Assembly: GCA_015272395.1 (NCBI GenBank) | Contig: JACYLQ010000038.1 | Span: 1 to 40,672, forward strand | Reading direction: 5' to 3' | From: Calothrix sp. C42_A2020_038 | GTDB taxonomy: Bacteria; Cyanobacteriota; Cyanobacteriia; Cyanobacteriales; Nostocaceae | Length of the DNA: 40,672 bases | Shown: piece after piece, positions 1-40,672 of the stretch | Layout: each line of letters opens with the position of its first letter | Position numbering within the stretch: position 1 is the first letter of the stretch | The notes under the pieces: model-generated | Databases searched by the model: none | What the model was told of the DNA's origin: nothing | What the model saw: the letters and a program-made list of their open reading frames with translations, nothing else | Translations under genes and position numbers: made by a program

Positions 1-2
1 TC

Positions 3-275
3 CAACAAACACGTGTTTACCAGGAAATTTTAGCAGAAGGAATACAGGAAGGAGAGCAACGAGGAGAACAACGAGGACGAGAACAAGGACGAGAACAAGG
101 AGAAAAATCGCTTGTTTTACGTCAATTAACCCGACGGGTAGGAGAGTTACCGCAGTCCGCGCGTCAACAAGTTGAATCTCTTTCCTTAGAACAATTGGAG
201 AATCTCGGTGAAGCTTTACTTGATTTTAGGAGTATGGCTGATTTGGATGAATGGTTGGCAGCACTAAACCCTTAA
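3..275 (+). CDS. Rpn-family nuclease (DUF2887/DUF4351), C-terminal part, cut by window edge
   Basis: The reading frame is open from the left edge and ends with TAA at 273-275, so only about 90 C-terminal residues are visible. They match the last 90 residues of the next gene almost exactly, including the charged linker rich in GEQRG/GREQG units and the leucine-rich DUF4351-like end. Only about four bases differ over 275. This is the tail of an adjacent paralogue created by tandem duplication. The family holds PD-(D/E)XK nuclease-like proteins of the recombination-promoting Rpn group, but the catalytic part lies outside the window. Whether the full upstream copy is intact cannot be told. Confidence 0.75.
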   Translation, partial: QQTRVYQEILAEGIQEGEQRGEQRGREQGREQGEKSLVLRQLTRRVGELPQSARQQVESLSLEQLENLGEALLDFRSMADLDEWLAALNP

Positions 276-308
276 AATAGTCAAGGTGCAATCTGCGATT
301 AAACCTTC

Positions 309-1199
309 ATGCGTCGAGATTCAATATTTTATAAACTATTTCAACAATCTCCGAGTTTGTTATTCGAGCTATTAACAAATCCACCTGCAAATGCGGATTC
401 CTATACATTTGACTCAGTAGCAGTCAAAGAACCCAAATTTGAAATCGATGGGGTATTTTTGCCACCGCAAAATCAAAGTCCGGGTGTGGTGTATTTCTGT
501 GAGGTGCAGTTCCAGAAAGATGAAAGGTTGTACGAGCGGGTATTTGCTGAATCGCATTTATATTTTTATCGTAACCGAGATCGATTTAGTGACTGGCAAG
601 CTGTAATCATTTACCCATCGCGCAATATTGAGCAGTCAGATATTTATCCACACCGAAACCAGTTAAACACAGACCAAGTGCATCGGATATATTTGGATGA
701 ATTAGGTGATATTCGTTCCTTACCCGTGTGGGTTGCATTGATGGTTTTAACTACCCTAGAAGAAAATCGCGCGACTGAGGAAGCAAGGTATTTGATTGCC
801 AGAAGCCAGCAGCAAGCACCTCAACCACAAAATCGCGCCATAATAGATTTATTGACAACGATAATGGTGTACAAGTTCGAGGGCAAAAGTCAACGTGAGG
901 TAGAAGAGATGTTAGGAATTACACTCCAACAAACACGTGTTTACCAGGAAATTTTAGCAGAAGGAATACAGGAAGGAGAGCAACGAGGAGAACAACGAGG
1001 ACGAGAACAAGGACGAGAACAAGGAGAAAAATCGCTTGTTTTACGTCAATTAACCCGACGGGTAGGAGAGTTACCGCAGTCCGCGCGTCAACAAGTTGAA
1101 TCTCTTTCCTTAGAACAATTGGAGAATCTCGGTGAAGCTTTACTTGATTTTAGAAGTATGGCTGATTTGGATGAATGGTTAGCACCACTAAAGCCTTAA
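309..1199 (+). CDS. Rpn-family recombination-promoting nuclease / putative transposase (DUF2887 + DUF4351)
   Basis: This 296-residue protein opens with MRRDSIFYKLFQQSPSLLFE, the typical start of cyanobacterial DUF2887 proteins, which supports the ATG at 309. Residues 1-160 form the PD-(D/E)XK-like part, with a conserved FEIDGVF segment and a CEVQFQKD strand that carries likely catalytic E and Q/K positions. Residues about 225-250 are a low-complexity charged linker (GEQRGEQRGREQGREQG). The remainder is the short DUF4351 helix pair. Relatives are related to transposases and promote RecA-independent recombination in E. coli, probably by DNA cleavage; that activity is inferred here. A near-identical tail lies just upstream with a 33-bp gap, so this is the second unit of a tandem pair. 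The function in this organism is not known. Confidence 0.8.
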   Translation: MRRDSIFYKLFQQSPSLLFELLTNPPANADSYTFDSVAVKEPKFEIDGVFLPPQNQSPGVVYFCEVQFQKDERLYERVFAESHLYFYRNRDRFSDWQAVIIYPSRNIEQSDIYPHRNQLNTDQVHRIYLDELGDIRSLPVWVALMVLTTLEENRATEEARYLIARSQQQAPQPQNRAIIDLLTTIMVYKFEGKSQREVEEMLGITLQQTRVYQEILAEGIQEGEQRGEQRGREQGREQGEKSLVLRQLTRRVGELPQSARQQVESLSLEQLENLGEALLDFRSMADLDEWLAPLKP

Positions 1200-1275
1200 A
1201 ATAGCTGAGGGGGTGACGAAAACCTCTGAAACTAATATGCAGCAATAGTTTTAAGACAGTCTCTTAAATAAAAGC

Positions 1276-1309
1276 AGAGACGTAATCGTAAATTCGCGAT
1301 TACGTCTCT
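1276..1309. terminator. Hairpin terminator / dispersed AGAGACG palindrome between convergent genes
   Basis: A perfect 13-bp stem (1276-1288 with 1297-1309, AGAGACGTAATCG and its complement) with an 8-base loop sits between the Rpn-like gene and atpC, which converge. T/A-rich sequence follows on both sides, so it can terminate transcription from either direction. The same AGAGACG/CGTCTCT core recurs at 21418-21443 and 40430-40456, so it is also a dispersed repeat. Confidence 0.6.
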
Positions 1310-1338
1310 AATTATTTGTAGGTTTCAAATTGAAAAAT

Positions 1339-1752
1339 CTAAACCATACCACCTGCTGCTTGAAAACGAGCGCGCGCGCGTTTATAAGCTTGAGTTGCTT
1401 GGATTTGAGCTTGCTTATCCTCGCCAGAAACAGAGTTTAGACGAGTTTGAGCTTCATTAAAAGCAGAACGTGCTTCTTCCAAGTTGATAGTATCGCCACG
1501 TTCACCACCATTAACAAGGATGGTAACTTCATCTTCTTCTACTTCCACAAAACCACCCTGTAAAGCAATTGCTATCCAAGGTTGATTTTTGCCAGGACGT
1601 ACCCGCATTACTCCTGTGTCTAGAGCTGACAATAGTGGTGTGTGTCCAGTCAAGATACCGAGTTGTCCAGTTGTGCTAGGTAAAATTACTTCTTCAGCAG
1701 TCGCATCCCAGACTATTTTATCTGGAGAAAGTACACGAACGGTTAATGTCAT
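1339..1752 (-). CDS. atpC: F1F0-ATP synthase epsilon subunit
   Basis: At 137 residues this is the normal length of cyanobacterial and chloroplast epsilon. It begins [20 protein letters not shown] and carries the typical beta-sandwich segments [18 protein letters not shown] and [15 protein letters not shown], followed by the C-terminal two-helix domain (about 88-137). Epsilon is part of the central rotor stalk on the thylakoid and cell membrane and restrains ATP hydrolysis. The gene follows the beta-subunit gene in the same direction after a 286-bp, repeat-filled spacer. The beta-epsilon pair apart from the other atp genes is the normal cyanobacterial arrangement, where the genes are often called atpB and atpE. 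Its 3' end has a (GC)n run (about 1369-1381) that encodes alternating Arg and Ala codons. Confidence 0.97.
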
Positions 1753-1763
1753 AAATTTCTATT

Positions 1764-1866
1764 GATTTTAGATTTTAGATTTTAGATTTTGGATTTTGGA
1801 TTCTAGATTAAAACTAAAACTATAAATCCTAGTTTCAGAATCTAAATTTAATCCAAAATCCCAAAA
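1764..1866. repeat. Heptamer repeat array with long inverted repeat in the atpD-atpC spacer
   Basis: Six consecutive 7-bp units fill 1764-1805: GATTTTA three times, GATTTTG twice, then GATTCTA. Inverted copies follow: 1787-1802 can pair with 1850-1866 (AATCCAAAATCCCAAAA) with one bulge, across a loop of about 47 bases. The array lies inside the atpD-atpC transcript, so a large stem-loop could form in that mRNA. The same heptamer family occurs near 16290 and 27461. Confidence 0.75.
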
Positions 1867-1994
1867 TTTCAGATTTTGTATTCTTGTACAGCAGATTGCA
1901 AGCAAATAAAGCACAGTACTGAAGTTTTAAAACCTTGTATAAAGCCTTTTATCTTCTGAATTCTGTCTCCTGCCTTTTCAATTTTGCTCTACTC

Positions 1995-2036
1995 AATCCA
2001 AAATCTATTTATTGTCGCGCGACAAATCCAAAATCG
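1995..2036. repeat. Dispersed repeat with TTGTCGCGCGACAA palindrome core
   Basis: The core at 2012-2025 is a perfect 14-bp palindrome flanked by GATTTTGG-type heptamers. A second copy in the opposite orientation is at 16287-16346. The copies align across both flanks and differ mainly by one 7-base gap. Confidence 0.7.
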
Positions 2037-2038
2037 TC

Positions 2039-4028
<1,990 letters not shown>

Positions 4029-4847
4029 ATGAATTATGTATCGGCACGACAATATTTTTATCAGGAGATTCAACAGGCTGATGAATATATAGATCTGGCC
4101 AAAGCATCTTTATATATAGCGCAAGAAGAATATCCCAACCTTGACTGTGAAGAGTATTTGAATGCACTTGATACAATGGCTTTTGAACTGCAAGAGCGGT
4201 TGCCCGATACACGTTATCCAATGCGGGTATTGAAGTGTATTAATAATTACTTGTATGAAGACTTGGGCTTTGCTGGCAACAGCCAAAATTACTATGACCC
4301 ACGTAACAGTTTTTTGAATGATGTAATTGAGCGTCGGTTAGGAATCCCAATTACCTTAGCACTGGTATATCTAGAAGTCGCGCGTCGTATTGACTTTCCG
4401 ATGGTGGGAGTGGGGATGCCAGGTCATTTTTTGATACGTCCCGATATCCCTGAGATGGATATTTATGTTGATGCTTTTCATGGTGGCGAAATTTTGTTCG
4501 CGCAAGATTGTGAAATACGGTTGAGTCAAATTTATCAACAACCCGTACAGTTACAGCCTGAACATCTACCAACAGTAAGCAAGTCTCAGTTTTTAATGCG
4601 GTTGCTATCTAATTTGAAACATATCTACTTGAACCAACAAGAGTTAGAACAAGCTTTAGCTGCTGTTGAGCGAATTATACTACTGGCGCCTAATTCAATC
4701 ATAGATATTCGCGACCGTGGTTTATTATCTTACCAATTAGGGCGTTTTACGCAAGCTACCCAAGATTTAGAAACTTATTTACATCAACAACCGGATGCGC
4801 GCGATGCTTCGGTAATTCGGCGCCTACTTTTGAAATTAAAAAGATAA
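4029..4847 (+). CDS. SirB1/transglutaminase-like protein with C-terminal TPR
   Basis: This 272-residue protein belongs to the SirB1 N-terminal family (transglutaminase-like fold), widespread in cyanobacteria. The core is at about residues 75-165, with NSFLNDVIERRLGIPITLAL and the segment VGMPGHFLIRP, whose Gly-His is the family hallmark. After about residue 195 come TPR-like helices (LNQQELEQALAAVERIILLAP and a second pair). The biochemical role of the family is not settled. No signal peptide is seen, so the protein is probably cytoplasmic. The ATG at 4029 has no strong ribosome site. Transcription probably stops at the hairpin at 5016-5044 shared with the convergent rocD. Confidence 0.85.
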   Translation: MNYVSARQYFYQEIQQADEYIDLAKASLYIAQEEYPNLDCEEYLNALDTMAFELQERLPDTRYPMRVLKCINNYLYEDLGFAGNSQNYYDPRNSFLNDVIERRLGIPITLALVYLEVARRIDFPMVGVGMPGHFLIRPDIPEMDIYVDAFHGGEILFAQDCEIRLSQIYQQPVQLQPEHLPTVSKSQFLMRLLSNLKHIYLNQQELEQALAAVERIILLAPNSIIDIRDRGLLSYQLGRFTQATQDLETYLHQQPDARDASVIRRLLLKLKR

Positions 4848-5015
4848 CGGAGTGTAAACATATAGTGTCTAAAGTCACGGTTAAGTTAGTTTTCAGTATC
4901 ACAACTGTATCAGCAGATAGTCAAAAAGCTTGTATTAAACATCCAAAGGTGGGTAAATTTTTACGATGACTGCTGCTAAATCTACTGATTACTTGATTTA
5001 TTCAGGTTACAAAAA

Positions 5016-5044
5016 TAGCCAGAGGAACCTGGCTAATTATTTTT
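5016..5044. terminator. Bidirectional terminator between SirB1-like gene and rocD
   Basis: A 7-bp stem, TAGCCAG (5016-5022) with CTGGCTA (5029-5035), has a 6-base loop. On the plus strand AATTATTTTT follows; on the minus strand the run of five A at 5011-5015 reads as TTTTT. It suits both convergent genes. Confidence 0.65.
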
Positions 5045-5111
5045 GATTAGTTTGTAAAATTGTTAACGATGCTCAAAAAGAGCAATTTTACTGCGTTCCA
5101 ATATTTGTCAC

Positions 5112-6359
5112 TTACTTAACTAATAACACATCTGTAATCCTCTCCAAAGCCCAATCTATCTCTTCTTGGTTAATCACAAGAGGAGGTGCAAAACGAATCA
5201 CATTATCTCGTGTTTCCTTTGCTAACAATCCTAATTTGGCTAAAGCTTTGCAAAAACGTCTTGCACCACCTGCTTCATCATGTAACTCTACTCCAATTAG
5301 TAAACCCTTACCGCGTACTTCTTTGACATGGGGACTCTTGATCAAGCGTAATTGCTCAATAAAATATTCTCCCAGTTGTGCTGCACGTCCTGGTAAATCT
5401 TCCTCAATAATCACATCCAGTGCAGCAATCCCAATAGCAGCAGCTAGTGGATTCCCACCAAATGTGCTACCGTGATCGCCTGGACTAAACACTCCCATGA
5501 CTTCATCGGTACTGATAAACGCAGAAATGGGATAAAAGCCACCAGAAAGTGCTTTTCCAACGGTGACACCATCCGGTTTTACCCCTTCATGTTGGAATGC
5601 GAACATCTTTCCAGTACGTCCTAAACCTGTTTGAATTTCATCAAACACTAGCAATACATTATTTTGACGACATATTGTTTCTGCTTGTTTTAAAAAACCA
5701 TCACCAGGAACAATAATTCCTCCTTCACCTTGAATTGGTTCCACTAAAAATGCTGCGGTATTTGGTGTAATTGCAGTTGCTAAAGCTTGAGCATCACCGT
5801 AGGGAATCACCTTAAATCCAGGTGTTAAAGGGAAAAAACCATCTTGATATTGTGCTTCGGTAGAAAAGCTAATTAAACTAATCGTTCTTCCTGAAAAGTT
5901 GTTACTACAAACAATAATTTCTGCCTGATTTTTGGGTACACCTTTGACAGTATAAGCCCATTTGCGAATTGCTTTGATAGCCGTCTCCACTGCTTCCGCA
6001 CCAGAGTTCATTGGTAATGCTTTACTTAAACCAGAAATTTGGCAGAGTTTCTCATAAAATAAACCTAATTGGTCATTACGAAAAGCACGGGAAGTTAGAG
6101 TAATTTTACTTGCCTGCTCTACCATTGCTTGCAGAATTTTCGGATGGCAATGTCCTTGATTTAAAGCAGAATAAGCACTGAGACAATCTAGATATCTTTT
6201 GCCTTCAGTATCCCATACCCAGATACCTTTTCCTTCGGTAATAACTACATCTAAAGGATGATAATTATTTGCTCCATATTGATTTTCTAGTTCAATGTAG
6301 TAATTCGCATCACTTAAATTAGAAATGCAGTTGTTAGGGGTGGTGGATGCAGTTTGCAT
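5112..6359 (-). CDS. rocD: Ornithine aminotransferase (ornithine--oxo-acid transaminase)
   Basis: This 415-residue class III PLP aminotransferase converts ornithine and 2-oxoglutarate to glutamate semialdehyde and glutamate, linking arginine/ornithine breakdown to proline and glutamate. The features are the substrate segment YGANNYHPLDVVI, the cofactor loop MNSGAEAVETA (117-127), the LVFDEIQTGLGRTG strand with D240 and E241, and the Schiff-base lysine K269 in VGKALSGGFYP. Length and order match RocD better than ArgD or GabT, especially HPLDVVI and GRTISLISFS. It stands alone on the minus strand. Its upstream region of more than 600 bp contains a 13-bp inverted repeat. A related transaminase specificity cannot be fully excluded. 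Confidence 0.92.
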   Translation of the reverse strand: MQTASTTPNNCISNLSDANYYIELENQYGANNYHPLDVVITEGKGIWVWDTEGKRYLDCLSAYSALNQGHCHPKILQAMVEQASKITLTSRAFRNDQLGLFYEKLCQISGLSKALPMNSGAEAVETAIKAIRKWAYTVKGVPKNQAEIIVCSNNFSGRTISLISFSTEAQYQDGFFPLTPGFKVIPYGDAQALATAITPNTAAFLVEPIQGEGGIIVPGDGFLKQAETICRQNNVLLVFDEIQTGLGRTGKMFAFQHEGVKPDGVTVGKALSGGFYPISAFISTDEVMGVFSPGDHGSTFGGNPLAAAIGIAALDVIIEEDLPGRAAQLGEYFIEQLRLIKSPHVKEVRGKGLLIGVELHDEAGGARRFCKALAKLGLLAKETRDNVIRFAPPLVINQEEIDWALERITDVLLVK

Positions 6360-7012
6360 TTGAAATTCCTCAAATATTTTACAAGTTAACAGTTGGCTAA
6401 TATTCGCAAAAATACTGAGTCTTAATTGGGTAAGACAAAAAACATACTTAACGCAGTATTTATCGTGAACTTAATATTTTTAACCTTCTCGGAACAAGTC
6501 TAACCGACACTAGATTCAGCTTGTCACCGTGAAAACTAGGTAAATATGGGTTTTGATTCTTCATATTTATCTAGCGAATGCACGGTAGAATGCTTATCTT
6601 AGATGTGATTTATACTTAAAATTAGTCTGAAATTAAAACCAATTATCAGATATAAATATGTAGATAAACTTGAAAATCAGAAAGATTGGAATCAGCAAGT
6701 TAAACCTACAGCAGTGTACTTACTTAATCAACATTGAAAAGCTTAGAAGTAACTACATTGCTAGTTTGGAGACGTGAAACCACTTGCCCATTCAACTTGT
6801 GCATAGGACTTGAGACGCATCACCTGCGTTGTCACTGATTTAATTAGATGCTGTGTTACTTCGAGAACAGTCATCTACACCTCAATAAAGAAATTAACTT
6901 GGGAAAAGCGTACTGAAATTAAAAAGCTTCGACCTTAATCTAATAATAATTAAAACAATATCCATGTAAAAAAGCAAGTTATTTATTTCAATTTTTTTCG
7001 ATAATATGTATC
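6360..7012. other. Long spacer upstream of rocD
   Basis: These 653 bases show no supported gene. They contain the rocD promoter region and the hairpin at 6536-6574. The right end runs into a transposase remnant. I could not recognise the missing N-terminal half of that transposase here on either strand. Confidence 0.5.
6536..6574. promoter_or_regulatory. 13-bp inverted repeat upstream of rocD
   Basis: CTAGGTAAATATG (6536-6548) pairs with CATATTTATCTAG (6562-6574) with a single G-T wobble across a 13-base loop. It lies about 180 bp upstream of the rocD start and could be an operator or leader hairpin. No T-run follows on either side. Confidence 0.4.
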
Positions 7013-7530
7013 TTGCGTGACATTTTTTTCAGAGCTTTCAATACAAGTCCTGGGTTTGCTGGAAACAAACCAGTTGGTGTTGGCGAGGGATATAGCACCA
7101 TCGCTTGGGTGCCAGAAGCGTCAGGTAGTTGGGCATTACCATTGCGGCATGAGCGAATAACTAGCTACGAAAACCCAATTGATAAGGCGGCTTGGCAATT
7201 AAAACAAGTGTGTAGAAACTTACCTCACATCTTGCACCAATAAAAATTGATGGATTCAAAACACTCAGTATTGAAGCTCAAGGCTTGACTTAGCGATAAA
7301 AGACAAGAAAAATAATGTAGCTTTATTGCGCTGATTATTAATTAGACTGAGTATATACGGAGAGGTGCAAGATATAAGTTACCCATAAGGCCTATTTCTG
7401 TGTGGGATAGCGAATATGGTTGTGCCCCTTTTATTTTGAAAACAACTGACATTCCAGCAGACATTCTTGTACGTTTGCGTTCAAATCTTTTTTTATGGAC
7501 AGCACCCCCAGAATATTCTGGTAAGGTTGC
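7013..7530 (+). pseudogene. Transposase remnant (IS701-like/DDE type), split by a MITE
   Basis: Two pieces of one transposase lie in order: 7013-7223 (FAGNKPVGVGEGYSTIAWVP, GSWALPLRHERI, AAWQLKQVCRNLP) and 7383-about 7530 (IRPISVWDSEYGCAPF, ILVRLRSNLFLWTAPPEYSG). These match the middle of a family of DDE transposases common in Nostoc-type genomes. Removing the 155-bp element between them and one copy of TTAC restores a continuous frame reading CRNLPIRPISVWDSEYG. The N-terminal part and everything after PPEYSG are missing, so the gene was broken in more than one step and is not functional. Confidence 0.8.
7224..7378. mobile_element. 155-bp MITE inserted in the transposase remnant
   Basis: The element has 15-bp terminal inverted repeats, CTCACATCTTGCACC at 7224-7238 and, inverted, CTTATATCTTGCACC at 7364-7378 (13 of 15 match). 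It is flanked by a 4-bp direct duplication TTAC (7220-7223 and 7379-7382). An inner inverted repeat ACTCAGT/ACTGAGT (7263-7269, 7346-7352) lets it fold back. It has no coding capacity. Precise removal restores the transposase frame, which fixes the ends. No second copy was seen in this window. Confidence 0.8.
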
Positions 7531-7639
7531 AAAACCAGTAATCAATTCATGGCGCCAAAATGCTGCGCCGTGGACAAAAGCGGTACGTGCTGGAGAAATC
7601 GAAAGTCGCAACTTAATTACTAATCAAGCTAATGTATAG
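7531..7639 (+). pseudogene. Fragment resembling the N-terminus of a SAM-dependent methyltransferase
   Basis: Directly after the transposase homology ends, the same frame continues with INSWRQNAAPWTKAVRAGE and IESRNLITNQANV before a stop at 7637-7639. This resembles the start of class I methyltransferases with the pattern W..AAPWT.AVR.G.IESR..T..AI. The glycine-rich SAM-binding motif that should follow is absent. The assignment rests on recall of this short pattern and is tentative. Confidence 0.4.
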
Positions 7640-7665
7640 ATATGGGGCATATTATAGTGTTTGGG

Positions 7666-7836
7666 TTAGATAGAATTTTGAGACGGTAACGGGCCAAGTA
7701 AAATTCCATCAGAACCAATACCGAAGTTACGATGACAAATCCGTTCAATGTTTTCTTTGGTTAATTCAATCTCCAAATCTTCAGGAGCAATAACCAAATA
7801 ATCGTTTCCTAATGCGTGATACTTGAAGTATTTCAC
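7666..7836 (-). pseudogene. dapF: Diaminopimelate epimerase, 5' fragment only
   Basis: A 56-codon frame with a GTG start at 7836 reads VKYFKYHALGNDYLVI, then ERICHRNFGIGSDGILLGPL, and stops at 7666-7668. This is the unmistakable N-terminus of cyanobacterial DapF-type epimerases, which interconvert LL- and meso-diaminopimelate for lysine and peptidoglycan. The intact enzyme has about 280 residues and two catalytic cysteines, neither of which is in this part. The fragment begins 6 bases after the Uma2 stop codon on the same strand. It is a remnant of a second dapF copy or a casualty of rearrangement at this decayed locus. Confidence 0.8.
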
Positions 7837-7842
7837 TTATTT

Positions 7843-8469
7843 TCAAGCTCCTAAGTCAAAAACCTGTTCAGCGGTTAGATTTAACTGTGAGAAAGTAGGA
7901 GATACAATCCGGTCACTATCCCTAAATCGTGTCATTTGGTATTCGCCGTTAATCATCTCACATACGAAAATAGTAGGGACTTTAGGATTGCCAATAAATA
8001 TACGTCCACCTAATGCTGCATAATCTACAATCCAGTATTCAGGAATGCCCATAGCTTCATAATCACGAAGTTTGTTGTAATAATCATCCTGCCAATTAGT
8101 ACTAACAACTTCTACAATTAATTTTACTGAAGTCGCGTTTTGAATAACTGATTCACTTGCCCAGCGTGTTTCAGTGCCAATAGTTTCTTGATTCAAAACA
8201 ATAATGTCTGGTTCGTAACCTGTTAAGTTATTAGGCTTAACAATTGATTCTCTAGGTATTGTCCAAATTCTACGTTTACCCATCTCTCTAATGGTTATCA
8301 GTAATTCTTCTATTAAATAGCCTATTAAATCTGAATGTTTTCCTTTAGGTTTAGGCATTTCGACAATTACCCCATCATGCAATTCGTAATGTATATCTAA
8401 ATTATCTGGATACCATTCGATAAATTCATCGAATGTGTATAATCTTAATTCGGGTAAGGTGTGAGTCAT
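7843..8469 (-). CDS. Uma2-family putative endonuclease (DUF820, PD-(D/E)XK fold)
   Basis: This 208-residue protein has the usual length of the Uma2 family, which is greatly expanded in cyanobacteria. Hallmarks are YELHDGVIVEMPKPKGKHSDL near residues 28-48, GYEPDIIVL with D88, the strand LIVEVVST with E120, and the end motif YEAMGIPEYWIVDY. D88 and E120 are the likely metal-binding acids of a PD-(D/E)XK nuclease. The substrate and biological role of the family are not known. It is followed at once by a dapF remnant and IS debris. A shortened relative lies at 37799-38065. Confidence 0.85.
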   Translation of the reverse strand: MTHTLPELRLYTFDEFIEWYPDNLDIHYELHDGVIVEMPKPKGKHSDLIGYLIEELLITIREMGKRRIWTIPRESIVKPNNLTGYEPDIIVLNQETIGTETRWASESVIQNATSVKLIVEVVSTNWQDDYYNKLRDYEAMGIPEYWIVDYAALGGRIFIGNPKVPTIFVCEMINGEYQMTRFRDSDRIVSPTFSQLNLTAEQVFDLGA

Positions 8470-8603
8470 ATGTTCTAAGAATGAGTGTTTTTTTCTAATA
8501 TACTGTTTAACTCGCGTCTATGTGCTACCTCGGTTTTGCGTGGGTATTGCGGCGATCTTTTGCTTTAGGTTATCAATTGATGTTTCATTACGTGTATGAA
8601 AAT

Positions 8604-8627
8604 ATGATGTAACATAAGTTACATCAT
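8604..8627. promoter_or_regulatory. Perfect 10-bp inverted repeat with 4-base loop
   Basis: ATGATGTAAC (8604-8613) and GTTACATCAT (8618-8627) flank ATAA. The element sits between the TPR lipoprotein gene and the Uma2 gene, both minus strand. No T-run follows, so it is more likely an operator or mRNA hairpin than a terminator. Confidence 0.4.
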
Positions 8628-8671
8628 AACTATCAAATATTTCGGCAGCCGTAAGAAGAGGAAATTTTTGA

Positions 8672-9412
8672 CTAATTTAGTAAATCTTGAAATCGTTTGT
8701 CTCGGCGTAATGCAGTAAAATCGCTATCGGATTTTGCTAAAGCTTTGTATCTAGCTGGTTGTAACTGAATAGCTTTTTGCAGATTCTCGATAGCTTGTTC
8801 TAGATTATTTTGCAAAGCATAAGTACAAGCTTTGTTATAATATATTAAATGCTTATTCGGATTAATCGCAATGGCTTTGTCATAAGCAGCTATGGCTTCT
8901 TGATAGCGATGTAGTTTGGTTAAAGCTATACCTCGATTAATCCAGGCTTCTTCTTTATCGGGTTCAATCGCAATTGCTTTATCATAGGATGCAATAGCAT
9001 CTTGATACCGTTGTAATGTGCTTAAAACATTGCCACGATTGAACCAAGTTGTACTCAGCTGTGGGTTAATCTTAGCTGCATTATCATAAGATGTTATCGC
9101 TTCTTCATTTTTTTGTAAAACTGCCAATGCATTGCCACGATTAATCCAAGCCTCAGCAAAATTTGATCTAATATTTAGTACTTCGTCATATACTGCAATT
9201 GCTTCATTATATGAGCGCGCATTCTGTAAATTGTTCGCTTGGCGAAACAAGCTATCTACTTGTTTGGTTGTTTGAGCTTCGGTAAGTAGCTGCGCTACAT
9301 TTGATTCTCGCACCACTTGATGTTTATATTCTCCAGATGACGCTACATTACCACAGCCAAACATCAATAGTGTCATTAAGCCAGAGGCAACAAAACTTCT
9401 TGAATAAGTCAT
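8672..9412 (-). CDS. TPR-repeat protein, predicted lipoprotein
   Basis: The start is placed at the ATG at 9412 rather than the one 24 bases upstream. An AGGTG ribosome site precedes 9412 at good spacing, and from there the protein starts MTYSRSFVASGLMTLLMFGC, a lipoprotein-type signal with a cysteine after MFG. The rest is a row of TPR units of 34 residues (WINRGNALAVLQKNEEAI, WFNRGNVLSTLQRYQDAI, WINRGIALTKLHRYQEAI, YYNKACTYALQNNLEQAI). The tail LAKSDSDFTALRRDKRFQDL is typical of cyanobacterial TPR proteins. It probably acts as a protein-binding scaffold on the periplasmic side of a membrane. Its partner is unknown. Confidence 0.8.
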   Translation of the reverse strand: MTYSRSFVASGLMTLLMFGCGNVASSGEYKHQVVRESNVAQLLTEAQTTKQVDSLFRQANNLQNARSYNEAIAVYDEVLNIRSNFAEAWINRGNALAVLQKNEEAITSYDNAAKINPQLSTTWFNRGNVLSTLQRYQDAIASYDKAIAIEPDKEEAWINRGIALTKLHRYQEAIAAYDKAIAINPNKHLIYYNKACTYALQNNLEQAIENLQKAIQLQPARYKALAKSDSDFTALRRDKRFQDLLN

Positions 9413-9436
9413 TTTGCACCTACATAATTTATACAT

Positions 9437-10164
9437 ATTATGCTAAAACTTAGAATCCAATTAAAAAAGTAAAATGTAATACCATAAAGCCACGCTTTAT
9501 TGATTCTTTTTATTTGTCATGAAATGATGATTGTAATAAGCCTTTTTTTGCTTGATTTTAGCTTATTTATATTGATTCTTGACAGGTACTTCATATTTTT
9601 CTCAACAACGGATTTCTAATCTCAAGCAGAAGCTAAAAAGCTATTAAGCTTTTTTATTCGTGCGGTTATTTCTCTTTAGTTAAATAATATTATATTTTGT
9701 CATCTGCCAAGCTAAATTTATAAAAATATATAGTTTATGTATTGATTGTGACATAGAATCTAAGTATATGAAAAAAGCGCTCTCGCATGTGACTTTTTAG
9801 GTTATGTGTAAAACTTACAGCAAATTTCAAGTTGGTTAAATAAAGCCGAGCGGGCAAGGATGCCTACTCCACAACAGTTTGATTTGAATCTATGTATTTA
9901 CCTAAAAACCGCTGTAACTCTATAACTCCTTTTGGGAAGCCAGTGCGTTGCTGTCAACCAGTCCCGTGTGCTGAGAACTGATGAGGTCTCCCCTTTTATT
10001 TAAACCAGTGTGAAGAGATTTTTAACCCAAGTGTGAAAAGTCAGTTCCCATAGAAGCTTCAAAAGGTCAAACAAGCAAGGAAATAATTATTCTTGTTGAA
10101 TTTCACTCTTTAACGGATACGATAGGATGACTATCGTTAAGGAGTCGTGGCGAGAACATAAAAC
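9437..10164. other. 728-bp spacer with repeat remnants
   Basis: No gene is supported. An AT-only hairpin (9635-9642 with 9647-9654, AAAAAGCT and its complement) is present. The stretch from about 9845 (GAGCGGGCAAGGATGCCTAC) and the stretch about 9935-9998 (CAGTGCGTTGCTGTCAACCA and the following bases) resemble short dispersed repeats common in Nostoc-type spacers. An AAGGAG sits 22 bases before the ATG at 10165, too far to be the ribosome site by itself. Confidence 0.4.
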
Positions 10165-11508
10165 ATGACTGATAACAACTTAAATTCACCCCAAACGCCA
10201 GAACAAGTATCTGAAGACAAATTGCAACCTGATGATTTTGATGGTGGCGAAAATAGCCTTACATCCGATGAAATGGCTGCACAGCAAACATTTGCTGTCA
10301 TTAGTTCGCTGCAATCTCCACATAATACAAACGCTCTAAAGCAAACACGCTCTTATCTAGAAAAGCGCTCAAGTAACCTAGTGGTAGTCAAACCAAGGGC
10401 ATTTTTGATCACCCTTGTTTCTATTGGCTGCATTTTGATCGGTTTTGCCACAAATATTTGGATTATAGGCGCCTTGGGAACTATGGCAACTTTGGTATTG
10501 TCGCTGGCAATACTTTTTCCGTGGTTACGTGAGGTCTTCGACGAATGGTTTTCTCCTCAAGAACGCGCCGTCATTTTCGGCATGTTTACCTTATTTATAG
10601 GAATAATAGGTGCGATCAAATTTACAGGGTTTGCTGATGATATTTTGCGCTTGGGAAGAAGTATTAACTGGGATGCTTCAGGCGCCTTGGGAGAATGGTT
10701 TGGTGCATTAGGACAAATTTCAATTGCCATAATTGCTGTTTATGTCGCTTGGCGCCAGTATGTCATCTCTAAAGACTTAACAATTCAACAAAATCTACTT
10801 ACCGTTCAACAAAATATTATCACCCAACAGCAAACAATCGATTCCTACTTTCAAGGTATTTCCGATTTAGTTCTTGACGAAGAAGGATTGCTCGAAGACT
10901 GGCCTCAAGAACGGGCAATCGCCGAAGGACGTACAGCTGCAATACTTAGTAGTGTTGATGGTAGCGGAAAAGCTAAAATCCTCCGCTTTTTATCACGCTC
11001 AAGATTATTGACCCCACTCAAACGTGACCGTCATCTTGGACGGGCCATACTTGATGGTAGTGGGGGGTATGCAGAAGACCGTATTTCCGGACTACGTGTA
11101 ATTGATTTAGGTGTTACTCTCGCAGGTGCAGACCTTTCAGGAACTGATTTACGCTGGACAGACCTTTCTGAAGCGAACTTAGTACGTGCTAATTTAAGCG
11201 GCTGCGATTTAGTTAAAGCTAATTTTTCACGCACTATTCTATATGAAGCCAAGTTGAGCAACTCCGACTTAAAAACAACTCGCTTTTTCTATGGTTCTCA
11301 TGAAACTGCATCACCCCGTAGTCGAACTAATCCCCCAAACTACCAAACGGGTGAGTATACTGGTGCTGTAGTAGAAAATGCTGACTTTACAAATGTACAG
11401 CGTATGTCTGAGGCTGTGCGCTATTACTGTTGTGCTTGGTGTGGTGAAAAATCCCGCAACACAATTCCCGGTGGTTGCGAAGGTATTCCTAATAAATTAG
11501 AAAAGTAG
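10165..11508 (+). CDS. Pentapeptide-repeat membrane protein, first gene of the MoxR cluster
   Basis: This 447-residue protein has an acidic N-terminus, then four likely membrane helices (about 80-100, 103-120, 134-152 and 183-198). A glutamine-rich coiled stretch follows (205-225). A short pentapeptide-repeat segment lies at about 316-372 (A-D-L-S-G type units such as AGADLSGTDL and ANLVRANLSG). The C-terminus carries a cysteine cluster, C422, C423, C426 and C438, in YYCCAWCGEKSRNTIPGGC. The function is not known; the pentapeptide part is short and may mediate protein contacts. A stop codon at 10159-10161 rules out a longer frame. It ends 4 bases before the next gene, so the two are almost certainly co-transcribed. 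Confidence 0.8.
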   Translation: MTDNNLNSPQTPEQVSEDKLQPDDFDGGENSLTSDEMAAQQTFAVISSLQSPHNTNALKQTRSYLEKRSSNLVVVKPRAFLITLVSIGCILIGFATNIWIIGALGTMATLVLSLAILFPWLREVFDEWFSPQERAVIFGMFTLFIGIIGAIKFTGFADDILRLGRSINWDASGALGEWFGALGQISIAIIAVYVAWRQYVISKDLTIQQNLLTVQQNIITQQQTIDSYFQGISDLVLDEEGLLEDWPQERAIAEGRTAAILSSVDGSGKAKILRFLSRSRLLTPLKRDRHLGRAILDGSGGYAEDRISGLRVIDLGVTLAGADLSGTDLRWTDLSEANLVRANLSGCDLVKANFSRTILYEAKLSNSDLKTTRFFYGSHETASPRSRTNPPNYQTGEYTGAVVENADFTNVQRMSEAVRYYCCAWCGEKSRNTIPGGCEGIPNKLEK

Positions 11509-11512
11509 CAGT

Positions 11513-12118
11513 ATGTCCACGCAAGAATTTGAAACTACAAGTATCGGTTGGCAATTTTATCTACTCCAGAAGCAAGTTGGAGAATGGACAGAGAATTTTT
11601 TATCACGCTTTGACGTTCCGACACTAGATACTTCTTCTAACTTGAGATTTAGCCAATGGTTTTTAAACCTGCTCAATTTTCTTTTTTGGGTAGTAGTTAC
11701 TTTTCTTTTTTTGTGGCTAATATGGCGCCTGTGGAAAGAATTCAACCCTTACTTATACGCTTGGTTAAACGAAGCACAATCGAATCGTATCCATAGCCAA
11801 AAACACGAGAAAGAAATTTTAGCATCTGCTCTACTTTCGCAGTCACAAGAGCTTTATCGTAACGGAAATTATCGCGAAGCTTGTAAGTATTTATACTTAT
11901 CACTATTGCAATTTTTACACGAAAAGCAAATCTTACTGCATAAAAAAAGTCGTACAGACGGGGAGTATTTACAAATATTACGATTATCAAATTCTTCTGT
12001 CCAACCATACGAAACACTAATTACTACCCACGAACAAATATGCTTTGATGATATGCAAGTAGAGCAAGAAAATTATGAGCGATGTCGCCAAGCATACAAA
12101 GAGATTACACAAGAGTAG
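11513..12118 (+). CDS. DUF4129 membrane protein of the MoxR cluster
   Basis: This 201-residue protein has one strong membrane helix at about 50-70 (LLNFLFWVVVTFLFLWLIWR). Its cytoplasmic C-terminal domain has the DUF4129 pattern: LLSQSQELYRNGNYREACKY, the hydrophobic LYLSLLQFLHE, and RTDGEYLQILR. DUF4129 proteins are found with MoxR ATPases and DUF58 proteins in many bacteria. Their molecular role is undefined, and a part in an envelope-associated MoxR machine is inferred. The gene starts 4 bases after the pentapeptide gene and is followed by the DUF4350 gene 46 bases on. Confidence 0.85.
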   Translation: MSTQEFETTSIGWQFYLLQKQVGEWTENFLSRFDVPTLDTSSNLRFSQWFLNLLNFLFWVVVTFLFLWLIWRLWKEFNPYLYAWLNEAQSNRIHSQKHEKEILASALLSQSQELYRNGNYREACKYLYLSLLQFLHEKQILLHKKSRTDGEYLQILRLSNSSVQPYETLITTHEQICFDDMQVEQENYERCRQAYKEITQE

Positions 12119-12164
12119 GGTGCGATTAGGCTACCACAAATTCTGAAACGCTAAAACTTTATAC

Positions 12165-13346
12165 ATGAAACGTCCAAATCGTCTGATCATCTTAGCTGGA
12201 ATTGTTTTTACGGTTCTGATTTTGCTAACTTTAGTCGCTGCTCCCAGTGGTGGTAGGCTTAATAATGGTTCGACTTATAACCGCGCACCTGAAGGTTATG
12301 GCGCCTGGTATAGCTATATGCAGCGTAGTGGAGCAAAAATCGAACGTTGGCAACGACCAAGTAAGGATATTGAATCTCAAAAAGAACTCATTACCTTTTT
12401 ACAAGTAAATCCCTTACCAGAAACTAATACATTGGCTGAATACGAATTGCAAAAATGGGTAGAAAAAGGTAACAATTTAGTTATTTTAGGTGTTCGTGAC
12501 AGAGCAACAGCAGCACAATTTAGCACTAATCATCAAACATCGGCTGGTAAAGTAAAAATAGATACAACTAGACGTTTCCGTGAATCACTAAAGCCATCAG
12601 AGAAAATAAAACCAAAAGTCGCAGCACCAACTAAGCAAGAAGTAGAACCATTATTAAAAGATTCCTTCGGGTTGATTGTTTGGCAAAAACAATATGGTAA
12701 AGGTAAAGTGATCTATTCAATAACTTCGCACCTTGCTGCGAACGCTTATCAAAACGAGCGCGGCAATTTTGCATATTTATCACAGTTAGTCAGTGATAAC
12801 AACAAAAGAAAAATATACGTAGATGAATATCTACATGGCTATAAAGATAAAGATATCAAAAAAGCTCAAGGTGAAGGTGATTTATTTAGTTATTTTATTC
12901 AAAAGCCTATTTTTGCAGCATTAATTCAAGCTGGCGTTTTACTAATAGTACTAGTATTTGGGCAACGTCGTTTTGGTAAACTCGCTACAATCCAAACGCC
13001 ATCCTTAGATAATAGTCAAGCATATATTCAGGCACTTGCAGCAGTTTTACAAAAAGCTGATTCTAGTGACTTTGTTGTTGACATGATCGGTAAAGAAGAA
13101 CTGCTTCAACTCCAACAGAGTTTAGGTTTAGGAAATAAAAACACTATCACCTCAGACCGTGAAGATTTATTACGGGCGTGGCAAAATAAATTTGGTACAT
13201 CTTCAGACTTAGAGACAGCTTTAGAACTACAATCTCAAAAACTACAAGCTCAAAAACGGCGCCTAAGCGAGAAAGCTTTGCTAACTTGGTTAAAAACATG
13301 GAAAAATTTACAGAGTAGGGCGCGTGAAGCTACCAAAAACTCATAA
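12165..13346 (+). CDS. DUF4350 domain protein of the MoxR cluster
   Basis: This 393-residue protein has an N-terminal membrane helix (about 7-27, LIILAGIVFTVLILLTLVAA) and the DUF4350 core, opening with STYNRAPEGYGAWYSYMQRS and including WVEKGNNLVILGVRDRA. A second helix follows the sequence DLFSYFIQKPIFAALIQAGV (about 240-265). The C-terminal cytoplasmic tail is charged. The core is a GATase/ThuA-like fold that in this setting probably faces the periplasm. The neighbours (DUF4129, MoxR, DUF58) are the standard partners of the family. The enzymatic role, if any, is unknown. Confidence 0.85.
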   Translation: MKRPNRLIILAGIVFTVLILLTLVAAPSGGRLNNGSTYNRAPEGYGAWYSYMQRSGAKIERWQRPSKDIESQKELITFLQVNPLPETNTLAEYELQKWVEKGNNLVILGVRDRATAAQFSTNHQTSAGKVKIDTTRRFRESLKPSEKIKPKVAAPTKQEVEPLLKDSFGLIVWQKQYGKGKVIYSITSHLAANAYQNERGNFAYLSQLVSDNNKRKIYVDEYLHGYKDKDIKKAQGEGDLFSYFIQKPIFAALIQAGVLLIVLVFGQRRFGKLATIQTPSLDNSQAYIQALAAVLQKADSSDFVVDMIGKEELLQLQQSLGLGNKNTITSDREDLLRAWQNKFGTSSDLETALELQSQKLQAQKRRLSEKALLTWLKTWKNLQSRAREATKNS

Positions 13347-13454
13347 AAAAACCAAAAGTTATGGTAGCCAGATTGCAGCACGAAAAATTAATATTACATA
13401 GTTTTATGTGTCACTTGTATAAGTCCTATCTTTATTCCCCATTCACAACTTTAT

Positions 13455-14405
13455 ATGAATCAAGTTAATCCAGTTCTAACTCGTCTAAACCAAGCACTTA
13501 ATCAAGTGGTCGTTGGACAACCCCTTTTAATCCAGCAAACACTAATAGGACTTGTATCTGGTGGGCATATAATTTTGGAGGGAGTACCTGGAACTGGTAA
13601 AACGTTACTAGTTAAAGTACTATCACAATTAATCCAAGCCGATTTTCGTCGAGTTCAACTCACACCCGATGTCTTACCTGCGGATATTACTGGTACAAAT
13701 ATATTTGACCTCAATACTCGCAGCTTCTTGCTCAAAAAGGGGCCTGTGTTTACAGAAGTGTTATTAGCTGATGAAATTAATCGTACCCCTCCTAAAACTC
13801 AGGCAGCATTGCTTGAAGCAATGGAAGAGATGCAGGTCACGCTTGATGGTGAGAGCTTACCCCTTCCTGATTTATTTTGGGTAATTGCTACGCAAAACCC
13901 TCTAGAGTTTGAAGGAACTTATCCTTTACCCGAAGCACAGTTAGACAGATTTTTGTTCAAATTAATAGTAGACTACCCTGAACTTGCTGCCGAAAAGCAA
14001 ATGCTTTTCAATCGGAAAGCAGGGTTTGCCGCGCGTCGTTTGGATATAGCTAAGTTACAACCAGTTGCGACAGTTGCCCAAATATTAGAAGCGCGTCAAG
14101 TGGCTAGGCAAGTCAAAGTATCCGAAGCTATTATTGATTATCTTCTAGCTTTAGTTAGCGCTTCGCGTCAGCATCCTGATTTAAATTTGGGCGCCTCACC
14201 GCGTGCTGCTGGTTTATGGTTACAAACATCACAAGCGTCTGCATACTTAGCAGGTAGGGATTTTGTTACCCCAGACGATGTTAAAGTTGTCGCATCTCCA
14301 TTATTGCGCCACAGGTTAATTTTAAAACCTGAAGCCATGCTAGATGGTTTACAAATTGATAGTGTAATTGCCTCTATTTTAAATAAAGTACCTGTACCAA
14401 GATAA
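13455..14405 (+). CDS. moxR: MoxR-family AAA+ ATPase
   Basis: This 316-residue protein has the normal MoxR length. It shows Walker A GVPGTGKT (43-50), Walker B LLADEINR (103-110), sensor 1 ATQNPLE with N148, and the arginine region AQLDRFLFK, followed by the lid helices ending with VIASILNKVP. MoxR ATPases act as chaperones that assemble or activate partner proteins, often with DUF58 or VWA partners encoded next to them. Here the DUF58 gene is immediately downstream and three membrane proteins lie upstream. The true client is unknown. A 108-bp gap separates it from the DUF4350 gene, and the downstream gap is filled with 7-bp repeats. Confidence 0.93.
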   Translation: MNQVNPVLTRLNQALNQVVVGQPLLIQQTLIGLVSGGHIILEGVPGTGKTLLVKVLSQLIQADFRRVQLTPDVLPADITGTNIFDLNTRSFLLKKGPVFTEVLLADEINRTPPKTQAALLEAMEEMQVTLDGESLPLPDLFWVIATQNPLEFEGTYPLPEAQLDRFLFKLIVDYPELAAEKQMLFNRKAGFAARRLDIAKLQPVATVAQILEARQVARQVKVSEAIIDYLLALVSASRQHPDLNLGASPRAAGLWLQTSQASAYLAGRDFVTPDDVKVVASPLLRHRLILKPEAMLDGLQIDSVIASILNKVPVPR

Positions 14406-14416
14406 GTTAGGATTCA

Positions 14417-14603
14417 GGAGTTAGGAGTTAGTAATATAAAAATAAACTCAGATTAATATATTTTTTAATTGATAACAAGCTTCTAACTCCTAATTCCCAA
14501 TTCCGTACAGACGCATAATCCGCTCGTATTTCCCGAAGGGATTAAATTGCATCTCTCCTAACCCCTAACTTCTAACACCTAACTTCTAATACCTAACTTC
14601 TAA
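14417..14603. repeat. Heptamer repeat arrays in opposite orientations inside the MoxR cluster
   Basis: GGAGTTA occurs twice at 14417-14430. Its complement recurs as TAACTCC, TAATTCC, CAATTCC at 14484-14504. A clean array of seven units of the form NNYCTAA (CTCCTAA, CCCCTAA, CTTCTAA, CACCTAA, CTTCTAA, TACCTAA, CTTCTAA) fills 14555-14603. These are short tandemly repeated heptamers of the cyanobacterial STRR kind. They enlarge the moxR-DUF58 gap to 212 bp. Confidence 0.85.
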
Positions 14604-14617
14604 CTTTTATCTAAATA

Positions 14618-15940
14618 ATGATTCCAGCTAGAAAAGTTTACTTACTGTTGACTTTGGGAGTTGTAATTGCCCCTGTGATTGCAAGTTTTACTAAAGTCTC
14701 AAATGGCATCGTGGCTATTTTGCTGTACGATGCAGTAGTTTTAATTTTAATGATTATAGATAGTCTACGCGGGCGCCGCTATCGTGTAGAAGTTGTGCGT
14801 GAGTTACCACCAAGATTATCAATCGGTCGCGATAATCCGGTTAAGATAGAAGTAAAGTCTAAAGCTAACGCTGTCGTTAGAATTCGTGATCATTACCCCA
14901 ATACTTTTAATACCAATCAACCAGAGCTACGTATCATAGTCGAAAAAGATACGACCAACGAAATTAATTATTTTGTATTTCCTACAAAGCGTGGAGAATT
15001 TGATTGGGGGAGCATTCAAATACGGCAACTTGGTATGTGGGGTTTAGCTTGGGATAGTTGGAAAATTCCTCAAACCTTGAAGATTAAAGTTTACCCAGAT
15101 TTAGTTGGATTAAGGAGTCTTTCAATTCGATTGACGCTACAATCATCGGGAGCAATGCGTCAATTTCGGCAACTAGGTATTGGCACAGAGTTTTCTGAAC
15201 TGCGAAACTATCGTACAGGTGATGATTTACGATTGATTGACTGGAAAGCAACCGCGCGTCGTGTTGGCATCAGTGGTAACACATCACCTCTTGTGCGAGT
15301 TTTAGAACCTGAACAAGAACAAACGTTATTAATTTTGCTCGATCGAGGCAGGTTGATGACAGCACAAGTTCAAGGTTTACAAAGGTTTGACTGGGGTTTA
15401 AATGCAACCTTATCGTTAGCATTAGCTGGTTTACATCGTGGTGATAGAGTGGGAGTAGGTGTATTTGATCGTCAAATGCATACCTGGATTCCTCCCGAAC
15501 GTGGACAGCATCAACTCAGTCATCTCGTTGACCGTTTAACTCCTATTCAACCAGTGCTTCTCGAATCTGATTATGTTGGTGCAGTTACCCATGTTGTCCA
15601 GCAACAAACTCGACGCTGTTTAGTTGTTGTGATTACTGATTTAGTTGATGCTACTGCTTCTGCTGAACTATTAAGCGCCTTATCCCGACTTACACCCCGT
15701 TATCTTTCATTTTGCGTTGCCTTACGTGACCCTCAAGTTGATAAAATTGCCCATACTTCCACTGATGATATCATCGGCGCCTATACCCGCGCGGTTGCTC
15801 TAGACTTAATTGCACAGCGTCAAGTGGCATTTGCCAAACTAAAAGGACGTGGTGTACTTGTCTTAGATGCACTCGCAAATCAAATTAGCGATGAGTTAGT
15901 AGAAAGATATTTGCAACTAAAAGCACGCAATCAGATCTAA
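14618..15940 (+). CDS. DUF58 domain protein, MoxR partner
   Basis: This 440-residue protein has two N-terminal membrane helices (about 7-24 and 31-48) and the DUF58 signature EFSELRNYRTGDDLRLIDWK near residues 191-210. A von Willebrand A-like region follows (LLILLDRGRLMTAQ, DRVGVGVFDRQMH, CLVVVITDL). It is the expected partner of the MoxR ATPase encoded just upstream. The family is thought to assemble with membrane complexes under MoxR control. Exact function is unknown. The start at 14618 lacks an obvious ribosome site, because heptamer repeats occupy the sequence upstream. Confidence 0.9.
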   Translation: MIPARKVYLLLTLGVVIAPVIASFTKVSNGIVAILLYDAVVLILMIIDSLRGRRYRVEVVRELPPRLSIGRDNPVKIEVKSKANAVVRIRDHYPNTFNTNQPELRIIVEKDTTNEINYFVFPTKRGEFDWGSIQIRQLGMWGLAWDSWKIPQTLKIKVYPDLVGLRSLSIRLTLQSSGAMRQFRQLGIGTEFSELRNYRTGDDLRLIDWKATARRVGISGNTSPLVRVLEPEQEQTLLILLDRGRLMTAQVQGLQRFDWGLNATLSLALAGLHRGDRVGVGVFDRQMHTWIPPERGQHQLSHLVDRLTPIQPVLLESDYVGAVTHVVQQQTRRCLVVVITDLVDATASAELLSALSRLTPRYLSFCVALRDPQVDKIAHTSTDDIIGAYTRAVALDLIAQRQVAFAKLKGRGVLVLDALANQISDELVERYLQLKARNQI

Positions 15941-16069
15941 TTTCCTGTCCGGTAACGTAACCGTAATGTCAATAAATCATTGACAACAGGTCTTTAAAAG
16001 CGCCCATACTTTATATAGATATTGTATAAATATTATCGCAGTCAAACCAAATACACAATTTTTTATCTT

Positions 16070-16100
16070 GTAAATCATAGTCATATCGACTATGATTTAC
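16070..16100. promoter_or_regulatory. 13-bp perfect hairpin upstream of the ZIP remnant
   Basis: GTAAATCATAGTC (16070-16082) pairs perfectly with GACTATGATTTAC (16088-16100) across five bases, 22 bp before the ATG of the truncated transporter gene. It could be a regulator site of the former gene, or an end of the DUF58 transcript. There is no T-run on either side. Confidence 0.4.
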
Positions 16101-16122
16101 TTAGTAAGATTAAGTTTTGTAT

Positions 16123-16284
16123 ATGAATACCCTTATTGTTGGCGTGATTGCTAGTTTAGGCGCCGGAATGGCTACAGTTGTGGGTGCTTTGCCAATACTG
16201 TTGCCTATTAATCTAACTCAGCGAGTGCAGGGAGTATTATTAGGTTTTGTTGTGATGATGTTTTTAGATATTGCGCTAGGATGA
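16123..16284 (+). pseudogene. Truncated ZIP-family metal transporter (N-terminal 53 residues)
   Basis: The frame reads MNTLIVGVIASLGAGMATVV, then GALPILLPINLTQRVQGVLL and GFVVMMFLDIALG before a stop. The GAGMATVVGALP helix and the RVQGVLLGF segment match the start of ZupT/GufA-like ZIP transporters, which carry zinc or other divalent metals and normally have about 250 residues. The rest is missing: the frame runs straight into a dispersed repeat at 16287. A stand-alone small membrane protein is possible, but a gene remnant is more likely. Confidence 0.6.
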
Positions 16285-16286
16285 TC

Positions 16287-16346
16287 GAATTTTGGATTTT
16301 AGATTTGTTGCGCGACAACGAATGGAGTTTAGATTTTGGGTTGGGT
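16287..16346. repeat. Dispersed repeat with TTGTTGCGCGACAA core, second copy
   Basis: The core at 16305-16318 is flanked by GATTTTAGATTT on the left and a TTTAGATTTTGGGTTG segment on the right. It is the inverted relative of the copy at 1995-2036, with one extra heptamer. It lies between the truncated transporter and the end of yjbQ. Confidence 0.7.
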
Positions 16347-16759
16347 TAACTTGATATGTGAACAACAAGCTCTCGAATGTGGTTGTGTTGACGATGTTCC
16401 CAAATATAAATACCTTGCCATGTTCCTAGAACTAATTGTCCTCGGTTGATAGGGATATGTTCGGAAGTATGGGTGATTGCAGTACGGATGTGCGCTGGCA
16501 TATCGTCGGGTCCTTCTGCATCATGAATATACTTTGCAGATTCGGGTACTAGCTTTGCCATGAAGTTCGCTAAATCTTTAAGAACATCGGGGTCTGCGTT
16601 TTCTTGGATAATTAAACTGGCGGACGTATGCCGCAAAAATAGTGTGCAAAGACCGATATCTACTCCCGATTCTGCTACTATCTCCGCAATATTTGATGTA
16701 ATATTACGTAGCGATTTACCATTAGTAGAAACTCTAAGTAGTTTTTGATAGTGAGACAT
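16346..16759 (-). CDS. yjbQ: YjbQ family protein (UPF0047)
   Basis: This 137-residue protein has the normal family length. Hallmarks are LCTLFLRHTSASLIIQENAD, a DAEGPDDMPAHIRTAI loop, and GTWQGIYIWEHR near the end. Conserved histidines form a likely metal or active site. Some members were reported to have weak thiamine-phosphate synthase activity, but the physiological role is not settled. It is a single gene, with divergent or unrelated neighbours. The 268-bp spacer to the next gene shows nothing clear. Confidence 0.93.
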   Translation of the reverse strand: MSHYQKLLRVSTNGKSLRNITSNIAEIVAESGVDIGLCTLFLRHTSASLIIQENADPDVLKDLANFMAKLVPESAKYIHDAEGPDDMPAHIRTAITHTSEHIPINRGQLVLGTWQGIYIWEHRQHNHIRELVVHISS

Positions 16760-17027
16760 TACTTAACAGTCGATAGCCATCTTACTATTCATTATTGTAT
16801 AGCCATTGGCCAAAATCAATGCAAATAACACTGTAAGTTTAATTCAAAATTGAGCAAGATGTTTAGTTGTCAAATCTAATTTCAAGATTGTTTCGCCTAG
16901 AATAGATTAATCAGTAATACGGGTAGCACCCAGGTCAGTGATTCGCAAGTCAGTGACACCCATATCGTATAACTAGATGTAATAATTGAAACAATCACTA
17001 CAATGGTGTAGCTGTTGGGGGTAACGT

Positions 17028-19331
17028 TTGAGTTTATTTTACAGATCTTACAGGCAAACAGTATTTAAAGGCAAACGTTCGCATGTCAACAATCATTTCC
17101 GTTCTGCTGGAATGTTTGTTTTTGTTGTGCTGTCTCTGTCTAGTGGACTTGGCTACCGTTTTTATAATCAGCCAAGATTGGATGTCGGTAAGAAAGCTCC
17201 CCAAACGCTGGTTGCACCAAATTCTGCTAGCGTCGAAGATGTAAAAACGACAGAGGAAAGACGTAGAGAAGCTCGTAGCGGAGCTTTGGCAGTATGGGTT
17301 ATTGACCCAGAAGTTAATGAGCGAATTCACCAAAATCTCCAGAAACTATTGACAAAGGCTAATCAAATCCGCGATGAGTTAGGCAACTTTCCATTTATCC
17401 AAACATCTATACTATCTACTGCAACGCAAACTTATTTAAGACAGGCGCCCGAACCGGAATGGCAGGCAGTATTACAAACCTTCGAGCAAAATAGTAATCT
17501 AACTGGCTTAAATTCTGCCCAACAGCGAGCAGTCAATGAACTGCGAGCATATCGTCAGTCTATCTCCTCTCCAATTTCTCAACTGTTGAAAACAATTACT
17601 CAAGCTCGTCAACGCTATCACATTGCTTTAAAAACCCTTAACAACATTAATTTAGCTCAATCCAAAATTTATGATGTGACTTTGTTAAACATATCTGATA
17701 CAGATTGGCAAGAAACTCCAATCCAATTGCACGAAACCTTAGACCGAATGTTAGCACAGGGCATCTATCCAGGGTTATCCCAGGATAACCTCAACTACGC
17801 AATCCAAATGCAAGTAAGTGTTTCTGTTACGAAAACAGCACAACCTTTAGCAAGACGATTGCTATCAATGGTGATAGAAGCTAATTTGACTAAAGATATA
17901 GAGCAAACCAAACTGATTGCTGAACAAGCTGCGCAGGCAGTAGACCCGGAAATAGTTACTATTCAAAAAGGTGAAGTTATTGTCAAAGCTGGAGAAAAAA
18001 TTACTCAAGCTGATTTTGTATTGTTAGATCATTTTGGTTTGAGTCAGCGTGGAATTGACTGGCTAAACCTAATGAGTTTTAGTGGAATAGTGGGATTGTC
18101 AGTAGTTATTTTCCGACTAGTAGAACGACGGATTAACCCCAAATTACGGCGTAGTGATTACATTTTGATTTTGCTGCTAATCCTTAGTACCCCTTTGCTA
18201 GTAGCTTTGACCCAATCGTTTACTGGTTTAACTGCTATTGGTTTGCTCCTTGGTAGCTTTTATGGCACGGCAATTGGGGGAACTGTTATGGGATTATTAA
18301 CAATACTGCTTTCAATCGGAACAGAACTTAAATGGTATTCTTTAATACCTAGTGCCATTGGAGGAATTATGGGCGGATTAATGGCTGGACAATGGCGATT
18401 TCCTGGTAGGGAAGCTCCGCGAACACGGGAGGAATTAGCAACCTTGGGAGTATTAATTGGGTTGGTACAGGGAGCGATTTATTTGTTGATAAATACTGCG
18501 ATTGCTCCGCTTTGGTATACTACACTCGGCGCTGCAGCTCTCAAAAGTTTAACAGGAATAGCCTGGAGTATCTTAGCATTAGGGTTGAGTCCCTACCTAG
18601 AAGCTTTATTTGATTTAGTTACGCCAATTCGTTTGGCTGAATTATCAAATCCCAACCGACCTTTATTAAAACGTCTAGCTCATGAGGCGCCTGGAACTTT
18701 CCAGCACACACTGTTTGTTGCAACTTTGGCAGAAGCTGCGGCACGAGCGCTCAATTGTAATGTAGAATTGGTTCGGGCTGGCGTTTTATATCATGATATT
18801 GGTAAAATGCATGACCCTCTGGGGTTTATTGAAAATCAAATAGGGAGTCAAAATAAGCACGACACGATCAATGACCCTTGGAAAAGTGCAGAAATTATTA
18901 AAAAGCATGTGAGCCAAGGCTTAGTAATGGCTCGTCAATATAAGTTGCCTAGCGCAATTCAGGCATTTATTCCCGAACATCAAGGAACGATATTAATTGC
19001 ATATTTTTATCAACAGGCGCAGCAAAGACAAGAAGAATTTAAAAAATTATTGCAAGAATCAGATTTTCGCTATGATGGGCCGATCCCTCAGTCGAAAGAA
19101 ACAGGAATTGTCATGTTGGCTGATGCTTGTGAGGCAGCGTTACGTTCACAGAAAGATTTAACCCCAGAAACTGCCCTAGCAATGGTAAATAAAATCCTGA
19201 AAGCACGTTGGCTAGATAATCAGTTGCTAGATTCAGGACTGACACGAGAGGAAATGCCTCAAATTGCCCATATTTTTGTCCAGGTCTGGCAGCAATTTCA
19301 TCACAAACGCATTGCCTATCCTAAAATTTAG
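17028..19331 (+). CDS. pgpH: 7TM-HD phosphohydrolase, PgpH-type c-di-AMP phosphodiesterase
   Basis: This 767-residue protein has an N-terminal helix (about 29-46), an extracytoplasmic domain beginning with VGKKAPQTLVAPNSASVEDVK, a block of membrane helices (about 345-530), and a C-terminal HD domain. The metal site is H589/D590 in LYHDIGKMHDP, with EHQGT downstream. This is the PgpH layout, whose known members degrade cyclic di-AMP; the substrate is inferred by family. The start is TTG at 17028, preceded by GGGGG. This matches the long N-terminus seen in cyanobacterial relatives; an ATG at residue 29 would cut into the first helix. Confidence 0.88.
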   Translation: MSLFYRSYRQTVFKGKRSHVNNHFRSAGMFVFVVLSLSSGLGYRFYNQPRLDVGKKAPQTLVAPNSASVEDVKTTEERRREARSGALAVWVIDPEVNERIHQNLQKLLTKANQIRDELGNFPFIQTSILSTATQTYLRQAPEPEWQAVLQTFEQNSNLTGLNSAQQRAVNELRAYRQSISSPISQLLKTITQARQRYHIALKTLNNINLAQSKIYDVTLLNISDTDWQETPIQLHETLDRMLAQGIYPGLSQDNLNYAIQMQVSVSVTKTAQPLARRLLSMVIEANLTKDIEQTKLIAEQAAQAVDPEIVTIQKGEVIVKAGEKITQADFVLLDHFGLSQRGIDWLNLMSFSGIVGLSVVIFRLVERRINPKLRRSDYILILLLILSTPLLVALTQSFTGLTAIGLLLGSFYGTAIGGTVMGLLTILLSIGTELKWYSLIPSAIGGIMGGLMAGQWRFPGREAPRTREELATLGVLIGLVQGAIYLLINTAIAPLWYTTLGAAALKSLTGIAWSILALGLSPYLEALFDLVTPIRLAELSNPNRPLLKRLAHEAPGTFQHTLFVATLAEAAARALNCNVELVRAGVLYHDIGKMHDPLGFIENQIGSQNKHDTINDPWKSAEIIKKHVSQGLVMARQYKLPSAIQAFIPEHQGTILIAYFYQQAQQRQEEFKKLLQESDFRYDGPIPQSKETGIVMLADACEAALRSQKDLTPETALAMVNKILKARWLDNQLLDSGLTREEMPQIAHIFVQVWQQFHHKRIAYPKI

Positions 19332-19374
19332 ATTTTTGCATAAAACGTCTTTCGCCCTTGAGAGAAGTAATTAG

Positions 19375-19397
19375 AGGCAAAGCCGAAGGCTGTGCCT
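19375..19397. repeat. AGGCAAAGCC hairpin after pgpH
   Basis: AGGCAAAGCC (19375-19384) and GGCTGTGCCT (19388-19397) pair with one mismatch around GAA. It resembles the common cyanobacterial AGGC-type palindromic repeats. It may end or protect the pgpH transcript. Confidence 0.45.
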
Positions 19398-19443
19398 GCG
19401 TATATTAAGTACAAACACTTATATATAGCTGTAGATAATTACT

Positions 19444-20169
19444 ATGACCACCTTTGACAATGGCGATAGATTACAATATTTGGCAGTGGCAGTTCAAAAC
19501 CAACCACCTGAGAGTTCGCAGAGACACCGGGCTTTGGGTTTACTAATTCAAGAACTTGGGAAACAGCCGACAGTGGGGGTTTTACGAAAAAATCTTAAGA
19601 AAAAATATTGGAGTTTGATGGATGGACTTTTTGAAGAGTTATTCAACGAAGCACTTCAAGATACATTTATTGCCATTAGTCGAGGGATTGATAAATATGA
19701 CTGCCAACGTCCACTGCTACCTTTAGTTTGTAAAATTGTTAGCAATAAATTTAGTTATCTTCATAAAAAATATACTAGAAGTGGTATTACAAATATTCCC
19801 AAGAGTCAAGATAATACTCATAGCCATTTTAAACTAGGTCAGATAATATCTTTAGATGGATTAGAGGATTTTGCGCACGATAATGTAATTGGTGAATATG
19901 TATTATATGTTCAAGACAAAGTTTTATCTGACCGGGATTTACTCAGAGAATTATTAATAAATGACCCAGATAATATTTTCAAAACATCACATATTAGAAA
20001 TCAACCACATATTACTTTTCAATATCTTGCCATATCTCTATATATAGAAGGTAAAAATATGCAACAGCTATCGAAGGAGTTAAAAGTTCATTATCAAACT
20101 CTAAATAGTTTTTTCAAACGAAAATTGGAGAAATTGGAACCATATTTTCGAGAATACTTAGGAGCTTAA
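19444..20169 (+). CDS. Sigma-70-like factor (cyanobacterial, DUF1822-linked)
   Basis: This 241-residue protein lacks the classical four-region sigma pattern but looks like an ECF-type sigma factor. The segment LFNEALQDTFIAISRGIDKY followed by PLLPLVCKIVSNKFSYLHKK fits region 2. The end, YIEGKNMQQLSKELKVHYQT plus LNSFFKRKLEKLEP, fits a region-4 helix-turn-helix. Such genes often stand directly before DUF1822 genes in cyanobacteria, as here (37-bp gap, same direction). It may direct transcription of this locus or others. Recognition is by layout and helix pattern, so the class is moderately sure and the regulon unknown. Confidence 0.65.
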   Translation: MTTFDNGDRLQYLAVAVQNQPPESSQRHRALGLLIQELGKQPTVGVLRKNLKKKYWSLMDGLFEELFNEALQDTFIAISRGIDKYDCQRPLLPLVCKIVSNKFSYLHKKYTRSGITNIPKSQDNTHSHFKLGQIISLDGLEDFAHDNVIGEYVLYVQDKVLSDRDLLRELLINDPDNIFKTSHIRNQPHITFQYLAISLYIEGKNMQQLSKELKVHYQTLNSFFKRKLEKLEPYFREYLGA

Positions 20170-20206
20170 ACTTAATTAGCCATCAAAGAAATATTGGGGA
20201 ATAATT

Positions 20207-21355
20207 ATGAATACTACAAATACTACTAATTTAATGACAATTCCGCTTGCTTCTGAAGCCCATTCTCTTGCTCAAGTGTACAGTAAGCAACATAATCGTC
20301 CCGAAAAGGTCAAACAAGTATACTTAAACACTTTAGCAATTTATGCAGTCGAACATTATTTTCGGCGCCAAGGTTTTGTTCCCGACTGGGAAGGTAGTGA
20401 TAGTCGCAAAGTAATTGTGCAGAAGTTTCTTGATATTGCTGATTTGAATATTCAAAATCTAGGTAAGTTTGAATGTCGTCCTATATTACCTGGCGCCGAT
20501 ATTTTGGAAATACCTTGCGAAGCTTGGGATGAGCGACTAGGATATATTGCAGTCCAGCTGACTCAATCTTTACAAGAAGCAATATTAATAGGATTTGTGC
20601 CACATGTAGTTGAACCAGGAATTATACCTTTGAGCCAACTACGCGCGTTTGCAGAACTTCCAAGATATTTAAGTCAAATACAAAATAAAAATGTAGATGC
20701 GCTACCAAAACTTGTATATTTAGAAAACTGGTTGAATAATATTTTTGATTCTAGCTGGCAGACAGTAGAAGAATTTTTTAGTACTAAAACATATAATATT
20801 GCTTTTAGAAATCATGTTATCCTAACAGAAAGTCTGAATCTCAATGATAAAGACAGTCTTAAAGAATTTGTTGCATCTTTATATGCTAACCAACGTCATG
20901 CAAGCTCAACAGAAAAAATCTACCCTACTCAATTAGAACCAGTAACAGCATTAAGTCAACTCATTAACTCAACTCAAGATGACGAGACTCGTTGGAAAGC
21001 AATTGAACTTCTCTGGAAAATCAAACCCAACCACCCATCAGCTGCAACCAGAAGAATTACTGATTTAGGAATGCAGCTAGCGGGATATTCTATTGCTTTA
21101 ATGGTTGCTACCTTACCCAAGCTTGATGGTCGAAGAGGTATTCTCTTACGTGTTTACCCAATGGGTAATCAACCATACTTACCACCAAATCTAAAATTAA
21201 TCGGTTTCGATGAAACTGGTAAAACACTGCTCGAAGTTCAAGCACGGAGTCAAGATAATTACATCCAATTTCGATTTAACGCTGACCCAGGAGACAAATT
21301 TAGTGTTCAAGTTGCTTTAGGAACAGCAAGTATCACGGAATATTTCATGGTTTAG
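20207..21355 (+). CDS. DUF1822 family protein
   Basis: This 382-residue protein has the family start, MTIPLASEAHSLAQVYSKQH, followed by KVKQVYLNTLAIYAVEHYFR and GKFECRPILPGADILEIPCE. The middle region is variable. The C-terminal part, YSIALMVATLPKLDGRRGIL plus LRVYPMGNQPYLPPNLKLIG, is a conserved beta-rich domain of these proteins. DUF1822 is nearly restricted to cyanobacteria and is commonly linked to sigma-like factors and CHAT-domain proteins. No enzymatic motif is visible and the function is unknown. It follows the sigma-like gene and converges on the CHAT gene across a palindromic terminator. Confidence 0.88.
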   Translation: MNTTNTTNLMTIPLASEAHSLAQVYSKQHNRPEKVKQVYLNTLAIYAVEHYFRRQGFVPDWEGSDSRKVIVQKFLDIADLNIQNLGKFECRPILPGADILEIPCEAWDERLGYIAVQLTQSLQEAILIGFVPHVVEPGIIPLSQLRAFAELPRYLSQIQNKNVDALPKLVYLENWLNNIFDSSWQTVEEFFSTKTYNIAFRNHVILTESLNLNDKDSLKEFVASLYANQRHASSTEKIYPTQLEPVTALSQLINSTQDDETRWKAIELLWKIKPNHPSAATRRITDLGMQLAGYSIALMVATLPKLDGRRGILLRVYPMGNQPYLPPNLKLIGFDETGKTLLEVQARSQDNYIQFRFNADPGDKFSVQVALGTASITEYFMV

Positions 21356-21417
21356 TTAGAAGCTTCAGATTTCTGACGCGCGGTCTTACAGCAGATTGCA
21401 TTTTGACGCGGTACACG

Positions 21418-21443
21418 TAGAGACGTTACATGTAACGTCTCTA
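21418..21443. terminator. 26-bp perfect palindrome between DUF1822 and CHAT genes
   Basis: The sequence TAGAGACGTTACA (21418-21430) is followed immediately by its exact complement. It lies between two converging genes and can end transcription in both directions. It shares the AGAGACG/CGTCTCT core with 1276-1309 and 40430-40456. Confidence 0.55.
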
Positions 21444-21504
21444 GCAGGGTGGGCAATCAACCAATGACACGAACCACTACCCTTTTAGTATCTTATAGTT
21501 TAAG

Positions 21505-24141
21505 CTAAAATCTTTCATCGATAAAGTCGCATGAAGAGTTTTTGCATTCCACTTTAACTAATACACCAAAACGATTATCATGACGAATAGGTTTGCGACT
21601 ACCCTTTTCTGGTTGAGTTTCAAATTCAATAATTGCTGTGGCACCTTTTGCTCTAAAATTTTCAATATTATTAAGTATATTGTCTTTGAGTTTCTGACGA
21701 TTAGGTTCTCCTGTAATTGTTTTTAAGCCTTTGTTAATAACTTGGACTGCATCGTATGACATAACAGTTACCCAGTTAATTTTTGTAGTTCCCCAGAGTT
21801 GATTTGCTTCTTTCTCGAAAGGAGAATCATTTCTATGCCAAGTAACGGAGACAAGTAGTTTGCTTTTTTCACAAGCTTGACCAAAAGTACTGTTTTTAGT
21901 TTTATCATCGTACAGGGTGCTAGAACCTAATACGATGAATCGATTATCTTGTAAATTCGCAATTGCTTTTACTATTTCTAACGCTTTATTTAAAACACTT
22001 TCAACACCAGATGGAACAAGTAATATAACGTTTGGATTAAACGTGTTAACTTTGCTGATAATTTGTTCTACACTGTCCCTTTGTAAATTGTATGAAGAGA
22101 CATTTAGCGGATTAATATTTTTGACAAAATTATCTTTGATTGATTGACTGTAAGATTCTCCTTCGTGATATGCAACAATTGCTCTAATGTTAGCTGATGG
22201 AATTTTTGTTGATATATATTGATGCATATTTGCGACAGCACTGATATCACTGGGTACTGTACGAAGAACGGTATATGTTAATTGACTTAATTGAGTAGAG
22301 GTGCTGGTGGGAGAAACAACAAGAATTTTATCTTTGTATTCATTATTTACAGCAGTAATAGTAAGCTCACTTCGATAGTGACCAATCACAGCTAAAATAT
22401 CTTGTTGGTTCTTATCATTTACTAGTCTACGCGCGACTTCGATTGTTGTTTCGTGATTATTACCATCATCTACTATTTCGACCTCTAATAGTTTGCCATT
22501 AATGCCATTTGTACAAGTTTGATTTTGATTATTATTAATATATTTTACAATTTTATCAACACTACCACAATTGATTTTGCTTTGGGCGTGAGCAACACCG
22601 CGCAAAATTCTTTCTGCAACGTTTAGATTTTTGCTAATAGGTACACTCACTGCGATATGTATATTATCTTTTCCTGTTGCTTCTGCAATTGCATTATTTA
22701 GATAAATGAGACTTTCAGGGTCGTTGGGAACATTTTTTAATGACTCTCGATAAGCATCAATGACGAACTGCCAATTTTTTCCATACTCACGACTTGCTCT
22801 TTCTTTGGCAGAATTAGTCGTAAATAAAATTTTATCACCTCGACTAAAAAGTTTATCGATACTTGGACTATTTACTAAAGAAATTGGAGTGTTTTTATTA
22901 CTTGAAGGAGGAGTTTTTTGGGTTATCGACTCTGGTGAATGAATAATTAATCCGATTATAATAGCCGTGCAAATTCCTAGTAGTACTAAAGTTGCTAGTG
23001 TGGCAAATTTATGTGAACGCCAAAGCTTTTGGATACCACGTTGAATTTTTATATGCAGAGGTTGGCGCCAGTATAAAGAGCTTTCAGCAGGGTTTTGACA
23101 AACTACAGGTAGCCAAGAAGCATAAGGATATAAATGTTCAATATCTTCTAACTTTTCCTGTGCTTTTCGCATCGCTAAGTGAAACCTTTCTCCTTGCGAA
23201 AACAGATGTAAGAATTCCTGTAAAAATTCCTTTGCTACTTCATCGGGTACAGGTTCACGCATGACTATTATCTGCGGAATACCTAATTCTGTCAGTTTAC
23301 TTGCTAACCCTAAACCATCACATGAATTGAAAATCGCTAGCTTTAAACCATTCTCGATTGCTTTAATAAAAGCATTTCTTAAATCTTTCAGCGATGGACT
23401 ATCAATATTATTAATTTGAATAACTCCGTCGTTTCCCTGACTTGATGTTGCACTGTGTCCGGCAAAGCATAATATATCCCAGTTACCAGTACGTAATTTA
23501 TCACATAGCTGCTTCCTAGTTGGTTGTTTGAGAGCTTCAACCTTAGAGCTTGGTAAATTACTAATTACTCTTCCATCTACAAGAACATCAATTCTATCGT
23601 CAACACCTAAAACTGCTAATATCTTAACTGGTGTTTGAAGTGGTTTTGAAGGTGGGTTATATTTGGCGCCTAATGATAACCAAGCTCGTTTACGGTTTTG
23701 AAATAATTTCCACAAATGCCAAGGTAATTTCTTTAAAATTTCGTTATTAGTCTGAAAAATAATCCGTGCAGATTCATCTTTGCCCACTTCTTCTTCAATA
23801 TATACACGTAGTTGTCCCATTGACGGATGCTCAAACCATTCCATTAGTCTCTGTTCCAACGCTCTACCAGCTTCCCTGCAACTGTCTGGAGTCGAGATGT
23901 TGGTTGTTTGCTCAGGGTCAACATCAATACCTCTGCCTAGACGAGTTACTCTTCGTACCGCATCCAAGTTGTGATAATTATTTTGAAAATTATTATACAA
24001 TTCCGGAATATCCGGCGCCGATGGAAATTGACCTAATTCTTCTTTGTAAACAGTACCACCTTCTTCGCGAATTCGCAGGGTAACAGGAAAACCTTGTTCA
24101 AAATTACCATTGCCGATAGTGAATACAACCACCTTACTCAT
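21505..24141 (-). CDS. CHAT protease - membrane helix - LivJ-type ligand-binding fusion
   Basis: This 878-residue protein has three parts. Residues about 100-355 form a CHAT (caspase-like, clan CD) domain with H229 in CFAGHSATS and C274 in AIFNSCDGLGLASKL, the expected catalytic pair. One membrane helix follows at about 379-401 (FATLATLVLLGICTAIIIGL). Residues about 490-870 form a type I periplasmic binding domain like branched-chain amino-acid receptors (DNIHIAVSVPISKNLNVAER, LAVIGHYRSELTITAVNNEY, VVSPTSTSTQLSQL). Without an N-terminal signal, the protease should be cytoplasmic and the sensor extracytoplasmic. This suggests ligand-controlled proteolysis, which is inference. It lies 71 bp after a histidine kinase gene on the same strand. 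Confidence 0.85.
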   Translation of the reverse strand: MSKVVVFTIGNGNFEQGFPVTLRIREEGGTVYKEELGQFPSAPDIPELYNNFQNNYHNLDAVRRVTRLGRGIDVDPEQTTNISTPDSCREAGRALEQRLMEWFEHPSMGQLRVYIEEEVGKDESARIIFQTNNEILKKLPWHLWKLFQNRKRAWLSLGAKYNPPSKPLQTPVKILAVLGVDDRIDVLVDGRVISNLPSSKVEALKQPTRKQLCDKLRTGNWDILCFAGHSATSSQGNDGVIQINNIDSPSLKDLRNAFIKAIENGLKLAIFNSCDGLGLASKLTELGIPQIIVMREPVPDEVAKEFLQEFLHLFSQGERFHLAMRKAQEKLEDIEHLYPYASWLPVVCQNPAESSLYWRQPLHIKIQRGIQKLWRSHKFATLATLVLLGICTAIIIGLIIHSPESITQKTPPSSNKNTPISLVNSPSIDKLFSRGDKILFTTNSAKERASREYGKNWQFVIDAYRESLKNVPNDPESLIYLNNAIAEATGKDNIHIAVSVPISKNLNVAERILRGVAHAQSKINCGSVDKIVKYINNNQNQTCTNGINGKLLEVEIVDDGNNHETTIEVARRLVNDKNQQDILAVIGHYRSELTITAVNNEYKDKILVVSPTSTSTQLSQLTYTVLRTVPSDISAVANMHQYISTKIPSANIRAIVAYHEGESYSQSIKDNFVKNINPLNVSSYNLQRDSVEQIISKVNTFNPNVILLVPSGVESVLNKALEIVKAIANLQDNRFIVLGSSTLYDDKTKNSTFGQACEKSKLLVSVTWHRNDSPFEKEANQLWGTTKINWVTVMSYDAVQVINKGLKTITGEPNRQKLKDNILNNIENFRAKGATAIIEFETQPEKGSRKPIRHDNRFGVLVKVECKNSSCDFIDERF

Positions 24142-24212
24142 TTATTAATAGTTATTTTTGATACTATGGTTATTTCATTTTTAACAATATACCAGTTATC
24201 ATACACAACTAT

Positions 24213-26513
24213 CTAAAATATAGAAGACCCAGCAGCCAATTCCATAATTTGATCGAAATGAAAATTATTGACAAGTTGGTGTAGTGCTGACGCTAGAGTT
24301 GCGTGTTCTTGAGGAATATGACTTAATAGCTGTAAAATTCTTTCGTCACTACATTCACAAGCAGCAATGTAAAGCGACTGTTGCCATTGGTATGGCATTA
24401 CTTCTAGGTCTTGTTTAGTTAATCTAACTGGCTGTGAATGGCTAACAAGGCTTTGGTTATGGTTTTCATCAATATATACTACTCCTAAATGCGTCGCTAT
24501 TTTATCAAATATCTCCTCTGCTTGAAATGGTTTACTTTGAAAATCATCGCATCCAGCAGAAAATATTTTTACACGTTCTTCTTCGAGAGCGCTAGCTGTC
24601 AAAGCGATAATTTTGGTCGCTTGCCTTTTTTCTTGAACTAACGCTTTGATTTTTTGTGTTGCTTGATACCCATCTAGCAAAGGCATTTGCATATCCATAA
24701 AAATTAAATGTGGTTGCCAACTATGCCATAAATCTATACCTTGTTCTCCATTGATAGCTTCCTGAACTGCAAAACCTAATGGAATTAATAGTTGTGCTAA
24801 AAGATGACGATGTTCCCATGAATCATCAACTATAAGAATACGAAAGTTGGGTTGTCCAGGCGCCAATTTTATAGGTTTGCTACGCATGATTTCCTCAACT
24901 TGTATTTGTTGTACCCGAACTGGTATGTCAAAGGAAAATACACTTCCTTCACCAACAGTACTTTCAATTTTGATTTCACCACCCATTAATTGGATGAAAC
25001 TGCGACTGAGTGATAAACCTAGTCCTGTACCTTGTTGCGTTTGCTCAATAGTTGAAGATTGTGCGAAAGCTTCAAATAAGTTATCGATTTCTTCAACGGC
25101 AATGCCAATACCTGTATCGCTAACCTCGAAGTGCAAAAAGGAAATATTAAGGTTTTCTGGCTGCTCATTTCCAAGTGTTACATATAATGTCACAGTACCT
25201 TTAGATGTAAATTTAATGGCATTGCTAAGTAAATTCAGTAGCACTTGTCGTAATTTTCTTTCGTCGGCATTAATATACTGTGGTACATTTTTTGCCTGCG
25301 TGAAGATGAGAGTTAGATGTTTAGATACAGCAAGTGGAGACATGCTAACTTTTAACTCATCAAGCAAATTATACAAATCAAAGTTAGTGTTATTGAGCTT
25401 GATTTTACCTGCTTCAATTTTAGATATTTCCAACACATCATTAATCAAACCGAGTAAGTGCTGCCCATTACGATTGATAATATCAAGATACTTACTTTGT
25501 GTTTGACCACAAGTACTGCGATAAATTACTTGAGTGAAACCTAAAATACTATTGAGAGGAGTTCTAAGTTCATGACTCATCCGTGCCAAAAATAGGCTTT
25601 TAGCACGATTGGCATTTTCTGCATTCAATAAAGCTTGCTTTAACTCAGCTTCTGCTTGTTTACTCAATCTAACATTTTGGAATACACCGATTATATACTG
25701 GAGTTGTCGATGAGCATCAAACACTAACGATAAATTAATTTCTATCCATTTTATCTGATTATCTTTGCTTTGTACACAGGCTTCAAATGAGCAGTTTGCA
25801 TCTTCACCTCTATATAATTTATCAATAGATGTTTGATATAAATTTAAGTATTCAGATAAAATAATTTCTTGTAAATTTAAATCGAGCAATTCTGACTCTA
25901 AGTATCCTAAAATCTCGCAAAATTTACGATTGACCTGTAGAAATTTTCCAGAAGGTGCCATCTGGGTAATTCCTACAGGTGCTTGTTCAAAAAATAAACG
26001 ATACTGATTCTCACTTTCACTTCGTTGAATTTCAACTTGTTTACGTTGATTAATTTCTGGTTGCAACTGCTGATTTAATCGCTTTATTTGTGAAACTGGC
26101 TTGTGCTTGAGTAAGTCTGCTGATTGAAGAATATCTCTGATGGCTTCGTATGTAATGACTCCAACCACCTCAATTCCTGAAACTACTGCAAGATGAGAAA
26201 CGTGATTGTGATAAAGCAAGTGAACTACCGTGAAAATATCTTCGACTTCATTTTCTGAAATCGTTACTAATTGCAATGATATGACTTCTAATACACGAGT
26301 CTCATTAAAAATAATACCTCTTGCAGCCGCACAAACAATATCTTTTTCAGTGATAATCTTTGTCAAGCTGGTTTTCTCATTATCATCTTGACTTACTAGC
26401 GCATAGCTACTGCAGTGCTGACTCATTAAAGCAACAGCGTCAGATAACAGTATGTCTGACGAAATAATTAGTGGGTGGTAGTTAATCGCCGATTTTATAT
26501 CAATAGTTGACAT
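24213..26513 (-). CDS. Hybrid histidine kinase with CBS pair, PAS, HisKA-HATPase and receiver
   Basis: This 766-residue protein starts with two CBS motifs (about 1-130), which usually bind adenosyl nucleotides. A PAS domain follows (about 165-285, FFEQAPVGITQMAPSGKFLQ). Then comes the kinase core: H-box MSHELRTPLN with H314, N-box LLNLLSNAIKFT, G1 DTGIGI and G2 GTGLGLSLS. The receiver (about 555-670) has IVDDS, phosphoacceptor D607 in IFMDMQMPLLDG, and the lysine in SKPF. The last 90 residues match no domain I know. There is no membrane helix, so it is a soluble sensor. It is just upstream of the CHAT fusion gene with no terminator seen between them. Confidence 0.9.
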   Translation of the reverse strand: MSTIDIKSAINYHPLIISSDILLSDAVALMSQHCSSYALVSQDDNEKTSLTKIITEKDIVCAAARGIIFNETRVLEVISLQLVTISENEVEDIFTVVHLLYHNHVSHLAVVSGIEVVGVITYEAIRDILQSADLLKHKPVSQIKRLNQQLQPEINQRKQVEIQRSESENQYRLFFEQAPVGITQMAPSGKFLQVNRKFCEILGYLESELLDLNLQEIILSEYLNLYQTSIDKLYRGEDANCSFEACVQSKDNQIKWIEINLSLVFDAHRQLQYIIGVFQNVRLSKQAEAELKQALLNAENANRAKSLFLARMSHELRTPLNSILGFTQVIYRSTCGQTQSKYLDIINRNGQHLLGLINDVLEISKIEAGKIKLNNTNFDLYNLLDELKVSMSPLAVSKHLTLIFTQAKNVPQYINADERKLRQVLLNLLSNAIKFTSKGTVTLYVTLGNEQPENLNISFLHFEVSDTGIGIAVEEIDNLFEAFAQSSTIEQTQQGTGLGLSLSRSFIQLMGGEIKIESTVGEGSVFSFDIPVRVQQIQVEEIMRSKPIKLAPGQPNFRILIVDDSWEHRHLLAQLLIPLGFAVQEAINGEQGIDLWHSWQPHLIFMDMQMPLLDGYQATQKIKALVQEKRQATKIIALTASALEEERVKIFSAGCDDFQSKPFQAEEIFDKIATHLGVVYIDENHNQSLVSHSQPVRLTKQDLEVMPYQWQQSLYIAACECSDERILQLLSHIPQEHATLASALHQLVNNFHFDQIMELAAGSSIF

Positions 26514-26804
26514 TAAATATATTAGTTTTTTTAACTAATTATTAATATTACGAGTTTATCGTATAAATATTAACTTAAAAAAATTATCTAAAGAAAAATC
26601 AATTATGCACATAATAGATTTTACTTAATTCATATCTATCCAAGTATAAAAAAGATATACCCTTGGTAGGGTGATATGGGTGTCTTGGGGGTGAAAACCG
26701 ATATCTTTCTGGGATAAGATTACTCCCTAGAAATCAGACACATGTGTCAAAATGTTAAGTAAGTTAAAAATATTTGTCTATATAAAAACTGGAGGAAGCA
26801 AAAA
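26514..26804. promoter_or_regulatory. Divergent promoter region of the kinase and msrA
   Basis: This 291-bp AT-rich spacer contains the 12-bp palindrome GACACATGTGTC at 26737-26748, about 57 bp before msrA, a candidate operator. A strong ribosome site, GGAGGA, lies at about 26792-26797 and supports the GTG start of msrA. Confidence 0.5.
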
Positions 26805-27458
26805 GTGATTTTTGGATTTGGTAAAAAAAATACCATGCCGAAGCCAGAGGAAGCTTTACCTGGACGGACTCAACAAATGCCAGTTCCAGCTACTCACTTC
26901 GTGAACGGCAATCCTCTTAAACCCCCATTCCCTGATGGAATGGAAACAGCTATGTTTGGTATGGGTTGTTTTTGGGGCGCCGAGCGAAAGTTTTGGCAAC
27001 TGAATGGAGTTTATAGTACATCTGTAGGATACGCGGCAGGGTATACTCCAAATCCTACATACAAAGAAGTATGTTCAGGAATGACTGGCCATAACGAAGT
27101 AGTGTTTGTTGTGTATGACCCAAAAGTAATTAGCTACGCTGAGTTACTCAAAACATTTTGGGAAAATCATGACCCAACTCAAGGAATGCGCCAAGGCAAT
27201 GATGTTGGCACTCAGTATCGGTCTGGAATTTATGTCTACTCACAGGAGCAGAAAAAACTCGCAGAAGAATCGCGCGATGCCTATCAACAAGCTCTAACTC
27301 AAGCAGGTTACGGTCAAATTACTACCGAAATCATTGAGGCGCCGGAATTTTACTACGCTGAAGACTACCACCAGCAGTACCTAGCAAAAAATCCAGGTGG
27401 CTACTGCGGATTGGGCGGTACTAATGTATCATGTCCGGTTGGCGTAGCACAGGCTTAG
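26805..27458 (+). CDS. msrA: Peptide-methionine (S)-S-oxide reductase
   Basis: This 217-residue enzyme reduces methionine-S-sulfoxide in proteins, repairing oxidative damage with thioredoxin as reductant. The catalytic cysteine is C55 in the GCFWG motif, followed by [20 protein letters not shown] and [12 protein letters not shown], all classical. The C-terminal [18 protein letters not shown] carries the two resolving-type cysteines. The start is GTG at 26805, backed by an upstream GGAGGA. The 50-residue N-terminal extension before the core is usual for cyanobacterial MsrA. It is divergent from the kinase gene. Confidence 0.97.
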
Positions 27459-27813
27459 GTGATTTGAGATTTGAGATTTGAGATTTTGGGTTCAAACCAA
27501 AATCTAGTGATCTGTGCCATAAGTTTTGGTGGTATGAATAATGTTTTGTGGTTCAGGCATCTCTGCCTGTTCTACAACACCTCAAAAATTAATCATATGA
27601 ACCACTAGGTTGTAAATTAGCCCATTCTACATTTACGGGTTGAGGATGGAGCTTTTTGCCAATTTTCCTCACCTATTGGAAACAAGCGTGTTTTGTCCGG
27701 AAAATAGGCTAGCAATCCTGACAATTCATTTGTATATTTAAAACCTCTCCTATAGAGAGAGGGGTTGGGAGTTAGGTTTTACGTAACGTTTTCCACGCAA
27801 CGTGAAAAGTCAG
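27459..27813. repeat. Spacer with GATTTGA/GATTTTG heptamers and a CCTCTC hairpin
   Basis: GATTTGA occurs three times, followed by GATTTTG (27461-27488). GATTTTGG (27482-27489) pairs with CCAAAATC (27497-27504) around seven bases, a likely end of msrA. Further on, AACCTCTC and GAGAGG (about 27742-27766) form a hairpin of the type common in cyanobacterial spacers, near the end of the converging kinase gene. No gene is seen in these 355 bases. Confidence 0.65.
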
Positions 27814-29202
27814 CTACAGATTTTGGCGTAACCAATCTTTAATTTCTTGTGCTATCCACATACACTCATGGGCACTAAGACCTATACCGAATGAGAAACG
27901 TTTAGCTTCTGTTTGAATCGTAACCATTTCTTTTTCTTGATTACTTTCGAGTTGCATGTTATCTTCTTTTGCTAAACGTACAATACTCTGAAATACGTCT
28001 CGTATTTCTCGAACACGACCAGTTTTACGACTACGACAAAAGTTGAATACCCATAGTTCGATTCCAAACTTTTCTTTGTTAACAAAAATTTTTTGGTTTC
28101 CTAAATCAGAAATTATTACTAAATCTATAATTCCTAACCAAATTAATAGTAAAGGTAAACTTATACCAATAGTTACAATCGACAAACCAAATATTCCAAA
28201 TGTTAAGGTCGATAAAAAGGTAATTCCAAGTGTACCAAATATCAAATATTTTACAGCTAGGGCTATTATTTTTACACCATCTAGATGTTTCCTAGGAAGG
28301 ACTATGTTTAGCTCATTAGGGGATTTTTTAATTTTTACTAAGCTATAAGATGGTTTTTGAAAAGGTTTAAATATTTCCTGGCTAGAAGATGTTTTGAGTA
28401 TATGATTTGATTCTAGTGCTTCCAATGCTTCAGTGGCACTACTGATACGTCTTTCTACAGAAGGTTCAGTAATTTTTTCAATCCAAGCAAGAAAATTTTG
28501 ACTAATATTGACTTGATTGTGAAATTGTATTTTTAAATCGCGAACTGGCAAGTCAGCAGGAGGGATACCTGTCAATAAATGAATTATAGTCGCACCTAAT
28601 CCATATAAATCAGATGCTGCAACAGCTTTGCCCCCAAATTGCTCCATTGGTGCATAACCGTATGTTCCTACAACTGTAAAAGTAACACCTTCTTTTGCTG
28701 CCTTATCTTGAACGGCGCCGAAGTCAACCAAATATATGAGCTTATCTTCTCCTAAAATCAAATTACTTGGTTTAATATCTCGGTGTAAGACAGTAGGATT
28801 GAGTTGATGTAGATAAATTAAAATATTTAAAACTTCACTAGCAATTTCACGAACTTGTTTTTCGCTAAATCTTTTTCCTTGTAATAACAAGTCCTTAAGT
28901 GAATGACCAGGAATATACTCTTCGACTAGCACAAACCACAGTACCCGGTCATCTATCGAAAAATAATCAATATATTTAGGAATTCTTGGATGGTCAAGAT
29001 GCTTGAGAATTTGAGCTTCACGTTCAAATAACTTTAAATCATCCCATTGGACATTACCACCAAAAGCGAGTAATTTCACAACTACATAAGAATTCTCGCT
29101 ACCACTCAAATCAGTAGCCAACCAAGTTTGACGCGCTGCATTATTACCAAGTTGGCGTTCCAGCTTGTAACGATTTTGCAATATTTGTTCTGCTTGGAGC
29201 AT
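27814..29202 (-). CDS. Serine/threonine protein kinase with C-terminal membrane domain (paralogue 1)
   Basis: This 462-residue protein has an N-terminal Hanks-type kinase domain (about 11-265). The ATP lysine is K43 in VVKLLAFGG, the catalytic loop HRDIKPSN is at 140-147, the DFG is at 160-162, and GTYGYAPMEQFGG is the activation segment. The glycine loop is the unusual LGNNAARQTW, typical of this cyanobacterial subfamily. Residues about 315-365 are hydrophobic helices, then a soluble tail ending in WIAQEIKDWLRQNL. It is likely membrane-bound with a cytoplasmic kinase. The next gene upstream encodes a close paralogue of the kinase part with a different tail. The target is unknown. Confidence 0.9.
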   Translation of the reverse strand: MLQAEQILQNRYKLERQLGNNAARQTWLATDLSGSENSYVVVKLLAFGGNVQWDDLKLFEREAQILKHLDHPRIPKYIDYFSIDDRVLWFVLVEEYIPGHSLKDLLLQGKRFSEKQVREIASEVLNILIYLHQLNPTVLHRDIKPSNLILGEDKLIYLVDFGAVQDKAAKEGVTFTVVGTYGYAPMEQFGGKAVAASDLYGLGATIIHLLTGIPPADLPVRDLKIQFHNQVNISQNFLAWIEKITEPSVERRISSATEALEALESNHILKTSSSQEIFKPFQKPSYSLVKIKKSPNELNIVLPRKHLDGVKIIALAVKYLIFGTLGITFLSTLTFGIFGLSIVTIGISLPLLLIWLGIIDLVIISDLGNQKIFVNKEKFGIELWVFNFCRSRKTGRVREIRDVFQSIVRLAKEDNMQLESNQEKEMVTIQTEAKRFSFGIGLSAHECMWIAQEIKDWLRQNL

Positions 29203-29333
29203 TTTTGTGGTGTTGACTTAATATTTTATATTAGTAGTGTATGTTAACTAGTATAGTTTCTCATTTAAGTTCGTGCTTGCAATTGATTTTAAGAAGAATA
29301 CAAACAGACAAAAAATCTACAGTTTTGTTCCAA

Positions 29334-30527
29334 TTAGAAAAAAGCTCTAAAAGCTTTTGAGACTGTGACTATGGCAATAACCCACATGATAATACTAACG
29401 GGCGCCCCAATTAAAAGTCCTGCAATTGTCCAACCACGTTGATGGCGTTGAAAATGCTCAATACTGCGCCAACGTCTACTTTTCCATGCCCACTCATTGC
29501 CTTTGGATCCAAGAATAACACTCATCACAATTCCAATGGATGGGAAAAAACATAACAAACCAATCCAAACTTGGTTAGTCCATATCCATAACCAAGGCAT
29601 GAAAAAGGCACCCCAATTCCATCCTAAGATTTCTTCGGGAACAGGAGCAATACTATTAATTCCACATCCTGAGTTATTAAGTTCTGGAGTTAGTTTGTTT
29701 TGTTTTACTAATTCAAACCTTGCACCAGATTCAAGTGCTGTTAATGCTTGGGTGGCGCTGAAAAAACGATCTTCAGGAGCAGGTTCAGTTAACTTTTGTA
29801 ACCATTCCAGAAAACTAGGGTTTACATTAACCAAATGACTAAACTCTATTTTTAACGAGCGTTGTGGTAACTCTGAAGGTGGAAAACCTGTAAGTAAATG
29901 AATCAAAGTTGCCCCCAGCGCATACAAATCAGATGCAGGAACAGCTCTACCACCAAACTGTTCCATTGGTGCGTAGCCATAAGTGCCGACAACTGTAAAC
30001 GTCACGCCTTCTTTAGCTGCTTTATCTTGAACGGCGCCAAAATCCACTAAATATATATGATTATCTTCACCCCATATTAAATTGCTTGGTTTTATATCGC
30101 GATGCAATACAATCGGGTTTAACTCGTGCAAGTAAATCAGTATTGTTAAAACTTCCACAGCAATTTTATGTACTTGCTTGGAGCTAAAACGCTGACAAGC
30201 AGTAAGTTTCTCTTTTAGCGACTCTCCCGGTATATATTTTTCAACTAAGCCAAACCACAAACTACGGTCATCAATACAAAAATAATCAAGATACTGAGGA
30301 ATTCTGGGGTGGTTCAGTTGTTTGAGTATTTGTGCTTCGCGTTCAAACAGTTTTAAATCGTCCCACTGGACGGCGCCTCCAAATGCGAGCAATTTAACTA
30401 CAACTAATGATTCACCATCGGACTCAGCTTGTAAGTCTCTGGCCAGCCAAGTTTGGCGGATACCGTTATTACCTAGTTGACGTTGTAACTGGTAACGATT
30501 TTGTAACACTTGTTCAGATTGCAGCAT
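29334..30527 (-). CDS. Serine/threonine protein kinase with a different membrane tail (paralogue 2)
   Basis: The start is set at the ATG at 30527, where an AGAGGAA ribosome site precedes MLQSEQVLQNRYQLQRQLGN. This aligns with the start of the neighbouring paralogue; an in-frame ATG 105 bases upstream would add an unrelated leader. The kinase motifs match the neighbour: VVKLLAFGG, HRDIKPSN, DFGAVQDKAAKEGVTFTVVG and APMEQFGG. The C-terminal part after PEEILGWNWGAFFMPWLW has two or three membrane helices and KGNEWAWKSRRWRSIEHFQR, a small membrane module seen in many bacterial proteins. The two kinases arose by tandem duplication and then swapped or diverged in their tails. Confidence 0.9.
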   Translation of the reverse strand: MLQSEQVLQNRYQLQRQLGNNGIRQTWLARDLQAESDGESLVVVKLLAFGGAVQWDDLKLFEREAQILKQLNHPRIPQYLDYFCIDDRSLWFGLVEKYIPGESLKEKLTACQRFSSKQVHKIAVEVLTILIYLHELNPIVLHRDIKPSNLIWGEDNHIYLVDFGAVQDKAAKEGVTFTVVGTYGYAPMEQFGGRAVPASDLYALGATLIHLLTGFPPSELPQRSLKIEFSHLVNVNPSFLEWLQKLTEPAPEDRFFSATQALTALESGARFELVKQNKLTPELNNSGCGINSIAPVPEEILGWNWGAFFMPWLWIWTNQVWIGLLCFFPSIGIVMSVILGSKGNEWAWKSRRWRSIEHFQRHQRGWTIAGLLIGAPVSIIMWVIAIVTVSKAFRAFF

Positions 30528-30644
30528 CTTTCCTCTGCTGTCAAATGAGCGTACCAATATCTTTATGGTACCGAGAATATTCAAAAGTGAGTACGTGGCG
30601 CCAACCAGATTACAACGACACGCACCAAACACCAGCGCAAATAG

Positions 30645-31637
30645 CTATTTTACTTTTTTCTTAATCTTGCTTAATATTTGCTGAAATTTTAACTGAGTCA
30701 AGCGAATCTGGTTAAAATCAGGGATATTTGAAGGGTAGCGTTGTTTATGGTCAAAGAACTCGTTTAATTCATCAAGAATGACTTGTAAACGTTTGGTAAT
30801 ATTTTTTAACCGATATTCAGCCAAGAAATCATTAGGTAAATTAAACGGTTGAGAGTTGCTAACAATCCTTAATATACGTTGAACATCATACTCTTTAGAG
30901 TATCCAGCTATTTTGTGACAATTGAATCCTGGGTCTAAGAAATCAGAAAGTCCACTATTAATACTAGAGAAAACATGGCACCCACAAGCCATTGCTTCGA
31001 GTGGCTGTAAGCCAAAACCTTCACTGACCCCTTGTAATGCCCAGTATTCAGCCGAGTCATATAAATATACTTTTGCCCGGTTGAACAAACTTGTTAAATC
31101 TTTCACAAAAGAATCTACAACAAACACGTTACATTTTACTTGCAATGCAGGTACCAGATGTTTGATTAAATATTCAGAAGATTTACGCACTTGTACTAGT
31201 ACATCAATATCACGATTTACATTTAAATTTGTAAACTCATCACTAATTTGATTTGGTAGGTAATAAATTAAAGAATTTGGGGATAATTGTCCCCAATATC
31301 CCATTGTATTACGGCTAACTGTAATAATTGGCACACTTGCAGGTAGTTTAAATCCGTAACCTGCACTATGGGCATGGTACAGCGTATTATAAAATTTCAA
31401 CTTCGGCGCCAACTTTGCTACATCAAATCCCCAACTCAAGACAAAAATGACATTATTTAGATTTTGTTGTTTAATTACATCATCTAAAAACAGCTTATCA
31501 GCTTCACGTTGACGGTAAGTAACAACTTCTGCATCACAGATTGTTTGGGCAATACTTAGCGTTTTTAACTCCGCAAACAAACCACCGCAAGCAAACTTAC
31601 TATCAGTTCCAGGCAATAAAAAGTAAAGTTTTCTCAT
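30645..31637 (-). CDS. Glycosyltransferase, GT-B fold, family 1/4-like
   Basis: The start is set at the ATG at 31637, giving MRKLYFLLPGTDSKFACGGL; an upstream ATG adds only 11 unlikely residues. The predicted 330-residue protein has an N-terminal Rossmann half and a C-terminal donor-binding half with EGFGLQPLEAMACGCHVF, the E-x7-E pattern of GT-B enzymes. It presumably transfers a sugar from a nucleotide donor in polysaccharide or glycolipid synthesis; donor and acceptor cannot be told. It lies between a kinase gene and a DUF2809 gene on the same strand, and is flanked upstream by a GGTGCG/CGCACC short repeat (about 31650-31710). Confidence 0.82.
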   Translation of the reverse strand: MRKLYFLLPGTDSKFACGGLFAELKTLSIAQTICDAEVVTYRQREADKLFLDDVIKQQNLNNVIFVLSWGFDVAKLAPKLKFYNTLYHAHSAGYGFKLPASVPIITVSRNTMGYWGQLSPNSLIYYLPNQISDEFTNLNVNRDIDVLVQVRKSSEYLIKHLVPALQVKCNVFVVDSFVKDLTSLFNRAKVYLYDSAEYWALQGVSEGFGLQPLEAMACGCHVFSSINSGLSDFLDPGFNCHKIAGYSKEYDVQRILRIVSNSQPFNLPNDFLAEYRLKNITKRLQVILDELNEFFDHKQRYPSNIPDFNQIRLTQLKFQQILSKIKKKVK

Positions 31638-31732
31638 TTTTAATAGCAGGGTGCGATCAGACCACAACAATTATTAACCGAAGCAATTCAAATACTGGTG
31701 TCACGCACCTTACAATGTAGGGACAAAGCAAG

Positions 31733-32161
31733 TCAACTATTGGCGCCACACACTTTACCTAACCAGCGTACCCAGAGCCATCCGGCAAAACTACCAACAA
31801 AGTAAGATATAAAATCAGTCCAGATAAATGTATTACCCAAAACAAGTCTTCCCAATAAAGTCATACGCAAGGCTTCTAGGAAAGGTGGTTTCCAAAGCTG
31901 TAAAAATTCAATAGCGCAAGTTGCAATAAAAACCCCAATAGCAGTTAATGTCGGAGAGGCTTTTGGATGTATAAATACAACTAATAAAATCCAAAATATC
32001 TCATAAGCAACGCTTCCGAAAAAATCATATAGCCATTCTAATCCAAACCCCTGTGAAAACCTTACTATGTAACCCAAGGGAACAATAAATATGATACTAA
32101 TCAATAAACCTACACGATATCGAAAAAAAGGGTGGCGAGTGGAAAATGGGGAAAAAGACAT
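31733..32161 (-). CDS. DUF2809 family membrane protein
   Basis: The call uses the ATG at 32161, giving MSFSPFSTRHPFFRYRVGLL. An in-frame ATG at 32242 would add 27 residues with poor family fit. About four membrane helices are visible, with family segments YIVRFSQGFGLEWLYDFFGS, CAIEFLQLWKPPFLEALRMT, LLGRLVLGNTFIWTDFISYF and GWLWVRWLG. It resembles VanZ-like small membrane proteins. No function is known. It sits between a glycosyltransferase and a DUF6391 gene, all on the minus strand, but the spacing does not prove one operon. Confidence 0.8.
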   Translation of the reverse strand: MSFSPFSTRHPFFRYRVGLLISIIFIVPLGYIVRFSQGFGLEWLYDFFGSVAYEIFWILLVVFIHPKASPTLTAIGVFIATCAIEFLQLWKPPFLEALRMTLLGRLVLGNTFIWTDFISYFVGSFAGWLWVRWLGKVCGANS

Positions 32162-32287
32162 TGAGAACAGAGTAATGTAATAAATAATACATAATTTACA
32201 TACTATTTCAATAATACCGTTTTGATACGAATATGCATACAACTAGCTTGCGGGCCTAAAAATTCCCTGTGTCTAATGTTTAATTTC

Positions 32288-32923
32288 CTACTCTTGCCAT
32301 TGCACTCTCACGAAATGGGCTTCACGTCCCCATACATCTCTGGTTTTAGTGATGTTCTCAATAGTTAGATTAAAAGGTACAGATGTTGTCAAGTAACGTT
32401 GTGCTAAGGCGCCTATATTCGGTGCCAACTCAGCAGCGGTTGTAGCGGCTATACCCAGTCCCAATAACTGTTCGATTAATCCGCGCGGCATAATCATGTG
32501 CATTCCAACTGCAAGTCCCGCAGTTAGTAACATTGTTATTGATACGTTTGTTCCACACCGAGGATGAATTGCTAAATCCCACTCTCCGTTTTTTAAACGT
32601 TGAAGACCATTGGTAACAGCACGACGTAAATCACTAATATTGACATCACCGTATAGAAAAAAACCTTGTTCAGTGGATAACCCACCAAGTGATTCGTTAT
32701 CAACCTGAAAATGACTTGAAGTTCTGGGAGGATGAGAAGCGCGCGGTTGACTCAACAGCCATACAGTAGCATGTTCAAGTGCATGAACTTGGCGCAACAT
32801 GAGAATCTCTTTTAGTCCAGGCACAAAATGTAATAGCTCAAGCAGTTCTGTGTCTTGCTGAGGCTGAGGAGCAATAAAATCAAAGGGATTCGATATACCC
32901 TGAAAAACAGCAGAGGTATTCAT
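32288..32923 (-). CDS. DUF6391-like protein with an HxxEH motif
   Basis: This 211-residue protein is a conserved cyanobacterial type I believe is DUF6391. The segment RQVHALEHATVWLLSQ (residues 44-59) contains H47, E50 and H51, an HxxEH pattern like the inverted zinc site of M16 peptidases. A later AIHPRCGTNVS adds another conserved His and Cys. Two hydrophobic stretches (about 128-146 and 152-170) may be membrane helices. A metal-dependent activity is possible but unproven. The 668 bp upstream up to the PedR-like gene contain a run of hairpins. Confidence 0.7.
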   Translation of the reverse strand: MNTSAVFQGISNPFDFIAPQPQQDTELLELLHFVPGLKEILMLRQVHALEHATVWLLSQPRASHPPRTSSHFQVDNESLGGLSTEQGFFLYGDVNISDLRRAVTNGLQRLKNGEWDLAIHPRCGTNVSITMLLTAGLAVGMHMIMPRGLIEQLLGLGIAATTAAELAPNIGALAQRYLTTSVPFNLTIENITKTRDVWGREAHFVRVQWQE

Positions 32924-33591
32924 TAAAACACTGCCCTCTCAAATTAGCGGAGCAATAAAGATATTTTTTAATCTGAACCACCTACATTGACCTGAAGATG
33001 GACGTGTAGGCTCCTCAGTGAGCGAGGGAATCGCTCAGTTTAGCGTCGTAGTTTCTTTGGTCTGACATTGGCTCCAGAAGCAGGAGTCTTTCCAAGACTC
33101 AAAGTATTTTGTTGCAACCTATACCTGGAACGCTTGGTTTTCGCTTTTGGTATTGGTATTCAATATGTGTTTATCTTATCAAATTTTTGTTCACGAGTGC
33201 TGTTTAAACCAAAAGATAAATTAGACCGAAGCTTTTAACTCCGGTCTTGAATGGGAAACAAAATTCCATTGTCAAGAGGATAAGTGGTTGCTGCCGAGGG
33301 GAGACCTGCGAAACGGCGCCATGAGATTATGGATGTTTGATTCGCTTATCCTGATGGTTTGGAATTTGCTTTTATTCAATATCGAGATAGCCTAATAATG
33401 CAACACCTGGAAGGACAAAAGCCATGCGCGCATTGTTAAAGAACGTGCTGGCAGATAACGAAGCTTACTGCCTCCACCCATAAACAGGGAAAGAATTAGT
33501 GAATTTTGTTTGACTAGTTAACACACAAGCTGCGACGTGAGGAGAACGAACAGCTACTAGTCAAGCCAATAGCAGTTGAAACGCTAATTTT
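32924..33591. other. 668-bp spacer without protein genes, rich in hairpins
   Basis: No convincing reading frame exists on either strand. A series of stems fills 33019-33351 and is listed separately as a candidate RNA. The remaining parts (32924-33010 and 33352-33591) show nothing recognised, apart from a short palindrome ATGCGCGCAT near 33424. Confidence 0.5.
33019..33351. ncRNA. Candidate structured RNA region, strand undecided
   Basis: Five separate stems lie in order. TGAGCGA/TCGCTCA is at 33019-33025 and 33031-33037. GAGTCTT/AAGACTC is at 33084-33090 and 33094-33100. AGACCG/CGGTCT is at 33223-33228 and 33242-33247. AATGG/CCATT is at 33250-33254 and 33266-33270. A long-range stem GGATAAG/CTTATCC (33278-33284, 33345-33351) encloses GCCG/CGGC (33293-33296, 33314-33317) and CCAT/ATGG (33319-33322, 33329-33332), a three-way-junction shape. 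I could not match it to tmRNA, RNase P RNA, SRP RNA or a known riboswitch. It could also be leader structure of the minus-strand DUF6391 gene. Confidence 0.35.
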
Positions 33592-33858
33592 TCAATCAGT
33601 TTGGTTTGTTGGCAAAGTGCAGCAGTTTACATCGTTTAGACAAACTTTACCCCAGTGCAGTGCCCAACGCACGAGTGCGACTCGGTTATCGGTTTGCGTT
33701 TTGGTAAGAATGTTACTAATATGATTATCAACTGTACGCTTGCTAATTTCCAGTTTCGCTGCAATATCTTGGTTAGTTAAGCCAGCGGCTACTAAGTCGA
33801 TAATTTGCAGTTCTCTGTCTGAAAGACTTACAGGGGTTTGTGACTCGCCACCAGCCAT
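33592..33858 (-). CDS. pedR: PedR-like small LuxR-type redox regulator
   Basis: This 88-residue protein is almost entirely a LuxR/NarL helix-turn-helix: LSDRELQIIDLVAAGLTNQD, IAAKLEISKRTVDNHISNIL. The C-terminal tail WGKVCLNDVNCCTLP has cysteines C73, C79 and C80. This size and tail match PedR (Ssl0564 in Synechocystis), a regulator that senses photosynthetic electron flow through thioredoxin, with Cys80 important as I recall. The family fit is good, and the extra cysteines deserve note. It controls light-responsive genes in Synechocystis; targets here are unknown. It is divergent from the sugar kinase. Confidence 0.7.
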   Translation of the reverse strand: MAGGESQTPVSLSDRELQIIDLVAAGLTNQDIAAKLEISKRTVDNHISNILTKTQTDNRVALVRWALHWGKVCLNDVNCCTLPTNQTD

Positions 33859-34248
33859 GTCTTATTAAATCCTCGCTAGTATATGTACTCAATCGCTCTT
33901 TCTCATTTTAGAAGATTCTTTGCTTGGTCGGTGTTTCAACTGTTAGCGGTAATACGATAATGAATAATTCTTTAACTAAGCAGTTAGCCATAGCACAATC
34001 ACATATTACTTAGTTTGTATTTATACGTTATTTTTAAAGTTGATACTAAGATAATATGGAAAGATTACAAAGTACAATCAAGCCGCTCCCAAATATTGAA
34101 TTTGATTTAGAAATCAAGATTTGTATGAACAAGTGCCGACGGTGAGGCGAAAATTGTTATAGATTTCTATTTATAAATTTTAGCTATAGATTTTGGCTGT
34201 AAATTTTATAGGTGGAATATCCGTCTCTAAAAAACGAAATCAAGTGCG
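33859..34248. promoter_or_regulatory. Divergent promoter region of pedR and the sugar kinase
   Basis: This 390-bp AT-rich spacer has loosely repeated ATAGATTT/TAAATTTT units at about 34160-34215. No clear promoter boxes, terminators or convincing genes were seen. A 29-codon frame at 34056-34145 has no support. Confidence 0.35.
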
Positions 34249-35226
34249 ATGAGCAATCCCCGTGTTTTGTGCCTAGGCGAAATTTTGTTTGACCTTTTAG
34301 CTGACCAGTTGGGGCGACAGCTATCCGATGTTGAGTCGTGGACTCCCTATCCAGGTGGGGCGCCAGCCAATGTAGCTTGTGCGTTGGTAAAGTTAGGAGT
34401 ACCTGCTGGTTTTGTTGGTTGTGTGGGCGAAGATGAACCCGGTGATGCACTGGTAAAACTTTTACGTGATGTTGGTGTTGATATTACAGGCGTGCAGCGT
34501 CATCAAACAGCACCAACTAGACAAGTGTATGTAGTCAGAAGTTTGAGTGGTGACCGTACTTTTGCCGGATTCGGTGAATATGATACAGGTGAGTTTGCTG
34601 ATACGAAACTTAATGCCAAAGAACTACCGTCGTCGTTGTTTGAAGCTGCTGATATTTTGGTTTTAGGCACTCTGGAGCTAGCTTATCCTGAAAGTGCTAA
34701 AGCTATTTACCATGCTTTAGATTTGGCGGAAAAATATGATATGAAGATTGTTCTTGATGTTAACTGGCGCCCGGTGTTCTGGCATAATCCAGAGGTAGCC
34801 CCCGATATCATTCGTCAAATCTTCAAAAAAGTTGATTTTGTCAAGCTTGCTAAGGAAGAAGCAGAATGGTTATTTGATACCAGTGATGCAGGTGCTATTA
34901 ACTATCGTCTGGACTCCGTTGATGGTGTACTGGTGACAGATGGTGAAAACGGTTGTGCCTACTGTTTAAATGAACAAGAAGGTAAATTACCTGCTTTTTC
35001 TGTACCTGTTGTTGATACAACTGGTGCAGGAGATAGTTTTTTGGCTGGTTTTATTTATCAGCTGCTAACTCATGGTAATCAAGGTTTCAAAGATAAGGAA
35101 ACTACCCGCGATATCATTAAATACGCTAGTGCTGTTGGCGCCTTGACAACCTTGAAACCTGGTGCCATTGCTTCTCAACCTACTCCAAGCGAGGTTGAAG
35201 CTTTTTTAGCTTCACATCAACTTTAG
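34249..35226 (+). CDS. PfkB-family carbohydrate kinase, probable fructokinase
   Basis: This 325-residue protein belongs to the ribokinase/PfkB family. The N-terminal motif GGAPANVACALVKLG (36-50) binds sugar, and the C-terminal DTTGAGDSF (256-264) holds the catalytic base D262. The EILFDLL start and GGAPAN pattern fit bacterial fructokinases, which phosphorylate fructose, for example from sucrose breakdown; other sugars are possible. It is a single gene, diverging from pedR, and ends before a hairpin at 35232-35278. The converging gene encodes a gluconokinase, so two sugar kinases face each other, although no shared regulation is visible. Confidence 0.88.
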   Translation: MSNPRVLCLGEILFDLLADQLGRQLSDVESWTPYPGGAPANVACALVKLGVPAGFVGCVGEDEPGDALVKLLRDVGVDITGVQRHQTAPTRQVYVVRSLSGDRTFAGFGEYDTGEFADTKLNAKELPSSLFEAADILVLGTLELAYPESAKAIYHALDLAEKYDMKIVLDVNWRPVFWHNPEVAPDIIRQIFKKVDFVKLAKEEAEWLFDTSDAGAINYRLDSVDGVLVTDGENGCAYCLNEQEGKLPAFSVPVVDTTGAGDSFLAGFIYQLLTHGNQGFKDKETTRDIIKYASAVGALTTLKPGAIASQPTPSEVEAFLASHQL

Positions 35227-35231
35227 TAGGG

Positions 35232-35278
35232 TGCGTGAAAGCGATTACTTCCAAAAAAATCAAACTGGCTTTCACGCA
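35232..35278. terminator. 11-bp stem between the two sugar kinase genes
   Basis: TGCGTGAAAGC (35232-35242) pairs with GCTTTCACGCA (35268-35278) across 25 bases. The GGTGCGTGA start recurs in other spacers (near 31650 and 12120), so it is probably a dispersed repeat that also ends the fructokinase transcript. Confidence 0.45.
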
Positions 35279-35315
35279 TCAATAACATTAAATAATACCA
35301 AATAATTGAATTTTA

Positions 35316-35810
35316 TTATTTGTCCCTACTTTCACACACCCTATTTATTATCTGCTCGATGATTACTTCAGGAGAAGATGAAATATCAACCTTGATACTG
35401 TTTGATGGCTCTTCAAGCGTTTCAAATTGACTTTGCAAAAGAGTTTCCGGCATAAAATGATTTTGGCGCCGTTTCAACCTTGTTGCAATTGTTTCAAACG
35501 AACCTTCTAAATATACTAACTTGACTTCATTATTACCGTTGAGGTATTGACGATAGCTAGCTTTCAATGCGGAACAAGCTAAAACTGCATTCCGCTGTTC
35601 TAATAACCATTTATGAATTAAAGATTGTAATATTTCTAACCAAGGTATTCTGTCGGTATCTGTGAGCGGAATACCCTGCTGCATTTTACTTATATTGAAT
35701 TGGGGATGGTAACTATCTGCATCATGAAATTCATAGCCCAAAGATTCTGCTAACATCTTCCCAATAGTGGATTTGCCTGAACCTGATACACCCATGACAA
35801 TAATTATCAT
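35316..35810 (-). CDS. gntK: Gluconokinase
   Basis: This 164-residue protein has the normal GntK length. It shows the P-loop GVSGSGKS (7-14), the substrate segments DADSYHP and LTDTDRIPWL, the CSALKASYR motif and NHFMPETLLQSQFETLE. It phosphorylates D-gluconate to 6-phosphogluconate, feeding the oxidative pentose phosphate pathway. It is a cytoplasmic monofunctional enzyme. The gene converges on the fructokinase gene and no partner transporter is nearby. Confidence 0.95.
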   Translation of the reverse strand: MIIIVMGVSGSGKSTIGKMLAESLGYEFHDADSYHPQFNISKMQQGIPLTDTDRIPWLEILQSLIHKWLLEQRNAVLACSALKASYRQYLNGNNEVKLVYLEGSFETIATRLKRRQNHFMPETLLQSQFETLEEPSNSIKVDISSSPEVIIEQIINRVCESRDK

Positions 35811-36081
35811 TTTTTATGTAGTATAAAAAAAACTGGCTGTTGGTCGTGTTTATTGGCACTTACCTTTACAATTGTGCCACCGAGCATAAAAATCATACCA
35901 ATTATCCTAAGTTCAGTTTTCAATATATTGCTGCCACTATCACTCAACCAGTGCTTTGAGCAAAAATCTACAATAGTAAATGTTTTGGATGAACACTACA
36001 TTTAATTTGGTCAAAATACTGTAGAATTCAAGACTTTTTGGAATGTAGTGGGATACAATCATTGAGCCTGGAGAACAAACC

Positions 36082-37500
36082 TTGTCTGAAGAAATTAAAA
36101 GTGTCCAACCACCATTAAAGTTTATTGCTCCGCGTTTTAATCGATTTTTCCTCCAGATTGTTCGATGGTCATTACCTTTGTTACTGCGCTTTCGTCTCCG
36201 ACCTTGGCTACCAGCAGGAATAATTAGTGTTCAAACAGAAAATGCTGATACCTTGGCAAAACTTTATCAGCAGTTACAAATGGGTAAAATTCGTTTCCTA
36301 ATAGCGTTTCGCCACCCAGAAGTGGATGACCCGTTATCTATGTTTTATTTACTTTCGCGCGCAGTTCCTGCTGCTGCACGTGAACATGGTATTTCCTTAA
36401 AAGAACCTATCCACACCCATTTTATTTATGAACGTGGCATGACAATATGGGCTGGTGATTGGTTAGGGGAATTTTTCTCCCGCTTAGGTGGATTCTCGAT
36501 TCGTCGAGGTAAAAGAGTTGACAAAACAGGTTTACAAACAGCACGCAAGTTATTTCTAAATAGTAATATGCCCTTAACTGTCGCTCCAGAAGGCGCTACT
36601 AATGGGCATAGTGGTTTAGTAAGTCCCCTAGAGCCAGGTGTTGCTCAGTTAGCGTTTTGGTGTATCGAAGATTTACTCAAAGCGCATCGTGTCGAAGAAG
36701 TGTTTATAGTTCCAGTAACTATTCAATATAGTTACCCTAATCCACCTTGGGAAAAACTCGGTATGCTTTTAAGCAAGTTGGAAGCTATGAGTGGACTTGA
36801 AGCACTATTGGTGAAGAATTCCACTGAATCGCGTGAAGAAATTTATTATCAGCGCATCCTACGTCTTGCCGAACACCTGCTGACCCAGATGGAAGAATTT
36901 TATCAGCACTTCTACCATCAACAACTTGTACCAATTGATATTGATTTTAAGTCAACTAGTCCCAACCATATAATCATTGCTCGCCTGCATCGATTGCAAG
37001 ATATAGCTTTGCAAGTTGCGGAGGAGTATTTTGGTATTGAAGCTCAAGGAACTTTTATTGACCGTTGTCGCCGTTTGGAAGAAGCTGGTTGGAGCTATAT
37101 TTACCGTGACGATTTACCTTCATTAGATACTCTGACACCTTTAGCGCGCGGTCTTGCTGATTGGGTCGCATCTGAAGCTGCAAAACGAATGCAACATATG
37201 CGTTTGGTTGAAAGTTTTGTTGCTGTTACTGCCACCTACATACAAGATAAACCCACAGTTGAGCGTTTTGCCGAAACGACACTATTAATCTTTGACATGA
37301 TGTCTCGTCTTCAAAAAAACACTCTTCCCGGCCGTCCTCGCTTAGGTTGGCGCCAGTCAAAAGTTACAGTCGGTGAGCCAATTTCTGTTACTCAACGCTG
37401 GGAAAGCTACAAACAAAACCGTCAAGCTGCTAGAAAAGCTGTCAGCGAATTAACCAAAGACCTACACACAAGTTTACAGAGCATGATTAGCAACGGATAA
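36082..37500 (+). CDS. PlsC-type 1-acyl-glycerol-3-phosphate acyltransferase family protein
   Basis: This 472-residue protein is longer than standard PlsC because of a helical C-terminal half. The acyltransferase domain has the HX4D motif in RHPEVDDPL (H78, D83), FSRLGGFSIRRGKRVD, and APEGATNGHSG in place of the usual EGTR. The region FIVPVTIQYSY completes the fold. Such enzymes move acyl chains in phospholipid or glycolipid synthesis; the acceptor is not certain. The start is TTG at 36082 with CTGGAG upstream. A perfect 17-bp hairpin right after the stop is its likely terminator. Confidence 0.85.
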   Translation: MSEEIKSVQPPLKFIAPRFNRFFLQIVRWSLPLLLRFRLRPWLPAGIISVQTENADTLAKLYQQLQMGKIRFLIAFRHPEVDDPLSMFYLLSRAVPAAAREHGISLKEPIHTHFIYERGMTIWAGDWLGEFFSRLGGFSIRRGKRVDKTGLQTARKLFLNSNMPLTVAPEGATNGHSGLVSPLEPGVAQLAFWCIEDLLKAHRVEEVFIVPVTIQYSYPNPPWEKLGMLLSKLEAMSGLEALLVKNSTESREEIYYQRILRLAEHLLTQMEEFYQHFYHQQLVPIDIDFKSTSPNHIIIARLHRLQDIALQVAEEYFGIEAQGTFIDRCRRLEEAGWSYIYRDDLPSLDTLTPLARGLADWVASEAAKRMQHMRLVESFVAVTATYIQDKPTVERFAETTLLIFDMMSRLQKNTLPGRPRLGWRQSKVTVGEPISVTQRWESYKQNRQAARKAVSELTKDLHTSLQSMISNG

Positions 37501-37502
37501 TC

Positions 37503-37547
37503 AACGGATGTAACGGATAGTATGTTCCTTTATCCGTTACATCCGTT
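37503..37547. terminator. 17-bp perfect hairpin after the acyltransferase gene
   Basis: AACGGATGTAACGGATA (37503-37519) pairs fully with 37531-37547 across an 11-base loop. ACGGAT also occurs three times in direct order from the end of the coding region (about 37491-37519). It separates the acyltransferase from a converging small gene and can serve both. Confidence 0.7.
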
Positions 37548-37557
37548 ATTAATTTGG

Positions 37558-37689
37558 TTAACCCTTACTTAAGCGCACATGATCCATAATCTGCTGCTTG
37601 CGAGAAGAAGAATCAAGTTTTGGGTTAATAAAATCACCTTTGCTACGGCTCAAGTGTTCCATGATTTTCTTTTGACGTTCGGACTGCAT
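37558..37689 (-). CDS. Conserved small protein of 43 residues built from two copies of one motif
   Basis: ATG at 37689 and TAA at 37558-37560 define a 43-residue frame: MQSERQKKIMEHLSRSKGDF, then INPKLDSSSRKQQIMDHVRL and SKG. Two halves repeat the same pattern R-x3-I-M-[ED]-H-x3-S-K-G (R5-G18 and R30-G43), joined by a DFINPKLDSSS linker. It is highly charged, with no signal or membrane segment. I believe similar small proteins exist in other cyanobacteria, but no function is known to me. The repeat and clean frame make a real gene likely. It converges on the acyltransferase gene. Confidence 0.7.
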   Translation of the reverse strand: MQSERQKKIMEHLSRSKGDFINPKLDSSSRKQQIMDHVRLSKG

Positions 37690-37798
37690 AACTTTAACTT
37701 TTGTTAACTAAATATGAAGGTATGTATCTATATTAGTAGAAAATTAATATAAATAATATAAATTGATTGCACTAAAAACTGGGATGCTTCCTAATTTA

Positions 37799-38065
37799 TT
37801 AAATATTATCCCGCAGCCAATTCCTAAAAGCTTGAATTGCTTGGGTTCTACCAGAAACTTGACTCTGCTGCACATATTGATTTACTAGCTCAATTATCGG
37901 CATACCTGGAAAAGTGGGACTAAAATTCGACTCTACATATTTCCCCTTTTCTAAAATATTAATTGTTAACCCTTTTTTCCCATATCGCCACAATTCTGGA
38001 ACTCCTAAAGTTTGGTAATTATCTAACTGTGTGCGCGAAGTTAAATCAATTTCTATAGCTAACAC
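37799..38065 (-). pseudogene. Uma2-family nuclease, C-terminal fragment
   Basis: The readable protein, from about LAIEIDLTSRTQLDNY to the stop (AFRNWLRDNI), is the second half of a DUF820/Uma2 nuclease of about 190-220 residues. The N-terminal half with the YELIDG-like start and EPD motif is missing. An ATG at 38080 lies in foreign sequence belonging to a TnpB remnant, so the gene was cut there. The catalytic E of AIEID remains but the site is incomplete. A small expressed fragment cannot be ruled out. Confidence 0.65.
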
Positions 38066-38274
38066 TGCCTCCAAACACATGATAGAGATATTAATGCTGC
38101 AATAAATATTAGAAATGAAGGTTTGCGACTTTTGGAGTTAGGAACTAGCTCTTCTGCCCTTGGAGGGGAGGTAAGACCAAAGTCTTCAGGACGTAAAAAA
38201 TCTATGAAGAATGAGGCAATCCCCAATGAATTGGGAAGCCTACACCGTACCCGATAGGGTCGGTGTTGGGTAGT
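38066..38274 (+). mobile_element. Right end of an IS200/IS605-type element
   Basis: This stretch holds the tail of tnpB and, beyond it, the sub-terminal imperfect hairpin ACACCGTACCC/GGGTCGGTGT (about 38242-38265), then GGTAGTTCAC at the comM stop. This layout is that of an IS605-family right end. The rest of the element is gone; Uma2 sequence takes over on the left. Confidence 0.6.
38078..38257 (+). pseudogene. tnpB: TnpB (IS605 RNA-guided nuclease) C-terminal remnant
   Basis: The plus-strand frame from 38078 reads HDRDINAAINIRNEGLRLLE, then LGTSSSALGGEVRPKSSGRK and ends at a TAG at 38255-38257. HDRDINAAINI is the last RuvC-like motif of TnpB, with the catalytic-type aspartate, and the following low-complexity tail is usual for cyanobacterial TnpB. 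About 60 of roughly 400 residues remain, so it cannot be active. It is joined head-on to an Uma2 fragment of opposite strand, which marks a deletion or rearrangement point at about 38066-38078. Confidence 0.75.
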
Positions 38275-39810
38275 TCACATTCTATCCATTGTGCGGTATT
38301 GAATAGCTTCAGCAACGTGGTGTGGTTTTAATTTTTCGTCTCCTGCTAAGTCAGCTATGGTACGCGCGACTTTTAATATTCGGTCGCTAGCTCTTGCTGA
38401 TAAATTTAACTTTTGAATGGCGCCTTCTAATAAGCGTTTACTGGTGTCGTCGAGTTTGCACCAAACTTGTAAATGGCGACTTTGCATTTGCGCGTTACAA
38501 CGTAAGTTACGCTCTTTTTGATAACGTTGGGTTGCCATATCACGCGCTTTGATTACTCTCTTTCGTACTTCTGAAGAAGATTCTCCCGTAGGTTGCTGGG
38601 TTATTTCTTCTGGTTTCAATCTATTAACTGTAACTTGCAAGTCAATTCTATCCATTAATGGACCCGAAAGTTTTGCCCAGTAATCTTCCCGTCTTCTAGG
38701 AGTGCAATTACACTGCTGAATAATATCACCGTAAAATCCACATGGACATGGATTAGTACTTGCGACTAAAGTAAACTGAGCTGGAAAATTCACTGACTGC
38801 TTGGCTCTAGATATTGCTACATAACCGTCTTCAAGTGGTTGACGTAAAAATTCCAATACGTCGCGTTTAAATTCCGTAAGTTCATCAAGAAACAGGACAC
38901 CAGTATGAGCAAGAGATATTTCTCCCGGGCGAGGATAACTACCACCTCCAACTAAAGATGGCCCCGAAGCAGAATGGTGTGGACTACGGAAAGGGCGTTC
39001 TTTTACTAATGTCCCACGGTTTTTTAATAAACCAGCGACTGAATGAATACGGGTTACTTCCAATGATTCAGCAAAACCAAGCGGTGGTAGGATACCCGGT
39101 AAACGACGCGCGAGCATAGTTTTTCCACTTCCTGGCGGACCAACAAATATTAGGTTGTGTCCTCCAGCTGCGGCAATTTCTAACGCGCGTCGTGCATGAG
39201 CTTGTCCTTTTATGTCTTTTAAATCAACTATATCAGTATGATCAACTGTAAAAGTATCTTTACTGTTATTATGTAAGGCTTGTACAGGTTTATACCGAGA
39301 TGGATTATTTAAGAAATCTGTAATTTCGAGTAAATTGTGAAAACCATAAACTTTTAATCCGTCAACTGCTGCCGCTTCTTGAGCATTGTCTGCTGGTACA
39401 ACTAAACCTGTTATACCCATACTGTGGGCAGATGCTGCTATCGGCAATACTCCCGCAATTGGACGCAAGCTACCATCTAGACTAACTTCACCCAAGAATA
39501 AATAATCACCTAGTAAATCGGCGCCGACTTGTTCGGATGCGGCTAAAATACCCACACTAATAGGTAAATCAAAACTCGGCCCCTCCTTGCGTAAATCAGC
39601 AGGAGACAAATTAATCACAATCTTTTTAGTTGGAAATCCAAAACCGGCATTTTTTAACGTTGCCCGAACTCTTTCTTTACCTTCTTGTATTGCTGCATCT
39701 GGTAAGCCCAAAATAATTATTCCAGGTAGTCCACCAGAAACATCGACCTCTACACCCACTTTCACTGCATCAATTCCAACTACCGACGCACTCCAAACCC
39801 TTGCTAGCAT
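38275..39810 (-). CDS. comM: YifB/ComM Mg-chelatase-like AAA ATPase
   Basis: This 511-residue protein has the full ComM layout: N-terminal ChlI-like domain (about 20-140, SGGLPGIIILGLPDAAIQEG), AAA core with Walker A GPPGSGKT (224-231) and LLFLDELTEF-type Walker B (GVLFLDELTEFKRD), and the Mg_chelatase C-terminal domain. ComM is a hexameric branch-migration helicase that extends the joint of incoming DNA during natural transformation. Competence is known in several cyanobacteria; the role here is inferred from the family. The stop codon lies exactly at the edge of an IS605 right end. Confidence 0.95.
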   Translation of the reverse strand: MLARVWSASVVGIDAVKVGVEVDVSGGLPGIIILGLPDAAIQEGKERVRATLKNAGFGFPTKKIVINLSPADLRKEGPSFDLPISVGILAASEQVGADLLGDYLFLGEVSLDGSLRPIAGVLPIAASAHSMGITGLVVPADNAQEAAAVDGLKVYGFHNLLEITDFLNNPSRYKPVQALHNNSKDTFTVDHTDIVDLKDIKGQAHARRALEIAAAGGHNLIFVGPPGSGKTMLARRLPGILPPLGFAESLEVTRIHSVAGLLKNRGTLVKERPFRSPHHSASGPSLVGGGSYPRPGEISLAHTGVLFLDELTEFKRDVLEFLRQPLEDGYVAISRAKQSVNFPAQFTLVASTNPCPCGFYGDIIQQCNCTPRRREDYWAKLSGPLMDRIDLQVTVNRLKPEEITQQPTGESSSEVRKRVIKARDMATQRYQKERNLRCNAQMQSRHLQVWCKLDDTSKRLLEGAIQKLNLSARASDRILKVARTIADLAGDEKLKPHHVAEAIQYRTMDRM

Positions 39811-39904
39811 TTATATTTATGGCCTTTTGTTATAGCAATATTTCTTTGTCTTATCATTGACAATTGTCAAATGACAAACGCTTTATCAAATCATTAAATT
39901 CCAC

Positions 39905-40252
39905 ATGACCAACCAAGATACAATTTTTGGCAAGATTATTCGGCGCCAAATACCAGCAGATATAGTTTATGAAGATGATTTAGCGCTCGCTTTCCGAGAT
40001 GTTAATCCCCAGGCGCCTGTACACATTCTTGTAATTCCTAAAAAACCTATCCCCAAACTTGCTGATGTTCAAATTGAAGACACCGAACTTATGGGTCATT
40101 TATTACAGACTGTTAAGAAAGTTGCTGAAAATGAAGGTCTTACTAATGGATATCGTGTTGTAATCAATACTGGCGCCGATGGTGGGCAAACGGTTTTTCA
40201 CATGCATCTTCATATATTAGGTGGGCGCCCGTTTGCTTGGCCACCAGGTTGA
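39905..40252 (+). CDS. HIT-family (HINT-like) nucleotide-binding hydrolase
   Basis: This 115-residue protein has normal HINT length. The histidine triad is H99-x-H101-x-H103 in FHMHLHILGGRPF, and TIFGKIIRRQIPADIVYEDD with FRDVNPQAPVHILVIPKKPI are the typical N-terminal strands. HINT proteins hydrolyse nucleoside phosphoramidates and acyl-adenylates; the physiological substrate is uncertain. It is divergent from comM, with a 94-bp gap that should contain both promoters. Confidence 0.95.
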   Translation: MTNQDTIFGKIIRRQIPADIVYEDDLALAFRDVNPQAPVHILVIPKKPIPKLADVQIEDTELMGHLLQTVKKVAENEGLTNGYRVVINTGADGGQTVFHMHLHILGGRPFAWPPG

Positions 40253-40649
40253 AGTCAATATTTCAATGTGCAAAATCGTTGCTGTATAGGCTTTTTACAT
40301 GGAGCAAAAAGCTTGTGGAAAGACCCACCTCTGGCATGATTGGGTAACTAATTATGGTAAGTGGACTTGAAGAAACAAGAATCCCATCGGCTTTTAGCCG
40401 TAGGAGTGTCAAAAAAGGCGGCAATTTTATAGAGACGCGATTAAATCGCGTCTCTACGTCTTCATACCATGTAAAAATTTAACCAAGTAATTTACATTTT
40501 ATAACATAAACTAATGTTTATACTCATCTATATATAACAAAATGTTAAGTTAATTACCTTTACAAAACTCAACAAAGGTTTTAACTTAATAAGTAAGCGA
40601 GGCAAATAACTCGCGAAAATTATTCGTTACATAGAGCAATCATAAAGAC
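40253..40649 (+). promoter_or_regulatory. psbA upstream region with hairpins and an IS-end remnant
   Basis: From left to right this holds a GCTTTTT/AAAAAGC hairpin (40290-40312) after the HIT gene. It also holds a CGGCT/AGCCG hairpin (40388-40400) within ATCCCATCGG...GTAGGAGTGTC, which resembles an IS605-type end remnant. The AGAGACG palindrome follows at 40430-40456 (12-bp arms). A TATACT at 40519-40524 is a candidate -10 box. A short GCGAG/CTCGC hairpin at 40597-40614 lies in the presumed psbA leader, 36 bases before the start codon. No -35 box at proper spacing was certain. Confidence 0.45.
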
Positions 40650-40672
40650 ATGACCGCAACCTTACAACGTCG
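40650..40672 (+). CDS. psbA: Photosystem II D1 protein, first codons only
   Basis: The last 23 bases read MTATLQR and part of the next codon. This is the usual start of cyanobacterial D1 proteins, the reaction-centre subunit of photosystem II. A long AT-rich leader with a hairpin precedes it, as is normal for psbA. Only seven residues are visible, so the paralogue type (standard, stress or far-red form) cannot be determined. Confidence 0.75.

What the first reader, a model, noticed from the sequence alone, without database searches (positions are those of the whole stretch)
21505..24141. Single protein joining an intact CHAT protease, a membrane helix and a LivJ-type ligand-binding domain
H229 and C274 form the expected CHAT dyad, one helix lies at about 379-401, and the C-terminal 380 residues look like a periplasmic amino-acid receptor. 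The topology suggests that an outside ligand controls an inside caspase-like protease. Known CHAT systems are usually triggered by TPR or other cytoplasmic partners, so a built-in extracytoplasmic receptor would be a different way of gating.
Basis: partly seen in the sequence, partly recalled or inferred. Interest (0 to 1): 0.72.

Follow-up and report, generated by a model that had tools for sequence, protein, structure and literature searches.

The report
Membrane receptor fused to caspase-like protease
A cyanobacterial protein joins what looks like an outside small-molecule receptor to an inside caspase-like protease and sits beside a sigma-factor-like gene; this belongs to a published type of bacterial signalling system, so the layout is not new, but how it works has not been tested.

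Summary
ORF 21505-24141(-), 878 aa, has a CHAT protease (E 2.9e-15), one membrane helix and a Peripla_BP_6 domain (E 1e-12). H229 and C274 are kept in 49 of 49 aligned proteins. Charge around the helix favours N-in/C-out in 51 of 57 proteins, the reverse in 1.

The layout is conserved: 57 of 79 loci carry it, 32 of them in one direction with a sigma-like gene and DUF1822. In this window those two genes converge on the CHAT gene. In the same genome the same protease module carries CHASE2 or STAND-WD40 instead. This fits the published EACC2-caspase systems (PMC8195603). Caspase-TM-PBP proteins and a metacaspase with an ANF receptor are also in print (PMC7159879, PMC2853523), so the 'different way of gating' is not new in kind.

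Best reading: an outside ligand gates an inside protease, with output through the sigma/DUF1822 pair; type III-E CRISPR (Csx29-Csx30-sigma) is the closest worked example. Ligand, substrate and activity are untested. The LivJ-like fold is clear; an amino-acid ligand is not established.

The parts
21505..24141 (-). CHAT-TM-PBP protein, 878 aa
   Evidence: orthologues
23665..24141 (-). N-terminal alpha+beta domain (residues about 1-159), candidate EACC2
   Evidence: model secondary structure; present in paralogues with other C-termini; name given by description only
23092..23628 (-). CHAT protease core (residues about 172-350), H229 and C274
   Evidence: Pfam; conservation; hhalign
22939..22998 (-). 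membrane helix, residues about 382-401
   Evidence: hydropathy and charge; helix 362-399 in model
22678..22860 (-). linker with TPR-like helices and the conserved PNDPE..IYLNN motif (residues about 428-488)
21517..22665 (-). periplasmic-binding-protein domain (residues about 493-875)
   Evidence: Pfam; PDB profile; Foldseek
19444..20169 (+). sigma-70/ECF-like protein, 241 aa
   Evidence: weak alone; 20 of 42 family members match sigma70-ECF at E <= 0.01
20207..21355 (+). DUF1822 protein, 382 aa, convergent with the CHAT gene
   Evidence: Pfam E 2.5e-74; model

Best explanation
The protein is a single-pass membrane receptor-protease of the published EACC2-caspase kind. The constant N-terminal alpha+beta plus CHAT module lies in the cytoplasm, and the variable C-terminal sensor, here a LivJ-fold binding protein on a TPR-like stalk, lies outside. 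Supported by sequence: the domains, the intact dyad, the sidedness signal, sensor swapping and the genetic link to a sigma-like gene and DUF1822. Inferred: a small molecule closes the binding protein, the change passes through the helix to the CHAT dyad, and the protease cleaves a cytoplasmic target that frees or activates the neighbouring sigma factor. DUF1822 is my first candidate for the target.
For: Domains and dyad. Topology: net charge of 15 residues before the helix above that after it in 51 of 57 proteins, equal in 5, lower in 1; means +3.2 and +0.1 (57 = those of the 67 CHAT-PBP proteins that are at least 800 aa and show N.CDG). Separate linker-PBP proteins without CHAT start, by eye, with a short basic stretch and a hydrophobic anchor in L120, L122 and L145. 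Neighbourhood of 57 CHAT-PBP loci, searched to 5 kb: sigma and DUF1822 co-directional 32; DUF1822 alone co-directional 7; convergent 7 (4 scored so, plus L106-L108, which the script scored DUF1822 'co' because of a second DUF1822); neither 11, four of these with under 4 kb of upstream sequence. DUF1822-to-CHAT gaps: 32 measured, -11 to 383 nt. Sensor swapping: CHASE2, nSTAND1-WD40, PBP_like_2, trypsin/COP23, NB-ARC and NACHT occur with the same module; on the tree of 100 modules the PBP label needs 8 changes, at least 4 forced by well-supported branches. Sigma family: 7 of 42 members match the type III-E CRISPR sigma model at E <= 0.01, best 1e-5. Precedent: Csx29 cleaves the sigma inhibitor Csx30 (PMC10028731; abstract and passages seen).
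Against: No activity, ligand or substrate was tested. DUF1822's profile finds only a designed protein at E 1.7 among solved structures, and Csx30 is not among the 50 Foldseek rows shown. In the window the CHAT gene is convergent with sigma/DUF1822, and 11 of 57 loci show neither gene within 5 kb. The window's sigma-like protein has no Pfam sigma match and lies far below every NCBIfam cut-off; the family profile against solved structures gives an ECF sigma only at E 0.47, behind an integrase. Loop position 741 is D or E in 11 of 49 and S in the window, so an amino-acid ligand is doubtful. Five of 57 proteins lack a window of mean hydropathy 1.6. A first, cruder charge count was weaker: 41 of 67 higher, 13 equal, 13 lower. 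The pTM of the model is 0.57, so the relative placement of the parts is not informative.
Confidence: 0.5

Rival explanations
1. Self-processing release: ligand binding triggers autoproteolysis and frees a part of the protein, as Kaur 2020/2021 propose for EACC1/EACC2 systems; the sigma/DUF1822 pair acts later or separately.
For: Autopeptidase activation is proposed in print (PMC8195603 section 9; PMC7159879 section 33). The module occurs with many C-termini. 11 of 57 loci show no sigma or DUF1822 within 5 kb.
Against: In the PBP versions the C-terminus looks like an outside sensor, not a cytoplasmic effector to be set free. DUF1822 or sigma lies nearby in 46 of 57 loci.
Confidence: 0.25
2. Death effector: an outside signal unleashes a CHAT protease that kills the cell or stops growth, as an anti-phage or kin-signal response.
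For: Kaur et al. place these systems in a conflict and apoptosis network (PMC8195603).
Against: No PADLOC family for the CHAT or DUF1822 protein and only E 0.033 for the sigma-like one. The sigma-like gene points to a transcriptional output (inference).
Confidence: 0.15
3. The PBP is a ligand scavenger or structural domain that does not signal, and the CHAT domain is regulated by cytoplasmic partners.
For: The ligand is unknown and pocket position 741 varies.
Against: S591 is kept in 48 of 49 and D797 is D or E in 49 of 49. The receptor slot is swapped for other sensors such as CHASE2 and PBP_like_2.
Confidence: 0.08

Closest known systems
EACC2-caspase systems (Kaur 2021, PMC8195603)
   Same: N-terminal alpha+beta domain plus caspase-fold protease, variable C-terminus including CHASE2 and small-molecule-binding domains, neighbouring ECF sigma gene and DUF1822 (section 9 read).
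   Different: No word beginning 'peripla' occurs in that paper's main text; figures and source data could not be seen. In the window sigma/DUF1822 are convergent with the CHAT gene.
EACC1 caspase-TM-PBP proteins (Kaur 2020, PMC7159879)
   Same: Caspase-fold protease, TM helices, outside PBP (section 33 read).
   Different: Those systems have a separate EACC1 membrane gene and are said to be prevalent in actinobacteria; no sigma/DUF1822 pair is described in that section.
Cyanobacterial metacaspase-ANF_receptor and metacaspase-CHASE2 proteins (PMC2853523, PMC3501461)
   Same: Caspase-fold domain with a receptor domain; an inside-protease/outside-receptor topology is argued for the CHASE2 protein (passages seen).
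   Different: Peptidase C14 metacaspases, not described as CHAT; single proteins in those surveys.
Type III-E CRISPR Csx29-Csx30-CASP-sigma (PMC10028731)
   Same: CHAT protease, an ECF-like sigma factor and a third protein; 7 of 42 sigma-family members match the III-E sigma model.
   Different: Trigger is RNA through Cas7-11; the trigger here would be an outside ligand; DUF1822 shows no detected relation to Csx30.
ECF54 sigma factors
   Same: A sigma group reported to lie near CHAT proteases, with proteolytic control proposed (PMC8999054, one passage seen).
   Different: Membership of the window's sigma-like gene in ECF54 was not tested.

Membership tests
CHAT proteases (PF12770) | Pfam score above the curated cut-off | tested here: met
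   56.9 bits against 24
CHAT proteases (PF12770) | His/Cys dyad | tested here: met
   49 of 49 at both positions; aligned with the dyad of ordinary CHAT domains
CHAT proteases (PF12770) | proteolytic activity | not testable with these tools
   needs biochemistry
Peripla_BP_6 / LivJ fold | family score and fold | tested here: met
   48.8 bits against 31.7; Foldseek best rows LivK, LivJ-type and Atu2422, E to 1.3e-17
Peripla_BP_6 / LivJ fold | amino-acid ligand | tested here: inconclusive
   S591 kept in 48 of 49; position 741, in the loop where solved relatives such as 4gnr carry an acidic residue, is D or E in 11 of 49. The role of that residue is recalled.
[quoted passage not shown]
EACC2-caspase systems | variable C-terminus | tested here: met
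EACC2-caspase systems | ECF sigma and DUF1822 neighbours | tested here: met
   in the window convergent rather than co-directional, and the sigma call is weak for the window protein alone
EACC2-caspase systems | sequence match to the published EACC2 alignment | not tested
Type III-E Craspase module | Cas7-11 partner nearby | tested here: inconclusive
   none among the 16 window ORFs scanned against Pfam, of 34 ORFs of 100 aa or more
Type III-E Craspase module | Csx30-like sigma inhibitor | tested here: inconclusive
   no Csx30 match by profile or among the Foldseek rows shown; a functional role was not tested

The most novel reading that the evidence does not exclude
A ligand-gated counterpart of the CRISPR Craspase pathway: a binding protein outside the membrane switches a CHAT protease inside, which cuts DUF1822 as an anti-sigma protein and releases the neighbouring sigma factor. 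This would be a one-protein transmembrane receptor-protease route to transcription, with interchangeable sensors (PBP, double PBP, PBP_like_2, CHASE2), spread over cyanobacteria.
Probability: 0.25. Interest if true: 0.75.

Novelty: new member of a known kind. Interest (0 to 1): 0.42.

Why it matters
If the reading is right, cyanobacteria hold a modular set of receptor-proteases that link outside chemistry to sigma-controlled transcription, parallel to histidine kinases and anti-sigma proteolysis. PBP-type receptors usually bind small molecules that can be screened (general knowledge), so these versions could give a defined trigger for a protease family otherwise known mainly from CRISPR and conflict systems.

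Tried and rejected
DUF1822 as a Csx30 homologue: the profile finds only a designed protein at E 1.7 among solved structures; the 50 Foldseek rows shown are weak beta-sandwich and other matches, none Csx30. Kept as an analogy only.

DUF1822 as a pure TPR protein (as named in PMC8195603): the model shows an alpha/beta N-terminal domain, helices at 215-272 and a C-terminal all-beta domain.

Defence-system filing: PADLOC gave no match for the CHAT or DUF1822 protein, and only RTasSLATT at E 0.033 for the sigma-like one.

Structural overlay of the CHAT part on Csx29: not reached. The CHAT profile against solved structures gave only weak rows: ribosomal protein L3 first (E 0.023), a CHAT protein (8tl0) third at E 0.05, with its GH and NAC residues aligned to the dyad.

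Tree: a first quick tree counted single- and double-PBP proteins as different labels and put L099 under 'other', although Pfam finds CHASE2 in it. Both were mended on the finished careful tree. There the PBP label needs 8 changes (7-9 in bootstrap trees), at least 4 forced by well-supported branches, against 24.9 for shuffled labels. Its 100 rows come from searches seeded with CHAT-PBP proteins; 7 cut rows were dropped, identical modules were entered once, and L098 and L099 sit on very long branches.

Charge counts: (K+R only, fragments included) gave 41 of 67 higher on the N side, 13 equal, 13 lower; (net charge; 9 of 67 dropped as under 800 aa and 1 without the N.CDG pattern) gave 51, 5 and 1 of 57.

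Literature: searches for CHAT domain with periplasmic binding and cyanobacteria and Peripla_BP with CHAT domain found no paper; this covers only the held open-access library.

Full report
What is there. The ORF at 21505-24141(-) encodes 878 residues. It holds a CHAT domain at 197-334 and a Peripla_BP_6 domain at 539-822, both above Pfam's cut-offs. H229 and C274 are in FAGHS and NSCDG. A structure model from 49 sequences has mean pLDDT 88.8, with an alpha+beta domain, the CHAT core, a long helix at 362-399, a floppy stretch at 400-426, TPR-like helices at 444-488 and a binding-protein domain to 875. Among the 50 Foldseek rows shown, LivK, LivJ-type proteins, the Atu2422 GABA/alanine receptor and, lower, metabotropic glutamate and calcium-sensing receptors appear; no CHAT or caspase is among them. 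The pTM is 0.57, so the relative placement of the parts is not reliable.

Topology. The only strongly hydrophobic stretch of the window protein starts at about 381-383. Among 57 proteins (window included; 10 of 67 dropped as short or without the N.CDG pattern), the net charge of the 15 residues before the helix exceeds that after it in 51, equals it in 5 and is lower in 1; 52 of 57 reach mean hydropathy 1.6. A first, cruder count gave 41 of 67 higher, 13 equal, 13 lower. CHAT-less linker-PBP proteins exist; by eye those in L120, L122 and L145 start with an anchor-like stretch, which would export this module.

Relatives. In 192 genomes of the family, 24 have a match at E <= 1e-100; most but not all of those rows cover both parts. 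A scan of genome contigs gave 78 loci from a list cut at the best 80. With the window, 57 of 79 loci hold 67 proteins with both parts. The rows of the tree for which a phylum is shown are Cyanobacteriota. L121 carries four CHAT-PBP genes in a row. In a sample of 292 genomes of the phylum, 25 match at E <= 1e-80, but only 5 of the 34 rows, in 5 genomes with the window's own, span both parts; only three candidates per genome were scored, so this is a lower bound.

Catalytic and pocket residues. In 49 aligned proteins, H229, C274, D189, N272 and D275 are kept in all 49; S591 and R627 in 48; P611 in 46; D797 is D in 45 and E in 4. Position 741, in the loop where solved relatives such as 4gnr carry an acidic residue, is D in 10, E in 1 and S in the window. 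The ligand class is therefore open. That this acidic residue binds the amino group in LivJ-type proteins is recalled.

Neighbours. The sigma-like gene 19444-20169(+) and the DUF1822 gene 20207-21355(+) converge on the CHAT gene. The sigma call is weak for the window protein alone, and the family profile finds no solid match among solved structures (best ECF sigma E 0.47). At family level 20 of 42 members match sigma70-ECF, 7 match the type III-E CRISPR sigma model and 7 match Pfam Sigma70_r2, all at E <= 0.01. Of the 57 CHAT-PBP loci, 32 have both genes co-directional within 5 kb, 7 have DUF1822 only, 7 are convergent (window and L105-L110; three of these were scored 'co' for DUF1822 by the script because of a second DUF1822 nearby) and 11 show neither (map). 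In the unnamed-genome set, the window's orthologues L073-L079 and the more distant L085 are also convergent. Gaps in co-directional loci are short: 32 DUF1822-to-CHAT gaps of -11 to 383 nt and 27 sigma-to-DUF1822 gaps of -80 to 118 nt.

Modularity. In the window's own genome the same protease module is fused to CHASE2 (L093, L095, L096, L099) or nSTAND1-WD40 (L094), and the linker-PBP module sits on AAA-TPR proteins (L097). L095, L098 and L099 also have DUF1822 upstream. Elsewhere the module occurs with PBP_like_2, trypsin/COP23, pentapeptide repeats, NB-ARC or NACHT. On the finished tree of 100 modules the PBP label (single and double together) needs 8 changes, 7-9 in bootstrap trees and at least 4 on well-supported branches, against 24.9 for shuffled labels: sensors are clustered but have been exchanged several times. 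The sample was seeded with PBP proteins.

What is known. Kaur 2021 (PMC8195603; section 9 read) describes EACC2 plus caspase with variable C-termini, ECF sigma and DUF1822, and proposes stimulus-induced autopeptidase activation with sigma output. Kaur 2020 (PMC7159879; section 33 read) names caspase-TM-PBP proteins in EACC1 systems. Jiang 2010 (PMC2853523; passages) lists a Nostoc punctiforme metacaspase with an ANF receptor, annotated as a branched-chain amino-acid transport component. Asplund-Samuelsson 2012 (PMC3501461; passages) reports ANF_receptor and CHASE2 metacaspases and argues the inside/outside topology for the CHASE2 one. PMC10028731 (abstract and passages) shows Csx29 cleaving Csx30, an inhibitor of CASP-sigma. 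A review (PMC8999054; one passage) notes CHAT proteins near ECF54 genes. First authors' names for PMC2853523 and PMC3501461 are recalled. The window protein fits the EACC2 kind by the features tested; the published EACC2 alignment itself was not available.

Verdict. It is a new member of a described kind. What remains open, and worth testing, is whether ligand binding gates the protease and whether DUF1822 is the protease target that holds the sigma factor.

Noticed in passing
window 24213-26513(-): A CBS-PAS-histidine kinase-receiver gene ends 71 bp before the CHAT gene on the same strand; histidine-kinase-like ORFs also precede the CHAT gene in L073, L074, L075, L076 (short) and L078, but none was found there in L077 or L079.
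   Followed up: partly
window 17028-19331(+): A 7TMR-HD membrane protein with an HD domain lies upstream of the sigma-like gene.
   Followed up: no
L087, L118, L124, L126, L130, L131, L133, L140: CHAT proteins of 1230-1250 aa with two PBP modules in tandem (Pfam-checked for L087 only).
   Followed up: partly
L121:3446-13656: Four CHAT-PBP genes in a row on one strand.
   Followed up: no
L120, L122, L134, L137, L145: Separate linker-PBP proteins without CHAT near CHAT-PBP genes, possible partners or decoys.
   Followed up: partly
L150:4476-6536, L137:11683-13857: The same CHAT module fused to a different binding-protein family, PBP_like_2.
   Followed up: partly
L097:5189-8185 and 8241-11225: Two adjacent proteins in the window's genome carry the same linker-PBP module; the first is AAA-TPR-PBP by Pfam.
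   Followed up: no
window 27814-29202(-) and 29334-30632(-): Two adjacent Ser/Thr protein kinase genes.
   Followed up: no
L079:6306-7271: A short second copy of the CHAT module lies upstream of the CHAT-PBP gene; one search reports two TAA stops inside that match (G012:C33).
   Followed up: no
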